Positions 1-64,000 of a DNA stretch of 64,000 nucleotides are shown here, piece by piece (the first letter of the stretch is position 1; each line of letters begins with the position of its first letter). Made by a program: the position numbers and the translations under genes. Origin of the DNA: Daejeonella sp. (GTDB lineage Bacteria; Bacteroidota; Bacteroidia; Sphingobacteriales; Sphingobacteriaceae); contig NZ_JAUYSS010000071.1 in assembly GCF_030695525.1 (NCBI RefSeq), forward strand, positions 1 to 64,000, given 5' to 3'. A model generated the notes under the pieces. That model worked only from the letters and a program-made list of their open reading frames with translations. It ran no database searches and was not told the DNA's origin.

Positions 1-81
1 AACTTGCTCCGGTATACGAGCAACTATCTCTGAAAGGGGGTCAGCATCCGCCGGAATGGCATGCGTTTCAACGTGACTAAG

Positions 82-426
82 CTATTTTGGTAGCCGCAAA
101 TTGATACCGCTTGGTGGGGTCAACATAGTCCGGAATATCCATTCACCAATTACTTTGATAACTAAATGGGCAATAGATTTGGCAAAACCGGATAGTTCAA
201 TCACTTTTCCGAAAATAGCACCCAATAGAAAAACCGGAAAATATAGCTTAACAAAGCCTGCCATTTTTTCCATAAAAATGCCTGAGAAAAAAGCAGGAAC
301 CCAGGCCGGATTTATTAAAAGTACTGCCAGCAATGCCGTTAAGGGTGCAAAAAGGATAACACTAAAACCCTTGTATGCGGCATACATTAATAGTAAGAGC
401 GGTAATATGACGAAGACAATATCCAT
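82..426 (-). pseudogene. GntP-family permease, N-terminal remnant
   Basis: The first ~92 residues are strongly hydrophobic and look like the start of a GntP/gluconate-type H+ symporter: a membrane segment at the N-terminus, then a segment rich in Leu/Val/Ala, then a PVFLLGAIFGKVIE stretch followed by FAKSIAHLVIKVIG. Members of this family are about 430-450 residues with 12 or more membrane helices. Here the hydrophobic reading stops after about two or three segments, is replaced by an unrelated tail, and ends at a TAG. I infer a truncated, non-functional gene whose remainder was lost by rearrangement. The same frame continues open beyond the stop to the window edge, so a nonsense mutation combined with a rearrangement is also possible. 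Confidence 0.6.
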
Positions 427-685
427 TAAAAATTAATATAACGTGAACTCGACATAATTTTTTAATAACCGCATAGAAACATAGCATTATATAGCCTCTA
501 ACCTAAATTTTAGACACAGATAGCCTTGAAGCTTCGCTTCAATCTATGTGATTTACAATCTATGTTTCCTTTAAAGCATAATTAAAGTCAATCTATGTGG
601 TTAAATATTAATCTTTAAATAGTTTAATATTGAACTCAGGTTAATTTAGCTAATTATCACAACCTAAATCCATTGAATCCTGAAA
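427..685. other. AT-rich intergenic region with AATCTATGTG repeats
   Basis: No gene is seen. The word AATCTATGTG or a close variant occurs three times (541-550, around 557-564, and around 591-600). It reads like degenerate host intergenic repeat sequence. The same 15-mer starting at 541 recurs at 52721, but at this length and base composition a chance match is possible. Confidence 0.4.
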
Positions 686-2269
686 CTAATTGGCTTTCTC
701 GGCCCACATTTCATCAATTAATTTAACAGTCCGATCGACCAGAATTTGTCCGCCCTCAGAACCAACGATATTGCTCTGACAAACAGCACTATAACCACCC
801 CCTCTGATGGCCTTTTCTGTCGCCAGATAAGTACCCGGACCTGCAAGCTGAACAACAAAAGTTTGCAAAGCCTTGCTGCGTGCCTGAATGCGGATGCCAT
901 AATCGGTAAACAGCTCAAATTGATTGGTACATACTACAACATCCCCAATGCGTAAAACATGTATTTCAGTTTCATAATCAGGGTTTGTTATTTGCTTTTC
1001 AAACCGTTTGAGAACATCTCCAAACCGGGTCATTTTTGCATAGTGCTGATCTGCAGCTTTCGGGTCTTTTGCAATAAGGGCTGCAGCTTCATCCCGCACA
1101 ATTTTGGATTCTTCGTATTCCTTTTTTGTGATTACCCTCACTGGTAATTTGATCTTTTCTACCTTATGAACCAATTGCAGATTTCGATACTGATCATCTT
1201 TTACTGTTTTATAGGTTTCCTCGACAGCTGATACAACACGTTCGGCTATATCTTCCATGCGGGTTTTATTGCTTAGTTTAAGCATCCGTTCATCGGCAGC
1301 CTTGCGATACATAATATGGGGAGATTGATCTCCCGCCGCACCAATCCAACCCAATACCGTTAAATCATCACCAAATTTTTCCTTTAGCGCCATTCGAACC
1401 GGATGCCAGTAATCTGCATTTACCTCCGAACGTCCTTCAACTTCCTGTGCCGGACAGGCAACGTCAATACTCATTGCAATCAGCTTCCCTTCCTTATCCC
1501 AAAAGAAAAGAGAATTAATGTCATGATCTTCATACCCTTCCAGGTTACGAAACTCAGGGACATTGGTTTTGCCATACATTGTTGTTGTATTGTCGGCATA
1601 AGACGCACGACGGTTATAAGGGATTGCGGCTCTGTTAAGTCCCCAGCTTACACTACCGGGGCTACGGCTATTCCAGGCTTTAACGATCGCATCGGCTACA
1701 TTCTTTACAAATAGCGCTCTGTATGCACTTACCGGACTTACTCCCCCAGGTATCTTATACAAAAACGAGGATTCATCTAAATTATCTTCCAGTACCGGTG
1801 CGGTATGGGTATGTGTCGCGTTCAGAATTATTTTGCTGCCGTCGAAACCGGGTAGCTGTTTTGAAACTTCTATCCGAATCATTGAAAGTAATGGCGTAGG
1901 GATATAAACCAGGTCGCAGGAAACAAAAACAGCTGCATCAATGGATTTTGTGCCTTCTCTTGATTCGAGGGCCACTACATTGGCAGTCAGAGGCGTGGCC
2001 GTCGTATGCGCAATCCGAAGATTAAACTGACCCATTAAAGCCACCGGAAGGGTAGGACTGATATTTGCCTCAGACTTCCCAATGTATATTTCTGATGCAG
2101 ATGAATTTAAAGAGCAACATAGGGTTAGCGATATCACAAGCTTCGAAAAGGGAGTGATGACAGGCTTGAGCAAGGGTTTGAGAGTAAAGGCAGAACTTAG
2201 CCTGATATGGACTTGAATTTTCTTGGGATTTAAATCCTGATAATTTTCTTGAATTTGTATTGGCCTCAT
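686..2269 (-). CDS. neutral ceramidase-family exported protein (paralogue 1)
   Basis: This is an N-terminal neutral/alkaline ceramidase-like domain. After a hydrophobic export segment (about residues 42-57 from this start, ending near SSASE) it shows the family's early IGKSEANISP strand, the NATHTHTAP motif that provides zinc-binding histidines in true ceramidases, and a GAAGDQSP loop corresponding to the catalytic-serine loop. Where the family has a second zinc-ligand histidine (VHGT-like), this protein reads VACPAQ, so the ligand may be lost. About 527 residues, compared with ~650 for bacterial ceramidases, so the C-terminal domain is shortened. I chose the ATG at 2269, which overlaps the stop of the upstream broken gene; a longer frame opens at 2329. 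It may act on a lipid or another amide substrate outside the cytoplasm; the substrate is unknown. Confidence 0.7.
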   Translation of the reverse strand: MRPIQIQENYQDLNPKKIQVHIRLSSAFTLKPLLKPVITPFSKLVISLTLCCSLNSSASEIYIGKSEANISPTLPVALMGQFNLRIAHTTATPLTANVVALESREGTKSIDAAVFVSCDLVYIPTPLLSMIRIEVSKQLPGFDGSKIILNATHTHTAPVLEDNLDESSFLYKIPGGVSPVSAYRALFVKNVADAIVKAWNSRSPGSVSWGLNRAAIPYNRRASYADNTTTMYGKTNVPEFRNLEGYEDHDINSLFFWDKEGKLIAMSIDVACPAQEVEGRSEVNADYWHPVRMALKEKFGDDLTVLGWIGAAGDQSPHIMYRKAADERMLKLSNKTRMEDIAERVVSAVEETYKTVKDDQYRNLQLVHKVEKIKLPVRVITKKEYEESKIVRDEAAALIAKDPKAADQHYAKMTRFGDVLKRFEKQITNPDYETEIHVLRIGDVVVCTNQFELFTDYGIRIQARSKALQTFVVQLAGPGTYLATEKAIRGGGYSAVCQSNIVGSEGGQILVDRTVKLIDEMWAEKAN

Positions 2270-2625
2270 TATTTGGTCGTTTTTGTTTTCTTTGTGATTG
2301 CTGTTAAAATCTTTAATATCTCTGTACAATCGATTGCAATATTGTTATGTTGTTCTTTGGTGATATAATCGGTTTCTGCCAGTAAATCAAGCCAATATTC
2401 AGTTTCGGCAGCTTCTTTTAATGCGATGGTTAGCTTGCTATGGAAATCAGGCCGGGTTTGGCCGTAAATACCTTCTCTTACATTTGCACCTATGCTTGTT
2501 CCGCTTCTTAAAAGTTGTTTGCTTTATACAAACTCCTTTTTCTCTGTTGTAAGAAACTGATACAGCTTTACAATTCGTATGGCGAATTTCTTGCTTTCAT
2601 CTGCTATGATATTTTCTTTCTCCAT
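2269..2625 (-). pseudogene. four-helix bundle (S23/IVP-type) protein with in-frame stop
   Basis: Translating from ATG at 2625 gives about 118 codons with the pattern of the four-helix bundle/S23 family: an N-terminal helix (KFAIRIVKLYQFL), then RSGTSIGANVREG, then KLTIALKEAAETEYWL and a C-terminal ILKILTAI helix. A TAA interrupts codon 34, at the position where the family normally has a Leu or similar in the (V)-x-SKQLLRSG context. Everything else is in frame, so this is a single nonsense mutation. The gene is therefore probably inactive or recently broken. Its stop overlaps the start of the ceramidase-family gene (TAATG). These proteins are often encoded in accessory islands; their function is not settled. 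Confidence 0.8.
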
Positions 2626-2652
2626 CGCTAATTACTAATTATCAACTGCTAA
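2625..2652. repeat. heptad array (TCGCTAA/TTACTAA/TTATCAA/CTGCTAA)
   Basis: Four consecutive 7-nt units fill the entire gap between the start codon of the four-helix-bundle gene and the stop codon of the BRO-N gene. Units share the pattern YTNNTAA/CAA. The BRO-N stop codon lies inside the last unit. Confidence 0.75.
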
Positions 2653-3467
2653 TTTTTTGGTGGAAGTGTCTTTTTCGCATTTAAAGCACTCACCACTTTT
2701 TTTCCAGTTTTAGCTTCTAGTTCTTTTAGGGCAACCTTGGCAACGTTTCCACCTTGTTTTGCCACTTTTTTGCTTTCCTGGAAATTTTTTGGCTCAACAG
2801 CTGCTGAAATATCCTTAGTAGAAGCTTCGGCAAGCATATTTAAAATAAGTTCTGTATTGGTCATATTATCTCGTAGGTTTTCTTTCTTTAAACCTTTCAG
2901 GATTTTATATTCTTTGGTGGTTTTATCACTCCATGCTTTAGTAATTATATCAGTCAGTGTTGCAAACTGAATGCCCTCTTTCAGTCCACGTTTTTTCCAT
3001 TCATCCGTAAGTTCCTTTCGTATTTCAATACTTTTCAGGCGTTGGTTTATCCAATTTTCAGTATACCCTAAATTCATGTATTGTTCCAATGCACGGTCGA
3101 TACTCAATTCCGGGTCTTGCATTTCGTCTAATCTTTCAGCAGCAACTTTAGCCAACCAAAGTTTAAATGGTTCTGCTTTGGGTGAAGGAATGGATTGTAT
3201 AAGTCGGAAAAGCTGTTCGGTATCTGCAACATCAGTCATTCTCATTTTGCCATCGGGCGCTGGCATTTTCAAACCGTTACAATTTGTAACGGTTTCATTA
3301 CCCTCGTCTTTCAACCTCTTTTTCATCACACGCCAATATACCTGTGGATTGGGGCTATTGGTTAAAGCAGCAATTACATCTACAATTGCCAAATACCATT
3401 TCTCCTTACCGGCATCCCAAATGGTTCTTACTTTTTTGTCATCGAATACCTTTATTTCATTTTTCAT
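2649..3467 (-). CDS. BRO-N domain protein (phage antirepressor-like)
   Basis: 272 residues. The N-terminal ~110 residues match the BRO-N/antirepressor fold pattern: KVRTIWDAGKEKWYLAIVDVIAAL, then a YWRVMKKRLKDEG segment, then LFRLIQSIPSPKAEPFKLWLAKVAAERL. The C-terminal part is helical and Lys-rich, ending KKTLPPKN. BRO-N proteins are DNA-binding and occur in phages and inside Bacteroidota type I restriction loci. Here it lies just downstream of the HsdR remnant in the same orientation, so it is probably a leftover companion of that locus. The reading frame is intact. It is flanked on both sides by 7-nt repeat arrays. A role in regulating the restriction locus is only a possibility. Confidence 0.85.
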   Translation of the reverse strand: MKNEIKVFDDKKVRTIWDAGKEKWYLAIVDVIAALTNSPNPQVYWRVMKKRLKDEGNETVTNCNGLKMPAPDGKMRMTDVADTEQLFRLIQSIPSPKAEPFKLWLAKVAAERLDEMQDPELSIDRALEQYMNLGYTENWINQRLKSIEIRKELTDEWKKRGLKEGIQFATLTDIITKAWSDKTTKEYKILKGLKKENLRDNMTNTELILNMLAEASTKDISAAVEPKNFQESKKVAKQGGNVAKVALKELEAKTGKKVVSALNAKKTLPPKN

Positions 3468-3501
3468 TGCTAATTACTCATTAATAACTCCTAATTGCTC
3501 C
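3467..3501. repeat. heptad array (TTGCTAA/TTACTCA/TTAATAA/CTCCTAA/TTGCTCC)
   Basis: Five 7-nt units begin at the BRO-N start codon and run into the decayed end of the HsdR remnant. Same unit family as the array at 2625. Confidence 0.7.
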
Positions 3502-4262
3502 CGAGTACTCGTTCATATATTCCTTTACCAAACAGGTATTGATTTATTTGGCTGATTCGGGGTCGAGTTCAATTTTGTTTTTACCAAAACTGCCAATCAC
3601 CATTTGTATCATCACCTTGTCGAAATAACTTTCGTTATTCAGCATTTGGGTATTAATTAATACTTTTTCATCAACCTGATTTTTAATGTCCATCAGTGTT
3701 TCGCAAATTTCGCTTTCCCGTTTGGAGATGTTGCCTTTCTCTAAAATGCGTTTGTGCATTCGGGCATACTTGGCATCGTTCTCATATTTGGCTTTCAGCA
3801 AATTGTTATACGGTTGAGTTCGGTTACCTGATCGTAAATCTTTTGCAGCGAACCGATATTGTTTCGCATATCGTCCTGCGTTATTTCATCCAGATTTTTC
3901 TTGTCAAACAAGCGCTTCAGCTCATTGTATAAATTCACAAATTGCGGGTCGTTTTGGTCGAAGTTGCCACCCAATGCTTCACGGGTTTTGCGAAGCATGT
4001 CTTTTAACTGGTCGGCAATTACCATTTCCTCTTCCGAAATTTTTCGGGACATGAAGAGCACATTTTCTAAAGCTACATTCAGCAAATTGGTGGTGTCCAC
4101 ATTGTTTTCAATGTTGGCTTCAAAACTGTCAATATACCACAAAAGTTGATGCGAGGTAGAATGTTGAATTAACCTCGTCACCCGCCATTGAGCCAAACGC
4201 CTGTTGGGTGCTGGCCTTCCTTGTCTTGTTTGGCTAATAGTCATTTCGCAATACATTGTCAA
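3481..4262 (-). pseudogene. type I restriction enzyme HsdR, C-terminal remnant (frameshift plus stop)
   Basis: Two overlapping reading frames together encode the C-terminal helical region of a HsdR subunit. The first (4262-3795) contains ENVLFMSRKISEEEMVIADQL, then DPQFVNLYNELKRLFDKKNLDEI and ends after TELNR. The second (3801-3544) resumes with LLKAKYENDAKYARMHKRI and runs to GSFGKNKIELDP. A one-base deletion around 3807-3810 separates them. After the TAA at 3544 the same frame continues with a plausible native tail (LVKEYMNEYSGA) to 3481, so a nonsense mutation is also present. The nuclease and helicase domains are missing; the 5' side ends at the McrC gene. The first ~30 residues of the frame do not look like HsdR and may be junction sequence. 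Confidence 0.8.
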
Positions 4263-5577
4263 GCTTGATTAATAAATTTGTTTCTACCTCAGAATGGTCA
4301 ACCGAAGACCAAAATGGAACGTCAACGATTTTGATTTTAATTTCTTCATTTTCATTTGATTTCTGAATTTTGAAAACATAATCTTCTGCTAATTTTTCTG
4401 AGGTGTTCGGATAAATAAGAATTACTTTGTCTGTTCCTCTTCGATATGCGTAACTGATCATTTGATACATGTCTGCCTGTGAAACGCCTTTTTTATTGTC
4501 GGATGATTTCAAATCCCATCTAGGCTTATACTTTGTATCAATAATTACTTTCTCTTTAGTCTTTTTATTTGTCAATAAAATGTCGTGTTGTAAGTTAAAT
4601 GTTTTCGGATTTTGATGAAGATATAGTTCTGATTTTTGGGATTCAATTTCAAAGTCCTTGCTAAAGTGGTCTTTTAAAAATCCTGAAATGAAATCTTCAA
4701 AAACATATTCCATAGGAAATAGTAAGCTCCAATTTTTCATTTCATATTCAGCGTTTGAATAAATTTGATTCTCAAGAATCATCCTGCAACATTGCATCAC
4801 ATCTTCATACTCGTCAAATAAAGTCGGGACTCTTATTTGATTCAGTTGGTCTATCGTACAAGCTTGGTCTTCAACTTCATCAAGTATATGAATGATTTCA
4901 TGAAGTATTCTTTGCGTTTCAGGTGTTGTCGTTTGTGTTAATAACAGTCGAACGCAATGTTTAATAATTCTATTGACTTTATTGTCGTATACGAAAGGCT
5001 CATAATCACAATCAATAAATTGATGTCTGCCATACGACAAGCTTGTTGTATATCTATTAAAGTTAATTTTCCCTCTTGGTGTTAACAATGCTTCTTCCAC
5101 TTTCTCATATGCAGAGAATGGTTTTGCACTTACAGTTTCGTTGATTTGCTTTCCGATTAAATAAATAATTAGTTCAGGGAAACGGTCAATTTCAAAGTTG
5201 TCAAGGAAAGATTGATTAAAGGGGAATTTTATTTTCTTGCAATAGCTAAACCAAAAGAACAGATGCCTATGCATTAAATCCTTATTTGGATATTGCATGT
5301 TTTGAAAGACTTTTGGATAAATTTCCAATGAATCATCATTGCAATTTATGAAGCCAACAAAATTATTTGCTTTAGCTTTATTGCCATCAAAAGCAATAAA
5401 GGGTTGATAATTTGAGCTATTTACATTGTCCGTTTCTTGATTTTCATCAATCCACAAGTTTTTATAATCTTGCCATAGAAAACGCAAGTATCCTTCAAGA
5501 CCAATTCTGTCTTTTACTGAAATTTGCTGACCATATTCAAAAAGAGTAAACATTAGCTTGTAGCTTGAATAATCCAA
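4234..5577 (-). CDS. mcrC: McrC, nuclease subunit of the McrBC restriction system
   Basis: 447 residues. The N-terminal half has the McrC pattern (a short beta-rich part, then EVEEALLTPRGKINF and RHQFIDCDYEPFVYDNKVNRIIKH). The C-terminal half carries the PD-(D/E)xK nuclease core: LQHDILL, then VIIDTKYKPRW at about residues 340-350, where Asp and the DTK motif supply the catalytic residues. McrC associates with McrB rings and cuts DNA bearing modified cytosine. The start overlaps the end of mcrB by 25 nt, indicating a coupled operon. The downstream end overlaps the HsdR remnant. The gene appears intact. It seems lower in GC than the housekeeping part of the window, consistent with transfer. 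Confidence 0.92.
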   Translation of the reverse strand: MDYSSYKLMFTLFEYGQQISVKDRIGLEGYLRFLWQDYKNLWIDENQETDNVNSSNYQPFIAFDGNKAKANNFVGFINCNDDSLEIYPKVFQNMQYPNKDLMHRHLFFWFSYCKKIKFPFNQSFLDNFEIDRFPELIIYLIGKQINETVSAKPFSAYEKVEEALLTPRGKINFNRYTTSLSYGRHQFIDCDYEPFVYDNKVNRIIKHCVRLLLTQTTTPETQRILHEIIHILDEVEDQACTIDQLNQIRVPTLFDEYEDVMQCCRMILENQIYSNAEYEMKNWSLLFPMEYVFEDFISGFLKDHFSKDFEIESQKSELYLHQNPKTFNLQHDILLTNKKTKEKVIIDTKYKPRWDLKSSDNKKGVSQADMYQMISYAYRRGTDKVILIYPNTSEKLAEDYVFKIQKSNENEEIKIKIVDVPFWSSVDHSEVETNLLIKLDNVLRNDY

Positions 5578-7898
5578 TCATACTTTTCAAGATCATATTT
5601 TACTCCCCACGAACTGTTCTTAAAAATCTCTTCTACAACCTCCGTTTTACCTGAAAAATACTCCATTAATAGTGGAATGATTTTATTCTTGATAACTTTA
5701 AAAGTATCGAGACCTGTCATAAAATATGCGTGTCCGATTAAGTAGTCGGCAGATTTTTTTCGAGAATATATTTCCTTATTGATGTGCTTTAGAAAGTCTC
5801 CATCACTTTCTTCCAATTTGCTATAATCAGGAAAGTAACCAATAAATTCAAAACGCCTCCTAAGAGCAATATCAATCAAAGCAATCGATTTGTCAGCGGT
5901 GTTCATTGTCCCAACTAAATAAAGATTTGGCGGCACGCCAAATTCTTTATCTCCGTTTGGTAATGTAAGTCGCAATTCGTTTTTAGCATCAATTCTTTTG
6001 TCCTCCTCCAAAAGAGTAATTAATTCACCAAACACCTTTGAAATATTTGCTCGATTAATTTCATCTATGATTAACACAAAATTTTTAAGTTTTTCCTTTT
6101 GTCCGCTTCCTGATGGTTTTCTTTTTGCTTGTATTAGTTTAGCTAAAGGATTGTAGTAAACAGAAATTCCTGACGTTACCTCTTTAATTCCTTCAACTAC
6201 GTCTTGAAGTGTTTGAATGCTTAAAGTATGTTGAGTACCACCAGATGGTTTTGTAAAATGAATAGTAGTATCACTTACATCTGTGATTTTATATTTTAGT
6301 CCTGAAACCATTGTGATTTCGACACTTTCATTTTTTTCTTCTATAGGTTTAATAATTTCGTTGAAAACTTCACCAAAAGATTTTGCCAAAGCAGTTTGTT
6401 CTCTTGAAGCTAAATAATTCTCTTTTGCTTTTTTTGCTATTTCATAAAATATTCCTCTATATGGTTTGAAACGCAAATGTTCGAACTCAATATCGGGTCT
6501 GATTCCAACCATAAAGTCTTCATAAGAGTAGTTTTGATGAAATGTAACAAATTCGATTTGACCTTCTTTTTTTAGCTTGTCAAAAATCTGTTTACTGTCT
6601 TCATGATTACTTTTAATACCAGTAACGATTTCAACGGCTTTGTCTATGCTGTTATAAGTCTTTCCAGTTCCTGGAGGACCGAATAAAATAATATTGTTCG
6701 GATGTTTTTGTATTTCTCCTTGTTCCTTAATTTTTGTTGCTCCTTCAGAGATAAACTCTACTCCAAAATGAGGCTTGAATATATTTTTATTGGCTTCTTC
6801 AATTTTGTCAATTGCAATTTCAGTAAACGTGCTGTTGCCACTAGGATAAATGAACTCCTTAAATGACTTTAAAGGCGAAGAGTCTGGGTTATTTGCCGAT
6901 TTAACATATTCAACTTCTCTATATATCCAACCATTTTCGTCCGTTATATCTTCTGGTACGTAACCCCATGAACCTGCCTTAACTTTTGCAATTGCAAATA
7001 ACTCATTTCCACCGATTGTTATGTAAACAAAGTCGCCTTCTGTTAAATCATTTTTAAAAGCTTCTGCTTGTCCTTTTTTTGTGTTTTCATGAATAACTAT
7101 CCATTGATTTTCTTTAAATACGTCTCTTATACTTTCGTTAGCCTTTGTCTTAAAAGAACCATGTGATATTTTATAAAGTCGATTTTGGTTCAATGGAATT
7201 GTTAAAAGCTTGTCTTTAATAGGCTCGTCATCAATAATCAAGTTTTTGTTTTCTTCATAAAATTTCAACATTGCCTCAAAATCAAAATTTTCAGGGGATA
7301 ACTCAATAGGCCCTTTTATATATGAGGCATCTGAATGTCTGTAAATTCCGTATTTGATTGTACCATGATGAAAGTCAGCAAAAATTTGTAAGCCGGTAGA
7401 TTGTGACGCTTGATTTTTATTAAACAGTGCAAACCATAGTCTATCGCTGCCTTGTTGTCTTGCACCTTGAAAGTCAAAATATATTTGTTTTACTTTATCC
7501 TTTAGTTGAAGTCGATTAATAATTTCAGAAATAAATTGTTCGATAAATTCTCTTATTGGATTGTGTCCATAGAAAGTGATAATCGGAAAAAATATTGAAT
7601 AGTAATTTTTGTAAGCACGATACTGATTTTCCTTTCCAGTTTTATGTTTTACAATGAAGCCTTCGAGAGTTGTTAAGTCGAGTTTATTACCTTCTTTAAG
7701 ATATTTTAGAACGTCTTTTCTTAAGTCAACAATTACACCAAAACGAGAAGCGTAATAGTCAGATGCTTTTTGAAGCTCGTCTTGCGGGACTGAATTTAAT
7801 TTTGCTACTAATGCATTGTTGTCGGCATAAAGTGTTGCTATTTCTGTTGAAATTTCACAAACCTCTTTAATACCATTTTTTATTTCTTGTTCTGTCAT
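5553..7898 (-). CDS. mcrB: McrB-like GTPase with MrcB-type N-terminal and EVE-like domains
   Basis: 781 residues. Residues ~10-195 resemble the MrcB N-terminal domain (PF12102 type). A region near 245-335 (WIVIHENTKKG, GDFVYITIGG) looks like an EVE-type modified-base reader. From ~400 there is an AAA+ GTPase core: GPPGTGKT (about 405-413), LIIDEINRA (about 609-617), the McrB-specific MNTADKSI (about 663-670) and ALRRRFEF. The protein probably recognises modified DNA through its N-terminal domains, hydrolyses GTP and drives McrC. It is the first gene of the mcrBC operon. No regulator is adjacent. The N-terminal domain choice suggests a specificity different from E. coli McrB, which is inference. 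Confidence 0.92.
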   Translation of the reverse strand: MTEQEIKNGIKEVCEISTEIATLYADNNALVAKLNSVPQDELQKASDYYASRFGVIVDLRKDVLKYLKEGNKLDLTTLEGFIVKHKTGKENQYRAYKNYYSIFFPIITFYGHNPIREFIEQFISEIINRLQLKDKVKQIYFDFQGARQQGSDRLWFALFNKNQASQSTGLQIFADFHHGTIKYGIYRHSDASYIKGPIELSPENFDFEAMLKFYEENKNLIIDDEPIKDKLLTIPLNQNRLYKISHGSFKTKANESIRDVFKENQWIVIHENTKKGQAEAFKNDLTEGDFVYITIGGNELFAIAKVKAGSWGYVPEDITDENGWIYREVEYVKSANNPDSSPLKSFKEFIYPSGNSTFTEIAIDKIEEANKNIFKPHFGVEFISEGATKIKEQGEIQKHPNNIILFGPPGTGKTYNSIDKAVEIVTGIKSNHEDSKQIFDKLKKEGQIEFVTFHQNYSYEDFMVGIRPDIEFEHLRFKPYRGIFYEIAKKAKENYLASREQTALAKSFGEVFNEIIKPIEEKNESVEITMVSGLKYKITDVSDTTIHFTKPSGGTQHTLSIQTLQDVVEGIKEVTSGISVYYNPLAKLIQAKRKPSGSGQKEKLKNFVLIIDEINRANISKVFGELITLLEEDKRIDAKNELRLTLPNGDKEFGVPPNLYLVGTMNTADKSIALIDIALRRRFEFIGYFPDYSKLEESDGDFLKHINKEIYSRKKSADYLIGHAYFMTGLDTFKVIKNKIIPLLMEYFSGKTEVVEEIFKNSSWGVKYDLEKYDWIIQATS

Positions 7899-8087
7899 AA
7901 TGTCGATTTATTTTCTGTCGGTATCGGTCTAGTAGGCTTTCACCCTTATATATATAAGCTATAAAACCCTCCTAAGCCACCCAAATACGCTGGCTTGAGG
8001 CTATTTATCATGCTTTATTAAATATCCCCATTCTCTCCTCAATTACCTAATCCAAATTGAAAATTATAAAAGCAATTAACCCGGATC

Positions 8088-8106
8088 GTTCAATTTTATA
8101 TTGAAC
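8088..8106. promoter_or_regulatory. palindrome GTTCAAT-N5-ATTGAAC
   Basis: Perfect 7-bp arms with a 5-nt spacer (TTTAT). A related palindrome with 6-bp arms and spacer CTTAT lies at 16907-16923, upstream of the exported-protein operon. It could be a shared operator or a small dispersed repeat. Confidence 0.4.
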
Positions 8107-8213
8107 CAGACTGAAATTGTCAGATACCCGCATCATTCAATTCTTTCAAATTCAGATCAGCAAGTAAATATCAAGTCATTATGCTGTTCTTAAATCAACT
8201 TCATGTTAAACGG

Positions 8214-8304
8214 AGTTTGGTCGAAGTTTGGACGGACTTTAGTCGGACGTATGACAATTGTACCCGACCAACATACGAACAACCTACGACTAAGCAAAGT
8301 CTAA
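8214..8304. repeat. inverted pair of 11-bp degenerate arrays upstream of DUF6266
   Basis: On the left, AGTTTGGTCGA, AGTTTGGACGG, ACTTTAGTCGG and ACGTATGACAA follow one another with an exact 11-nt period (8214-8257). On the right, CGACCAACATA, CGAACAACCTA and CGACTAAGCAA (8265-8297) are related sequences in inverted orientation, also with an 11-nt period. The two halves can pair (CGTATG with CATACG, and GACTTTAGTCG with CGACTAAGCAAAGTC allowing bulges). The array ends just before the -33 box of the DUF6266 gene. Confidence 0.7.
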
Positions 8305-8306
8305 AA

Positions 8307-8338
8307 TTTGTATTATTAATAATGTTTAACTATCTTTA
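8307..8338 (+). promoter_or_regulatory. Bacteroidota-type promoter for DUF6266 gene
   Basis: TTTG at 8307-8310 is followed after 20 nt by TATCTTTA at 8331-8338, which differs from the TAnnTTTG -7 consensus only in the last base. The spacing is that expected for this phylum. Predicted transcription start is near 8345, with the ATG at 8361. Confidence 0.5.
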
Positions 8339-8360
8339 ATATAGACACTTATCCTATCTT

Positions 8361-9017
8361 ATGGCTATTTTAAATGGTGGTCCAAATGGAGGCTTCAGCG
8401 GCAAGGCCGGAAGCGTTGTCGGTTATCAGCAATACGGCAAATGGGTAATCCGTGGTTTGCCCAAATACTCCAAAAAAAATAAAAAAGGCTCGATTAATCA
8501 GAATATATGCCGTTCGAAGTTTTCGAAGATGCAGAATATGCTTAAGCCGCTTTTACCCTTCATTCGTGTCGGCTTCAATTTGGAAGCAAAGCGCAATGGC
8601 AATTCCGCGCATAATTCGGCTAAGTCATGGAATATGCTCAATGCATTTAATGATGAGGGAGAGATAAATTACGCTGCTTTCCGGTTCAGCATGGGTGATT
8701 TACCCGGGGCAGTTGATGCGGCTGTTGAACTGAATGAAGAACAACTTGTCTTTAGATGGAGGGATAATTCTAAGGATGCAGGCAGCCGTGCTGAATGGGA
8801 TTTGCGTGAAGAAGATCAGGTTATGATTCTGGTTTATGATAACGAATCTAATTCTTTATGCGGTACTTTGAGTGGTGCCAGACGTTCAGAAGAAAGACAG
8901 CTTATCAGCATCAGCAAAAATAAGAAGCCTGTTGATCATCCTGCCTGGATTTCCTTTATTTCTGACGACAGGCAGCGTATTGCGAATAGTAGTTATGTAG
9001 GGATGGTTAGACTGTAG
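8361..9017 (+). CDS. DUF6266 family protein
   Basis: 218 residues, no signal peptide or membrane segment. The N-terminus MAILNGGPNGGFSGKAGSVVGY and the following Lys-rich KYSKKNKKGSINQN are typical of the DUF6266 family found in Sphingobacteria, often in several copies per genome. The C-terminal part contains beta-strand-like segments (DQVMILVYDNESNSLCGTLSGARRS). The function is unknown; the N-terminus resembles phage structural or capsid-associated small proteins only superficially. It is transcribed opposite to McrBC and DinD, which flank it, so it was probably inserted independently. The upstream region carries an elaborate inverted 11-bp array. Confidence 0.8.
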   Translation: MAILNGGPNGGFSGKAGSVVGYQQYGKWVIRGLPKYSKKNKKGSINQNICRSKFSKMQNMLKPLLPFIRVGFNLEAKRNGNSAHNSAKSWNMLNAFNDEGEINYAAFRFSMGDLPGAVDAAVELNEEQLVFRWRDNSKDAGSRAEWDLREEDQVMILVYDNESNSLCGTLSGARRSEERQLISISKNKKPVDHPAWISFISDDRQRIANSSYVGMVRL

Positions 9018-9140
9018 TAACTGCTTTCCGGTTAGATTGTTAATAGTCAATATAGCCCGATTCAGTCTTTTTAAATTGATTGAGATGGATTATTTTTACA
9101 AATTGGAGTGTCTCAATTCCGGCATTCTCTCCAGGTTTTT

Positions 9141-9992
9141 CTACTTTTTCTTGTTCAGCTTGTTTGTCGTTTTACTTATTTTCTTTTCTTCACTCTCTAA
9201 TCTGCGTTGCACTTTCTTTACATCTTCCAAAGCAGGTAGGTTTTCAGGTTGCACACCTCTTTGTTTGAGCATTTTACGGACAGCCGTATTGTTGTCCACG
9301 TGTTCTTTACCAATTTGTTGTTGCCCTTTCAGGTCTTTTTCTACTACGTTGTGGCTGGTCAGTTCGGCAGCAAAGTCTTTCGCTTTAATGGTAAGTGTTG
9401 GCAGAAAGTCGGCTAAAGGCTTATTGTCTGGAATTTGCAGCTTACGTTTCATATCGTTGGTAGAAAAACCACCAAACAAGGCTTTGTCGCCCATACTGCG
9501 GATAATAGCAAAACCTTTATCGTCCACTCCACGTTCGTAAATGATACCCGATAATTTCTTTTCAGATTTGCTTAGTTTTTCTCTTGCTGTTACTCTTGCA
9601 ACGTCTAAAAGTCGCTGTTCGATAATTTCCTGTTTGCGTGTTTGCACGGCAAAGTAAGTTTGGGCAAAAGCAATTTCGTTTTTGGTAGCATCTCCATTTT
9701 GAGCAATTAGATAGCAGGCATACCTTGTAAGAGCAATATCGTCTATTTCCCGTTTAGCACCTTTTGCCAAATCTATCATTTTGTTGAAGCCAACAAAATG
9801 ATTAGAAACAGTCTCTCCTGCATTCTCACAAGATTTTTTGGCTTTGTCAATGGCCTTTAGAAAATTACGCCAATCAGTATAGTTAAATACCTTTTGTAGT
9901 TCCCTCGCACTCCAGCATTCAACTCCCTGATACTCGTAAGCTGCTTGTTCAAATTTTTGTAGCAACTCCATAACCAATTCTTTCTTCATCAT
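9141..9992 (-). CDS. dinD: DinD-like DNA damage-inducible protein
   Basis: 283 residues matching the DinD pattern: a BRO-N-like N-terminal domain (WSARELQKVFNYTDWRNFLKAIDKAKKSCENAG), then DIALTRYACYLIAQNGDATKNEIAFAQTYFAVQTRKQE, then a C-terminal helical domain (NNTAVRKMLKQRGVQPENLP) and a Lys-rich tail. E. coli DinD is 274 residues and inhibits RecA filaments. In Bacteroidota dinD commonly lies within type I restriction operons between hsdM and hsdS. Here it is intact, alone, and on the far side of McrBC from the HsdR remnant, in the same orientation. No LexA-like box was identified. Confidence 0.88.
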   Translation of the reverse strand: MMKKELVMELLQKFEQAAYEYQGVECWSARELQKVFNYTDWRNFLKAIDKAKKSCENAGETVSNHFVGFNKMIDLAKGAKREIDDIALTRYACYLIAQNGDATKNEIAFAQTYFAVQTRKQEIIEQRLLDVARVTAREKLSKSEKKLSGIIYERGVDDKGFAIIRSMGDKALFGGFSTNDMKRKLQIPDNKPLADFLPTLTIKAKDFAAELTSHNVVEKDLKGQQQIGKEHVDNNTAVRKMLKQRGVQPENLPALEDVKKVQRRLESEEKKISKTTNKLNKKK

Positions 9993-10241
9993 CTTTCTAA
10001 TGATTTTTTATGGCAATTAAAATTAAAGAATTTGTTTGCCGTATACTGAATTACGTCATTTTAATATCCTTTGCTTGTTGGCTTAGATCAGGTACGCATG
10101 TTCTTTGCGCTCGATCAGTCTGCAGGCTTTATTTTTGATGCATCATTCAAAAATATGTAAATGAAAGGCAAGCCTTGGTTTTATAATGCTTCACTCCAAT
10201 CAGCTCTTGTCAGCGAATGCTGGAATCTCCACAATCTCAAT
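9993..10241. other. intergenic region, nothing recognised
   Basis: No supported gene. Short open frames on the plus strand do not resemble known proteins. It marks the boundary between the restriction-related island and the exported-protein operon. Confidence 0.4.
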
Positions 10242-11087
10242 TTACCCCTTCTGCCCCTTAATATATTTAGCCACAGTCCCAACCGGCGCAATCCATATCC
10301 CGTTTGCAGGATTTTGTGCGTATTCGATCAGCTTTTTCAGCATACTCAATCGGGTGGTTTGACTTCCGGATGCACCCATTTCATGGCCGGCAAGAACCAG
10401 CCAAGCACCTGACTTCTTTGCATTTTCGATCAGTGGTAAAATTTGCTCAAAATCTTTACCATCCATTTCCATCCCGGTTAACTGGGCAAGATCACAGAAT
10501 TCTGGAGCATTGGGTCCTTCATCCAGCCAGCCTCTGCCGCTGAGAAATAGTTTTGCAACAACAGGAACGTAACTTTTGGTGTTTTCCCCTCTGCCGATAT
10601 AGGTTTGTCCGCAAGGATAAGCAAATACCTCAGCCTCTACTCCCAATAGTTCCTTGATATCTTTATTAGCCAGAATTAACTCATTCCGCATTTTTTTCAG
10701 TGTATAATTCTCAATGGCCTTTTGCCTCGACCATGGGAAATTACCTGTACAGGGATGGTTGAAAGAATGATTCCCAATTTCATGACCACTCGCAACTGCT
10801 TTTTTCCAGCCCTCCAATCTTTGTTTAACAGAATTTGGAACCACATAAAAAGTACCTTTAACGCCATACTGATCAAGCAGTGCGGTTCCGGCATCTACCT
10901 GACTTGCACGGGCATCATCGAAACTTAAACTGATAGCTATTTGCTTTCCCTCAGGCCAGGCAAATGTTGTTTCAGCTTTTTGCGCCAAAAGCATTTCAGC
11001 AGAAAGAAAAATAGATAATATAAATAGAAATAAATTCTTTTTTGAAGAAATAATATTTCGTTTTGAGATTATTGAAAGTGCTTTCAT
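10242..11087 (-). CDS. polysaccharide deacetylase (NodB-domain) exported protein
   Basis: 281 residues from the ATG at 11087, chosen because it lies downstream of the preceding gene's stop and gives a signal peptide (hydrophobic FLFILSIFLSAEMLLAQ). The NodB homology domain follows: LSFDDAR supplies the catalytic and metal-binding Asp pair, GHEIGNHSFNHP supplies the two metal-binding His residues, and AYPCGQ and VLAGHEMG are later motifs. It would remove acyl groups from a carbohydrate in the periplasm or outside the cell. It is last in a four-gene operon with a TIM-barrel protein, a ceramidase-family protein and a heme-binding protein, suggesting joint processing of one external compound. Confidence 0.85.
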   Translation of the reverse strand: MKALSIISKRNIISSKKNLFLFILSIFLSAEMLLAQKAETTFAWPEGKQIAISLSFDDARASQVDAGTALLDQYGVKGTFYVVPNSVKQRLEGWKKAVASGHEIGNHSFNHPCTGNFPWSRQKAIENYTLKKMRNELILANKDIKELLGVEAEVFAYPCGQTYIGRGENTKSYVPVVAKLFLSGRGWLDEGPNAPEFCDLAQLTGMEMDGKDFEQILPLIENAKKSGAWLVLAGHEMGASGSQTTRLSMLKKLIEYAQNPANGIWIAPVGTVAKYIKGQKG

Positions 11088-11109
11088 ATTTGGTTGAGAA
11101 TAATTTCTG

Positions 11110-11964
11110 TTAATTGACTTTAGTATATAATCCCTCGAAGTATTTCTTTCCCGCAATCACCTCAGCCAGGTTATTCTCCATTTTATGTTCACATTCAACA
11201 TGAATCACACCCTTATATTGCTGACCTTTTAATTCATCGATTACAGCAGGGAAATTAATGACACCCTTGCCTATAATAACATCATTTGCATCAGGGTTGT
11301 TGGATTCATGGATATCTTTCAGATGAACCCCAAGTATTTTTCCCTCCAGTTTTTTCAGACATTCTGCAGGATTTAAACCGCTTCTTTCCCAGTGCCCCAG
11401 ATCGGCACATACACCAAAATTTGGATGGTCTTTCATCGCGGCGATTACAGAATCAGGATGCCAGTAAAGACTTTTTCCTTTCGCATGCTCATGAATAGCT
11501 ATTTTGATGTTATATATTCCTGCAAGACTGTCGAGCTTATCCCAAGATTCCTTTTCAGGTTCACATACCAGGTGCTGCATATTCATGTCCTTGGCAAGTT
11601 CAAAATAGTACTTCCAGTCAGCTTCAGTTTTAGCCCCACTGACATACATGGATTGCATTTCAAGATTTTTCGCACTGAGCATTTCCTTAATCTCGCTGAT
11701 GTCTTCTTTTGTCATCGCAGCCATGGTTTTATCATTGAATTCCTTCCCCATATTATGGAAAGAAAATCCTTCCACATACTTCACCCCGGCACTGTCTGCT
11801 TTATCAAGGGCATCAGCAAATGAAAAACGGTTAAAAGAATACAAGGCTACTCCCATATTCCATTCAGCATGTTGGTCCTGTGCTTTTTTGGAATTATCAG
11901 CACATCCAATCAAAGAAACAGCGAGAAGGCATAAATACCAGAGACTATTTTTAAATGTTATCAT
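11110..11964 (-). CDS. sugar phosphate isomerase/epimerase-like TIM-barrel lipoprotein
   Basis: 284 residues. The N-terminal hydrophobic segment ends in LIGCADN, a lipobox, so the protein is probably lipid-anchored and exported. The rest follows the xylose isomerase-like TIM barrel (AP endonuclease family 2): HLVCEPEKE, IAIHEH, FGVCADLGHW, GVHLKDIHE and GVIHVECEH supply the usual Glu/His/Asp metal ligands. Such proteins act as epimerases, isomerases or ketoglycoside-processing enzymes. It lies between the deacetylase and the ceramidase-family gene with short gaps. An extracytoplasmic location argues against a phosphorylated substrate. Confidence 0.85.
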   Translation of the reverse strand: MITFKNSLWYLCLLAVSLIGCADNSKKAQDQHAEWNMGVALYSFNRFSFADALDKADSAGVKYVEGFSFHNMGKEFNDKTMAAMTKEDISEIKEMLSAKNLEMQSMYVSGAKTEADWKYYFELAKDMNMQHLVCEPEKESWDKLDSLAGIYNIKIAIHEHAKGKSLYWHPDSVIAAMKDHPNFGVCADLGHWERSGLNPAECLKKLEGKILGVHLKDIHESNNPDANDVIIGKGVINFPAVIDELKGQQYKGVIHVECEHKMENNLAEVIAGKKYFEGLYTKVN

Positions 11965-11990
11965 TTTATATTGATTTTGAAGATGAATGA

Positions 11991-13778
11991 TTATTTCTTT
12001 TTAACCAGACTTAGTTTAATTTCCCGCAGGTCCAACATCCCGGCATCTACGGATGGCTTATTTGATCTGAAAACGATTTTCTGCCGGCCTGGCTTTAGTT
12101 TGATTGTTCCAATATTTTTTGACTTGAAAATCTCCCAGGAACCGCTGCGGTCAATAGTTCCGGTCAGTTTTTGTTTTCCGGCTTCGAGAAGAAATTCATT
12201 ACCAGCTGACTCATCAGAAACTGACCATACCAGTTCTGCATTGTATTCCCCTTCAAGTATCACATCAACATCCCACTCAACCCTGTCTAAATTTGTAAAC
12301 CATCCAAAAGCCCACCACTCGGGCATATATTTAATTTTTGGCCCAATACCTTTGCCATTGCGGGCAGTCAGCCTTAGCGTACCATCAGCCTGTGATTGAA
12401 TAGTTGTTGGTATATTGACCGATTGTGGCTGGGATGGAGGACTGCTCTTCATTTCTCCTTCCAGGTATCCCAGAACAGCGTCTTTTAAATGTTTCTCCAC
12501 TGCTGGTGTGTAAGGAGAAACGGTTTCGATTTCATAGCCACCATGCTTCCATTCTTTTTCCGTAGGCAGATATCCAAGCCAGCCATTCGTATAACCGAAG
12601 AAAAATGTAAAGGGAAAGGGTGAGCGATCACGGATCTCGTTTGAGATCTCACAAAATAATTCAACCGGTAGACTCCATATAGCCACATCTTCATTGATCT
12701 TCAGGAACCTTGCCGGCAGGAGCACCATATGGTCCCCATTCTCTGTGGTCTGAGTATATCTGGATAAATCCTTGGGCCAGTTTAAATTGGGCTTTCTTGG
12801 GGTTTCAACAATAAGTGACCCTGTAAATAGCTTAATATCAGAGCGGGTGGATACTATTTCTTTGTTGGCAGAGAGAATTCTGTCACCTAACAGTACTTTG
12901 AATTGACTGAGATGTCCTGCTCTGGGATTTGGATAGACACTGTAGATAGGAGCCAGATTGCCCGCTGCCCCATTGATAAAGAGGAGTGGGACACCTAATT
13001 TTTGTTCGACATATTCAGATACAATTCCGGGTGCATCCCCACTGATTTCCGTATGAGCAGGGCCAAGCACAGTTCCATGGATAGCATAATTAGCAATCAG
13101 TGCCAGCGGACTACCATCTTCTTTATCCAGACGGATTAATCCAATTTTGCGGTCGACAGCACCTTCCGGATTTAATCCTAAAGAAGCTTTACCATTTTCA
13201 TCAATCGCCCGGCGGTTAATATTAGCCTGTGAAAACCCCCAGCCAACACCCATTTTGGCTTTGACCAGTTTGTTACGGGCTTCTGTGATGCCTTTTATCA
13301 GGGAACGTTCCACCAATGAGGTATAAGCCGTGTCGACATCGTGCTTATAACGATCACCCATAAAAACTTCGGGCAAACCCGGGACACCAACCTCCGGCGC
13401 GGAGTGAGTATGGGTTAATGTCCACCAGAAATTCTCAGGATCAATGCCCAGATCCTGCTGAAGGAGTGCAGCTACATGGTCATATTCGGAAGGTGACATG
13501 ACGCAAATGTCTGTTGAAACCAAAAAGAACTGCTTAACACCATCATCCATCGCGACAATCCGATGGTAAATACGGTCGTGAATACCAGTAGATTTTCTCG
13601 CCGCATAGCCCAGTAACATTTTCGGTTCCTCAGGCGTTATATCCACTTTGACAACAGATGCCTTAAATACTTTTTCAGCTTGTTGTCCGAAAGATGCCTT
13701 AACGGTAATTATTGTAAGGCATAAGAGAAGAAGTGTTAATCCTTTCAATGACATAGTTTTATGGTTTTTAGTTTTCAA
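11991..13778 (-). CDS. neutral ceramidase-family exported protein (paralogue 2)
   Basis: 595 residues with a signal peptide (LTLLLLCLTIITVKASFG). The ceramidase N-terminal domain shows VKVDITPEEPKMLLGYAARKS, a zinc-site WTLTHTHSAP, a second zinc-ligand segment NYAIHGTVLGP and a GAAGNLAP loop. In bacterial ceramidases that loop reads GNLSP or GDVSP with the catalytic Ser; here the position is Ala. The C-terminal ~150 residues form an extra beta-rich region (VEWDVDVILEGEYNAELVW). It is therefore either a non-canonical hydrolase or an inactive family member. It is second in the operon, 11 nt downstream of the heme-binding protein gene. The other paralogue is at 686-2269. Confidence 0.8.
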   Translation of the reverse strand: MKTKNHKTMSLKGLTLLLLCLTIITVKASFGQQAEKVFKASVVKVDITPEEPKMLLGYAARKSTGIHDRIYHRIVAMDDGVKQFFLVSTDICVMSPSEYDHVAALLQQDLGIDPENFWWTLTHTHSAPEVGVPGLPEVFMGDRYKHDVDTAYTSLVERSLIKGITEARNKLVKAKMGVGWGFSQANINRRAIDENGKASLGLNPEGAVDRKIGLIRLDKEDGSPLALIANYAIHGTVLGPAHTEISGDAPGIVSEYVEQKLGVPLLFINGAAGNLAPIYSVYPNPRAGHLSQFKVLLGDRILSANKEIVSTRSDIKLFTGSLIVETPRKPNLNWPKDLSRYTQTTENGDHMVLLPARFLKINEDVAIWSLPVELFCEISNEIRDRSPFPFTFFFGYTNGWLGYLPTEKEWKHGGYEIETVSPYTPAVEKHLKDAVLGYLEGEMKSSPPSQPQSVNIPTTIQSQADGTLRLTARNGKGIGPKIKYMPEWWAFGWFTNLDRVEWDVDVILEGEYNAELVWSVSDESAGNEFLLEAGKQKLTGTIDRSGSWEIFKSKNIGTIKLKPGRQKIVFRSNKPSVDAGMLDLREIKLSLVKKK

Positions 13779-13789
13779 GCGATTTAATA

Positions 13790-16700
13790 TTAAAATTTGC
13801 GTAAAAATGCCAGAAGGTCTGCCATTTCCTGTTTATTAATCTTTTTTTCCAGTCCGGAAGGCATTGCAGAAATTTCCATACTCTTTATTTCCTTAATATC
13901 CTGACGACTGATCGTTTTCTCAAGTTTGCCATTGTTTCTCAGCGTTATAGCCACATCCGTTTCACTTGAAATAATTCCCTGATGGGATTCTCCATTGTTT
14001 AATTCAACATTCCATAGGTCATAACCACTTGAAATTGAGATATTTGGATCAAGGATATTGGCCATGATGATTTCTGCTGTCCAGTTGTGGATTGTGCCGA
14101 GATCAGGCCCAAGTTCAATACCCATTTTCCCTCTCACCTGATGACAAATAGCACAGTTTTGTACATATACCTTCTGACCATTTGTTGCATCACCCTTTAA
14201 CTCAAGAGCTTCCTGATAGGCTTGATTCACTTTTTTTCCATCCTCTTCGCTCTTGGTAAACAGCGTTCTGGCTCTGTTACGCAATTGGTCATCTTTATTT
14301 TGCATGAGTTGTACACTTCTGCCAAAACTAACACTGCTGGCCTGAACCTGATTTTTTTCGATTGCATTTAAAAGAAGAATAATCCTGTCATTATTCCCCA
14401 GAAATGTTCCTATTGCTGCATCCCTTATTTCAGGGGTTAAAACCGCCCATTTCTGTAAAACATAATCACTGACTACTGTTCCGGGAATTTTGCTCAAGGT
14501 TTTTAAAGCGGCCAGTTGAACTGCCGTTTTTTCCTGGGGAACAATCAAATTCTTAAGTAAGGACGTATAAGGGCTTGGATCAGTCAGAGCCAGGAAATTT
14601 ATCGATTCAGTCCTTTTTGTATCTGAAAGATTGCGGTTAGCAATAATTTTTACGGCATCGGCAATAGCAGTGTTTGTTTGTCTTCCATCGCTCAATCCAA
14701 TAACTCTCAGCATGTCTAAGGATCCTTTACGCACAAGTTCTGAAGAGTGTCCGAAAAAGGTTTTCACCAACAAGTCCTGATCTTCTTTAAATACATTAAT
14801 TGATTCCGGAGATTTTGATTTCAGGGATTCCATTCCCGTTGCTAGTCCTTCAAGCATCGCTCCCTGCCATTGATTTTGCTTCCCGGAACTATTGGATGCT
14901 GCTCTTTGAAGAAGTTTCTTTATCACTATTTGATCACCACCATTTGCAATCATTGTAGCTAACCGCTGAACTAATGTGGAATATGCAGGGACATCAGACT
15001 GGTACTTATTGAGAACTTCTTTTAAAATAGATTCTGTTTGTGAAGAAGAAGCTGTTAATGCAGCAATCTGAACCCATTTATCATTGATGTCCCGGAATAA
15101 TAATTTATTTCTGACAGTCGCTGATTCATTCGAATTATCATAACCTAATGTCAATAATAATTGCAGCCTGACTTTGGGGTCAATATCATTTTGAAGTGCC
15201 AGTAGTGATTTAAGCAGTTGGGGAGAATCATTCAAATGAAGTTCAGCAAGTTTTATTGCATTGCTTCGGATCCCTGGTTCATTATCCTTTAAAGCCCCTT
15301 CAATCAGCGCAGGACTTAATTCGGCAATGCCTTCGAGTGTCCAGAGTGCATGGAGTCTGCCCATTGTGGAATTTGGATTTCCGGCCATTTTAATAAGGGC
15401 AGGTACTGCTTTTCTGTCCTTTCTGTCAACCAAAAGCCGCTGCGAGTTTGTTCTCCACCAACGGTTGTTATCGGCAAGATGTTCCACTAGTTTTTCAGTA
15501 CTTTCATCCCCCAGTTTAAGACCTTTTGTCCATTCTGCTGCTTTTTGACCAATTGCTGTTATTCTGTAAATACGACCCTTGTCTGCACCATCATAAAGTC
15601 CTCCTGCTTTTACCGCTTGTTCCGACATCCATTCAGGTGACTCGATCATTTTGCGGTAATAATCCAGCATATAAAGTGCACCATCCGGACCCACATAAAA
15701 ATTAACCGGACGCGACCATGCATCCGTTGAAGTTAGAAACTCCTTATTCTTAAATAGAGCACTTGCTTCAAAGCTTGATCCCTTATCTTTAAGGATGTCG
15801 GCATGCACAAGGTTGCTTACCGGTTCGGCCATAAAGCTTATATTCTTATCGTAAGGTGCAGGAAAGGCACCACCATCGTATACGGTTATCCCACAACCGG
15901 AAGTCATTACTCCCACATCTGTAAGTAACTGCCTGTCGGGATGAGTCGTTGTTGGAAAAACTTCAGGAGCATTCAGGTGGTCTGACATAGACTGTATGGA
16001 ACTTGAAATAACCAGATCTTTATTCCGCTGAAAATATCGGTTTGCTATTACTTCATGATAACCCTGGTTGGAATTATTACATCCGAACCAATTTCCCCAT
16101 TGATCAAAAGCATGACCAAATTGGGTTTGATAGGACAGGGTCTCAATCTTTTTTTCATCAGGTTGAAACCTGATTGATAGCCCTTTAGCATTTTTTGGTA
16201 GCTTTTGGGTATTCAATGATCCGGGGAAAATGATTTCTGATCCCTCATCACCAAATTCTTCCTTGTATTCACGCGTTGAAGTTGCACCCTGATGCCCTAT
16301 GTAAATCCAGTTATCCAGTCCGTACATTGGGTTATTGGTATTGTGCTGAGGATTTGATAGCGCAAAGCCGCTAAGTACAGTGTCACGGAAATCGGCTTTT
16401 CCATCATTGTCAGTATCCTCGAGATAGAGCAAATTAGGGGCGTCAGTAACCAGAATGCCTTTTTTCCATCGCATAACCCCGGCCGGGAGGATTAAATTAT
16501 CGGCGAATACTATTCGCTTATCCATCTTTCCATCCCCGTTTGTATCCTTCAACAGAATTATATTACCACTTCCGCTTATATCCAGAGGATATCCATGCAT
16601 CTCGACCACATACAGGTTACCATATTCATCAATTTCCATGTCTACCGGATCTGAGATCAGGGGTTCTGCAGCGATTAATTCAATTTTGAAACCAGGAGGG

Positions 16701-16837
16701 ACTTCAAATGTAGACAGTGCTTTATCTGAATCAACACCTGAAGTTCCTGCTTTATTTTTACAACTACTTATTAATAAAAGAACTATGAACATAAAGGAGT
16801 ACGTTATTCGATTGAAATAATAGGTATTTATGCTCAT
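13790..16837 (-). CDS. PVC-type heme-binding CxxCH dehydrogenase-like lipoprotein
   Basis: 1015 residues. An N-terminal hydrophobic segment ends in LLISSCKN (lipobox). Residues ~45-420 form a beta-propeller-like dehydrogenase region (FEVPPGFKIELIAAEPLI, DEYGNLYVVEMHGYP, calcium-binding-like DTNGDGKMD and DTDNDGKAD). Residues ~470-850 are HEAT-like helical repeats. At about 892-898 there is CAICHQ, a c-type heme motif, in the Pirellula/Verrucomicrobium-type C-terminal heme domain. These proteins are thought to oxidise sugars or related alcohols in the periplasm and pass electrons to heme. It is first in the operon with the ceramidase-family, TIM-barrel and deacetylase genes. The substrate is unknown. 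Confidence 0.85.
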   Translation of the reverse strand: MSINTYYFNRITYSFMFIVLLLISSCKNKAGTSGVDSDKALSTFEVPPGFKIELIAAEPLISDPVDMEIDEYGNLYVVEMHGYPLDISGSGNIILLKDTNGDGKMDKRIVFADNLILPAGVMRWKKGILVTDAPNLLYLEDTDNDGKADFRDTVLSGFALSNPQHNTNNPMYGLDNWIYIGHQGATSTREYKEEFGDEGSEIIFPGSLNTQKLPKNAKGLSIRFQPDEKKIETLSYQTQFGHAFDQWGNWFGCNNSNQGYHEVIANRYFQRNKDLVISSSIQSMSDHLNAPEVFPTTTHPDRQLLTDVGVMTSGCGITVYDGGAFPAPYDKNISFMAEPVSNLVHADILKDKGSSFEASALFKNKEFLTSTDAWSRPVNFYVGPDGALYMLDYYRKMIESPEWMSEQAVKAGGLYDGADKGRIYRITAIGQKAAEWTKGLKLGDESTEKLVEHLADNNRWWRTNSQRLLVDRKDRKAVPALIKMAGNPNSTMGRLHALWTLEGIAELSPALIEGALKDNEPGIRSNAIKLAELHLNDSPQLLKSLLALQNDIDPKVRLQLLLTLGYDNSNESATVRNKLLFRDINDKWVQIAALTASSSQTESILKEVLNKYQSDVPAYSTLVQRLATMIANGGDQIVIKKLLQRAASNSSGKQNQWQGAMLEGLATGMESLKSKSPESINVFKEDQDLLVKTFFGHSSELVRKGSLDMLRVIGLSDGRQTNTAIADAVKIIANRNLSDTKRTESINFLALTDPSPYTSLLKNLIVPQEKTAVQLAALKTLSKIPGTVVSDYVLQKWAVLTPEIRDAAIGTFLGNNDRIILLLNAIEKNQVQASSVSFGRSVQLMQNKDDQLRNRARTLFTKSEEDGKKVNQAYQEALELKGDATNGQKVYVQNCAICHQVRGKMGIELGPDLGTIHNWTAEIIMANILDPNISISSGYDLWNVELNNGESHQGIISSETDVAITLRNNGKLEKTISRQDIKEIKSMEISAMPSGLEKKINKQEMADLLAFLRKF

Positions 16838-16906
16838 AGAATATTCTAATATTAAAGATGTTATATCGTATTTTATTAAATAAAGCTAATTATTCTCTCC
16901 ATTGTT

Positions 16907-16923
16907 TTCAATCTTATATTGAA
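16907..16923. promoter_or_regulatory. palindrome TTCAAT-N5-ATTGAA
   Basis: Perfect 6-bp arms around CTTAT, about 70 nt upstream of the start of the heme-protein operon. It matches the core of the palindrome at 8088-8106. Candidate operator. Confidence 0.4.
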
Positions 16924-17041
16924 TAAGGTTCAGAAGAATTAATAAATTGCGGGTAGAATTTATTTTTTACCATTAAATTGTAATGTGCCGAAAAAATAGT
17001 TTTAGCTGTGGTATTAAATTCCGGAAATCTAATATTTTATA

Positions 17042-17060
17042 CGAATAAATTATTTATTCG
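17042..17060. promoter_or_regulatory. palindrome CGAATAAA-TTA-TTTATTCG
   Basis: Perfect 8-bp arms with a 3-nt spacer, 57 nt upstream of the DUF3500 start. The size and symmetry suit a dimeric regulator. Confidence 0.4.
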
Positions 17061-17116
17061 ACCATTTCATTGAAATTAATAGAAATTCAATACTAATCTG
17101 TTATATGTACCAAATA

Positions 17117-18130
17117 ATGAAAAAAGCATTATTGTTTTGTGTATTCCTTTTTATCCGGGTCTCCGTTTGGGGTCAGGAAACTGTAAGCACAGCGAATAGT
17201 TTTATAGCATTGCTCAGTGATGCCCAGAAGACTGAAACCGTTTTCCCATTTGATGTCGAAGAACGCTATAATTTTCATTTTGTGCCGTTGAAAAGGAGGG
17301 GGATCACCTTTAATGAAATGAATCCACAGCAACATAAACTGGCCCTGGATTTATTACGCTCTTGTGTTGGAGAAGAAACTTTTCAAAAAACCAAAGAGAT
17401 TATGCAATTGGAAGTGGTTTTGAAAGAATTGGAAAAAAGGAAACCAGAAGATAACTATCGTGATCCTGGTAATTATCACTTTACAATTTTCGGGAATCCT
17501 TCAACTAAAAGCATTTGGGGCTGGAGGTTTGAGGGACATCATATTTCATTCAATTTCTCTTTCAACAGAAAAACACTCGTAGCAGGCACTCCGGGTTTCA
17601 TGGGAAGTAACCCTGCTATTGTACTTAACGGTCCGATGTCGGGTAAACAAGTCTTGAAACAGGAATCTGACAGTGGCTTTGCTTTGATCCATTCCTTAAC
17701 TGCCGGGCAATTAAAAAGAGCCATCATTGATACAGTAGCCTTTAAAGATATACTGACCTTTGATAAGCGTGAGGCTCTGCTGGGAAAACCGGAAGGAATC
17801 CGATATTCCGAATTATCAAAAGGACAACAATCCTTAATGTTGCAATTGATCAGGGTTTATGTTTTTAGATACCGACCTGATTTTGCGGAAAAAATGATGC
17901 AGGACATCCAAAAGGAAGGTTTGGAGAATCTTTGGTTTGCCTGGGCGGGATATACCAAACCTATAATTGGCAAAGGATCCTATTACCGGGTTCAGGGTCC
18001 GACACTGGTTATTGAGTATGATAATACCCAAAACAATGCCAATCATGTTCATTCAGTTGTTCGTGATTTAAAAAATGATTTTGGTGGGGATTTGTTACTG
18101 GATCATTACAGAAAAGGTCATTCCCATTGA
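17117..18130 (+). CDS. DUF3500 domain exported protein
   Basis: 337 residues from ATG 17117; an alternative ATG at 17105 adds four residues, but MKKALLFCVFLFIRVSVWG is a better signal peptide start. The mature part matches the DUF3500 family: RYNFHFVPLKRRGITFNEM, YHFTIFGNPS, WGWRFEGHHISFNFS, and near the C-terminus GSYYRVQGPTLVIEYDNTQNNANHVHSVVRD. The several conserved His and Glu residues suggest a metal-dependent activity, but no reaction is established. It is divergent from the heme-protein operon and could belong to the same regulon, which is inference only. Confidence 0.85.
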   Translation: MKKALLFCVFLFIRVSVWGQETVSTANSFIALLSDAQKTETVFPFDVEERYNFHFVPLKRRGITFNEMNPQQHKLALDLLRSCVGEETFQKTKEIMQLEVVLKELEKRKPEDNYRDPGNYHFTIFGNPSTKSIWGWRFEGHHISFNFSFNRKTLVAGTPGFMGSNPAIVLNGPMSGKQVLKQESDSGFALIHSLTAGQLKRAIIDTVAFKDILTFDKREALLGKPEGIRYSELSKGQQSLMLQLIRVYVFRYRPDFAEKMMQDIQKEGLENLWFAWAGYTKPIIGKGSYYRVQGPTLVIEYDNTQNNANHVHSVVRDLKNDFGGDLLLDHYRKGHSH

Positions 18131-18152
18131 TTTGGAGCAACAGGCATAGATA

Positions 18153-18191
18153 AAAAAAGTCCCAATACAATTTCTTGTTTGGGACTTTTTT
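18153..18191. terminator. bidirectional terminator between DUF3500 and DUF3276
   Basis: Stem AAAGTCCCAA / TTGGGACTTT (with a loop of about 12-14 nt), flanked by A-run on the left and T-run on the right, so it can end transcripts from both convergent genes. Confidence 0.85.
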
Positions 18192-18226
18192 AATTTATTG
18201 TATGGTTCTGTCAATTCATATCAGAA

Positions 18227-18556
18227 CTATATTTCAAAAGAAAAATCATCGCTTCCCTTTGCAGGCTCAATATGATTTTCTGTATATTCATATCGCTTTT
18301 CTACAACTTCCTGGTGAGCTTTGATATAATCTATTGTTTCTTTAAGACCTTCAGCAAACTTTTCAAAATCCTCTTTGTAAAGGAATATTTTGTGTTTAAT
18401 AAAAACACCGTCTTCTAAACGCTTCTTACTTTCAGTTACTGTAACATAGTAATCGTTTGAACGTGTAGCTTTAACATCGAAAAAGTAGGTGCGCTTCCCT
18501 GCTCGTACCTTCTTCGAAAAAACCTCTTCTCTTTCTTTGTTGTCGAAATCTCCCAT
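18227..18556 (-). CDS. DUF3276 PUR-family DNA/RNA-binding protein
   Basis: 109 residues from the ATG at 18556 (MGDFDNKEREEVFSKKV). An ATG at 18562 adds two residues. The longer upstream frame is hydrophobic and unlikely to be translated. The sequence KVRAGKRTYFFDVKATRSNDYYVTVTESKK followed by KHKIFLYKEDFEKFAEGLKETIDYI is one PUR repeat, a nucleic-acid-binding fold that dimerises. It is a widespread single-copy Bacteroidota gene, probably a nucleoid or RNA-binding housekeeping protein. It is convergent with DUF3500. Confidence 0.9.
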   Translation of the reverse strand: MGDFDNKEREEVFSKKVRAGKRTYFFDVKATRSNDYYVTVTESKKRLEDGVFIKHKIFLYKEDFEKFAEGLKETIDYIKAHQEVVEKRYEYTENHIEPAKGSDDFSFEI

Positions 18557-18642
18557 TTTCATATTTATTTTGATTGGGGTAAATATAATAGATATTAGTA
18601 AAGTAACAAATTGATTTTTTTTGAACAAAATCCCATTAGCAA

Positions 18643-18677
18643 TTCTTCACTCTCCATTTTCCATTCTCCATTCCTTA
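18643..18677. repeat. heptad array (TTCTTCA/CTCTCCA/TTTTCCA/TTCTCCA/TTCCTTA)
   Basis: Five 7-nt units, ending 2 nt before the stop codon of the ABC transporter gene (minus strand). Confidence 0.75.
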
Positions 18678-18679
18678 TA

Positions 18680-20470
18680 CTATTCCCCAGCCGTCTGCTC
18701 CTCCAATAGTTGTTTTTCAAACAAATCAAAATAACTCCCTTTAAGGGTCATTAATTCATCATGTGTACCCTGTTCAATGATTTCTCCACTATCCATAACC
18801 AGTATTCTGTCTGCATTTTTAATGGTGGATACTCTGTGGGCAATTAAAATACTGGTTTTATTCTTCATAATCTTACTCAGATTATTAAGAATTTCCTCCT
18901 CAGTCCGGGTATCTACAGCTGAAAGACAGTCATCAAAAATAAGAATCTGTGGTTCTTTAATGATAGCTCTTGCAATAGAGAGCCTTTGTTTCTGCCCACC
19001 GGACAAGGTAATTCCCCGTTCCCCAATCAGTGTTTCGAAGCCCCTGCCAAATTCCATGATGTTGTTAAACACTGCTGCATTTTTAGCAGCCATTTCAACA
19101 TTGCCAGGTTGAGCTTTCTCCATTCCGAAAGCAATATTATTGTAAATAGTTTCAGAGAACAGGAAAACTTCCTGCGGAACAAAGCCTATTTGCTGTCTGA
19201 AGTGTTGCAAATCAAGCTGTCTTATAGATTTTTCATCGAGTAATATTTGTCCATCATCGGCATCATACATGCGCATCAAAAGATTCGCAATGCTTGATTT
19301 TCCTGAACCTGTTCTTCCGATAATGGCAAGAAACTCGCCAGTTTTTACCTCAAATGAAATGTTTTTTAGCGCCTGTATACCCGTATCGGGATACCTGAAG
19401 TTTACATTTTTGAAAGTAATATTTCCTTTTAGTTCTGTCTTTTCTCCTGAGACAGAAATAATCTCCGGCTTTGTTTTTAAAAATTCATTGATCCTTTTTT
19501 GTGAGGCAGCAGCCCTTTGTATCAGGGAGGTAACCCAACCGAGTGACATGACAGGAAATGTAAGCTGATTGACATAAACAATAAATTCAGCAATATTTCC
19601 GGAAGAGATATTACCATTCATAACTTCAATACCTCCAATATAAATTGTTAGGATGGTACTAAGTCCTACAAGTAAAAGCATCATAGGGTAGAAAAGTGCC
19701 TGGACCTGTACCAGAGACATAGAATGTGATTTATAGTTTTCGCTTTCAGCATTGAATTTTTTCCGGATGTCATCTTCCCGGACATAGGCTTTGATCACCC
19801 GAATACCTGAAAAGGTCTCCTGGACAAAGCTTGATAATGATGAAAGCTGCTGTTGAATTTTTTCACTTCGATGGTTGATCATTGAATGAACATAATAGAT
19901 CGTAATCGCCAGAAGAGGTAGTGGCAGCAACGAAAATACAGTCAGTCTTGTATTGACACTGAACATGGATATGATAATCAGAATAAAAAGAACGCTTGTG
20001 TTAATTGTGTACATAATTCCCGGCCCAAGGTACATTCTGACTCTGCTTACATCCTCAGTTACCCTATTCATCAGGTCGCCTGTATTATTTCTGCGATAAA
20101 AGGCCATCGACAGTTTTTGATAATGCTGATAAATCTCATTTTTCAGATCATACTCAATATGCCTTGACATCAGAATGATTGTCTGTCGCATAAAAAAAAG
20201 GAATATTCCTCTGAGCAAGGCTAATATGAGTACAATTGCACCAAATAATAATAAACTTTGGCCAAATATCCTGGAGATGAGCTCCTGACGTTCAAAGCCA
20301 TCGAAAAGCCTGAAAAGTGCAATATTTTCATTCACAAGATCAAAGGATATACGTATCACCTGTGCTGGAAGCACTGCAAAAAGATTTGAGACTATAACGA
20401 AAAGGATACCCGGCAATAAGCGCCAGCGATATTTATAGAAGAATTTATTGAGATAAGCCAGTTCTTTCAT
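18680..20470 (-). CDS. ABC exporter, fused permease-ATPase (MsbA-like)
   Basis: 596 residues from the ATG at 20470; the longer frame upstream adds an unlikely leader. Residues 1-320 form a six-helix membrane domain (RWRLLPGILFVIVSNLFAV, LLFGAIVLILALLRGIFLFF, and others) with coupling segments. Residues ~335-596 are the nucleotide-binding domain: Walker A IGRTGSGKSS, signature LSGGQKQRLSIARA, Walker B ILIFDDCLSAVD and the switch His in IAHRVST. As a homodimer it would export a lipid or drug-like molecule; MsbA-like lipid export is one possibility but cannot be told from sequence alone. It is a single gene with no partner nearby. Confidence 0.92.
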   Translation of the reverse strand: MKELAYLNKFFYKYRWRLLPGILFVIVSNLFAVLPAQVIRISFDLVNENIALFRLFDGFERQELISRIFGQSLLLFGAIVLILALLRGIFLFFMRQTIILMSRHIEYDLKNEIYQHYQKLSMAFYRRNNTGDLMNRVTEDVSRVRMYLGPGIMYTINTSVLFILIIISMFSVNTRLTVFSLLPLPLLAITIYYVHSMINHRSEKIQQQLSSLSSFVQETFSGIRVIKAYVREDDIRKKFNAESENYKSHSMSLVQVQALFYPMMLLLVGLSTILTIYIGGIEVMNGNISSGNIAEFIVYVNQLTFPVMSLGWVTSLIQRAAASQKRINEFLKTKPEIISVSGEKTELKGNITFKNVNFRYPDTGIQALKNISFEVKTGEFLAIIGRTGSGKSSIANLLMRMYDADDGQILLDEKSIRQLDLQHFRQQIGFVPQEVFLFSETIYNNIAFGMEKAQPGNVEMAAKNAAVFNNIMEFGRGFETLIGERGITLSGGQKQRLSIARAIIKEPQILIFDDCLSAVDTRTEEEILNNLSKIMKNKTSILIAHRVSTIKNADRILVMDSGEIIEQGTHDELMTLKGSYFDLFEKQLLEEQTAGE

Positions 20471-20606
20471 CTGATTCCTGTCGTGCAAAAGTAGATAGAA
20501 TTTAGGGAATTGATGGCTAACAAGGGACAATAGGGTAAACGAATTTTTGCTAGTCAAGCCCGTAATGACAATGTATTGCTTAGAGAATAAGGAGTTTTCC
20601 GCTTAT

Positions 20607-20634
20607 ATCTGTCATCTGACATCTGACATCCAGC
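20607..20634. repeat. heptad array (ATCTGTC/ATCTGAC/ATCTGAC/ATCCAGC)
   Basis: Four 7-nt units in the divergent gap between the ABC exporter and leucine dehydrogenase. Confidence 0.75.
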
Positions 20635-20687
20635 AACAAGAAAAACTATTCCAAACCATTATGAAAAATTAAAACAACATTTTTTAC

Positions 20688-20695
20688 TACTTTTG
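20688..20695 (+). promoter_or_regulatory. -7 box TACTTTTG for leucine dehydrogenase operon
   Basis: A perfect TAnnTTTG match 24 nt upstream of the ATG at 20719. No good -33 TTTG is present at the usual distance. Confidence 0.45.
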
Positions 20696-20718
20696 TGAGG
20701 TAAAGCCAGGCATCCAAC

Positions 20719-21807
20719 ATGATTTTATCTCAATTTGAAGAACATTCAGTTTTTAGTCAGCTTGACACATTTGGTCATCAGAAATTAGTTTATTGCAGTG
20801 ATCCGGGTACCGGATTAAAGGCTATTATCGCCATACATGATACCACATTGGGCCCTGCATTAGGAGGGACACGCATGTGGCCTTACAAGTCAGAATCAGA
20901 AGCACTTCATGATGTCTTGCGTTTATCACGCAGCATGACCTATAAAGCAGCGATAACAGGTTTAAACCTGGGCGGAGGTAAAGGAGTAATTATCGGGGAT
21001 AGCCGATTACATAAATCAGAGGCTCTGATGCGTAGGTATGGCCGTTTTATTGAAAACCTGAACGGGTCATTTATCACAGCTGAGGAGGTAGGAACCAATC
21101 CCAGGGATATGGAATATATCCGAATGGAAACGAAATATGTAACCGGTGTACCTGAATCTATCGGAGGAAGCGGTGACCCTTCTCCCGTGACAGCCAGAGG
21201 TGTATTTATGGGAATAAAGGCTTGTTTGAAAGAATGTTTTGGAAATGATAGTCTCGCCGGCAAAGCTATCGCAGTACAGGGAATTGGGCAAGTTGGTGAG
21301 AATCTGGTTTCTTTACTGAGAAATGAAAATGCAAAAGTTTATATCAGTGATATTAATGAGGAACGTTTGGCACAAATAGCCCAGAAATATGGGGCTATTG
21401 CTGTTGCAAATAATAGCGTATTTGATCTCGATATCGATATTTATTCACCATGTGCTTTGGGTGCAACGGTTAATACAGAAACTATAAATCGTCTTAAATG
21501 TTCTATTATTGCAGGATCAGCGAATAACCAGCTTGCTGATGAGGTTGTTCATGGCAAAATGTTACTCGAAAAAGGTATAATGTATGCGCCTGATTACCTG
21601 ATCAATGCCGGTGGTTTGATCAATTGTTATTCAGAAATTGCCGGCTTTAATAAAAAGAAGACATTTCAGATGGCCGAAAATATTTATGAAGCCACCCGAA
21701 AAGTATTGCAAAAGTCAAAACAAGAGAATATTCCGGCGAATGAAGCGGCAAATAAAATTGCTGAGAAACGGATTGAGGATATCAGAAAAATAAAAGCTTC
21801 CTATTGA
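20719..21807 (+). CDS. leucine dehydrogenase (Glu/Leu/Phe/Val dehydrogenase family)
   Basis: 362 residues, the usual length of leucine dehydrogenases. The N-terminal domain has GPALGGTRMWPY and the catalytic Lys in AAITGLNLGGGKGVI. The C-terminal Rossmann domain has IAVQGIGQVGENLVSLL for NAD binding, and later IIAGSANNQLAD and YLINAGGLINCY. It reversibly deaminates branched-chain amino acids to the 2-oxo acids used for branched fatty acid synthesis, which are major lipids in this phylum. It is first in a cluster with nusB, DUF1573 and yajC, an arrangement that looks conserved in the group. Substrate preference among Leu, Val and Phe cannot be settled by eye. Confidence 0.92.
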   Translation: MILSQFEEHSVFSQLDTFGHQKLVYCSDPGTGLKAIIAIHDTTLGPALGGTRMWPYKSESEALHDVLRLSRSMTYKAAITGLNLGGGKGVIIGDSRLHKSEALMRRYGRFIENLNGSFITAEEVGTNPRDMEYIRMETKYVTGVPESIGGSGDPSPVTARGVFMGIKACLKECFGNDSLAGKAIAVQGIGQVGENLVSLLRNENAKVYISDINEERLAQIAQKYGAIAVANNSVFDLDIDIYSPCALGATVNTETINRLKCSIIAGSANNQLADEVVHGKMLLEKGIMYAPDYLINAGGLINCYSEIAGFNKKKTFQMAENIYEATRKVLQKSKQENIPANEAANKIAEKRIEDIRKIKASY

Positions 21808-21843
21808 TTTAGGATCAACAAAAATAAAAAATCGTTCTTATAC

Positions 21844-22791
21844 ATGTTAAATAGAAGGCATCTGAGGGTTAAAGCATTGCAGGTATTGTATTCCTACCAG
21901 CAATCAGAGGTAAAGGAAGTATTGCCTTTTGAAAAGGCGCTTTTACAAAGTGTAGATAAGGTACATGAGATGTATTTCTGGTTACTTTCACTATTAATTG
22001 AGGTTGCAGATTACAGTATCATTGATGCAGATGAACGGGCCAACAAACATTTACCCTCTGAAGCTGATCTTAATGCCAGTGTGAAATTAGAGAATAATCT
22101 CTTTATCAATTCATTAAAGCAGAATTCCGAATATATTGCGGCTGTCAAAAAGTATAAGATTTCCTGGAATTTTGATCCTGAAGTGAGTAAATCAATATTC
22201 ATTGCTTTAAAGAATTCGCCTGAATATGTCTCATTTAATAATCTTCCGGTACACACTATCCAGTCAGACAAGGATATAATCAAGTATATCTTTAAAAAAC
22301 TCATCCTTAAATCACCGGGTATTGAGCAGGTCTTCGAGGAAAAGTTCATTAACTGGCCGGTGGATAAGGAAGTGCTCCAGGCTCTGGTAGCTAAAACATT
22401 TAAGAACTTTTCGAGTGAAGATCCTTTAGAGAATAAACTTGCCAAGGTTTGTTCAAACTGGGATGAGGACCGTCCTTATATTCTGGATCTGTTTAAAAAG
22501 GTGGTCGCTTTTGAATCTGAATATCAGGAGATGATTGCACAAAAGACAAAAAACTGGGATTCAGAGCGTATTGCAGTGATGGATACCCTGTTGATGAGGA
22601 TGGCCATTACTGAGCTTATTCATTTTTCTTCAATACCTGTCAAGGTCACCATGAATGAATACATTGAAATTGCAAAAGAATTCAGTACGCCTAAGAGTAA
22701 TTCATTCATAAACGGTATTTTAGATAAAATTTTGGCGGACTTGAAAACTTCAGGAAAGGTTCATAAGTCAGGACGCGGATTAATGGAATAA
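21844..22791 (+). CDS. nusB: transcription antitermination factor NusB (long Bacteroidota form)
   Basis: 315 residues, about twice the E. coli length. The start LNRRHLRVKALQVLYSYQQSE is the NusB N-terminus; a long helical insertion follows (~30-200); the C-terminal part has VAFESEYQEMIAQKTKNWDSERIAVMDTLLMRMAITELIHF and PVKVTMNEYIEIAKEFSTPKSNSFINGILDKI, the core NusB helices. The long form is usual in Bacteroidota. NusB binds boxA RNA with NusE (S10) in rRNA transcription antitermination. It lies 36 nt after leucine dehydrogenase. Confidence 0.93.
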   Translation: MLNRRHLRVKALQVLYSYQQSEVKEVLPFEKALLQSVDKVHEMYFWLLSLLIEVADYSIIDADERANKHLPSEADLNASVKLENNLFINSLKQNSEYIAAVKKYKISWNFDPEVSKSIFIALKNSPEYVSFNNLPVHTIQSDKDIIKYIFKKLILKSPGIEQVFEEKFINWPVDKEVLQALVAKTFKNFSSEDPLENKLAKVCSNWDEDRPYILDLFKKVVAFESEYQEMIAQKTKNWDSERIAVMDTLLMRMAITELIHFSSIPVKVTMNEYIEIAKEFSTPKSNSFINGILDKILADLKTSGKVHKSGRGLME

Positions 22792-22858
22792 TTTTTTTTA
22801 AGCCGCCTTATAAATGTTATTTTGTACAGTATAAATATTAACAACAACTATAAAAAAA

Positions 22859-23308
22859 ATGAGAAAAATTTTTTTATCAATAGCATGTCTGGTGGTTTTA
22901 GCAGCATGCAATAATCAACAATCAGTTGAAAGCACGGCCGACTCAAAGGAAACAAGTGAAATTGCGGCAATAGATACTGCCAATGCACCTGCATTCAAAT
23001 TCGAAAAAGAGGTTTATGACTTTGGTAAAATCAACGATGGGGAAGTTGTTACCTACGATTTTAAATTTAAGAATATAGGTAATACACCTTTAATTATAAG
23101 TAGTGCAACTGCAACCTGCGGTTGTACAGTGCCTCAATACCCAAAAGAGCCTGTTGCTCCGGGTGCTGAAGGAGTTATTCGTGTGGTTTTTGACAGTGCC
23201 GGAAAGCCGGGTATGCAAAACAAAATAGTAAGTCTTACAGCCAATACAATTCCATCCCTAACCGAACTAAATATACTTGGAATGGTTGAGGCAGCAGAAA
23301 AAAAATAG
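22859..23308 (+). CDS. DUF1573 lipoprotein
   Basis: 149 residues. A signal peptide ends in LAACNN (lipobox). The mature domain FEKEVYDFGKINDGEVVTYDFKFKNIGNTPL, then ATCGCTVPQYPKEPVAPG and a C-terminal strand, is the DUF1573 immunoglobulin-like fold with a conserved Cys pair. Such proteins are abundant in Bacteroidota envelopes; the function is unknown. It lies between nusB and yajC in the same orientation. Confidence 0.9.
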   Translation: MRKIFLSIACLVVLAACNNQQSVESTADSKETSEIAAIDTANAPAFKFEKEVYDFGKINDGEVVTYDFKFKNIGNTPLIISSATATCGCTVPQYPKEPVAPGAEGVIRVVFDSAGKPGMQNKIVSLTANTIPSLTELNILGMVEAAEKK

Positions 23309-23332
23309 AAATCAATTTTAATCAATATCAAT

Positions 23333-23623
23333 ATGGACATGCAACAAATCGGCCAGTTTTTACCAATGCTACTTATAATTGTGGTGTTTTATTTTTTTAT
23401 GATACGCCCGCAGATGAAGAAAGCAAAGGATCATAAAAAGTTTGTGGAAGAATTAAAAAAAGGGGATAAAGTGATCACAACCTCCGGGATACATGGTAAA
23501 ATTGTTGACTTGAACGATACCACATTTCTAATCGAAGTGGAGAGCGGTACAAAGATTCGTTTTGAGAAATCTTCTGTTTCTCTGGAATCTTCAAAAGCCC
23601 TTAGTCAGTCCGCTGCTAAATAA
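23333..23623 (+). CDS. yajC: preprotein translocase subunit YajC
   Basis: 96 residues. One N-terminal membrane helix (FLPMLLIIVVFYFFMIRPQMKKAK), then the conserved cytoplasmic part KFVEELKKGDKVITTSGIHGKIVDLNDTTFLIEV. YajC associates with SecDF (SecDF is encoded at 40240-43194) and assists protein export. It is the last gene before a strong terminator. Confidence 0.95.
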   Translation: MDMQQIGQFLPMLLIIVVFYFFMIRPQMKKAKDHKKFVEELKKGDKVITTSGIHGKIVDLNDTTFLIEVESGTKIRFEKSSVSLESSKALSQSAAK

Positions 23624-23641
23624 TTTTGTTAATTTAATATG

Positions 23642-23674
23642 AACGCCGCTCCATTGTTGAAGCGGCGTTTTTAT
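23642..23674 (+). terminator. rho-independent terminator after yajC
   Basis: Stem AACGCCGCT / AGCGGCGTT around a loop of about 11 nt, followed by a T-rich tract. It ends the leucine dehydrogenase-nusB-DUF1573-yajC transcript. Confidence 0.9.
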
Positions 23675-23701
23675 TTGACTAAATTTGATTAATCATCTGA
23701 T

Positions 23702-24649
23702 ATGCCTTTAATTAAATTTACGAAAATCGAAAGACGCAGGATTTCCCTGTTTATCCTCTGCCTTTTAATGGCAGTTGGAGCATGGTTGTTTTTTGCACTT
23801 TCTAACAGGTATGTTTACAAGGTTGACACACTGGTTCGTTTTGTTGATCTTCCTGAAAACAGAGCCTTTCATCCACTTCAGTCAGATACCATCAGTCTCC
23901 AGGTTGAAGGGACGGGATGGCAATTATTGTTTTCTAAACTAAGGATCAATCCACAGTCTGTTGATATTAAATTGAAAGAACTACAAAGCCAGGCTTTTAT
24001 TGAGCTTTCTAATCAGATTCAAATGATCAATAATCAGGTAGGTTCAACACAGAAAGTTGTTTATATTCATCCTGATACACTTTATTTTGATTTTTCTTCC
24101 AGCACCGTTAAGAAAATTCCTGTGATATTGAAACAGGATATTCAATTTAAAGCACAGTTTGGTATTGCTGACTCGGTTCAGATTAATCCCCAATTTATTA
24201 CCATTACAGGGCCTGTAAAAGAACTTGCGAACATAAATAGCTGGGAAACAGAACAACTCAGTTTGAAGGGAGTAAGTGAAAGCTTAAATATGAAAATTAA
24301 ATTGAAGCGGCCAGATAAGGCAAATATTACGATACATCCAGGCATTGTTGATCTCGGTATAAATATTGATGAATTTACTGAGAAGGTAATTGAAATACCT
24401 GTTAAGATTTTGAACAATAAAGAGTTTAGGAATGTAAAACTATTACCCGATAAAGTAAGTGTTACTATTCTTAGTCCTTTGGGTAAATATCAGGAAACAG
24501 ACAAAAGTGATTTTGAAATGCTAGTTGACCTGAACAACTGGAAGCTTAAAGGATATACCCAGTTACCGGTTAGAATTATACGTATTCCGGAGTTTTCCCA
24601 ACTCGTAAAAATTGAACCTCAAACCTTGGATTTTATCATTCAAAAATGA
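23702..24649 (+). CDS. CdaR/YbbR-domain membrane-anchored protein
   Basis: 315 residues. One N-terminal membrane anchor (RISLFILCLLMAVGAWLFFALS) and an extracytoplasmic region with two or three YbbR-like repeats, each with strands such as PVILKQDIQF, TITGPVKELANI and VEIPVKILNN. In Firmicutes, YbbR/CdaR regulates the c-di-AMP cyclase; in Bacteroidota its role is unclear. It overlaps coaE by 4 nt, so the two are translationally coupled. Confidence 0.82.
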   Translation: MPLIKFTKIERRRISLFILCLLMAVGAWLFFALSNRYVYKVDTLVRFVDLPENRAFHPLQSDTISLQVEGTGWQLLFSKLRINPQSVDIKLKELQSQAFIELSNQIQMINNQVGSTQKVVYIHPDTLYFDFSSSTVKKIPVILKQDIQFKAQFGIADSVQINPQFITITGPVKELANINSWETEQLSLKGVSESLNMKIKLKRPDKANITIHPGIVDLGINIDEFTEKVIEIPVKILNNKEFRNVKLLPDKVSVTILSPLGKYQETDKSDFEMLVDLNNWKLKGYTQLPVRIIRIPEFSQLVKIEPQTLDFIIQK

Positions 24650-25242
24650 TGCTGAAAATTGGTATAACAGGGGGAATAGGAAGTGGTAAAACAACAGTTT
24701 GTAAAGTATTTGAGCTGTTGAATGTTCCTGTATTTTACGCTGATGATGTCGCCAAGTCCATAATGCACACCGACCAGGCATTAAAATCCGGTATTCTTGA
24801 TGCATTTGGAGCGAATTCTTATACCAGCAAAGGGGAATTGAACAGAACTTATATTTCATCCATAGTTTTTAATGATAAGCTTGAATTAGAGAAATTGAAT
24901 GCTCTGGTACATCCGGCGGTTTTCAGAGCCTTTGATACCTGGGTATCAGGTCATAAGAATGCGCCATATGTGATTAAGGAAGCAGCTTTGTTATATGAAA
25001 GTGATGCCTATAAAATGTGTAATCAGTCGATACTTGTAATCTCACCTATTGAAACCAGAATAAGCAGGGTGAAAGCCAGAGACGGGATTAGTTCTGAAGA
25101 TATTCAATTGAGAATGGACCGGCAGTTTAGTGATGAACAGAAAATGAAGTATGCGGATCATATTCTGAATAATGATGAAAAGCAATTATTGATACCCCAA
25201 ATTATTGAATTGCATCAGCAGTTTTTGAAGATTGAATCCTGA
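24646..25242 (+). CDS. coaE: dephospho-CoA kinase
   Basis: 198 residues, normal length. The P-loop is GITGGIGSGKTTVCKVF at residues ~6-22. Later motifs are VFYADDVAKSIMHTD (substrate Asp), VHPAVFRAFDTWV, KEAALLYES and RVKARDGISSEDIQLRMDRQ (lid and Arg). It catalyses the last step of coenzyme A synthesis. It starts within the end of the YbbR gene and ends one base before the next gene's ATG. Confidence 0.95.
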   Translation: MMLKIGITGGIGSGKTTVCKVFELLNVPVFYADDVAKSIMHTDQALKSGILDAFGANSYTSKGELNRTYISSIVFNDKLELEKLNALVHPAVFRAFDTWVSGHKNAPYVIKEAALLYESDAYKMCNQSILVISPIETRISRVKARDGISSEDIQLRMDRQFSDEQKMKYADHILNNDEKQLLIPQIIELHQQFLKIES

Positions 25243-25243
25243 T

Positions 25244-26194
25244 ATGATTATTGCCGATTTTTTGGCCATTAACGAGCGTGGTTTGTATTGTCGCTATGGG
25301 GACTTTTACCTGGATCCCAAAGAGGCTTCTAAGCATGCTGTTATTTCACATGCACATGGCGATCATGCTGTTAGAGGCAACGACTATGTATATTGCACCC
25401 CTGCAACTGCTGCGATTATGCAGCACAGGTATCAAAAGAGTGCCGGTAACAATATCCGGACTTTTAATTGGTCTGAATCATTTAATTTAAATGGAGTATC
25501 AATCAGCTTCATTCCAGCCGGGCATATTCTGGGTTCAGCCCAGGTACTTATGGAGTATAAAGGCATGAAATATTTATATACAGGCGATTATAAATTACAG
25601 TATGATGCTACCTGTGAGAAAATAGAGTTTTTCAAAGCAGATGTTTTGATTACCGAATCTACTTTTGCGGATCCTGCTGTTCAACATCCTCCGGCAGTTG
25701 ATGAAATCAAAAAACTGAATTTATTCAATCATAATGTTTTACTTGGAGCCTATTCATTGGGTAAAGCACAAAGGCTTATTAGTCTGATTTCTGATCATTG
25801 TCCGCAGCGTCAGGTGCTGGTACACCATTCTATTTTTGGATTGAATAAGATCTACGAGCAATTTGGCTTTTACCCGGGTAAATATGAGCTTTATACCCGT
25901 AAGCCAATGAAGAAACCAGATCAGAATATAGTTTATATTGTGCCTCCACTAACATTTAATAGCTATATCAGGGCAAAGAATGTGGTCAGGGCATTCGCAT
26001 CTGGATGGATGAATTTGCAGGTAAACAACGATTTAAAAATTTTGATTTCAGATCATGTAGACTGGAATGATATTCTTAGCATGATCCAGCAAGTTGAGCC
26101 TACTGAGATTTGGACACTTCATGGTAATGGGAAATATTTGAAATCTTATTTCAAGGATCAGTTAACTGTAAAATTGCTTAATCATGCTGATTGA
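25244..26194 (+). CDS. metallo-beta-lactamase/beta-CASP exonuclease-like protein
   Basis: 316 residues from the ATG at 25244, directly after the CoaE stop; an in-frame TTG at 25232 is less likely. The metal site ISHAHGDHAV, then IPAGHILGSAQVLME and YTGDYKLQ, with a C-terminal KILISDHVDW, fits the ligase-associated DNA exonuclease or mRNA 3'-end-processing-like MBL family. It would act on nucleic acid. No ATP-dependent DNA ligase is adjacent, so the ligase-associated label is only by similarity. Its 3' end overlaps a small cysteine-rich gene by 11 nt. Confidence 0.85.
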   Translation: MIIADFLAINERGLYCRYGDFYLDPKEASKHAVISHAHGDHAVRGNDYVYCTPATAAIMQHRYQKSAGNNIRTFNWSESFNLNGVSISFIPAGHILGSAQVLMEYKGMKYLYTGDYKLQYDATCEKIEFFKADVLITESTFADPAVQHPPAVDEIKKLNLFNHNVLLGAYSLGKAQRLISLISDHCPQRQVLVHHSIFGLNKIYEQFGFYPGKYELYTRKPMKKPDQNIVYIVPPLTFNSYIRAKNVVRAFASGWMNLQVNNDLKILISDHVDWNDILSMIQQVEPTEIWTLHGNGKYLKSYFKDQLTVKLLNHAD

Positions 26195-26342
26195 AAATGT
26201 AGACTATTACATCAACGAAGAGGGTAATCTCGTGTTTACAGAAAAGTACCATTTAAAAAGAGGATATTGCTGTAAGAATAAGTGTTTGAATTGCCCCTGG
26301 AAATATGGGCAGGATATAAAAATAAAGGGTAAGGTTAAATAA
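26184..26342 (+). CDS. DUF5522 small cysteine-rich protein
   Basis: 52 residues. It reads MLIENVDYYINEEGNL at the start, then GYCCKNKCLNCPWKYG and KIKGKVK at the end. The four-cysteine cluster CC-x3-C-x2-C suggests a zinc or iron-sulfur site. The sequence matches the DUF5522 family of short proteins. It overlaps the MBL gene by 11 nt, which supports translation by coupling. Function unknown; the pairing with a nucleic-acid-acting MBL protein suggests a helper role. Confidence 0.8.
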   Translation: MLIENVDYYINEEGNLVFTEKYHLKRGYCCKNKCLNCPWKYGQDIKIKGKVK

Positions 26343-26414
26343 TTTGTTATTAATTTTGAACACCTTTTTGGTCTTAACACTCACTGTAAGCCAGCCAATG
26401 TAATAAGCGTCAAA

Positions 26415-26864
26415 ATGGAAATAGAAAAGGAAATTTACAACAAGAAATTTGAGGATAATCATCAGAAAGTGGTTGTAAACCTGATATATACTTACGGATG
26501 CATAACCAATTTACTCAGATTAAAGCTCAATAAACACAGTATTACGCTCCAGCAATACAATATTTTGAGAATTTTAAGAGGCCAGTACCCAAATCCGGCA
26601 ACAATTAACATTCTGAAAGAACGTATGCTCGATAAAATGTCTGATGCCTCCAGAATTGTTGAGCGTCTGGTACAGAAGGACCTTGTTAAACGATGTGTCA
26701 GCAATAAGGACCGAAGAGCAGTGGACATCCTGATTAGTCAGAAAGGTTTGGATATCCTGCAAAAACTTGATAGTGAAGTCTCTTTGAAGGATTTGCTTTC
26801 CAAAAATCTGAGTGATGAGGAGGCCAATACTTTAAGTGGACTGCTGGATAAGATGAGGGGGTAG
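26415..26864 (+). CDS. MarR-family transcriptional regulator
   Basis: 149 residues. The winged helix-turn-helix is visible in LQQYNILRILRGQYPNPATINILKERMLDKMSDASRIVERLVQKDLVKRCVSNKDRRAVDILISQKG; the last part is the DxR-rich wing. Flanking helices would form the dimer interface. Ligand and targets are unknown. It stands alone after the DUF5522 gene, convergent with the ZIP transporter. Confidence 0.9.
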   Translation: MEIEKEIYNKKFEDNHQKVVVNLIYTYGCITNLLRLKLNKHSITLQQYNILRILRGQYPNPATINILKERMLDKMSDASRIVERLVQKDLVKRCVSNKDRRAVDILISQKGLDILQKLDSEVSLKDLLSKNLSDEEANTLSGLLDKMRG

Positions 26865-26870
26865 GGTTTA

Positions 26871-26898
26871 GTTGAGAGTTGAGAGTTGAGAGTTGAAC
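26871..26898. repeat. heptad array (GTTGAGA x3, GTTGAAC)
   Basis: Four 7-nt units starting 6 nt after the stop of the MarR-family gene. Confidence 0.85.
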
Positions 26899-26936
26899 CT
26901 TCAATATAACATATTTTACACAAAAATGTAAATTCC

Positions 26937-26971
26937 TGCTTTCGGCTTTAAGCTTACTGCTTTAAGCTTAA
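26937..26971. repeat. heptad array (TGCTTTC/GGCTTTA/AGCTTAC/TGCTTTA/AGCTTAA)
   Basis: Five 7-nt units that end exactly at the stop codon of the ZIP transporter gene (minus strand, stop at 26972-26974). Confidence 0.8.
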
Positions 26972-27685
26972 TCAGTGTAAATAAAACCCAATCAGGGCAA
27001 TACCAATTCCAAACAGCACGGCAACCATCTTCTTCAGGTTAAATTTATGATCCACGCTCGATTCAAATAAAATGGTAGTTGAAATATGTAGAAATATACC
27101 AATAACAACTCCCATAATGCGATCAAAGTATGCATCTATATTGCCTATTGATCCTCTTCCAATCTCAAAGCTAAGCCAATAGCCCATCGGACTCATCGCA
27201 GCAAATAGAATAAGTAATCCTACTATTTTTGTTTTACTTAACTTATTCTGCATCAGTACACTACCCAATGCGAATGCAGCCGGTATATGGTGAAGCGCAA
27301 TTCCAAAAACAAGCTCATTATGCTGTTTCTGAGCTAAAGGCATCCCTTCCAGAAAGGCATGTAAACATAAACTTGCCATAATCCCAATCGGAAAAACATA
27401 TTGTTGATGATGGTGTTTATGGATATGTCCATGTTCTATTCCCTCAGAAAATTGCTCCATCACAATCTGAAGCAGAAAGCCTCCCAGGATGTATAAACCA
27501 ATCTCAGGGTTTCCGGAATGATAAACATCCGGCATAAGGTGTAAAATTGTGATTGCAAACAGATAGGCGCCACTAAAAGACAATACCAGTTTCAAACGGT
27601 TGGTGTTATCCGTCTTTAGAAGAAAGATCCCCAGTCCACCCAGCATGGAACTGCTGAACAGCAAAATTAATTCCCAGGTCCCCAT
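26972..27685 (-). CDS. ZIP-family metal cation transporter
   Basis: 237 residues with about eight membrane segments. The cytoplasmic loop GIEHGHIHKHHHQQY is His-rich, and the metal-binding helices contain CLHAFLEGMPLA and ALHHIPAAFALG, the ZIP signature. It imports Zn2+ or a related divalent cation. Its start overlaps the end of the PAP2 gene by 19 nt, placing it last in a three-gene operon. Confidence 0.9.
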   Translation of the reverse strand: MGTWELILLFSSSMLGGLGIFLLKTDNTNRLKLVLSFSGAYLFAITILHLMPDVYHSGNPEIGLYILGGFLLQIVMEQFSEGIEHGHIHKHHHQQYVFPIGIMASLCLHAFLEGMPLAQKQHNELVFGIALHHIPAAFALGSVLMQNKLSKTKIVGLLILFAAMSPMGYWLSFEIGRGSIGNIDAYFDRIMGVVIGIFLHISTTILFESSVDHKFNLKKMVAVLFGIGIALIGFYLH

Positions 27686-28248
27686 TCTTTAAATGATTTA
27701 TTCACCAGCAATATGGTATACATTATATATGCGATCATAGAACCCAGAATTGCTCCTCCCAGGATGTCAAGAGGAAAATGGACACCGACATAGATTTGGG
27801 CAAAGCTTACAGAGATGGCCCAGAATAAGCCTACAGGTAGAATTAACTTCCATTTATAATAGAAAACGAGGATAAGAAATACAGCAAGTCCAAAGTGGTT
27901 AGCCGCATGAGATGAGGGGAAGCTGTACCCGGTTCCACAGGCAATGAGATTTCTGACATCTTTTTTAATCTCAGGGTCATTACAGGGCCTTAAGCGTCCA
28001 ACTGAGGGCTTTATTACGGAGGATGAAATATAATCTGTAAGTCCAAAGCATAAGAATGCAAATAACAGAATATACCAGCCTTTTTTACGATAGTTTCTGA
28101 CTAAAAAAATTACAATGAACAAATATAGGGGAGTCCAGAAGAAGCGGTTTCTCAAAGCCGGCATCAGCCAGTCGAAGAAGGAATTACTCAGCCCCTGATT
28201 GATGCCAAAGAATAAATTCTGATCAAACTGGATAATCTGTTCAAGCAT
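27667..28248 (-). CDS. PAP2-family membrane phosphatase
   Basis: 193 residues, five or six membrane segments. All three PAP2 signature motifs are present: KPSVGRLRP, PSSHAAN and the distal VGVHFPLDILGG (Arg is replaced in the third, His and Asp kept). It probably dephosphorylates a lipid such as undecaprenyl diphosphate or phosphatidate on the outer face of the inner membrane. It overlaps both the methyltransferase (8 nt) and the ZIP gene (19 nt). Confidence 0.9.
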   Translation of the reverse strand: MLEQIIQFDQNLFFGINQGLSNSFFDWLMPALRNRFFWTPLYLFIVIFLVRNYRKKGWYILLFAFLCFGLTDYISSSVIKPSVGRLRPCNDPEIKKDVRNLIACGTGYSFPSSHAANHFGLAVFLILVFYYKWKLILPVGLFWAISVSFAQIYVGVHFPLDILGGAILGSMIAYIMYTILLVNKSFKEWGPGN

Positions 28249-28978
28249 TGTCTTTCTGGCAAATAAATATCAGACGGTCTGATTTGAATTCGTTGTAGGG
28301 ATTTAAAGAATAATCTCCGTAATGATTTAATATTTTAAAGCCACTTTTTTCGAACATATGTACAAAGTTGGCCAGAGTAAATGCCTTTACTTCTTCTTTA
28401 AATGAATAATCTTTATTCTTATGTTCAAAGGAAATGCTTTTTATTATCTTGCCATCAGCTATTTTTTTGCTGATATAAAAATCAATTCCATCTACATGTT
28501 TCACTTCCTGATTAGTAAGATGATGCAAGATCTTATAGCTGTTCAAATAGTCGAGTACCAGAATACCCCCTTTTTTTAATGATTTTCTGAAAGTTTTTAA
28601 GGCATTAATATGATCTTTTTCTGCTTCAAAGTATCCGAAACTGGTAAAAAGGTTGAACGCAATATCAAAGTAATTGATGTAAAACGGATACCGCATATCA
28701 TGCACATAAAACTGAAGTTTCTCATTTTCAAACTGCTGGGCAAACTTTATATTGGATACCGACAAGTCAATTCCAGTCACATTATATCCTTTTTTGTTGA
28801 GATATACTGAGTGTCTTCCCCTTCCGCAAGCAATATCAAGTAAATTGGAGTTTGCGGTTGGTTTAAGGTAGGCACATAGATTATCTATAAAAAATTCAGC
28901 CTCTTCATCATTGCGCTGATGGTACAGAATATGATAATAAGGAGAATTAAACCAGTTTTGAAACCACTTCTTTGGCAT
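28241..28978 (-). CDS. class I SAM-dependent methyltransferase
   Basis: 245 residues from the ATG at 28978 (MPKKWFQNWFNSPYYHILY); a longer frame to 29014 adds an unlikely leader. SAM-binding motif I is LLDIACGRGRHSVYL, followed by YNVTGIDLS and FDIAFNLFTSFGYF, then KGGILVLDYLNS. The N-terminal WFNSPYYHILYHQR is seen in a Bacteroidota group of small methyltransferases of unknown substrate. First gene of the methyltransferase-PAP2-ZIP operon. Confidence 0.88.
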   Translation of the reverse strand: MPKKWFQNWFNSPYYHILYHQRNDEEAEFFIDNLCAYLKPTANSNLLDIACGRGRHSVYLNKKGYNVTGIDLSVSNIKFAQQFENEKLQFYVHDMRYPFYINYFDIAFNLFTSFGYFEAEKDHINALKTFRKSLKKGGILVLDYLNSYKILHHLTNQEVKHVDGIDFYISKKIADGKIIKSISFEHKNKDYSFKEEVKAFTLANFVHMFEKSGFKILNHYGDYSLNPYNEFKSDRLIFICQKDNA

Positions 28979-29049
28979 ATGCAGATCACAGGATATGGAG
29001 GCAAATATATACATTTACTGTTTTACAGTTATGAATTGGATGTAATTGT

Positions 29050-29057
29050 TATTTTTG
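29050..29057 (+). promoter_or_regulatory. -7 box TATTTTTG for glmM
   Basis: A full TAnnTTTG match 18 nt upstream of the GTG start of the glmM-like gene. The short leader and lack of a good -33 keep confidence modest. Confidence 0.35.
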
Positions 29058-29074
29058 CTCAATAATTTTTTAAA

Positions 29075-30466
29075 GTGGCTTTAATAAAATCAATCTCCGG
29101 AATCAGGGGTACAATAGGTGGATTGGCAGGAAATGGTTTGACACCAACTGACATCGTGAAATTTACTTCAGCTTATGGCCGTTGGGTCAAAGCCAGTACA
29201 GGCAAGAATAAGGTAGTTATTGGCAGAGACGCCAGAATCTCGGGCGAAATGGTCCGTAATCTGGTGGTTGGTACTCTGCAAAGCATAGGAATTGACGTGG
29301 TCGATCTGGGCCTGTCAACCACACCAACGGTTGAAGTAGCGGTGCCCGATGAAAATGCGGGAGGTGGTATCATTCTGACTGCCAGTCATAATCCAAAGCA
29401 ATGGAATGCCCTGAAGCTTTTGAATGAAAAAGGAGAATTTATTTCTGATCAGGAGGGCCAATTAGTTTTATCAATGGCAGAGGAGAGTGATTTTGAATTT
29501 GCGGATGTTGGTGCATTGGGTAAGGTTACTTATGACGACAGCTATTTACAAAAGCATATAGATAAGGTACTGGAATTGTCTCTGGTAGATGCAGAAGCTG
29601 TTCGAAATGCCAATTTTAAAATAGCAATTGACTGTGTAAATTCTTCAGGTGGGATATTTGTACCCGCACTTCTAAAAGCGCTGGGTGTAAAGACCATTTT
29701 TGAACTTTACTGTGAACCTGATGGTGAGTTTCCCCACAATCCTGAACCATTACCTGAAAATCTGATTGATCTTTCACGTCTGGTAGTGGCCAAAAAGGCC
29801 GACCTTGGTATTGCTGTGGATCCTGATGTTGATAGATTATGTTTCGTATGTGAGGATGGATCAATGTTTGGAGAGGAATATACGCTGGTTGCGGTTGCAG
29901 ATTATGTTCTCAAACATACCCCCGGGAATACGGTTTCCAATTTATCCTCAACCCGTGCTTTAAGGGATGTTACTGAATCTGCAGGCGGAACTTATCATGC
30001 TGCTGCTGTAGGTGAAGTAAATGTGGTCAACAAAATGAAAGAAACCCAGGCAATTATTGGAGGAGAGGGAAATGGAGGGGTGATCTATCCTGAATCTCAC
30101 TATGGCCGGGATGCCCTGGTCGGGATTGCTTTATTTTTGACTCATCTTGCAAAAAGCAGGCAACCTGTTTCGGTGCTGCGAGCTTCTTATCCTGCATATT
30201 ATATTTCAAAAAATAAAATCACACTTACCCCGGAAATGGATATCGATTCCCTATTAAGAGATGTTGAAAAGAGATACAAGAAGCAGCCCCACAGCACTAT
30301 TGATGGATTAAAAATAGAATTTGATAAACAATGGGTACATCTACGAAAATCGAATACTGAACCTATAATCAGAATTTATTCAGAGAGTAGTTCCGAAACA
30401 GGTGCTGAATACCTCGCCCAGAAAATCATATCAGATATAAAAGAAATTTTGCGTTTAACTGAATAG
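29075..30466 (+). CDS. glmM: phosphoglucosamine mutase (GlmM)
   Basis: 463 residues, starting at GTG 29075 with ALIKSISGIRGTIGG. The catalytic phosphoserine loop TASHNPKQWNALK is at about residue 101, the metal loop is DPDVDRLCFV, the sugar loop GGEGNGGVI, and the C-terminal phosphate-binding loop RKSNTEPIIRIYSE. This converts glucosamine-6-P to glucosamine-1-P for UDP-GlcNAc synthesis. The sequence resembles the Bacteroidota phosphohexomutase group that is annotated either as GlmM or as phosphoglucomutase/phosphomannomutase, so some uncertainty in substrate remains. Confidence 0.88.
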   Translation: MALIKSISGIRGTIGGLAGNGLTPTDIVKFTSAYGRWVKASTGKNKVVIGRDARISGEMVRNLVVGTLQSIGIDVVDLGLSTTPTVEVAVPDENAGGGIILTASHNPKQWNALKLLNEKGEFISDQEGQLVLSMAEESDFEFADVGALGKVTYDDSYLQKHIDKVLELSLVDAEAVRNANFKIAIDCVNSSGGIFVPALLKALGVKTIFELYCEPDGEFPHNPEPLPENLIDLSRLVVAKKADLGIAVDPDVDRLCFVCEDGSMFGEEYTLVAVADYVLKHTPGNTVSNLSSTRALRDVTESAGGTYHAAAVGEVNVVNKMKETQAIIGGEGNGGVIYPESHYGRDALVGIALFLTHLAKSRQPVSVLRASYPAYYISKNKITLTPEMDIDSLLRDVEKRYKKQPHSTIDGLKIEFDKQWVHLRKSNTEPIIRIYSESSSETGAEYLAQKIISDIKEILRLTE

Positions 30467-30579
30467 TCTGTCCATTAAAAAAAGTCATTAATCTGTTGAA
30501 TACTACAAACATTAATGTTTTACATCTGCTTTTACCGAGGTTGCTGTAATTAATTTAATCTGTTGAATAATTTATTAAA

Positions 30580-31716
30580 ATGCGTGTATATCTGGATAAT
30601 GCCGCCACTACCCCTTTAGACAAAGAGGTACTGAATACGATTTATGAGGTAATGGAAAGTCACTATGGCAATCCTTCTTCCATTCACGCTCATGGGCGCG
30701 AAGTACGTACTTTGATCGAAAAGGCTAGAAAAAGTATTGCAAGCCTTCTGCATGCCTCACCATCCGAATTTTTCTTTACTTCAGGTGGTACAGAAGCAGA
30801 TAACATGGCGATTCGTTGCGGTATTATCGATCATGGTATCAAACATGCCATTAGCAGTACTATTGAGCACCATGCTGTTTTGCATACCCTTCAAGCACTT
30901 GAAAATAGTGGTTTGATCAGGTTGAGTTATGTTGATACAGATGAAAAGGGAATTATTAATTACCAGCATCTTGAAGAGCTTCTGAACTCAAATGAACGCA
31001 GTTTTGTTTCCCTGATGCATGCTAATAATGAATTGGGAACATTGACTGATATTGAACTGGTAGGGGAATTATGTGAAAAGTATAATGCAATCTTTCATTG
31101 TGATACCGTACAGAGCATGGGACACTATCCACATGATCTTAGCAAGCTGAAGGTTCATTTTCTAGTTTGTGCAGCGCACAAACTTCATGGACCAAAAGGA
31201 GTAGGCTTCTTATATATTAACCACAAGATTAAAATCAATCCGATGATTTTTGGAGGTTCTCAGGAGAGAAACATGAGGGGTGGAACAGAGAATGTATATG
31301 GTATAGCAGGTTTATCAAAAGCACTTGAAATTGCCTATAAAGACATGAATGAGCATCAGGAATATATTCAGGGACTTAAATCCTATATGATGCAGGAATT
31401 AATAAAAAATATACCCGGAATTGGGTTTAATGGGGAAACAGATCCTGAAAAAAGTCTTTATACAGTATTGAATGTTTCTTTTCCGGAAATGGAGATGGCT
31501 GATATGCTGCTCTTTAGCCTGGATATATCGGGAATTTCCGCTTCGGGTGGAAGTGCCTGCAGTTCGGGCACCAATATAGGCTCACACGTTCTGAACGGAA
31601 TTCATGCCAATCCAAACCGACCTGCGGTACGCTTTTCTTTTAGTAAATACAATACCAGGGAAGAGATAGATTATGTAGTCTTGAAGCTAAAAGAGCTTTG
31701 CCATGTTGAGGTTTAA
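30580..31716 (+). CDS. cysteine desulfurase (NifS/IscS-like)
   Basis: 378 residues. MRVYLDNAATTPLDKEVL opens the fold; TSGGTEADNMAIR and TIEHHAV are PLP-site motifs; the PLP Lys is in CAAHKLHGPKGVG; the active-site Cys is in SGGSACSSGTNIGSHV, with the short loop typical of group I desulfurases. It supplies sulfur for iron-sulfur cluster assembly or tRNA thiolation. No scaffold gene is adjacent. Confidence 0.93.
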   Translation: MRVYLDNAATTPLDKEVLNTIYEVMESHYGNPSSIHAHGREVRTLIEKARKSIASLLHASPSEFFFTSGGTEADNMAIRCGIIDHGIKHAISSTIEHHAVLHTLQALENSGLIRLSYVDTDEKGIINYQHLEELLNSNERSFVSLMHANNELGTLTDIELVGELCEKYNAIFHCDTVQSMGHYPHDLSKLKVHFLVCAAHKLHGPKGVGFLYINHKIKINPMIFGGSQERNMRGGTENVYGIAGLSKALEIAYKDMNEHQEYIQGLKSYMMQELIKNIPGIGFNGETDPEKSLYTVLNVSFPEMEMADMLLFSLDISGISASGGSACSSGTNIGSHVLNGIHANPNRPAVRFSFSKYNTREEIDYVVLKLKELCHVEV

Positions 31717-31807
31717 TCTTGAACACTGAGTCTAAACATCGTATCAATTTGCTTTTATTATCGATTTTTCGTAAATTGATTAAATACTTTAGAAAAAGGA
31801 GGAAATC

Positions 31808-31990
31808 ATGGCTAAAAAACATGTTCCCAAACATTCTGTTAAAGGTATTCCTAAAGATGAGCAGACAAAGCCATCACATGAAAAGCATTTCACTACAGGC
31901 TTGGTACGGGGATACAGTTTCAGTCAGCATTCCCATGGGCGTGTCAATCATCATTCCATCGGATTCAATCATGAACCCGGAACGATGTAA
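31808..31990 (+). CDS. small His-rich basic protein, family not recognised
   Basis: 60 residues with nine His and many Lys (MAKKHVPKHSVKGIPK, then HSHGRVNHHSIGFNHEPG). I do not recognise a family. It is supported as a gene by an unusually strong Shine-Dalgarno AGGAGG at 31797-31802, five bases before the ATG, in a phylum that rarely uses one, and by a terminator 5 nt after the stop. A longer overlapping frame (31719-31997) in another phase lacks these signals. The composition suggests metal or nucleic acid binding, but no function can be assigned. Confidence 0.7.
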   Translation: MAKKHVPKHSVKGIPKDEQTKPSHEKHFTTGLVRGYSFSQHSHGRVNHHSIGFNHEPGTM

Positions 31991-31995
31991 GTTTT

Positions 31996-32022
31996 AAATC
32001 CCGCAGCCGCGGGATTTTTTTA
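31996..32022 (+). terminator. rho-independent terminator after the small His-rich gene
   Basis: Stem AAATCCCGC / GCGGGATTT with a 4-nt loop (AGCC), followed by a T-run. Confidence 0.92.
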
Positions 32023-32050
32023 TATTTAGGATTATTTAATTTGATTGTTG

Positions 32051-32947
32051 ATGCAACGCAGAATTTTTTTACAAGGTACTGGTCTCTCATTGGCTATGTT
32101 GGCCATTGCGAATAATAAAACTCTGGCTAATTTTTTAAGGCAGCCTGCCTATAAATTTACCCCTTTAAGAAATGATGTGGGGATATTTACTGAGCAGGGA
32201 GGTACTATAGCTTGGTTATCAAATCATTCGGGAATGGCAGTAGTCGATACACAATTTGTTGATCCGGCAACTCATCTGATAGCAGAACTAAAGAAAATTT
32301 CGTCAAAACCATTGAATTATGTGATCAATACCCATCATCACGGAGATCATACGGGTGGAAATCTTGCCTTTAAGGGATTGGCTGAGAAGGTAGTTGGACA
32401 TATTAACTGTCTTGCGAACCATAGGAAAACGGCCGCAACTCAGAAATCTGAAGACAAGCAATTATTTGCTGATACTGTATTTCAGGATAATTGGAAAGTT
32501 AAACTTGGTTCTGAACGTATTCAGGCGCATTATTTTGGTGCAGGACATACCAATGGGGATATAATTGTGCATTTTGAGCATGCAAACATTGCTCATATGG
32601 GAGATCTGATGTTCAATAAAAGATTTCCTTTTGTTGACAGAGCTGGGGGTGCAAACATTCAAAGCTGGGTGAATGTACTGGATAAAACCATTGCTAAATT
32701 CGATAAAGATACCTTATTTGTTTTCGGCCATTCTGCAGATCCTGCAAAAGTTACAGGTGGCAAAGAGGAAATTAGAGCTATGCAGAACTACCTTGAAAAG
32801 CTGCTTCTTTTTGTGAAAAATGAGATTAAAGCTGGAAAATCTAAAGATGATATATTAAAAGCCCAAACAATTCCCGGTGCAGAAGATTTTCAGGGACAAG
32901 GAATTCAAAGAAGTTTGACTGCGGCTTATGAAGAATTAAGTTCTTAG
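32051..32947 (+). CDS. exported metallo-beta-lactamase-fold hydrolase
   Basis: 298 residues from ATG 32051 (an in-frame TTG at 32045 is possible). MQRRIFLQGTGLSLAML looks like a Tat-type signal (RR then F-L). The zinc site THHHGDHTGGN, the second-site HTNGDIIVHF and the third His in VFGHSADP are intact. The sequence resembles the MBL fold group that includes quinoprotein-relay and beta-lactamase-like hydrolases; substrate unknown. Its 3' region is followed by a cluster of palindromic repeats. Confidence 0.85.
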   Translation: MQRRIFLQGTGLSLAMLAIANNKTLANFLRQPAYKFTPLRNDVGIFTEQGGTIAWLSNHSGMAVVDTQFVDPATHLIAELKKISSKPLNYVINTHHHGDHTGGNLAFKGLAEKVVGHINCLANHRKTAATQKSEDKQLFADTVFQDNWKVKLGSERIQAHYFGAGHTNGDIIVHFEHANIAHMGDLMFNKRFPFVDRAGGANIQSWVNVLDKTIAKFDKDTLFVFGHSADPAKVTGGKEEIRAMQNYLEKLLLFVKNEIKAGKSKDDILKAQTIPGAEDFQGQGIQRSLTAAYEELSS

Positions 32948-33358
32948 CGTTATTTGACTCATTAATTGAAGGATTAAGTTTCAATAATTTCACCCTTTCA
33001 TTGTCACGGGTAAACTCTAATTTTATTTTAGCCTCTTAGTAATCCAATGTATTAATCAAAGTATTTATGAGATGACACCAGTACGGTTGCTCAATAGGCT
33101 CCAGCTTTCGTCAACGGGTATGTTCGTTTTCGGGCTTAAGCCCATAGACTACAATATTTGGAAGTGCTGTAATATTAAAAATTCGGGTTAGAAAATGGTA
33201 AATGTGGATAATATATCGGTATTTCGGTGCTAAAGCACCAGTATTTGTTCCGTTCTGTTCGTTTAGGTTTTGGGCTGAAGCCCGGAATGAAAACCGGATC
33301 TTTATCCGGAGCTAAAGCACCGGGCTATTCAGCGATAAGGCTATACCAATAGGCCTCT
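32948..33358. repeat. intergenic cluster of palindromic repeats
   Basis: A 411-bp gap between convergent genes contains several short palindromes: GGGCTTAAGCCC (33132-33143), GGTGC-TAAA-GCACC (33226-33239), GGGCTGAAGCCC (33272-33283, one mismatch in the centre), CCGGAT-CTTT-ATCCGG (33294-33309), and a further GCTAAAGCACCGGGC. The words GGGCT(T/G)AAGCCC and GCTAAAGCACC recur. It looks like a dispersed palindromic repeat (REP/BIME-like) insertion that would fold into several hairpins at the 3' ends of both genes. Confidence 0.65.
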
Positions 33359-34201
33359 TTACGCCAGCATTTTCAAAAATGATCCCAGTTTCGCTTTCAT
33401 TTGCCTTCTGTCAACAATAAAGTCCAAAAAACCATGCTCCAGTACAAATTCTGATGTTTGGAAGCCTTTGGGAAGATCTTTTTTTATGGTTTCTTTGATT
33501 ACTCTGGGACCTGCAAAGCCTATTAAAGCGCCAGGCTCCGAGATATTAATGTCGCCCAGCATCGCATAAGAAGCGGTAACTCCGCCTGTTGTCGGATCTG
33601 TAAGCAATGAAATATAGGGAATTTTTGCCTGGCTCAACAGTGCTAATTTCGCGGAAGTTTTGGCCATTTGCATCAGTGAAAATGCAGCCTCCATCATCCT
33701 TGCACCACCCGATTTTGAGATCATCATGAATGGAATCTTATGCTTGATGCTGAAATCAATAGAACGGGCGATTTTTTCACCAACAACAGAACCCATCGAT
33801 CCCCCAATAAAATTAAAATCCATACAGGCAATGACCAGACCCTGCCCTGCTAATTTACCCGTGGCAGAGCGTATGGCATCGTTTAATCCTGTTTTAGCAT
33901 AGCTTTCTTCCAGTCTGTCGGTATACTTTTTAGTATCGGTAAAATTCAGGGGATCAGCTGATCGTATATTGGGAAATAATTCAGTGAATTCATTATTGTC
34001 GAATAGAATTTCAAAATATTCTTTTGAACCTATGCGCAAATGGTAGGCACAGTATTGGCAAACGTATTTATTTTCTACCTGTTCTGCGTAATGCAGAGGT
34101 TTTTTACATGAAGGACATTTATTCCATAACCCGTCGGGTGTCTCTTTTTTTTCCTCTGTGGAAGTTATAATCCCCTTTTTTTCTCTCTTAAACCAGGCCA
34201 T
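33359..34201 (-). CDS. accD: acetyl-CoA carboxylase carboxyltransferase subunit beta
   Basis: 280 residues. The N-terminal zinc ribbon CPSC-x15-18-CQYC is complete (about residues 29-56), followed by the crotonase-like carboxyltransferase core: [55 protein letters not shown], and [35 protein letters not shown]. With AccA it transfers the carboxyl group from biotin to acetyl-CoA in fatty acid synthesis. It is divergent from the aldolase gene. Confidence 0.96.
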
Positions 34202-34366
34202 TTCGGATGTGTGTATAGCCTACAAAGAAACAAAAATTTTAAGAAAGCAATGCCCATCATAATAATAGAATTAAACTTATCATTCATGGTATAGAATTAT
34301 TAAGCTTATTGCTTGATTTTGAGCCTATTTTTCATAATTTCGATCATCGTACATAAAATTAAAATC

Positions 34367-35446
34367 ATGAATTTAAAAGAATTTAAGGGTGTTTTGCATG
34401 GGGATGCGGTTCAGGAATTATTTGAAGTGGCCAAAAAACATCAATTTGCCCTGCCAGCAGTAAATGTAATTGGTACAAATTCGATCAATGCAGTAATGGA
34501 GACAGCTAAGTCTGTCAATTCTCCGGTAATAATTCAGCTTTCAAATGGTGGGGCACAGTTCTACGCCGGGAAGTCACTGAAAAATGATAATTTAAATGCA
34601 TGTATACTTGGGGGAGTATCAGCGGCACAACATATACATCTTCTCGCTGAACATTACGGAGTGGCCGTGATTTTACACACAGACCACGCTGCTAAGAAAC
34701 TATTACCCTGGATTGATGGACTATTGGATCATGGGGAACGTTTTTTTGCTCAAACTGGTAAACCACTATATTCCTCACATATGCTCGACCTGTCGGAAGA
34801 GCCGATTGAAGAGAATATTGAGATCAGTAAAAAGTATTTAAGCCGTATGAAAGGCCTGGGGATGACGCTTGAAATTGAACTCGGGGTAACCGGCGGAGAA
34901 GAGGATGGTGTGGATAACAGTGATGTTGACAGTTCTAAATTATATACTCAGCCTTCTGAAGTTGCTTATGCTTATAAAGAACTAAGTACTGTCAGTGAGA
35001 AATTTACTGTTGCTGCAGCTTTTGGAAATGTCCATGGTGTTTATAAGCCTGGCAATGTGAAATTACAACCGGTTATTCTGAAGAACTCCCAGGATTTTGT
35101 TCGTTCTGAGTTTAATATCAGCACAGAGAAACCTGTAAATTTTGTATTCCATGGCGGCTCAGGATCTTCACAGGAAGAAATTCGGGAAGCGATATCCTAT
35201 GGAGCTATTAAAATGAATATTGATACCGATATGCAATGGGCATTCTGGGAAGGTATAAAAGATTATTACCAATCAAAAGAAGCTTACCTCCAAAGTCAGA
35301 TAGGCAATCCGGATGGGGAGGACTCGCCTAATAAAAAATATTATGATCCGCGTGTCTGGCTTCGAAAAGGGGAGGAAAATTTTGTTAAAAGGCTGACTCA
35401 GGCCTTTGATGATCTTAATTGTATAAACGTCAACGATAGACTATAA
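34367..35446 (+). CDS. fbaA: class II fructose-bisphosphate aldolase
   Basis: 359 residues from ATG 34367 (MNLKEFKGVLHGDAVQEL), the same length as E. coli FbaA; the longer frame to 34313 is hydrophobic and rejected. Zinc-binding residues are in LHTDHAAKKLLPW, ELGVTGGEEDGVDNS, FGNVHGVY and FVFHGGSGSSQEEI; KMNIDTDMQWAFWEGI binds phosphate. It splits fructose-1,6-bisphosphate in glycolysis. A long perfect hairpin follows immediately. Confidence 0.96.
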   Translation: MNLKEFKGVLHGDAVQELFEVAKKHQFALPAVNVIGTNSINAVMETAKSVNSPVIIQLSNGGAQFYAGKSLKNDNLNACILGGVSAAQHIHLLAEHYGVAVILHTDHAAKKLLPWIDGLLDHGERFFAQTGKPLYSSHMLDLSEEPIEENIEISKKYLSRMKGLGMTLEIELGVTGGEEDGVDNSDVDSSKLYTQPSEVAYAYKELSTVSEKFTVAAAFGNVHGVYKPGNVKLQPVILKNSQDFVRSEFNISTEKPVNFVFHGGSGSSQEEIREAISYGAIKMNIDTDMQWAFWEGIKDYYQSKEAYLQSQIGNPDGEDSPNKKYYDPRVWLRKGEENFVKRLTQAFDDLNCINVNDRL

Positions 35447-35492
35447 ACTAATTTAAAGGGCTTTTCTGTTGAGAAAGGCCCTTTAAATTAGT
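35447..35492. terminator. 15-bp hairpin between fbaA and GNAT gene
   Basis: Arms ACTAATTTAAAGGGC (35447-35461) and GCCCTTTAAATTAGT (35478-35492) are perfectly complementary around a 16-nt loop that itself has TTTTCtgttGAGAAA pairing. No long T-run follows, so it may be a terminator or a 3'-end stabilising structure. Confidence 0.7.
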
Positions 35493-35504
35493 ATAAATTA
35501 TTTC

Positions 35505-35939
35505 ATGGAAATGGAAGATCAGATAATAGTTGAACGGGTTAGTAACGAGACAGACCTTCAGCAGGTGTTTGCCATCCGGAGAAAAGTATTCGTTGATGAA
35601 CAAAATTGCCCTCCTGAGCTTGAATGGGAGTTCGAAGAAGAGTCTGTTCATTTTCTGGGCAAGTTCAATGGTGTTCCTGCAGGAGCTTCCCGCTGGCGTA
35701 AAACCCTAAATGGATACAAGCTTGAACGTTTTGCCGTGTTGAAAGAATTCAGGGAAAAAGGAATGGGGCAGGCACTGGTGGCTAAGGTTTTAAATGACCT
35801 TCCTAAGGATGCTGAGTATGTTTATCTGCACGCACAACTTGACGCAATGCCATTATATGCTAAATTCGGGTTTGAAAAGGCCGGTGAACAATTTGAAGAG
35901 GCTGGGATTCAGCATTTTAAAATGATCCTTCAAGCTTAA
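35505..35939 (+). CDS. GNAT-family N-acetyltransferase
   Basis: 144 residues. The fold is recognised by FAIRRKVFVDEQNCPPELEWEFEEES at the start, and the acetyl-CoA motif VLKEFREKGMGQALVAKVL (R-x-x-G-x-G), then MPLYAKFGFEKAGE. The family near ElaA/YjcF acts on small amines or unknown metabolites. Its last codons and the stop codon lie in the first unit of a 7-nt repeat array. Confidence 0.88.
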   Translation: MEMEDQIIVERVSNETDLQQVFAIRRKVFVDEQNCPPELEWEFEEESVHFLGKFNGVPAGASRWRKTLNGYKLERFAVLKEFREKGMGQALVAKVLNDLPKDAEYVYLHAQLDAMPLYAKFGFEKAGEQFEEAGIQHFKMILQA

Positions 35940-35980
35940 AGCAGAAAGCTTAAAGCTTAAAGCAGAAAGGTTAAAGCTGA
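35932..35980. repeat. heptad array, AAGCTTA/AAGCAGA type, seven units
   Basis: Seven exact 7-nt units (AAGCTTA, AAGCAGA, AAGCTTA, AAGCTTA, AAGCAGA, AAGGTTA, AAGCTGA). The stop codon of the GNAT gene (35937-35939) lies across the first two units, so the array begins inside coding sequence. Confidence 0.9.
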
Positions 35981-36021
35981 AATAGGAAACCGTTATCAAC
36001 TGTCAACCCGAGTGCTATCGG

Positions 36022-36049
36022 TTCTCCATTCTCCACTCTCCACTTTCAT
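36022..36049. repeat. heptad array (TTCTCCA x2, CTCTCCA, CTTTCAT)
   Basis: Four 7-nt units that end exactly at the stop codon of the HMG-CoA lyase gene (minus strand, stop at 36050-36052). Confidence 0.85.
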
Positions 36050-36898
36050 TTAATAAAATACCTTCTTAGAATAGGTAATTGCTTCTTCCCATTTTTCAAG
36101 ATTCAGCCCATGATTTTCCCCTTTTGCTTCCAGAAACGAAATGAGGCTCTCGGTTGCAATATTTCCGGTGAGATTGTCGGATGCCATAGGGCAGCCTCCG
36201 TAGCCTCCGAGCGAGCTGTCAAATCGTCTGCAGCCACTTTCCCAGGCTGCCTCTACTTTTTCATACCAGGTTGAAGGAGTACTGTGAAGGTGTATCCCAA
36301 ATTCGATTTTTGGGAAGCTGGACACCAGGTGTGGATATAGGTAATTAATCTTTTCAGGGCTCGAAACCCCTGTTGTATCAGCAAGTGATATAATACCGGC
36401 ACCTCTTTCTGCCAATTCTTGAGCCCAATGTGCTACAATATCATTACTCCAGGGGTCGCCATAGGGATTTCCAAAGCCCATCGAAAGATAGATAACCGCT
36501 TGTTTATTAGATTTTTCACAGTGATTAAGTAATTTTTCAACGATTAGTAAGGATGTTTCAATTCCGGAGTTTGTATTTCTCTGCTGAAATGTTTCGGAAA
36601 CTGAAAAAGGAAATCCCAAGTATGTAATTTGCGGATGTTTAATGGCCTCTTCAACCCCTCTCAGATTGGCGACAATTGCTAAAAGCTTTGTTTTTCCCTT
36701 ACTGAGATCCAGTTTATTTAATACTTCGCTGGTGTCTATCAATTGAGGGATGGCCTTTTCTGAAACAAAACTCCCAAAATCGATGGTATCGAATCCAACC
36801 TCTAAAAGCAGATTGATAAATTCGGCCTTAATTTCGGTGGGAATAAAATCATGGATTCCCTGCATTGCGTCACGCGGACATTCGATCAGTTTTGTCAT
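36050..36898 (-). CDS. hydroxymethylglutaryl-CoA lyase
   Basis: 282 residues of the HMGL-like TIM-barrel family: LIECPRDAMQGIHDFIPTEIK (metal-binding Asp after the conserved R), FDTIDFGSFVSEKAIPQ, SLADTTGVSSPEKINYL, and FGIHLHSTP supplying metal His, then SSLGGYGGCPMASDNLTGNIATE where GGCP carries the catalytic Cys. It cleaves HMG-CoA into acetoacetate and acetyl-CoA in leucine breakdown. This fits with the leucine dehydrogenase elsewhere in the window. Confidence 0.92.
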   Translation of the reverse strand: MTKLIECPRDAMQGIHDFIPTEIKAEFINLLLEVGFDTIDFGSFVSEKAIPQLIDTSEVLNKLDLSKGKTKLLAIVANLRGVEEAIKHPQITYLGFPFSVSETFQQRNTNSGIETSLLIVEKLLNHCEKSNKQAVIYLSMGFGNPYGDPWSNDIVAHWAQELAERGAGIISLADTTGVSSPEKINYLYPHLVSSFPKIEFGIHLHSTPSTWYEKVEAAWESGCRRFDSSLGGYGGCPMASDNLTGNIATESLISFLEAKGENHGLNLEKWEEAITYSKKVFY

Positions 36899-36981
36899 TG
36901 AAGCCTTATCTTATTCCAAAATTTAATATAAAACGTTCTAATATCACAATCCTGTCCTTCCGGACCCCGATCCGGAAGGAT

Positions 36982-38289
36982 TCACTTGGAATAAGTATCC
37001 TCCGTCATCGATTCTCTGTTGAATCTCCTGATTATTAGCCTTGTTCCACGGTCGTAGCTGAAATAACTCCAGACCCAGTTCACAAAGGTGACAACTTTAT
37101 TTCGAAATCCAACCAGCGACATCAGGTGTACAAACATCCAGACAAACCATGCAAAAATTCCCTGAAAGCGGATTTTTCCTATATCAACTACCGCAAGGTT
37201 ACGGCCAACAGTGGCCATAGAACCCTTGTCAAAGTATTTAAATGGCTCGGGTTCTTCATTATTAATGAAATGGATGATATTTTTTGCCAGTTGAGTGCCC
37301 TGTTGTATCGCAACGGGAGCTACTCCAGGTAAGCCATTAGGATTCTCCTGACTAATGCAGGCGGCAACATCACCGATCGCAAAGATATATTCTTCTGCCA
37401 TTACACGGTTAAATTCATCTACCAGGATCCGGTTTCCCCGGGTTATTGATTCTGATTTCAAGCCTTCAAGAGTTGCACCTTTTACTCCTGCCGACCAAAG
37501 GACATTTTTAGTGTCAATCGCCTGTCCGTTAGAAAGCTTAATGACTTTTCCATCATAACTTTCAACCCTCAGATCTGTAAATACCTCAACCCCTAATGTC
37601 TGCAGAAACTCTTTTGCTTTTTGGGATGCCTGACTTGACATTGAGCCTAATAATTCAGGCGAGCCTTCAATCAGATAGACTTTGATGTCATCAACCCGCA
37701 ATTCCGGGTAATCGGTTGGAAGTACGTGCTTCTTTAATTCCGCCAGAGAACCTGAAAGTTCGACTCCTGTAGGACCACCCCCTACGACTACAAATTGTAA
37801 GAGAGCACTCTTTTTTACCGGATCAGATTCAATTAATGCTTCTTCAAGATTCTGAAGAATCATACTTCTTAGGTTTAAAGCTTCCGGGATCGATTTCATA
37901 GGCATTGAAAAATGTTCAATTTCCTTCTGACCAAAGTAATTCGTTTCAGAACCGGTGGCAATAATCAGGAAATCATATTCAATTTCGCCAATTGATGTAT
38001 GGACGATCTTTTTTTCAGGCTCAATGCGCTCAACCTCGGTTACCCTGAACGTGAAATTTTTCTGATTTTTAAATATTCTTCGTAAAGGGAATGCAATCGA
38101 ATCAGCCTCAAGACCTCCAGTGGCTACCTGATATAGGAGGGGCTGAAAAGTATGATAATTATGCCTGTCGAGCATAATAATTTCAACTTCTTTGTCTTTT
38201 AAACGTTTAGCTATTTCAATTCCCCCAAATCCACCGCCTATAATAATTACTCTGGGAAATGCAGTTGATTTATTCATAGGTTTTTCCAT
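36982..38289 (-). CDS. type II NADH dehydrogenase (NDH-2)
   Basis: 435 residues. Two dinucleotide-binding folds: FAD site RVIIIGGGFGGIEIAKRL near the N-terminus and NAD site FVVVGGGPTGVELSGSLAEL near residue 165-185. Further NDH-2 motifs are DRHNYHTFQPLLYQVATGGL, YIFAIGDVAACI and APVAIQQGTQLAKNI. The C-terminal hydrophobic helices (GIFAWFVWMFVHLMSLVGFRNK) anchor it to the membrane. It oxidises NADH and reduces quinone without pumping protons. Confidence 0.93.
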   Translation of the reverse strand: MEKPMNKSTAFPRVIIIGGGFGGIEIAKRLKDKEVEIIMLDRHNYHTFQPLLYQVATGGLEADSIAFPLRRIFKNQKNFTFRVTEVERIEPEKKIVHTSIGEIEYDFLIIATGSETNYFGQKEIEHFSMPMKSIPEALNLRSMILQNLEEALIESDPVKKSALLQFVVVGGGPTGVELSGSLAELKKHVLPTDYPELRVDDIKVYLIEGSPELLGSMSSQASQKAKEFLQTLGVEVFTDLRVESYDGKVIKLSNGQAIDTKNVLWSAGVKGATLEGLKSESITRGNRILVDEFNRVMAEEYIFAIGDVAACISQENPNGLPGVAPVAIQQGTQLAKNIIHFINNEEPEPFKYFDKGSMATVGRNLAVVDIGKIRFQGIFAWFVWMFVHLMSLVGFRNKVVTFVNWVWSYFSYDRGTRLIIRRFNRESMTEDTYSK

Positions 38290-38325
38290 AGCAGTGTCTT
38301 TTTTGTTTTATTTATTTTGATAGCC

Positions 38326-38646
38326 TTAAAGTTCGTCTCCTCTGATTCGAAAAATCATGCCATTAAGATTCTCGGTAATTCTGATCTGGCAGGCAAGTCT
38401 GCTGTCAAATCCCGCATCAGGTAAGGTATCCAGCATGTCCATTTCTTCATTTCCGGCATTCGGAAGATCTTCCAGGCCTTTGAGAACCTGCACATGACAG
38501 GTTGCACACAAAGCCATTCCGCCACAGGTTGCAAGGATGTTATAATCTGATGCCTTCAAAACTTCCATTAAACTAAGGCTTATTTCTTCCGGTACCTCTA
38601 CATCCTGACGATCCCCGTTTCTGTCTTCAATTGTAATATTGATCAT
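38326..38646 (-). CDS. adrenodoxin-type 2Fe-2S ferredoxin
   Basis: 106 residues. The cluster ligands are Cys41, Cys47, Cys50 and Cys86 (C-x5-C-x2-C-x35-C), the adrenodoxin/ISC-ferredoxin pattern, with LATCGGMALCATCHVQVL in the middle. It lies one base after the stop of the reductase gene, so the two are coupled and probably form an electron transfer pair. Confidence 0.95.
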   Translation of the reverse strand: MINITIEDRNGDRQDVEVPEEISLSLMEVLKASDYNILATCGGMALCATCHVQVLKGLEDLPNAGNEEMDMLDTLPDAGFDSRLACQIRITENLNGMIFRIRGDEL

Positions 38647-38647
38647 T

Positions 38648-39652
38648 TTAGAATGCGTTCACGCCGTATACTGTCGTGTATTTAAAACTTAATTTCTGGT
38701 CTGGATAAACATATTTGAAGGCACTTTGCACCATTAATGCTGCTTCATGAAAGCCGCACAGAATAAGCTTAAGTTTTCCGGGATAGATGTTTATATCTCC
38801 AATAGCATAAATGCGTTCTACATTGGTAGAATAGTCAAATGTATCTACCAGTATTGCAGATTTGTCAATATTCAGTCCCCAGCCGGCTATTGGACCCAGT
38901 TTCGGGCTTAATCCAAATAAAGGGATCAAATAATCTGTTTGAACTGTTCTGGTAACCTGATCACGTCCAACAAAGGATACTTCTTTCAGGCTGCCATTAC
39001 CGCCAACACTCAAGAGGTTTGACTGCAGGATCAGATCGATTTTGCCTTTACTGGCCAGTTCATGAACTTTTTCAGCTGAATCGGGAGCACCCCTAAAAGT
39101 GTCGCCACGGTGGATCAGGGTTACCCTTTCGGCGATATCAGCCAAAAATATGGTCCAGTCCAGAGCAGAGTCACCTCCGCCAGCCAAAACAACTCTTTTG
39201 TCCCTGAAGTTTTCAGGTTTTTTAACCATGTACTCTACACCTTTGCCTTCGAAGTCAAGTAAGCCCTGAATTTCAGGTTTGCGTGGCTCGAAACAACCTA
39301 AACCTCCGGCAATAACCACTACCTTGCAATGTACTTTTGTGCCATCATTGGTTCCGACTATAAAAGAACCATCTTCCTGCTTTTCAAGAGACTCCACACG
39401 CTCTCCAAGCGTAAATCCGGGATCAAAGGGGGCAATTTGTTCCATGAGGCGCTCAACCAGTTCCTGGGCTTTTATTTCAGGATATCCGGGTATATCATAG
39501 ATTGGCTTTTGCGGATAAATTTCTGATAACTGACCGCCGATCTGTGGAAGGGTGTCAATCAAATGGCATCTCATTTTAAGTAATCCTGCTTCAAATACGG
39601 CAAATAGTCCTACCGGGCCGGCTCCGATTATGCAAATGTCTGTTGAAATCAT
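38648..39652 (-). CDS. ferredoxin-NAD(P)H reductase (thioredoxin reductase-like)
   Basis: 334 residues. FAD site DICIIGAGPVGLFAVFEAGL, then PQIGGQLSEIYPQKPIYDIPGYPEI, and the NADPH site RVVLAGGGDSALDWTIFLADIA; the ending RIYAIGDINIYPGKLKLILCGFHEAALM closes the FAD domain. It lacks the CxxC of thioredoxin reductase, as in the ferredoxin-NADP+ oxidoreductase 2 family. It is directly upstream of the ferredoxin gene. Confidence 0.92.
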   Translation of the reverse strand: MISTDICIIGAGPVGLFAVFEAGLLKMRCHLIDTLPQIGGQLSEIYPQKPIYDIPGYPEIKAQELVERLMEQIAPFDPGFTLGERVESLEKQEDGSFIVGTNDGTKVHCKVVVIAGGLGCFEPRKPEIQGLLDFEGKGVEYMVKKPENFRDKRVVLAGGGDSALDWTIFLADIAERVTLIHRGDTFRGAPDSAEKVHELASKGKIDLILQSNLLSVGGNGSLKEVSFVGRDQVTRTVQTDYLIPLFGLSPKLGPIAGWGLNIDKSAILVDTFDYSTNVERIYAIGDINIYPGKLKLILCGFHEAALMVQSAFKYVYPDQKLSFKYTTVYGVNAF

Positions 39653-39684
39653 TGTATTTGTATTGTGATATTGTTTGTCTATAA

Positions 39685-40137
39685 TTAGGGTAAAAGTTTC
39701 TCCTGTTCGTCCAGATTTGTGTAGATCGTATCCAGTATCCTCTTCAGATTCTTATAATCTTCTTCTGTCAGATTCTGCCATGCTTTCATTCTTATCTCAG
39801 CCATATTCGGCCCCCATTCAGCAACCCGCTGTTTCCCTAGTTCGGTTAGATGTATGGTAAAGCATCGCCTGTCGTTCGGCTGGATCTTTCTTTCTGTCAG
39901 GCCCTTCTTGCATAAGAGATCGATAATACGGGTTAAGGTGGGATGATCTTTTCCTGTTATCTCAGCTAACTGGCTCTGATTCATATCGTTATTGCTGTTC
40001 AGGTTTTTTATGATTAACCATTGATCAACAGTGATGTCGTAGTTCGAAGCATTAAAGCGACGCTGGGCATATTGTTTTACTTTCCGTGCCGTTCGATCGA
40101 GCAGATAGGAATAGGTGCTGAATAATTCTGTTGCCAT
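39685..40137 (-). CDS. MarR-family transcriptional regulator
   Basis: 150 residues from ATG 40137 (MATELFSTYSYLLDRTARKVKQYAQRRF). The winged helix is seen in NDMNQSQLAEITGKDHPTLTRIIDLLCKKGLTERKIQPNDRRCFTIHLTELG. It precedes the ferredoxin reductase gene by 32 nt in the same orientation, so it may regulate that pair and be co-transcribed with it. Confidence 0.9.
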   Translation of the reverse strand: MATELFSTYSYLLDRTARKVKQYAQRRFNASNYDITVDQWLIIKNLNSNNDMNQSQLAEITGKDHPTLTRIIDLLCKKGLTERKIQPNDRRCFTIHLTELGKQRVAEWGPNMAEIRMKAWQNLTEEDYKNLKRILDTIYTNLDEQEKLLP

Positions 40138-40183
40138 GCTTATTGTTCGTATGACAAATATCTGAATAATTTTATTATAAAAC

Positions 40184-40213
40184 AAAAAAAGCATCCGCCA
40201 GGGGCGGATGCTT
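40184..40213 (-). terminator. rho-independent terminator after secDF
   Basis: Stem GCATCCGCC / GGCGGATGC extended by two A-T pairs, with a 3-nt loop; an A-run on the plus strand (40184-40190) gives a T-run for the leftward secDF transcript. Confidence 0.9.
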
Positions 40214-40239
40214 AAAAAATATTTCTTTAAAGGGGAATA

Positions 40240-43194
40240 TTAGGCTTTTGTTTTATCCTTTTCCTTAATGAATTCCACAACGAATGGTGTTGCAACAAAC
40301 AGTGAAGAATATGTTCCGAAGATCACACCAATTAACATTGCAAAAGAGAATCCTCGCAATATTTCACCACCAAAGATGAAGATGATCAATAATACCGCGA
40401 TAGTACAAATACCCGTGATCACGGTACGGCTTAATGTGCTGTTCAGTGCATTGTTAATTACAGATGGAAGGTCCTCGTTTTTGGAGTGATGCTGCGCGAT
40501 ATATTCCCTTACACGGTCAAATACAACTACTGTATCATTAATGGAATAGCCCATCACAGTTAATATCGCCGCTATAAATGCCTGGTCGATGTCTAATGAG
40601 AAAGGTAACCAGCCATTAAATATGGTGAAGATCGCAAGCAATACCAATACATCGTGTACGAGTGCCAGAATCGCCGCAAAGCCAAATGCCATTCTTTTGA
40701 ATCGCGCCAATATATATAGGAAAATAACCAGAATAGAAAATATAGTAGCGTAGATAGCTGAAGTTTTAATGTCTTCGGCTATTGTAGGCGTAACTTTCTG
40801 TGAATCCATTATTTCATATACCGGATTAACCTTTGTTAAGCCGGATGCCAGTTTTGCACTAACCTGATCATTTGCTTCATCCGAATTGTCATTGATAAGG
40901 TAAGCTGTAGTGATTTTAACCTGATTGGATGAACCAAAGGTTTTTACTTCAACTGCTGTTCCGAATTCATCAACTAAAATTGATCGTACATTTTCAACTT
41001 CCACCGGTTTTTCGAATGCGACAAAATAAGCCCTTCCACCCTGAAAATCTACTCCCAGGCTGAAACCCTGAGTAAAGGCAGAGATGATTCCGGCCACAAT
41101 TATCGCAGATGAAAGGATATAGAACCGTTTTCTGCCAGTGATGAAGTCAAACTTCGAATCTTTAAATAAGTTTTGTGTTGCTTTGATAGAGAAGCTGATC
41201 GGCTTTTTTCTATCAAGCAGCCACTCAAATACTAATCTTGAAATGAATATTGCTGCAAAAAGGGAAGTGATAATACCAATCATCAGCGTAGTAGCAAAAC
41301 CTACAATTGGACCCTGTCCGAAAATATACAAAATTACCCCTGTTAAGAAGGTGGTAATATTGGAGTCAAGGATGGAAGGCATTGCTTTCTTAAATCCTTC
41401 TGTAATTGCTAACCTTGAAGATTTTCCGGATGCCAACTCTTCCCTGATTCTTTCATAGATAAGTACGTTGGCATCAACTGACATACCAAGGGACAGAACT
41501 ATACCTGCGATACCTGGTAAGGTTAATACAGCACCCAAAGAAGCAAGTACACCCATTAAGAAGAATAAGTTTACTAATAAGGCAATGTTTGCCACTAATC
41601 CGGCAGTACTATAATACATCGCCATGAACAGGAGGATAAAGATTACCCCAGCAATTGTAGAAATTAAACCCGATGAAATTGAAGCTGCTCCTAATGAAGG
41701 ACCAACAACATAATCACTTACAATTTTTGCAGGTGCAGGTAATCGTCCGGCTTTCAAAACGTTTGCAAGATCCTGAGTATCTTCAACTTTAAAATTTCCG
41801 CTTATCGATGAAACTCCGCCCGGTATTTCTCCCTGAACCGTAGGAGCAGAGTAGACCAGATTGTCAAGTACAATAGCGACACTTTTTTTATTGTTTGGAT
41901 CAGCTGATGCTGCAGCAGTTATAGTACGCCAAGCACGTGCACCGTCAGCATTCATAACCATTACAACCTCCGGATTGCCTTTCTGATCGTAATCCGAACG
42001 TGCGTCAGAGATCACGTCTCCCTCCAGGGCAGGCCCCCCGCCTAAATTGCTGGTTTTAAGAGCATAAAGCTCAAAAACCTTGCTATCTTCTGACATTGGC
42101 TTAACGCCCCAGTATAATCTGATGTTTTGTGGAATAATCGCTCTGACAGCCGTTGAAGAAAGATATGAATTTACTTTTGCTGTATCTTTTAATGCCGCAA
42201 ATCCAACGACCGGCCCCGGACGTAAATTAACCTGACCGTCCTGTCCCTGAAATGTAGCCGGAATTAATAGGGCAAATAATGGATTCTGTTTTGCCTGTTC
42301 AGCTTGTACTTTACTCAAGGCAGCCGCACTGTCAACAGCAGAACTGTCTTTTTTGCCTAGTGCTGCAAGTTTACTTTTGCTGGTATCCTGAGCAACTTTT
42401 GCATCCGTTGTGTCAGTTAATTTAATGGTTGATGCAAGAATACTGTTCACATTTTGAAGTAAACTAAAGATTTCTGTATTCTCGTAGGTCTCCCAAAACT
42501 CAAGTTTGGCTGAACCCTGGAGTAATTTACGCACACGATCAGGATCAGTTACTCCTGGCAATTCAATCAGGATGCGATTGGTTCCCTGCTGTTTTTGAAT
42601 GTTAGGAGAGGTTACGCCAAATTTATCAATACGGGTACGAAGAATATTGAATGATAAATCGATCGCACCATCAGCAGATTTTCTCAGGAAGTTTAAAACA
42701 TCCTGATTGCTGGCATCAATCTTCAGGTTTGCTGAATTTTCTTTGGTTGCAAATATTGGGGATAGATTACTATTAGGACTAATTTTTTCAAACTCTCTTC
42801 CAAAAACGCCAATAAAATCACTTTCACCTGTTGCCATAGCCGCCTCAGCATTTCTGATCGCTGCATTGAAATTGGCATCAGTACTATTATTTGCAAGGTT
42901 ACGTACCATATCACTCAAAGAGATCTCCATGGTTACGTTCATACCGCCCTTAAGGTCAAGCCCAAGAGGAATTTCACGTTCTTTTGCGTACTGATAGGTG
43001 ATATAACCCAGGCTGTTAAACACTGGCAATGAGGCTACCGAATCAAGATAAACTTTCTCTTTTAACGCATCACCTTTTGCAAATTCCTGAGCATCTTTTT
43101 CAACTTTATTCGCTATCCACGTAAACGAGAGGGAATACAAGCACGCTAATGTTAAAGCTATTGCTGCGAATTTTACTAATCCTTTACCTTGCAT
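40240..43194 (-). CDS. secDF: fused protein translocase subunit SecDF
   Basis: 984 residues, a SecD-SecF fusion as is usual in Bacteroidota. The N-terminal helix and EIPLGLDLKGGMNVTMEIS begin SecD; RTRIDKFGVTSPNIQKQGTNRILIELPG is its periplasmic domain, here enlarged by an Ala/Lys-rich insertion (residues ~265-315); LADVLKAGRLPAP and LSLGMSVDANVLIYERIREEL end it. SecF begins near residue 690 with FSLGVDFQGGRAYFV and ends with MGYSINDTVVVFDRVRE and FSFAMLIGVIFGTYSS. About 12 membrane helices. It uses the proton gradient to pull proteins through SecYEG, with YajC as partner (23333-23623). Confidence 0.96.
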   Translation of the reverse strand: MQGKGLVKFAAIALTLACLYSLSFTWIANKVEKDAQEFAKGDALKEKVYLDSVASLPVFNSLGYITYQYAKEREIPLGLDLKGGMNVTMEISLSDMVRNLANNSTDANFNAAIRNAEAAMATGESDFIGVFGREFEKISPNSNLSPIFATKENSANLKIDASNQDVLNFLRKSADGAIDLSFNILRTRIDKFGVTSPNIQKQQGTNRILIELPGVTDPDRVRKLLQGSAKLEFWETYENTEIFSLLQNVNSILASTIKLTDTTDAKVAQDTSKSKLAALGKKDSSAVDSAAALSKVQAEQAKQNPLFALLIPATFQGQDGQVNLRPGPVVGFAALKDTAKVNSYLSSTAVRAIIPQNIRLYWGVKPMSEDSKVFELYALKTSNLGGGPALEGDVISDARSDYDQKGNPEVVMVMNADGARAWRTITAAASADPNNKKSVAIVLDNLVYSAPTVQGEIPGGVSSISGNFKVEDTQDLANVLKAGRLPAPAKIVSDYVVGPSLGAASISSGLISTIAGVIFILLFMAMYYSTAGLVANIALLVNLFFLMGVLASLGAVLTLPGIAGIVLSLGMSVDANVLIYERIREELASGKSSRLAITEGFKKAMPSILDSNITTFLTGVILYIFGQGPIVGFATTLMIGIITSLFAAIFISRLVFEWLLDRKKPISFSIKATQNLFKDSKFDFITGRKRFYILSSAIIVAGIISAFTQGFSLGVDFQGGRAYFVAFEKPVEVENVRSILVDEFGTAVEVKTFGSSNQVKITTAYLINDNSDEANDQVSAKLASGLTKVNPVYEIMDSQKVTPTIAEDIKTSAIYATIFSILVIFLYILARFKRMAFGFAAILALVHDVLVLLAIFTIFNGWLPFSLDIDQAFIAAILTVMGYSINDTVVVFDRVREYIAQHHSKNEDLPSVINNALNSTLSRTVITGICTIAVLLIIFIFGGEILRGFSFAMLIGVIFGTYSSLFVATPFVVEFIKEKDKTKA

Positions 43195-43309
43195 TTTATT
43201 TTAATTGTCTATTAATGTTGATTTAAGCCTATTTTGGTTAAGACGCCAAAGCTAACTAAATTTTTGTTTTTTGGAATAATTCTTTAACACAGAAAATTAC
43301 AGACGAAAT

Positions 43310-43795
43310 TCAGGCTTTTTTGTATTTGATAAAACTATAAGAATATAAGTTCTTTTCATCAGGTTCATGATGAATTTTTTCTTTCTCTTTCCAACCAGCC
43401 ATATTTATTTCAGGAAAAAATACATCAGCATCAAAATCCTCATGAATGATTGTCAGGTAAATTACATCAGAAACAGGAAGTGCCTGTTCAAATATTTGTG
43501 CCCCGCCAATAACAAATACATCTTTTTCGTCCTTACATAATTCAATGGCATTATTCAATGAACTGCATATTTCAACTCCAGGTATTTTAAGCCCGGATTG
43601 CCTGCTTATTACAATATTTCTTCTGTTGGGCAGGGCTTTCCCGATAGAATCAAAGGTTTTTCTTCCCATAATTATCGGATGGCCTGTAGTGATCGTCTTA
43701 AAATGCTTAAGATCTGCCGGCAGATGCCATGGAAGGAGATTGTTTTTGCCAATTCCATTCTTTTCGTCAATGGCAACAATCAGATTAATATTCAT
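43310..43795 (-). CDS. folA: dihydrofolate reductase
   Basis: 161 residues. All DHFR landmarks are present: NLIVAIDEKNGIGKNNLLPWHLPADLKHFKTIT, HPIIMGRKTFDSIGKALPNRRNIVISR, and KDVFVIGGAQIFEQAL. It regenerates tetrahydrofolate, which the neighbouring thymidylate synthase consumes. It lies 9 nt downstream of thyA in one operon. Confidence 0.96.
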   Translation of the reverse strand: MNINLIVAIDEKNGIGKNNLLPWHLPADLKHFKTITTGHPIIMGRKTFDSIGKALPNRRNIVISRQSGLKIPGVEICSSLNNAIELCKDEKDVFVIGGAQIFEQALPVSDVIYLTIIHEDFDADVFFPEINMAGWKEKEKIHHEPDEKNLYSYSFIKYKKA

Positions 43796-43804
43796 ATGCT
43801 TAGA

Positions 43805-44599
43805 TTAGATAGCTACAGCTCCCTTTATATGGGGATGCGGGTCATAGTTCTCCAGACTGAAGTCTTCAAACTTAAATTCAAAAATATCCTTAATCTCCGG
43901 ATTTAGTTTCATTATTGGAAGTGCTTTACACTCCCGGCTTAATTGTAGTCTGGTTTGCTCCAGATGGTTGTTGTAAAGATGTGCATCTCCAAAGGTGTGA
44001 ACAAAATCCCCTGCCTGCAAACCGCAAACCTGTGCAACCATCATGGTTAGGAGCGCATATGAAGCAATATTAAATGGCACACCCAAGAATATATCGGCAC
44101 TTCGCTGATAAAGCTGGCAGCTTAATTTACCATCTGCAACATAAAATTGAAAAAAACTATGACAGGGTGGAAGCGCCATATTCTCAATTTCTGCAACATT
44201 CCATGCTGATACAATCAGGCGTCTTGAATCAGGATTGCTGCGAATCTGTTTGATGACCTGTGTGATCTGATCAATATGCCCACCATCCGGAGTAGGCCAT
44301 GAACGCCATTGGGAACCGTATACCGGTCCGAGTTCGCCATTCTCATCGGCCCATTCATCCCAAATACTAACCCCATTCTCCTTTAAGTATTTGATATTGG
44401 TTTCACCTCTCAAAAACCAGATCAGCTCATGAATAATAGACCTCAGGTGCACTTTCTTGGTGGTCACAAGCGGAAACCCTTTCTGAAGATTGAAACGCAT
44501 CTGATAGCCAAATACACTGATCGTACCGGTTCCTGTGCGGTCGTGTTTTTGGGTGCCGTTTTGCAGGACATGCTGCATCAACTCGTGATATTGTTTCAT
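43805..44599 (-). CDS. thyA: thymidylate synthase
   Basis: 264 residues, the E. coli length. Motifs include [79 protein letters not shown] with the catalytic Cys at about 146, and [19 protein letters not shown]. It makes dTMP from dUMP. The upstream region consists largely of 7-nt repeat arrays. Confidence 0.97.
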
Positions 44600-44608
44600 A
44601 ATCGGGAT

Positions 44609-44650
44609 ATCTGTTGCCTGTTATCTGTTACCTGTTACGAGTTATCTGTT
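44609..44650. repeat. heptad array, ATCTGTT/GCCTGTT type, six units
   Basis: ATCTGTT, GCCTGTT, ATCTGTT, ACCTGTT, ACGAGTT, ATCTGTT in exact 7-nt register, starting 9 nt before the thyA start codon (minus strand). Confidence 0.9.
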
Positions 44651-44667
44651 GCCAGGAGTTATCAAGT

Positions 44668-44730
44668 TTAGTACTTATAACTTAATACTTACAACTTATA
44701 ACTTAATTCTTACAACTTAATACTTACAAC
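44668..44730. repeat. heptad array, TTAATAC/TTACAAC type, nine units
   Basis: TTAGTAC, TTATAAC, TTAATAC, TTACAAC, TTATAAC, TTAATTC, TTACAAC, TTAATAC, TTACAAC in strict 7-nt register. With the preceding array it fills most of the divergent thyA/ispE promoter region. Confidence 0.92.
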
Positions 44731-44752
44731 TCAAGTGCAAATAAAATAAATG

Positions 44753-44760
44753 TAATTTTG
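44753..44760 (+). promoter_or_regulatory. -7 box TAATTTTG for ispE
   Basis: A complete TAnnTTTG match 42 nt upstream of the ispE ATG, just beyond the repeat array. The -33 position would fall at the end of the array and has no TTTG. Confidence 0.45.
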
Positions 44761-44802
44761 GCATCCTAAAATTGTTCATAAATATATCAGTATGTTCACA
44801 AT

Positions 44803-45633
44803 ATGATTCTTTTTCCGAATGCCAAGATCAATATAGGTTTAAATATTGTCAGTAAGCGTACTGATGGATACCATAATCTGGAATCGATATTTTATCCTCT
44901 TGCCATCAGGGATGCCATTGAAGTAATTGAATGGGATAAGCTACAGTTTAGTTCATCAGGAATAGAAATCCCAGGAAATGCTGATGATAATCTTTGCATG
45001 AAGGCCTATCACTTACTGAAAAAAGATATTCCAGAGCTGCCACCGGTCAATATACATTTACACAAACATATTCCAATTGGTGCCGGATTGGGAGGAGGGT
45101 CTGCCGACGCTTCATTTTTCATCAGGTTAATGAATCAGAAATTCAGCTTAGGCATGGAAAATTGCCGAATGGAGCAGTATGCCACACAAATTGGTTCTGA
45201 TTGTGCATTTTTTATTCAAAACAAGCCTGTATATGCGACAGAAAAGGGTGATCATCTGAGTACTTTCGATCTGGATCTAAGTAGTTATTTCATCGTTTTG
45301 GTGATGCCTGATGTACAGGTGTCAACCGCAGAAGCTTATCAGGGTGTTCGTGCTGCTCCGGTTAATACTCCCTTAACTGAGTTAATTAAACTTCCAATTG
45401 AGGATTGGAAATTACACATCAAAAACGACTTTGAACCTTCAGTTTTTTCAAAGTATCCCGTGATTGCCGCAATAAAGGCTACATTGTATGATGCCGGAGC
45501 CCTTTATGCTTCTATGAGCGGTAGCGGTTCATCAGTTTACGGGATTTTTAAGGAAGCACTCAATTTGACGCAACTTGAGAAGGAAAACAAGGTTTTCTAT
45601 TTACAAAATGGAAAATTGAGAGTGGAGAGTTGA
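44803..45633 (+). CDS. ispE: 4-diphosphocytidyl-2-C-methyl-D-erythritol kinase
   Basis: 276 residues of the GHMP kinase fold: MILFPNAKINIGLNIVSKRTDGYHNLESIFYPL, the ATP loop PIGAGLGGGSADASFFIRL and MSGSGSSVYGIF. It is the fourth step of the non-mevalonate isoprenoid pathway. The final codons (about KLRVES) and stop are written in a 7-nt repeat array, so the C-terminal tail may have been altered by it. Confidence 0.95.
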   Translation: MILFPNAKINIGLNIVSKRTDGYHNLESIFYPLAIRDAIEVIEWDKLQFSSSGIEIPGNADDNLCMKAYHLLKKDIPELPPVNIHLHKHIPIGAGLGGGSADASFFIRLMNQKFSLGMENCRMEQYATQIGSDCAFFIQNKPVYATEKGDHLSTFDLDLSSYFIVLVMPDVQVSTAEAYQGVRAAPVNTPLTELIKLPIEDWKLHIKNDFEPSVFSKYPVIAAIKATLYDAGALYASMSGSGSSVYGIFKEALNLTQLEKENKVFYLQNGKLRVES

Positions 45634-45641
45634 GAATGAAG
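45614..45641. repeat. heptad array (AATTGAG/AGTGGAG/AGTTGAG/AATGAAG)
   Basis: Four 7-nt units overlapping the last ~6 codons and stop of ispE. Roughly the inverted complement of the array at 45653-45687, so the two can form a hairpin between these convergent genes. Confidence 0.8.
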
Positions 45642-45652
45642 CTATTCCCATA

Positions 45653-45687
45653 ATTCTCCACTTTCCATTCTCCACTCTCAACTATTT
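45653..45687. repeat. heptad array (ATTCTCC/ACTTTCC/ATTCTCC/ACTCTCA/ACTATTT)
   Basis: Five 7-nt units; the stop codon of the S9 peptidase gene (minus strand, 45682-45684) falls in the last unit. Confidence 0.82.
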
Positions 45688-47784
45688 CATCAGTTTCCTC
45701 CTCAAAAATTCAGCAGTAACCTCACTAACCTTTAGTGCATTGGTAAATTTCATCCAATGATGGGTATCATCCGGAATTGCAAGGTATTCAAATGCGAATT
45801 TTTTGTCTTCAAATCGTCGGGCTAAATCCACGCTCTGGCTAAAGGAAACATTCCGGTCATCATCTGCATGGATAATAAGGGTAGGGGATGTCCAGGTATC
45901 CAGATAACTCACAGGCGAAGATTTAATCATCGCCTGTTCTGCTAATCCGGCATCCGGAGCAAGCGCTCTGGAGCTTGAATTTGCACTGCTAAAACGATTA
46001 TTTACCCCATGGATATCAACCCCTGCAGCAAATAGCCTTGAATCCTTTCCTAATGCCAATGCAACCAGGAAGCCTCCATAGGAACCTCCATAGATTCCAA
46101 TCCTTTCAGGGTCGATACCTGGCTGTGCAGCAAGCCATTCTCCTGCTGCTTTAACATCCTGATATTCTGAGGCGCCCAAAGCACCTGCGTTTAAAGCTTT
46201 CTGGAATTTGAAACCATAACCAATACCCAATCTATAATTGACCGATAGAACTGTAAATCCTAAGCTCGTGAGATACTGGTTCAGTGCGTAGTCTATCGAA
46301 TAATAATCCATAAAATGCCAACCAAGAAGCATTTGCCTTTGTGGTCCGCCGTGGACATAAACAATGGCTGCTCTCTTATCTGAAGAAGCATTCTTGGGTT
46401 CAAATAATTGACCGTAAACAGTTTGACCATCAGGTGCCTTAAATGTAATATGCTTCGGACTTACCAGTTGTTTTTGTGGGAAATCTTCCGGTATCAGGTC
46501 CTCACAGAGAACTTTTCGAGATTTGCCATCAGTATTCATCACTGCTGGGAGAACAGGCCTTTGCGCCGTCGAACTTAAGTAGGCAATCGTATGCTGATCA
46601 CCGGTAAAAACAGGATTTGATTCAATGCCGTTTCCCTGAGTCAGAATTTCAATTCCCGGCTGGTCTATACGGACTTTACCAATATGTCTGCGATCCAGAT
46701 CGAATTTATCTTTTCCTGTGTTTGCTGCGAATACGAGCCAGTTACCATCAGGGCTTGGTTTAATATGTTCTACCATGTAATTCCCCTGACTTAACTGCAG
46801 TTCTTTGCCTCCCTTTGCCGGAATTGAATACAGATGAGGCCAGCCATCCTGGAATGAAACGAATGCGATCCGCCCAGATTTGGCCCAATTTAAATTTGTG
46901 CCGCCTTCTGTTGATGGAAATGATCCTTCGAGGGTTTCAGGAGCTTTCCATATCTGTTCTCCAGTACCAGAAGTGATATCTGCTGTCCAGATTGCCCAGG
47001 GCTGATGCTTTCTTGCGAAAATAGAATCGGGAGCTCCGCCAGTGCCCGGCGTTCTGATAAATGCCAGTTTTTGCCCGTCAGGTGACCATCTGGGTGATGC
47101 ATCCCTTGAAAATGATGGGAATATCCAGTTGATTGGAGTCTCATCGTTTGTATAGATGCCAATGAACGAATGATCACCTCTGGAAGATACAAATGCTAAT
47201 TTTGAACCATCCGGAGACCATCTTACCGAGCCATTAGAACCCCGGGCATAAAAGAGGGCTTTTGCAGGTGCAGAACCATTTATTGATGAAGACCAAACTT
47301 GTCCGCCTTTTATAAAGCTTACACGCTCACTGTTCGGTGAAATTTCCGGATAATCAGCTTCTGCCAGAACGATAGGCTGCCCCCCATCAAAGGGAATACT
47401 GATTACCTGTACCTTCGCACCAAGAGGATCAAAGGCGGCCTGTACGGGTATACTTGCTTCCCTTGAGCCATGGTCACCACCACGTACAAATACAATCCAT
47501 TTCCCATCAGGAGAGATCGCCAGACTGCTGATCTCCTGACCATCATCCTTAGTATATGCTGTTAATTTCCTGGGGCTGAAATTCGGCCCATCAGCTACAT
47601 AGATATTCCTCAAGCCTTTCTCATTCATTGCCCAGGCAATTTTAGACCCTCCCGAACTGCTTACAAGCTCAGAGGGAAAAGGATAGCTTAATATACTTTC
47701 AACAGAAAATGATTGGGCTGAAAGCCGAAGGCTAAGAAAAATTAAACTGAAGAAAAGGATATACAAAACGGAACGATTTTTCAT
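45682..47784 (-). CDS. S9-family (prolyl oligopeptidase-type) exported peptidase
   Basis: 700 residues with a signal peptide (SVLYILFFSLIFLSLRLSAQ). Residues ~35-430 form a TolB/WD40-like beta-propeller (repeats such as ISPDGKWIVFV, RWSPDGSKLAFVS, RWSPDGQKLAFIR). The C-terminal alpha/beta-hydrolase has the nucleophile in IGIYGGSYGGFLVALAL, Asp in IIHADDDRNVSF and His in PDDTHHWMKF. It would cleave short peptides in the periplasm. Confidence 0.93.
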   Translation of the reverse strand: MKNRSVLYILFFSLIFLSLRLSAQSFSVESILSYPFPSELVSSSGGSKIAWAMNEKGLRNIYVADGPNFSPRKLTAYTKDDGQEISSLAISPDGKWIVFVRGGDHGSREASIPVQAAFDPLGAKVQVISIPFDGGQPIVLAEADYPEISPNSERVSFIKGGQVWSSSINGSAPAKALFYARGSNGSVRWSPDGSKLAFVSSRGDHSFIGIYTNDETPINWIFPSFSRDASPRWSPDGQKLAFIRTPGTGGAPDSIFARKHQPWAIWTADITSGTGEQIWKAPETLEGSFPSTEGGTNLNWAKSGRIAFVSFQDGWPHLYSIPAKGGKELQLSQGNYMVEHIKPSPDGNWLVFAANTGKDKFDLDRRHIGKVRIDQPGIEILTQGNGIESNPVFTGDQHTIAYLSSTAQRPVLPAVMNTDGKSRKVLCEDLIPEDFPQKQLVSPKHITFKAPDGQTVYGQLFEPKNASSDKRAAIVYVHGGPQRQMLLGWHFMDYYSIDYALNQYLTSLGFTVLSVNYRLGIGYGFKFQKALNAGALGASEYQDVKAAGEWLAAQPGIDPERIGIYGGSYGGFLVALALGKDSRLFAAGVDIHGVNNRFSSANSSSRALAPDAGLAEQAMIKSSPVSYLDTWTSPTLIIHADDDRNVSFSQSVDLARRFEDKKFAFEYLAIPDDTHHWMKFTNALKVSEVTAEFLRRKLMK

Positions 47785-47854
47785 AAAATATTGATTTTAG
47801 TTACAAATAGGACTGTTTGAAACAAAAATTAAGGGGGGAACAGTTTAAAAAGCA

Positions 47855-47886
47855 TAAAAAAAGCCCTAACGATTTAGGGCTTTCTT
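47855..47886 (-). terminator. rho-independent terminator after susD
   Basis: Stem AAAGCCCTAA / TTTAGGGCTTT with a 3-nt loop, flanked by an A-run on the plus strand that gives a T-run for the leftward susCD transcript. Confidence 0.88.
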
Positions 47887-47903
47887 ATTTTATCTGTGAT
47901 ATA

Positions 47904-49355
47904 TTATAAATCCCACCATAATTTAGTAGTTCTTGGTACACCAGCCGGAACATTAACACCATTTTTGCTTCTTTCTCCCAAAGGATAATCAAGTCTTCTT
48001 AAAAAGGTAGTCAACACTGCATTCTGCGGCATAGTGAAATCTTTATATTTAAAATCATTTCTGCGTACATCATTGAATGCCTCAGGATTCAGGTAGGTAG
48101 CGACATATTTTTCTTTAAAGATCAGCTCTTTTGTAAGATTAGCCGGGCCAACTGCAACAATTGGGCTTTCAAGATATTCATTACGCTCTGCTGCAGGTAC
48201 CTGTAATTTATCCATATTAGCTCTGATCCCCGCCAGGTAGGCAGTATATGCTCTGGTCCGGTCGGATGTAAATGCAGCTTCAGCTTCTATGAACTTTAAT
48301 TCGGCAAAAGTTACAATCAATAATGGGGCAGTATCACTGGTCCAGGGAGAGCTATTGGAAATATAGTTCTCATCTTTTACCGTATTGTTATGCGGTGGAT
48401 TGATCCGGTTTCCTGCGCCATTCACTGTACCAATATAGGCAGGATAGGTCGGGTTTCCCGGAACAACCGTTACATCAGTAATTTTCTTGATCCTCGGATC
48501 GAACAAACCATAGGTTTTTCCGTTCAGGTGGTCAACAAACTGTTCTGATAGCCACCCTCCCAGACTTAACAAAGCGTTATTCCTGGAAACAGTTGCCCAG
48601 TTATTTCGCAAAACAAATGTAGCCATACCAGCATCATCGGCATTCGAAGTGTATGAACTTCCAACGGCCGATAGAACAGATGCCGCATTGAAGGTAGTAG
48701 TTTTGCTGGCTTTGATCAAAAGGCGGGCTTTGAGTGCATGAGCTGTTTTAAGCCATTTAGCCCGGTCACCGGCATGAATCAGGTCACTTGCAGCAGCTAA
48801 CTTAATGGTCGCAGTAGTTTTAGCCAGTTCAGTAATCGCTTCGTCGATAAGTGACATGCTTGCAGCGTAAACTGCCTGGTCAGTATCATATTTCGGTGTA
48901 AAATTGCTTGGATTAAAAGCTTCGGAGAACGGTGCCGCTCCCCATAGATCATTGACCAGAATCAGGTTGTAAGCAAGTAAAACATTGGCAACACCAAGGT
49001 ATTCACTTGAACTCTGGCTAACTGCAAGTTTCTTCATCTGATTAACATCAGCCATAGCGAAGTAGAGGTTATCCCACATGCTGGTATGATCAATGGTTTC
49101 ATAGATATCGCTTGCAGCAGCAGCAGTAGGGTTGGCGGTATATTGTACATAGGCCGATGTATTGCTGGCAACCGTAAATGAATTTATTCCGGCCTTGCTC
49201 GTTGAGGTAGCCAGAAGAGCCGGGAGTGTGGCATTAGTCACCTGATTAGGGTTATTACTAAGCTCATCAAAATACTCCTTTCCGCAGCCATGTAAGGCTA
49301 ATACGGAAGTGGCTAAGAGGATCAGGGTATATTTATTTAATTTATGCATTTTCAT
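47904..49355 (-). CDS. SusD/RagB-family nutrient-binding outer membrane lipoprotein
   Basis: 483 residues. The signal peptide ends in LALHGCGKE (lipobox). The helical TPR-like pattern (YLGVANVLLAYNLILVNDLWGAAPFSEAF, RAKWLKTAHALKARLLI, FAELKFIEAEAAF, RNDFKYKDF) matches the SusD-like-2 subgroup. It sits over its SusC partner as a lid and captures the nutrient. It lies 5 nt after susC, and nothing in the surrounding genes identifies the substrate; the nearby peptidase hints at peptides. Confidence 0.92.
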   Translation of the reverse strand: MKMHKLNKYTLILLATSVLALHGCGKEYFDELSNNPNQVTNATLPALLATSTSKAGINSFTVASNTSAYVQYTANPTAAAASDIYETIDHTSMWDNLYFAMADVNQMKKLAVSQSSSEYLGVANVLLAYNLILVNDLWGAAPFSEAFNPSNFTPKYDTDQAVYAASMSLIDEAITELAKTTATIKLAAASDLIHAGDRAKWLKTAHALKARLLIKASKTTTFNAASVLSAVGSSYTSNADDAGMATFVLRNNWATVSRNNALLSLGGWLSEQFVDHLNGKTYGLFDPRIKKITDVTVVPGNPTYPAYIGTVNGAGNRINPPHNNTVKDENYISNSSPWTSDTAPLLIVTFAELKFIEAEAAFTSDRTRAYTAYLAGIRANMDKLQVPAAERNEYLESPIVAVGPANLTKELIFKEKYVATYLNPEAFNDVRRNDFKYKDFTMPQNAVLTTFLRRLDYPLGERSKNGVNVPAGVPRTTKLWWDL

Positions 49356-49360
49356 ATTCT

Positions 49361-52300
49361 TTAAAAGCCAACATTAAGTGAAAATAGGAAGGTTCTTGCA
49401 GCAGGGTAGGTCATTCCGGCAGAACCATCCACATTGCTTCCGCTATCCGCAGATATCGATTCAGGATCCAGACCGTAGTAATCTGTGCGCAAAAGCAGGT
49501 TGTTTCCTGTTACTGATACAGATGCATTACGTATCGCTTTTTTAGGCAACCATTTTGATGGTAATGAATACGAAAGACTTGCCGAACGTAAACGAATCCA
49601 GGAAGCATCCTGTACGAATGGTTCAGACAATGATCTGTGGTATAGTCTGTAATATCCTTCACCATAATTCACACCATCAGGACCCACAGCCTGACCTAAC
49701 CAAACTTGTTTGGTATTGGGAGTGCCGTTGGCAAGATTTCCGGGGAAAGTGTAAAAGCTTCTGCGATTAGCAGTATAATCAGCAATACCAAACGCTGAAT
49801 TAAAGTTTTCCAGTCTGTTGAATTTTTCAAAGCCCCAGCGCGCATCGATCAATGTTGACAAACTTACACGCTTATAAGTGAAGTTGTTTGATAATCCACC
49901 AATCCAATCAGGCTGAGAATTTCCTAATAATTTTCTTCGTGTTAATGATGAAATAGGGAAGCCATTAGCGCCAATCAATAAAGGTCTTGATTTATCTGTA
50001 CGATTAGGATCTTCTACATCAGTACCATAATAACGAAGGTAATAAGAACCGTAAATATTCCCATAAGGCTCTCCAGGAATCAATTTGAACTGCACTGGTG
50101 AGTTGATGTAACCACCTGTAGCAGCACCATAAATAATCTCAGTTAAACCTTCCTTAAGGCTCATTACTTTATTTCTGTTTGCAGAAAAGTTAAGTGATGC
50201 ATCCCATGTGAAATTCTTTGTTTGGATTGGTGTTCCCCCTAAAACAAGTTCGATACCTTTATTACGGATAGAACCCGCATTAATTGATGCAGTTACATAA
50301 CCCGTAGTTGAGGATATCTGGGCCTGAGTGATCTGATCCTTACTTAAAGAGTAATAGTAGGTAAAGTCAAAACTCAGGCGATTTTTAAGAAATGCCATTT
50401 CAAGACCTGCTTCATAAGTATCAGTAAACTCAGGTCTTAAATTAATATCACCCAGATTTGATGACATGGTAAGCCCGGTGCTTCCTGTTGGTAATCCGGT
50501 ATAATTTGAAAAGCCCGAAGAGGTAGAATAAGGGGCTGCGTCCTTACCAATTTTGGCATAGGATAAACGCAACTTACTCTGGCCAATAAATTGAGGCAAT
50601 TTGACATTATCAGAAAATACATAACTCAAACTGGCTGAAGGATAAAAGAAGGATCTGTTATCTGCAGAAAGGGTTGAAGTGATGTCATTCCGACCTGTTA
50701 AGGTTAAGAAAAGGTAATTTTTATAATCAAAAGTTGCCTCTCCGAAAAAACCGTTAGAACGATATTCATTTAAACCTTGACTTACTGCCAGCGTTTTTGC
50801 ATTCATCAATCTGAAGTCGTTGTAAATGCTTAAGACACTGCCCAGAACACCATGGTCTTTTGTACTTCTGTCATAAAGCTCATAGCCTAATCTCAGTGTT
50901 CCATTGATGTCTTTAGTGAGTTGTTTAGTAGCCGTTGCAAGGAAAGTGGAGTTGATTGCACGATATTGAGTAAGGTATTCGCCTACAAAACCATCAGCAT
51001 TGTCATAAACAGCTTCCCCCGGAAGGCCTAATCTTCCCGGAGCAGTACGTTTTCGGGCATCAGTATAGGTATCAACGCCCATACGATAATTGAAATTCAA
51101 CCAGGAGGTAGGTGCATAACCAACATTAGCTCCCGCAATGAAACGGTTTACATTGTCTCTAAGCCTGTTTGTTGCTGCACCGAAAATCGGGTTGTTGGTT
51201 CCTCTGAATTTTTGGGTTCCATTTTCATTTATATAGTCTCTTACATCCCAGCGACCTGAATAATAGGTTAAACTTTCACCAAAACGATCAGCATCAAAAC
51301 GATAGCCTCCTGAATTGTTATAGCTCATATTCACTCCGGCAACTACCTTAGGACTAATTTTAATATCAGTATTTAATCTGGCCGACAGATTCTGATAATC
51401 TGTAAATGGGAGCATACCATCATGATTAAACTGTGAGACCGATGAAAAGAATTTTACAGCATCTGAACCGCCGGTCACCGATACTGTATTTCTAAGCTGG
51501 CTGCCGGTATCAAATGCATTTTTGTAATTCTCATAAAGAAAATCAGGATGGGTTGGGTCAATGGCTTTTGCTTCTGCAATGGTCGGTCCCCAGGCCGGAC
51601 CAAGTCCGATTGGAGTGTAGACACCCAAAATACCAGCGGTATATTCCTTCTGAACGGCAGGAGTTTTATTAATATTTTCAAAACCATACGTACTTGTAAA
51701 ATTGGTTCTGACTTCATTTCCTTTTCCCTTTTTAGTGGTAATTAAGACAACGCCGTTTGATCCTCTTAGACCATACATAGCCGTTGCGGCACCTCCCTTT
51801 AGAATATTGATTGTTTCAATATCATCCGGGTTAATATCAGATACTCTGTTTCCTACCGAACGTACATTTGCTCCTGCTCCGGCACCTTGTGTAGAAGTAG
51901 AGTTGTCAATCTGTACTCCATCAATAACATAAAGAGGGTCGTTTGATGCGGAAGCATCGATTGAGTTGATACCCCTGATACGGATATTCGCACCCTGACC
52001 CGGACCTCCACCTACGCTGCTGATGGTTGCACCTGCAACTTTACCCTGCAATGCGTTTAGAACGTTAGGTTGACGGTTAATATTCAATTCTTCAGAATTA
52101 ACACCCTGGGCAGCATAGCCCAGCGATTTTTGCTGCCGGCTAATGCCAAATCCGGTGGTTACAATTACCTCCTGAAGTTGTTTGCTATCAGTATTCATTT
52201 CAATATTTATTGTGCTCTTTGTGCCAACGGATACCTCCTGCACTGAAAAGCCCATGAATGTGAATACTAGTGTAGATTCGTTCCCCGGAACCTGAATACG

Positions 52301-52486
52301 GTAGTTACCTTCAGGGCCTGTTGTGGTCCCAATACTGGTACCTTTTACCCTTACGCTTACTCCCGGTAGACTGGATCCGTCTTCGGCGATGGTAACTTTC
52401 CCGGTTATCTCCCTAACCTGTGCATTGACACTTATGGTTAGAAACAATAGAATGGGCAAAAATAATAGTGTAGAGATTTTTTTCAT
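49361..52486 (-). CDS. SusC/RagA-family TonB-dependent outer membrane transporter
   Basis: 1041 residues: signal peptide (LLFLPILLFLTISVNAQ), a carboxypeptidase-regulatory-like domain (REITGKVTIAEDGSSLPGVSVRVKGTSIGTTT), the TonB box region (LQEVIVTTGFG), plug (NVLNALQGKVAGATIS, GIRGINSIDASASNDPLYVIDGV, KGGAATAMYGLRGSNGVVLITTKKGK) and a large C-terminal beta-barrel. It imports a large nutrient across the outer membrane with SusD. No sigma/anti-sigma pair is present upstream; instead the integrative element begins within ~200-440 nt. Confidence 0.95.
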   Translation of the reverse strand: MKKISTLLFLPILLFLTISVNAQVREITGKVTIAEDGSSLPGVSVRVKGTSIGTTTGPEGNYRIQVPGNESTLVFTFMGFSVQEVSVGTKSTINIEMNTDSKQLQEVIVTTGFGISRQQKSLGYAAQGVNSEELNINRQPNVLNALQGKVAGATISSVGGGPGQGANIRIRGINSIDASASNDPLYVIDGVQIDNSTSTQGAGAGANVRSVGNRVSDINPDDIETINILKGGAATAMYGLRGSNGVVLITTKKGKGNEVRTNFTSTYGFENINKTPAVQKEYTAGILGVYTPIGLGPAWGPTIAEAKAIDPTHPDFLYENYKNAFDTGSQLRNTVSVTGGSDAVKFFSSVSQFNHDGMLPFTDYQNLSARLNTDIKISPKVVAGVNMSYNNSGGYRFDADRFGESLTYYSGRWDVRDYINENGTQKFRGTNNPIFGAATNRLRDNVNRFIAGANVGYAPTSWLNFNYRMGVDTYTDARKRTAPGRLGLPGEAVYDNADGFVGEYLTQYRAINSTFLATATKQLTKDINGTLRLGYELYDRSTKDHGVLGSVLSIYNDFRLMNAKTLAVSQGLNEYRSNGFFGEATFDYKNYLFLTLTGRNDITSTLSADNRSFFYPSASLSYVFSDNVKLPQFIGQSKLRLSYAKIGKDAAPYSTSSGFSNYTGLPTGSTGLTMSSNLGDINLRPEFTDTYEAGLEMAFLKNRLSFDFTYYYSLSKDQITQAQISSTTGYVTASINAGSIRNKGIELVLGGTPIQTKNFTWDASLNFSANRNKVMSLKEGLTEIIYGAATGGYINSPVQFKLIPGEPYGNIYGSYYLRYYGTDVEDPNRTDKSRPLLIGANGFPISSLTRRKLLGNSQPDWIGGLSNNFTYKRVSLSTLIDARWGFEKFNRLENFNSAFGIADYTANRRSFYTFPGNLANGTPNTKQVWLGQAVGPDGVNYGEGYYRLYHRSLSEPFVQDASWIRLRSASLSYSLPSKWLPKKAIRNASVSVTGNNLLLRTDYYGLDPESISADSGSNVDGSAGMTYPAARTFLFSLNVGF

Positions 52487-52928
52487 AATTAACTGGTTTA
52501 GTATAAAATGTGAAATTATAAATAATTCAGTAAATGAAACATTCTTGATACATTTTTTTTGTAAAGTAATTTTTTTTTAGCAAAAAGATTAATGTAGCAA
52601 AAAGTAGCTTAAATAGAGGGGTTTACACTGTTGGAAATCGTTGCAGGTAACGATTTAGTAATGGTGCTCATTGCATTCATTTTTACTCAATTTCCTTGTA
52701 AATCAGTAGCAAATATAATAAATCTATGTGATTTAAAACTCCTTTTCACGACCTAACTATTATAATTTTTAGGAATTTTGATGGTTTTTTTGTCTTCATC
52801 GTTAGAAAAAATTTCTCCCCAGTGGGGTGAAACTGTGGAATTATTATCATTAAATGTTTGAAATTTTGTGAATTAATTAGGCGTAAACCAAATTTAAAAT
52901 TTGGCAAGCATCACAAAATTTATTAGCT
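52487..52928. other. 442-bp divergent region holding the probable ICE boundary
   Basis: No gene is seen. It carries the susC promoter region on the left and the rteC promoter region on the right. Signals seen: GCAAATATAA (52709-52718), which reads TATATTTG on the minus strand (a -7 box for susC) and also matches, at nine of ten positions, the reverse complement of the GTANNTTTGC core used by CTnDOT integrases; CCCC-AGT-GGGG (52817-52827); and a palindrome at 52888-52904. The element's left end should lie here. Confidence 0.5.
52888..52904. promoter_or_regulatory. palindrome CCAAATT-TAA-AATTTGG upstream of rteC
   Basis: Perfect 7-bp arms with a 3-nt spacer, 24 nt before the rteC start codon. 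Position suits an operator controlling rteC. Confidence 0.45.
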
Positions 52929-53774
52929 ATGAAATATTCTTTAGACAACATCCTTTTAGAGATACACAATAAAGAAGAGAAGATTTTATCACAAAGCAAA
53001 AGGTTGATTGATGAGGCTTACGAAATGACCCTGTATCTTCAAGATCTTTTAGGTTCAGTTAAGAAATACCTTGCTGAGGAAGGATTTAAAAACGATGAGG
53101 AAGAAATCCATTTCTTTCGTTCTATTAAACCCCAAATACTCGGTAAGCTGATCTATTATAATAAGATATATCGCATTGAAACCACTTGCCCTGTCAGTAA
53201 CGGTAAAATGTATTACTGTTATTTTTCTGGACAGTTGGCAAATCTAAAGCGAGAATACACTGAACACCTCTGCAATTCGGATTTTTACAGATACTACCGC
53301 TCAGGACGGACAGACCGTGATGATACTTACTTCAAACGTGGAAACATTAACTACCACGATGGGCTTAACAGCATCGTATTTGAAATAGACCCGGAATTCT
53401 CGACTTTCTTCGATTATAAAACTGCAAGGATTATCTCCAATGAATTGCTCTACACCTATCTGCTAACAAAAATTAATCCCGATGAAAATCCCGATGTGAT
53501 ATTGCAAAAGCCGGAAAGTTCCAAAGATATATTTTGGACCGACAGCAAAAATGCTATAATCGAATTGATATATGCCCTTTATGCTTCGGGTGTAATTTCT
53601 CACGGAAAAATCGGTATCCGAAAAATTAGCCTGATGTTTCAAATGCTTTTCCGTATTCCTCTCGGCGACCTGCACCACGCTTTCCATAGAATGAAAACCC
53701 GAAGTGGTTCCAGAACTTCATTTTTAGACCAGCTTAAGTTTTCTCTTGAAGAATATATGGATAAAGACCTTTAG
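52929..53774 (+). CDS. rteC: RteC-like regulator of ICE excision
   Basis: 281 residues with the RteC pattern: IDEAYEMTLYLQDLLGSVKKYL, EEEIHFFRSIKPQILGKLIYYNKIYRIETTCP, NSDFYRYYRSGRTDRDDTYFKRG and a C-terminal winged-helix-like part (ALYASGVISHGKIGIRKISLMFQMLFRIPLGDLHHAFHRMKTR). In CTnDOT, RteC binds upstream of xis2c and activates the excision operon. Here it lies directly upstream of that operon, in the same orientation, without RteA/RteB, so it must be controlled differently. Confidence 0.9.
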   Translation: MKYSLDNILLEIHNKEEKILSQSKRLIDEAYEMTLYLQDLLGSVKKYLAEEGFKNDEEEIHFFRSIKPQILGKLIYYNKIYRIETTCPVSNGKMYYCYFSGQLANLKREYTEHLCNSDFYRYYRSGRTDRDDTYFKRGNINYHDGLNSIVFEIDPEFSTFFDYKTARIISNELLYTYLLTKINPDENPDVILQKPESSKDIFWTDSKNAIIELIYALYASGVISHGKIGIRKISLMFQMLFRIPLGDLHHAFHRMKTRSGSRTSFLDQLKFSLEEYMDKDL

Positions 53775-53798
53775 TTTAATTGAGCTATCATTTCAAAG

Positions 53799-53829
53799 CA
53801 GTACATCATCGTGTACTGTTTTTTTTTGC
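53799..53829 (+). terminator. rho-independent terminator after rteC
   Basis: Perfect stem CAGTACA / TGTACTG with a 6-nt loop, followed by a long T-run. It separates rteC from the excision operon, so that operon needs its own promoter. Confidence 0.92.
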
Positions 53830-53837
53830 CCATATCA

Positions 53838-53996
53838 GCCAATTGGTAAAGATTTGCAAAACACTATTATTAAACTATCAAAATCCCCTAAAAACCTTTA
53901 CTGATAAGGCTTTCCCTAATTATAAAAATTTTCAAAAAACCGCCAAACCAATTGGCAAGGCTTGGCAGACAAATTCTGCCACTCTTTTCAACTTTG
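53838..53996 (+). promoter_or_regulatory. candidate RteC operator and excision-operon promoter
   Basis: Three symmetric elements lie upstream of the Xis2c-like gene: GCCAATTGGT (53838-53847) and its inverted copy ACCAATTGGC (53947-53956), and TGGCAGA-CAAAT-TCTGCCA (53963-53981), a perfect 7+7 inverted repeat. Immediately after is CAACTTTG (53989-53996), one base from the TAnnTTTG -7 box, with TTGG 23 nt upstream. The predicted transcript would start about 15-20 nt before the ATG at 54022. CTnDOT RteC binds inverted half-sites upstream of its promoter, so these are the natural candidates. Confidence 0.5.
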
Positions 53997-54021
53997 CATA
54001 GTAAACTTTAAAAGTTATGCA

Positions 54022-54375
54022 ATGAAAATAATAACCATTGAAGAAGAAGCGTGGGATCAGCTAAACAATCGTATCACTGCTATCGCTGACTATCTGAAAA
54101 GATTGGAAGTGACCAATTATGAAGACCTGTGGCTCAACAACCACGAGGTATGCCAATACCTACACATAAGCGAGAAAACCTTATGGCGTATGCGTACCAA
54201 AGGTGAGATTGCTTATTCAAAAATCTATGGACAATACTTCTACACTATTGGTGCTATCAAAGATATGCTCAATGCCAATGCTGTACAAAGCAGTGATGAG
54301 TATGTACAGGAACTTATAGCAAAAGGCAAAAGCTATATCGAAAAAGGCAGGAAACTAAAGACCGATAAAAAATAG
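54022..54375 (+). CDS. helix-turn-helix protein, Xis2c-like excision factor
   Basis: 117 residues from ATG 54022 (MKIITIEEEAWDQLNNRITAIADYLKRLE). An MerR/excisionase-type helix-turn-helix is present: WLNNHEVCQYLHISEKTLWRMRTKGEIAYSKIYGQYFYTIGAIKDML. Small basic proteins of this kind bend DNA at attachment sites. By position, first in the operon after RteC, it corresponds to Xis2c of CTnDOT. The longer frame from 53962 begins inside the inverted repeat and is not preferred. Confidence 0.82.
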   Translation: MKIITIEEEAWDQLNNRITAIADYLKRLEVTNYEDLWLNNHEVCQYLHISEKTLWRMRTKGEIAYSKIYGQYFYTIGAIKDMLNANAVQSSDEYVQELIAKGKSYIEKGRKLKTDKK

Positions 54376-54401
54376 GTACGAACCCTTAAAAGTATAATCC
54401 G

Positions 54402-54695
54402 ATGAATATTGACAGAATGGAATTTTTGGCGTGGATGGAACGCCTGATGGACAGACTTGATATGCTTGGCAACAATATCGAGGACTTTCAAAAGAAACGA
54501 AATAATATTGATGGTGAGGAATTACTCGACAATCAGGATTTACTTCAAATGCTGAAAATCAGCAATCGTTCATTGCAACGTTACCGCTCCAACGGGAAAC
54601 TACCTTATTATACGATAAGCGGAAAATTGTATTATAAGTTATCTGATGTTCATCAATTTATAAGAGAGAGTTTTAATCCTCCGACACCTAAATAG
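54402..54695 (+). CDS. helix-turn-helix protein, Xis2d-like excision factor
   Basis: 97 residues (MNIDRMEFLAWMERLMDRLDMLGNNIEDF) with the same excisionase-type domain: LLDNQDLLQMLKISNRSLQRYRSNGKLPYYTISGKLYYKLSDVHQFIRE. It is a distant paralogue of the preceding gene, 26 nt away. By position it corresponds to Xis2d of CTnDOT, which is needed for excision. The two probably bind att sites and may also regulate transfer genes. Confidence 0.82.
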   Translation: MNIDRMEFLAWMERLMDRLDMLGNNIEDFQKKRNNIDGEELLDNQDLLQMLKISNRSLQRYRSNGKLPYYTISGKLYYKLSDVHQFIRESFNPPTPK

Positions 54696-54794
54696 ATGCC
54701 ATTAAGCGACAAATACTGCCTTTGAATGCCACTTAGTGCAATGCAGTAAACGCTTCTTTTATTTTCGGCATTGAAATCTTAAAATTTTCAGATT

Positions 54795-56252
54795 ATGAGC
54801 GAAGAAACTACAAATAAGCAAGAAGAGCCCGAACAATTATCGGACATATTGTTGGTGCTGGATAAAGAAAAAATGAAAATCCAAGCTGTAAAAAGCATCG
54901 ACAAAAACGGGAAAATGGAAACCGTTGATCCCACAAAAAAGAACCAAAGCGAATTTATGCGGGTGGACAAACAGGGTGATTTGATTTCTAATTTCTTCTC
55001 AAATTTTTACAGACAGCTAAAAGATCCTACCAAATTTACATTCTTCAAAGTACCAGCCGATAAAGCTTTAGAGAAAGCAAAAGAATTTCAAAAACAGGTA
55101 GATCATCCTACTCCAAAAGGCGAAAAACAAATGAAAAAAGACGAAGTAAAAGTTGAGCCTGAACATAAACAAGAAAATCAAAATAATATGGAAACAACAC
55201 AAAAAGCACCGGAAAATAACGAATACCGTTACAAGCCGGAACAAATTGATTGGGAAACAATGAACAACCTTGGATTAGGCAAAGAACGCCTTGAAAAAAT
55301 GAACCTACTTGAACCTTTATTGAAAGGTTTTAAAACCAATGAATTGGTACCCGTAAGCCTAAATCTCGGCACTGCCGTTACCCGAATGGATGCCCGTCTT
55401 TCCTTGCAACACAATGACGAAGGTAAGGTAGTGGTCGCCATTCACGGTATCCGTAAAGAACCGAACTTAAACTTTGAGTTCTTTGGACACAAGTTTACTG
55501 ATGAAGACAAGAAAAACTTACTGGATGCAGGAAATATGGGACGTGTGGTTGATTTGAAAAACCCCAAAACAGGCGAAACCATTCCGTCAATTATTAGTGT
55601 GGATAGGTTAACCAATGAATTGATTGCACTGAAAATAGAATACATAAAAATACCCGATGAAATAAAAGGCATAAAACTGAATGATGAGCAAAAACAAACT
55701 TTAATGGACGGCAAACCACTTCATTTAGAGGGAATGATTTCTAAGAAGGGAACTGAGTTTGAAGCTACGGTTCAATTCAATGCAGACAAACGCTATGTTG
55801 AATTTCTGTTCGATAGAGGCAATATTAATCAGCAAACGCAAAGCAACGGACAAAATAATCAGCAAAATAATTTGCAGGAAGTTCCGAGAACTTTTAGAGG
55901 TAAGGAATTGGATAATGAGCAATATGATAAGTTCAAAGCGGGTCAGACTATTTACATCAATGGCTTGACAGATAAGCAAGGTAAGCCGTATCAAGGTTAT
56001 ATCACGCTGAATAAGGAAACCAACAAAACCAATTTTTCTTTTCAAAATCCCGATAAACTCAAAGAACAAGCGAAACCTACCGAAGCTCATAAAACGCAAA
56101 CTGCGGTTAATTCGGATGGTAAAACCAATGAAGCAACAAAGAATATCAAAGAGCCTTTGCAACCGAAACAACAAACGCCAAAAGATAAAAAACAGCAAGA
56201 GCAACAGGAAAAACCTCAAGCACCTGCTAAATCTAAAGGCAGAAAAATGTAG
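54795..56252 (+). CDS. DUF4099/DUF3945 protein (CTnDOT Orf3-like)
   Basis: 485 residues, strongly Lys/Gln/Glu-rich. Residues ~140-280 match the DUF4099 pattern (QIDWETMNNLGLGKERLEKMNLLEPLLKGFKTNELVPVSLNL); residues ~290-430 carry DUF3945-type repeats (IPDEIKGIKLNDEQKQTLMDGKPLHLEGMISKKGTEF, and RTFRGKELDNEQYDKFKAGQTIYINGLTDKQGKPYQGYITLN). The tail is a low-complexity Gln/Lys segment. It occurs between the Xis genes and the topoisomerase in CTnDOT-type elements; function not known. Confidence 0.88.
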   Translation: MSEETTNKQEEPEQLSDILLVLDKEKMKIQAVKSIDKNGKMETVDPTKKNQSEFMRVDKQGDLISNFFSNFYRQLKDPTKFTFFKVPADKALEKAKEFQKQVDHPTPKGEKQMKKDEVKVEPEHKQENQNNMETTQKAPENNEYRYKPEQIDWETMNNLGLGKERLEKMNLLEPLLKGFKTNELVPVSLNLGTAVTRMDARLSLQHNDEGKVVVAIHGIRKEPNLNFEFFGHKFTDEDKKNLLDAGNMGRVVDLKNPKTGETIPSIISVDRLTNELIALKIEYIKIPDEIKGIKLNDEQKQTLMDGKPLHLEGMISKKGTEFEATVQFNADKRYVEFLFDRGNINQQTQSNGQNNQQNNLQEVPRTFRGKELDNEQYDKFKAGQTIYINGLTDKQGKPYQGYITLNKETNKTNFSFQNPDKLKEQAKPTEAHKTQTAVNSDGKTNEATKNIKEPLQPKQQTPKDKKQQEQQEKPQAPAKSKGRKM

Positions 56253-56258
56253 TAAATT

Positions 56259-58355
56259 ATGAAAGCAATAATTGCAGAAAAACCAAGCGTAGCAAGAGAA
56301 ATAGCCGGCTTGTTGGGTGCTTCCGAAAAAAAGGATGGCTATCTGACAGGCAACGGCTATTGTGTTACGTGGGCGTTTGGACACCTAATTGGATTAGGAA
56401 TGCCCGAAGATTACGGAATATCAGGTTTTCAGAAAGCTTCGCTTCCGATACTTCCTAACCCATTTTTATTAACCGTTCGTAAAGTAAAAAAGGACAAAAG
56501 TTATGTAGCTGATACAGGTGCATTAAAGCAATTGAAAATAATTGAGCAAGTATTTAATCGGTGCGATAGTATTATTGTAGCTACTGATGCAGGTCGTGAA
56601 GGCGAACTCATCTTTCGGTACATTTACGAATACCTCAAATGCAACAAACCTTTTCAAAGATTATGGATAAGTTCATTAACTGAAAAAGCCATTAAACAAG
56701 GTTTTGATAACCTCAAAAACGGAAAAGAATTTGACGGATTGTATCAATCTGCACAAGGCAGAAGCCGTGCCGATTGGCTTGTAGGAATTAATGCTACGCA
56801 GGCATTGAGCATTGTTGCAGGAAATGGGATTTATTCGCTCGGAAGAGTGCAAACACCAACACTTGCCTTGATTTGCAAACGTTATCTCGACAACAAGAAA
56901 TTCTCAATAAAGAAATATTATCAGATACAATTGTTGCATCACAAAGAAATGATTGGTTTTAAAAGTGTTTCCACAACCAAATGGGAAGATAAAAAGCTGG
57001 CAGACGATACATTGCGAACCATCGAAAGAAACAATAATATGGTAACGGTCACGTCCATAGAAATCAAAAGCGTAACGGAACAACCGCCTTTGCTTTTTGA
57101 CTTGACAGGTTTGCAAAAAGAAGCCAATAAAAAGCTAAACCTTTCTGCCGAAGAAACGCTGAACATTGCCCAAAGCCTTTACGAAAAGAAATTCATCACT
57201 TATCCTCGTACCGGAAGCAAATATATTCCCGAAGATATGTGGGCTGAAATCCCCAATCTTGTAAGAGCATTACAGGACCGTGAAAACTGCAAACAAGCCT
57301 TGTCTAAAATAAAATGGGGACGTTTCAATAAACGCATCGTGAACGATTTGCGTGTAACCGACCATCACGCATTATTGATTACCGAAAAAATTCCATCGGC
57401 ATTAAATGCAAAAGAAAATGCAGTTTACGATATGATTGCTTTTCGACTGTTGGAAGCGATTTCTCAAGCTTGTACGAAAGAGATTACCGACGTTGCTTTA
57501 CGAGCTATACATTATGATTTTACTGCAAAAGGTTGTAAGATAACCGAACCAGGTTGGCGCTCGATAAAAGGAAGTTTCGCAGATGATGACACCGAACCTT
57601 TGCAGGATTTACCCGAACTGAAAAAGGGCGATGAACTTAAAATAAAAGAAGCCTCGGTTTTGGAAAAACAAACTAAACCGCCTGCATTATATACTGAAGC
57701 TGGGCTTTTATCAGCTATGGAAACTGCCGGAAAGGGGATAGAAAATGAAGAAGAACGTAAAGCTCTGCAAAATATAGGCATTGGCACACCTGCAACACGG
57801 GCATCAATAATTGAAACATTGTTTACCCGAAATTATATCCAACGGGAAAAGAAATCTTTAATCCCGACTGAAAAAGGATTGCAGGTTTATGAGTTAGTCA
57901 AAGACCAAAAAATTGCGGATGTGGCTATGACTGCCGAATGGGAACTTGCTTTGCAGAAAATTGAAAACAACGAAGCTGATGCCGAAGCATTTCAAAAGGA
58001 AATGGAAACGTATGCAAAATCTATTACGAATGAATTGTTGCAAACTACCATTGCCCACGAAAACCTGCCTCAACTTATTTGCCCAAAATGTAAAACCCAG
58101 CAACTGATTATTAGAGATAAGATTGTTAAATGCCCTGATGAAGTTTGTAACTGGGTACAGTTCCGCAATGTTTGTGGCCTACAAATCAGCATTGCTGATA
58201 TTGAAAGCCTCGTCAATAAAGGCAAAACGGCTCTGCTTAAAGGGATGAAAAGCAAAGCTGGAAAAAAATTCGATGCTTATATAGTGTTGAATGAGGATTA
58301 CAAAACCTCTTTTGAATTTGAAAAAAACAAAAGCTATAAACGTAATGGAAAATAA
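56259..58355 (+). CDS. topB: type IA DNA topoisomerase (topoisomerase III, Exc-like)
   Basis: 698 residues. TOPRIM: KAIIAEKPSVAREIAGLLG and IVATDAGREGELIFRYI. Active-site Tyr is in KFITYPRTGSKYIPEDMW (about residue 312). Further motifs are RSRADWLVGINATQALS, LGRVQTPTLALICKRYL and GIGTPATRASIIETLF. A C-terminal Cys cluster (LICPKCKTQQLIIRDKIVKCPDEVCNW) is a zinc ribbon. The CTnDOT homologue, Exc, promotes excision and is a topoisomerase. It follows Orf3 by 6 nt and overlaps the next gene by 11 nt. Confidence 0.93.
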   Translation: MKAIIAEKPSVAREIAGLLGASEKKDGYLTGNGYCVTWAFGHLIGLGMPEDYGISGFQKASLPILPNPFLLTVRKVKKDKSYVADTGALKQLKIIEQVFNRCDSIIVATDAGREGELIFRYIYEYLKCNKPFQRLWISSLTEKAIKQGFDNLKNGKEFDGLYQSAQGRSRADWLVGINATQALSIVAGNGIYSLGRVQTPTLALICKRYLDNKKFSIKKYYQIQLLHHKEMIGFKSVSTTKWEDKKLADDTLRTIERNNNMVTVTSIEIKSVTEQPPLLFDLTGLQKEANKKLNLSAEETLNIAQSLYEKKFITYPRTGSKYIPEDMWAEIPNLVRALQDRENCKQALSKIKWGRFNKRIVNDLRVTDHHALLITEKIPSALNAKENAVYDMIAFRLLEAISQACTKEITDVALRAIHYDFTAKGCKITEPGWRSIKGSFADDDTEPLQDLPELKKGDELKIKEASVLEKQTKPPALYTEAGLLSAMETAGKGIENEEERKALQNIGIGTPATRASIIETLFTRNYIQREKKSLIPTEKGLQVYELVKDQKIADVAMTAEWELALQKIENNEADAEAFQKEMETYAKSITNELLQTTIAHENLPQLICPKCKTQQLIIRDKIVKCPDEVCNWVQFRNVCGLQISIADIESLVNKGKTALLKGMKSKAGKKFDAYIVLNEDYKTSFEFEKNKSYKRNGK

Positions 58356-59226
58356 GCCTAGCATTAGCACAATGGAAATCAAAAACCTGATTTATTCCCT
58401 ACGTGGAAAACAAGTAATGCGGGATAGCGACCTCGCTTCCTTATACCAAGTGGAAACAAAGAACCTTAACAAAGCCGTAAAAAGGAATATTGAAAGATTT
58501 CCTGCTTCTTTTTGCTTTCAACTGACCGAAGAGGAAGTTGAAAACTTGAGGTTCCAAATTGGAACCTCAAGTTTGAGCTACGGCGGAAGGCGTTATTTGC
58601 CTTATGTTTTTACTGAACAAGGTATTGCAATGGCTTCTGCCATACTCCGTTCGGATATTGCCGTTAAAGTCAGTGTAGAAATTATGGAAGCCTTTGTAGA
58701 AATGCGTAGGATGCTCATCAGCAATGCTTCGCTTTTTCATCGTTTGGATAAGATTGAACTAAAACAATTAGAAGCTGACCAAAAATTTGAAGATATTTTT
58801 AAGGCTTTGGAAAGCGACAAACTGCAAAGTGAAAGAGGTGTTTTCTATGATGGTCAAATTTTCGATGCTTATACTTTTGTATCGGATATTATCCGAAGTG
58901 CCAAAAGTTCTATTATCCTGCTTGATAATTATGTGGATGACACGATATTGATCTTATTGGGCAAACGGAATAATAATGTAACCGCAACAATCTATACCAA
59001 AAGCATCAGCAATCAGTTACGTCTGGATTTACAACGGTACAACAGCCAATATCCTCCCATTGAAATTGAGATTTTCTCCGATGCCCACGACCGCTTTTTA
59101 ATTATTGACGATACGGAGCTTTACCATATTGGAGCATCACTAAAAGACCTGGGCAAAAAATGGTTTGCCTTTTCGAGAATGGATATTGAAGTCGGCAGGA
59201 TGCTTCAAATCTTAAAAAAACCATAG
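58345..59226 (+). CDS. ORF6N-domain protein with PLD-like C-terminal half
   Basis: 293 residues from ATG 58345 (MENKPSISTMEIKNLIYSLRGKQVMRDSDLASLYQVETKNLNKAVKRN), overlapping the topoisomerase end by 11 nt. Residues ~10-125 are an ORF6N DNA-binding domain (FPASFCFQLTEEEVENL, GGRRYLPYVFTEQGIAMASAIL). Residues ~165-293 resemble half of a phospholipase D-like fold: IFDAYTFVSDIIRSAKSSIILLDNYVDD and HDRFLIIDDTELYHIGASLKD, where H-x-R-x4-D takes the place of the HxKx4D motif. A perfect 33-bp palindrome lies inside the coding sequence (58542-58574). Possible regulator, toxin or nuclease. Confidence 0.82.
   Translation: MENKPSISTMEIKNLIYSLRGKQVMRDSDLASLYQVETKNLNKAVKRNIERFPASFCFQLTEEEVENLRFQIGTSSLSYGGRRYLPYVFTEQGIAMASAILRSDIAVKVSVEIMEAFVEMRRMLISNASLFHRLDKIELKQLEADQKFEDIFKALESDKLQSERGVFYDGQIFDAYTFVSDIIRSAKSSIILLDNYVDDTILILLGKRNNNVTATIYTKSISNQLRLDLQRYNSQYPPIEIEIFSDAHDRFLIIDDTELYHIGASLKDLGKKWFAFSRMDIEVGRMLQILKKP
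58542..58574. repeat. perfect 33-bp palindrome inside the ORF6N gene
   Basis: Arms AAACTTGAGGTTCCAA and TTGGAACCTCAAGTTT are exactly complementary, with a single central A. It encodes part of the ENLRFQIGTSSL segment of the ORF6N domain. Confidence 0.9.
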
Positions 59227-59230
59227 AACG

Positions 59231-59257
59231 AACCTCTGAATATTCAGAGGTTTTTTT
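59231..59257 (+). terminator. rho-independent terminator after the ORF6N gene
   Basis: A 22-nt palindrome centred on AATATT (AACCTCTGAAT / ATTCAGAGGTT) followed by a T-run. It closes the excision-operon transcript, so the DUF1896 and methylase genes have a separate promoter. Confidence 0.9.
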
Positions 59258-59372
59258 ATTGTCCATTACGACAAATCCTACCTTCTAAAGCCAAACCCTA
59301 CCACTTTTTTAATGGCTTTTACTTCCTTCTTTAATTTTAGACATCAAGCAAAATTCTAAACAAAATTAAAGT

Positions 59373-59807
59373 ATGGATACACAAAAAGACCTTTCGTATT
59401 TCAGATTACGATTACAAGAATTATTAAACACCAGTTTCCCCGAAAAAGCAAACGACCAAAAATTCATAAACCAGCGTTCCTCTTGGGCTACCAATGCCTA
59501 TGAAGGTGCTTTTCAATCGGGAAATGATATTGAAAAATGTAACGAAATAGCCAATTATATTCTTTTCGATGGTTTACATTTTTCCAAGTTCGATACCGTA
59601 TTTCAGGTGGTTTGTAATGAGTTCGACACCATAATGGCAGATGAAGAATTGCGACCATTTGCTTTAAAAATGTTCCGTGTTTGTGAACCTATTTTCTCCA
59701 ACTATGAACTAACTGATGACTTCGCTTATGGTTATGAGTATGACCAGCTCTACACCGAAATAACCGGAACCATCGCAATATGGATAGCGGAAAATGGGCT
59801 TCAGTAA
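59373..59807 (+). CDS. DUF1896 family protein
   Basis: 144 residues ([77 protein letters not shown]). This matches the DUF1896 family, found in Bacteroidota conjugative elements next to large helicases. It is mostly helical with no signal peptide. Its last 14 nt overlap the start of the methylase-helicase gene, so the two are coupled. Function unknown. Confidence 0.88.
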
Positions 59808-62800
59808 AAAGCAACATCTCCAACAAAACATTGATGCCCTGCGAATTGCTTTTAAACTGGAAAAGGAGAAACAACAAGCCACCGTAGGCGAAAGACTGCT
59901 AATGATGCAATACAGCGGATTTGGCGGTCTTAAATTCGTATTGAACCCCATAGAAAATGAAATAGACATCAATAATTGGCGAAAAACTGAACATGATTTA
60001 TTTCCACTTACACAGGAGCTCCACCAACTATTAAAAGAAAATTCCGAAGACGAAAAGCAATACCGCAGGTATGTGGACAGTATGAAAAGTTCGGTGCTGA
60101 CGGCTTTTTATACACCGCCACAGGTTATAGATGCAATTTCTTCAACATTGAGTGATAGCGGTTTGAACATTCAAAAATTCCTTGAACCTTCCGCAGGTAT
60201 CGGCTCTTTCATACAATCCTTTTCCGAAAACCAGCAACCCAATGTAACTGCTTATGAAAAGGATTTGCTTACAGGAAAGATTTTAAAACAGCTTTATCCA
60301 CAAAGCAATATCCGTGTAAGTGGTTTTGAGGAAATACCCGAAAAGGAACAAAACACTTATGATGTAATTGCAAGTAATATCCCTTTTGGCGATACTTCCA
60401 TATTTGATCTTTCGTATTCCCGAAGTAAGGACGAAGCAAAAATACAGGCATCCCGAAGCATCCACAATTATTTTTTTTTAAAAGGAACGGATATGCTACG
60501 TGATGGTGGCTTGTTGGCATTTGTTACCTCGCAGGGTATTCTAAATAGCCCAAAAAACGAACCGATACGCAGGGGGTTGATGCAGAATAGTAATCTGGTT
60601 TCGGTTGTTAGATTGCCAAATAATCTGTTTACTGAATATGCAGGTACAGACGTTGGAAGCGACCTGATTATCCTGCAAAAAAATACGGCAAAACAAAGTT
60701 TGACCGAAGTGGAAGAACTGTTTTGCCAAAGTAATACAACAGAATATAATACACCAAACAATGCTTTTTTTCAGGATAGCACAAGAATTGTTCATACAGA
60801 TAGAAAATTAGACACCGACCCTTATGGAAAACCAGCCTTAATTTATACGCATAAAGAAGGCGTTACCGGCATTACCAAAGACCTTAAAAAAATGCTTTCA
60901 GAAGATTTTGAAAATCATCTGAATTTGAGTTTATACAAAGGCGAGCCGAACATACAAATTCCAATTACAACAACTGTTACAGCTCCCATTGTAGAGCCTA
61001 TAACGATTAAACCAACACCTGTAACCATTCAGGAAAATCCAAATGAATTAAAACAATTAAGCATTTTCGACTTGTTTGAAAATGTGGACGAACCAGTAGC
61101 GGTTATTGCTCCACCAAAAAAAGGTACTCAAACTCAAAGGCAAACTTCCAAGAAGCGAAGAGCCAATATTGTTCGCCAAGCAGACTTGTTCAGTTCGGCG
61201 ATACAACCACCTTATATCTCTCCAATTTCAAATGGAAATACCAATGGAAATACTTCAACTGTCAGCAAAAAAGAGGAAGTTATCGGCGACCTGTTTTCGG
61301 GCTTAAACGGAAATGGTCAGGCTCAAAAGCAAACCGTTGTCAGTACCATTCCCGAACCTGCTCTATACAGCAAAGGATTACAATCATTTCATCGAAGTGA
61401 TTGTCTTGTTATAGATAATGGTTGGGTTGGTCATTTGCAAGATGTTGATAAAAATGGAGCAACGGCAATGTTCCATCCCTTGCAATTACCATCATTGCAG
61501 AAAGTAAGAGCCGAAGCCTACATTTCAGTAAGAGATAGCTATCTCGATTTGTATCAAAAGGAAGCCGAAAAGCAAAACGAACATATAGTAGAAAGGGAAA
61601 CGCTGAATAATTTGTATGATGTTTTTGTAAAAAGATATGGCAATCTGAACAGTGCCGAAAATATCAAATTGATTAAAACAGACAGTGCAGGGAAAGAAAT
61701 TCCTTATCTGGAACGTGTAGTTGGTGGTGTGGTGCATAAGGCGGATATATTCAGTCGTCCCGTTACTTTTTCTACTACCATTTTAGCAACAGACAATCCC
61801 GATGAGGCTTTAGCATCATCACTGAACAAATACGGCAAGGTGGATTTGTATTATATGTCCGAAATCAGCAGTATGCCTACCGATGCTTTGAAAGAAGCTC
61901 TACACGGGCGTATTTTCTATAATCCTTTACAAAAGGAATATGATATAGCCGAACGATGGATTGCTGGAAATATAGTAGAGAAATCTGAAGAGGTCAAAGC
62001 CTATCTTGAAAGTAGTCCCAATGATGCAGAAGCCAAAGTAAGTCTTACGGTTTTGGAAGAAGCCAAACCAAGACGCATTGAGTTTGAAGAACTGGATTTC
62101 AATCTCGGCGAACGCTGGATACCCACAGGGATTTATGCCCGTTTTGCTTCGCACTTGTTTGATACGGAAGTCAATATCCATTATTCCGAAAGTTCGGATG
62201 ATTTTTCGGTAAAGTGCAACCAAAAGAATGTGCATATATGGGATAAATATGCCGTAAAATCAGAGAGTAGAAACTTTGATGGGATTGCTTTGCTCAAACA
62301 CGCACTCGTAAATACCACACCAGACATTACCAAAAAAATCAAGGTTGGTGACCAAGAAGTCAAGGTCAGGGATATGGAAGCCGTACAGGTGGCGAATACC
62401 AAGATTGACGAAATCCGCACTGCCTTTTCTGATTGGCTTTACGCCCAAAGTGATGAATTTAAAAACAGGCTAACCGACCAATATAACGACACTTTTAATT
62501 GCTTCGTCCGACCGAACTATGACGGTAGCCATCAGGAGTTTCCGGGATTAGACTGTAAAGCATTGGGCATCGAAGACCTGTATTCAAGCCAAAAGGACAC
62601 CGTTTGGATGATAAAGCTGAACAACGGTGCTATCTGTGACCACGAAGTTGGTGCTGGAAAAACATTGGTAATGTGTACGGCTTCACAAGAAATGAAGCGT
62701 TTGGGTTTGGCACACAAACCGATGATTATCGGGCTAAAAAGTAACGTTCACGAAATTGCAGAAGCTTACAGAACCGCCTATCCACACGCAAAAATTCTCT

Positions 62801-64000
62801 ATCCTGGCAAAGAAGATTTTACGCCCAAAAAACGCTTGCGGATTTTCGGGGATATTAAAAACAACGATTGGGATTGTGTGATATTAACCCACGACCAGTT
62901 CGGTATGATACCGCAATCGCCCGAAATGCAAAAGGAAATTCTCGAAATTGAATTGGACAGTGTAGAGCGAAATCTCGATGCTCTAAAATCTGAAGGCAGT
63001 GAAGTTACACGAGGGATGCTTGCGGGTGCTATCAAACGGAAAGAAAATCTTGAGGTAAAACTGAAAACCCTGCAACACGATATTGATAACCGAAAGGACG
63101 ATGTAGTAGACTTCAAAATGATGGGCATCGACCATTTGTTTGTGGACGAAAGCCATCAATTCAAAAATTTGATGTTCAACACACGCCACACAAGGGTTGC
63201 AGGATTGGGAAATGTAGATGGAAGCCAAAAAGCAATGAACCTGCTTTTTGCAATTCGAACCATTCAAGACAAAATACAAGCGGATATGGGGGCGACTTTC
63301 CTTTCTGGAACAACAATCAGTAATTCACTTACAGAATTGTACCTTTTGTTCAAATACATGAGACCAAGAGCGTTGGAAAAGCAAGGAATTAACTGTTTCG
63401 ATGCGTGGTCTGCTATTTATGCAAGAAAAACTACGGATTATGAATTCTCGGTTGCCAACAATATTGTAGCAAAAGAACGTTTCCGATACTTTATTAAAGT
63501 GCCAGAATTGGCACAATTCTATTCTGAAATTACAGATTACAGAACGGCAAAAGATATTGGCATTGACCGCCCTGAAAAGAACGAAATACTGTATAACATT
63601 CCACCAACGCCCGACCAGACAGCATTTATCCAAAATCTGATGGATTTTGCAAAATCGGGTAATGCGACTTTGCTGGGAAGAGCACCTTTATCGCAACGAG
63701 AAGAAAAAGCAAAAATGCTTATCGCTACCGACTATGCCCGAAAAATGTCTTTAGATATGCGAATGGTTGGCGGTAGATATGATGACCATCCCGACAATAA
63801 AGCATCCCATTGTGCGACAAACATTGCGAAATATTACAACAAATTCAATGCACAGAAAGGTACACAGTTTGTCTTTTCCGACCTCGGCACCTACAAGCCT
63901 GGCGAGTGGAATGTATATTCTGAAATAAAACGCAAACTTGTGGAAAATCACGGTATTCCGGCACACGAAGTCCGTTTTATACAGGAAGCCAAAAACGATA
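59794..64000 (+). CDS. giant N6-adenine methylase-helicase fusion (partial at right edge)
   Basis: At least 1402 residues, open to the window end. Near the N-terminus are adenine-methyltransferase motifs: [11 protein letters not shown] (129-139) for SAM and NIPFGD (195-200) as motif IV. A low-complexity linker (~400-510) contains three short xxDLF-like motifs. A SNF2/DEAD-type helicase follows: [11 protein letters not shown] (950 onward) as Walker [11 protein letters not shown], and DESHQFKN (1118-1125) as box II, with [10 protein letters not shown] near 1170. The domain order resembles the phage P1 DarB type and CTnDOT-family methylase-helicases. It may protect incoming DNA from restriction. 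The start ATG at 59794 overlaps DUF1896. Confidence 0.85.

Follow-up and report, generated by a model that had tools for sequence, protein, structure and literature searches.

Upstream of a DUF6266 gene in the window, by which we mean the whole 64,000-nt stretch of Daejeonella sp. DNA that was analysed, lies an array of 11-nt units in two facing arms, and this array is a real, recurrent, family-specific cis element. Arrays of the same period concentrate upstream of other DUF6266 genes, and at a subset of loci they follow a linked HTH_17 gene whose divergence correlates with that of the array spelling. We read the arrays as operators for a putative winged-helix binder that would assemble on them head to tail, with a subunit at each turn of the helix, into a filament; judged from sequence, this reading has a probability of roughly 0.55.

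The window array and its recurrence

The features of the locus, in window coordinates, are as follows.

8202..9023, + strand: block matching a relative in genome G019 (locus L035) at 92% identity; array and gene, flanks unmatched
8211..8254, + strand: left arm, four 11-nt units, about CGGACTTTGGT, the fourth degenerate; in order CGGAGTTTGGT CGAAGTTTGGA CGGACTTTAGT CGGACGTATGA
8255..8264, no strand: centre between the arms, 10 nt
8265..8297, - strand: right arm, three inverted 11-nt units, CGACCAACATA CGAACAACCTA CGACTAAGCAA; in inverted reading TTGCTTAGTCG, TAGGTTGTTCG, TATGTTGGTCG
8307..8338, + strand: likely promoter, TTTG at 8307-8310, N20, TATCTTTA at 8331-8338
8361..9017, + strand: DUF6266 gene, 218 aa, ATG at 8361

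An earlier note on this DNA had described four 11-nt units facing three inverted ones, and the arrangement is real, with its true start at 8211, 3 nt before the 8214 given there. Period 11 was assigned by TRF to both arms (8211-8248 and 8265-8289), and a repeat search recovered three left-arm copies. The array (8211-8254 and 8265-8297) ends 9 nt before TTTG, and its right end lies 63 nt from the DUF6266 start codon. The stretch TGACAATT, spanning the left-arm edge and the centre, is kept in L001, L002, L035, L036, L037 and L039, with TGACAGTT in its place in L038. Bacteroidetes promoters have boxes at -33 and -7, with a -7 consensus of TAnnTTTG. The -33/-7 promoter that had been proposed is a likely one: TTTG-N20-TATCTTTA is present, and the stretch is conserved in L035 and mostly in L036, but the last base of the -7 box departs from the consensus. 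The gene directly downstream belongs to the DUF6266 family, as had been supposed, its protein scoring 80.5 bits against PF19781 (curated cut-off 23.4, E 1.5e-22).

To survey other loci, the best repeat lag between 5 and 20 was determined within 350 or 450 nt upstream of DUF6266 genes, in three batches. A protein search matched eight DUF6266 genes in the host genome and a profile search nine, and lag 11 was best at seven of the eight protein-matched genes, the exception (L007) being the second gene of a tandem pair. Among the 59 loci of the first batch, lag 11 was best in 36, lag 10 in 9 and lag 20 in 4, versus 2, 3 and 1 of 59 downstream control stretches; this batch left out L035 and repeats of included loci (L065, L067, L075, L084, L086, L088), and the contig-cut L056, whose stretch was misplaced, is counted as a miss. 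The 40 new loci of the second batch gave 21, 11 and 1, versus 3, 1 and 0 of 39 far-upstream stretches. The third batch, a later test set, started from 40 new loci, two of which were cut by contig ends and dropped; sites near contig starts, with an internal stop or second in a tandem pair were passed over (G105:C1:1375, G034:C88, G072:C42, G009:C45:214232 and G020:C18 among them). Here the expectation that arrays would be found upstream of other DUF6266 genes held, with best lag 11 in 30 of 38 loci versus 2 of 38 controls (lag 10 in 2 versus 1, lag 20 in 0 versus 3). Where at least 1300 nt was available upstream, lag 11 was best at 78/111 loci versus 6/111 controls, and a score of at least 14 at lag 10 or 11 was reached at 83/111 versus 1/111, in loci that were drawn from search lists roughly by E-value and, being related, are not independent trials. 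No lag-10 or lag-11 array reached score 14 at 37 of 153 loci, and the second genes of two tandem pairs (L007 and L203) are without arrays.

Class-wide, DUF6266 was found in 15 of 295 genomes, 3 of them from the host's own family. Among 17 loci examined in other families, 8 had 11 as their best lag and 1 had 10; lag-11 segments with a score of at least 11 occur in f5, f15, f34, f39, f50, f54 and f69, and f2 and f22 have none. Also in other families, two to three GTACCAAGTCC-like units lie near the DUF6266 start codon at L178-L181, L042 and L093.

Within 864 kb of host DNA (the window and a further 800 kb) only five lag-11 segments score at least 16, the window array included, which makes the latter more than a chance occurrence. 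Four of the five lie upstream of DUF6266 genes and one at a DUF6266-like gene: this fifth array (C40:15007-15113, at least five units) precedes ORF L123:15135-15920, with start MAILKNGLEFSGGLGNLSAYR, which is DUF6266-like by eye and had no Pfam match at E<=0.1. In 400 kb of genome G115 there are three such segments, two of them at its two listed DUF6266 genes there; the third is weak (16.6) and lies outside any ORF of 60 codons. Heptad arrays (7/14/21 nt) are a class distinct from the lag-11 segments: they are seen in the window at 35928-35989 and 44608-44731, and lag-7 segments scoring at least 16 number 74 in the 864 kb of host DNA and 0 in the 400 kb of G115.

The loci fall into two classes. 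In class A, which includes the window, a solitary DUF6266 gene is preceded by arms that abut the promoter at about -190 to -60, the left arms being similarly placed at about -190 to -105. In class B, the gene lies in an operon with holin-like and CHAP genes, the arrays are at about -200 to -480, and a second, 10-nt array is often present closer to the promoter (30 arms, information content (IC) 5.48 vs 3.79, 28 of 30 in one orientation).

Unit spelling, facing arms and flanks

Arrays at other DUF6266 genes are comparable to that of the window in their period and partly in a core, but the 11-mer itself is not shared; a common exact 11-mer was rejected, as the spelling differs among arrays. Alignment of 92 arms by rotation and strand gave the pooled unit TTnTTCGnnnn with an IC of 3.72 bits, versus at most 2.80 in 12 column-permuted sets (60 restarts for the real data, 12 per control). 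Run separately, class A (48 loci) gave 3.67 vs 2.60 for the control and class B (30 loci) 3.56 vs 2.94, with different best consensus units, and a single core common to both classes is only partly supported. Agreement at core positions is 0.73-0.83 within an array and 0.41-0.57 between arrays, and at non-core positions 0.63-0.76 and 0.28-0.31, respectively. Spelling tracks gene lineage, not genome: unit similarity is 0.565 between genomes at protein identities of at least 60% (27 pairs; 46 loci), and at identities below 45% it is 0.42-0.44 between genomes and 0.45-0.46 within them. Whole 11-nt units have been gained or lost between L003 and L054/L062 and between two G115 paralogues. An exact 17-mer search of viral contigs gave 4 matches, 0 of them within an array, and a looser own-genome pattern retrieved the window array plus chance matches, its reversed control giving more.

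Could helical phasing alone explain these arrays? AA/TT steps once per turn would then curve the DNA, aiding the promoter or drawing a nucleoid protein, and the likeness of units would be a leftover of tandem duplication. The occurrence of both periods, 10 and 11, the gain or loss of whole units and the excess of AA/TT steps (983 observed vs 838 column-permuted, with 69 of 94 arrays above) are in line with this explanation, but the core exceeds permuted controls, the facing arms have partly common spelling, spelling correlates with the HTH protein (see below) and strong lag-11 arrays are near absent elsewhere in the 864 kb, so that we consider it improbable.

A facing arm is common but not universal, being clear in about half of the loci. 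For 51 of 100 upstreams the best inverted complementarity was above the 95th percentile of a control set of 100 random host stretches, and for 3 it was above the control maximum; this control was mostly coding DNA unmatched for terminator palindromes, and some of the high values reflect ordinary palindromes unrelated to arrays (e.g., L080). In many loci, shifting the register by one unit also yields high complementarity, as facing site arrays predict; a uniquely registered palindrome is unsupported by this test. When only the core was considered, inverted three-unit windows were found for 15 of the 69 arms (22%, against a null of 12%), and their non-core agreement was 0.43 vs 0.275.

Folding of the transcript or single strand, another earlier suggestion, fares poorly for the window copy, which has z -0.33 as DNA and -1.62 as RNA and is placed upstream of the likely promoter. 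Of the arrays tested, 30/79 fold with z<-2 (mean z -1.62), a behaviour that is expected of facing arms and would also suit a hairpin of transcribed RNA or extruded DNA. Given the high complementarity in shifted registers, and an Rfam search over 7800-9200 that found no match at the array and two weak ones elsewhere, we regard such a hairpin as very unlikely to be what the arms are for.

The earlier note had also proposed exchange between copies, and one comparison lends this some support: the similarity between the window and L035 runs from 9 nt before the array to 6 nt after the stop codon, covering array and gene only, in a comparison where 416 nt was available upstream of the L035 gene. This restriction to 8202-9023 at 92% identity would be in keeping with an array that bounds a mobile or recombining cassette and has its role in DNA exchange, not transcription. 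Other pairs, however, stay similar across array, gene and flanking DNA (L003/L062, L002/L037, L004/L053), as does L003/L054 with an insert after the gene; lag-11 arrays show no downstream excess (2/59), and the 25 commonest of the 86 families represented in the 91 neighbour ORFs scanned (of 192) include no recombinase, all of which makes a cassette edge an unlikely explanation.

Upstream of the array, positions 7945-8154 of the window are a dispersed intergenic repeat with four other partial copies in the host (C27, C40, C43, C10; 68-87% identity) and pieces in G019, G009 and G004. The C40 copy precedes an 11-nt array, but the C27 copy lacks an array and stands before a gene of another kind, and the repeat was rejected as part of the array/gene unit. 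Bro-N genes at 2649-3467 and 9141-9992 flank a McrBC-type pair together with the DUF6266 gene.

A linked HTH_17 gene and lysis-type neighbours

At the G115 paralogue pair, the array is closely preceded by a small HTH gene, and a profile grown from this gene was used to search the same strand within 1.45 kb upstream of DUF6266 genes. An HTH_17-like gene (BldC/Xis/MerR superfamily) was found at 48 of 153 loci; 31 of these have an 11-nt array, which follows the HTH domain in all 31 with a median gap of 69 nt. There is no such gene within reach on the same strand at the other 105 of 153 loci; it is on the opposite strand at L081 and L144, and downstream at L078 and L193. A 1.2-Mb background yielded five matches, of which two are at DUF6266 genes, two lie some 3.3 kb before the DUF6266 operon of C14, and the last belongs to a lysis module on C66 that includes a DUF6266-like gene. 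All eight proteins scanned, including that of L193, whose gene is downstream of its DUF6266, match Pfam HTH_17 at E<=0.01, six of them over the cut-off.

The identity of the HTH proteins correlates with 11-nt unit similarity (Mantel r 0.26, p 0.0002, n=30 loci) and with 10-nt spelling (r 0.26, p 0.003, n=20), p values that are optimistic because the loci are related and the permutations ignore shared descent. HTH and DUF6266 identities are themselves correlated at 0.74. With DUF6266 identity removed, HTH identity still goes with 11-nt spelling (partial Mantel r 0.26, p 0.00025, 19 class-B loci), and the reverse partial, DUF6266 given HTH, is r -0.06, p 0.77 in the same 19 loci.

This last result bears on the possibility that the DUF6266 protein binds its own upstream array in a cis-specific autoregulation, spelling thereby following the gene. 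The higher unit similarity at protein identities of at least 60% (0.565, against 0.42-0.46 below 45%; 46 loci) is as it would predict, and class A has no other linked candidate binder. DUF6266 similarity is nevertheless non-predictive of spelling once the HTH is held fixed, the second genes of the tandem pairs at L007 and L203 have no arrays, and the predicted structure offers little encouragement. Models of the L093 relative (pTM 0.66) and the window protein (pTM 0.58) combine a beta hairpin with two helices and a beta-rich end; for the L093 model, the first 37 residues of which are unreliable, the C-terminal domain is Fn3/Ig-like and the best Foldseek matches were a phage tail tip-type protein (7.2e-4) and an Fn3 domain of neogenin (7.7e-4), at query TM-scores below 0.4 and with no DNA-binding fold among the matches listed. 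Autoregulation by the DUF6266 protein thus appears quite unlikely.

Other searches with the family were poor in matches: PHROGs gave weak ones only (best 0.016), the DUF6266 profile had a best E of 0.27 against PDB, and no DUF6266 was found in the plasmid records searched with the window protein or the phage records searched with the L006 protein. DUF6266 is present on two viral-labelled contigs. A literature search found no paper for the term 'DUF6266', none combining '11-bp repeats', 'upstream' and 'Bacteroidetes', and, in titles and abstract starts, nothing on such arrays at DUF6266 genes.

Class A, the window included, has no linked HTH_17 gene, and none of the nine HTH_17 matches in the host is near a class-A array; its binder would therefore act from elsewhere. 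Two tandem HTH_17 genes at 53962-54695 of the window, outside the 1.2-Mb background, are probably part of a conjugative element; we take their flanking genes to be RteC-like and DUF3945/topoisomerase III-like.

Class-B DUF6266 genes are followed by one gene for a small holin-like protein with several TM segments and another for a CHAP protein, the labels 'holin-like' and 'spanin-like' being assigned by eye. A CHAP match was obtained for 8 of 91 neighbour ORFs (91 of 192 scanned); the L093 holin-like protein matches Pfam Phage_holin_4_1 (9.8e-5), and the class-B holin-like proteins of L005 and L006 gave no Pfam match. Lysis genes are linked at 20 of the 56 loci with downstream sequence, and HTH-positive loci have them more often (12/16 vs 8/40 without the HTH gene). 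The 10-nt array is found at 11/20 lysis-linked vs 2/36 other loci, and the 11-nt array at 13/20 vs 28/36. Our guess is that class-B DUF6266 is a phage-derived protein released by lysis.

Two further loci, with gene names given by eye, may be mentioned. Contig C66 of the host (L106:3538-8034) has a class-B-type module of an HTH pair, TetR-like, holin-like, CHAP-like and lipoprotein genes, in which an N-terminally similar gene (5753-6322) replaces DUF6266. On the IMGVR contig L094, DUF6266 is followed by holin-like, lysozyme-like and Rz-like ORFs, and Cas1- and Cas2-like ORFs are also present.

Proposed mechanism and related systems

The array may serve the DUF6266 promoter as a multi-site operator. 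Its 11-nt units would be occupied head to tail by a small winged-helix protein, each helical turn taking one subunit, and the filament would grow along one face of the DNA; with two facing arms, two filaments would meet nose to nose a short way upstream of the -33 box, and their cooperative occupancy would set the promoter. In class B the most likely binder would be the HTH_17 protein of the upstream gene, and this binder may drift together with the array spelling, insulating the several copies in a genome from one another. We infer binding, filament and the sign of regulation for class B, and carry the model over to class A. The operator reading is the most likely one, strongest for class B and by extension for the window. 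Of the earlier suggestions, that of a cooperative protein on one DNA face fits best with the helical pitch, the position at the promoter, the class-B HTH_17 linkage and the HTH-spelling correlation.

Precedents for such filaments are described in BldC, RdfS and Xis (PMC5859096, PMC11963761): BldC of Streptomyces, an HTH_17 winged-helix protein, and its family assemble head to tail on direct repeats that vary in number, with subunits one DNA turn apart on smeA-sffA. Tandem direct repeats about one helical turn apart (lag 11 or 10) are found here too, and the class-B linked proteins match HTH_17. One of them, searched against PDB, weakly matches the BldC entries (PMC11963761) 6amk (E 0.1) and 6ama (E 0.14), behind a TetR chain (E 0.012). 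The BldC site is AATTnnnn(C), each subunit taking up 9 bp at whiI and a single protein serving many genes; this motif is absent from the window units (about CGGACTTTGGT) and the pooled TTnTTCGnnnn. Unlike BldC operators, DUF6266 arrays have array-specific spellings and facing arms, the class-B HTH gene lies beside the array, and the HTH protein has an N-terminal helical part (by eye).

CarH/CarA of the MerR superfamily, with a B12-binding regulator, bind tandem 11-bp direct repeats at a promoter on one DNA face, with three to four repeats of consensus nnnnTnnACAn (PMC9304148). DUF6266 arrays are likewise tandem 11-nt direct repeats at a promoter, but TnnACA occurs in neither the window nor the pooled units. 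SARP/AfsR operators have two 11-bp direct repeats overlapping -35 and the spacer (PMC10936776); 11-nt direct repeats adjoin the putative promoter here as well, but no such regulator was seen linked to DUF6266 arrays. ParR/parC centromeres carry their 11-bp direct repeats in two clusters beside a promoter, a layout resembling the two arms. DUF6266 arrays are multicopy and occur in many genomic contexts, and the 25 commonest of the 86 families represented in the 91 neighbour ORFs scanned (of 192) include no ParM-like or TubZ-like motor gene.

More tentatively, and with less than even confidence, we suggest that Bacteroidia carry multicopy, self-contained lysis/release switches. Each class-B locus would combine its own HTH_17 filament protein, an 11-nt array in its own spelling (plus the 10-nt one) and an operon of DUF6266 with holin-, endolysin- and spanin-like genes; co-divergence of array spelling and HTH protein would insulate the many copies in a cell, and class A, as in the window, would be a reduced form in which the array answers an unlinked binder. 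If this is right, the arrays would give a first regulatory handle on the multicopy DUF6266 family and tie part of it to phage-type lysis genes, and the loci would constitute a natural set of diverged protein/array pairs from which the code of HTH_17 filament proteins could be read from sequence.
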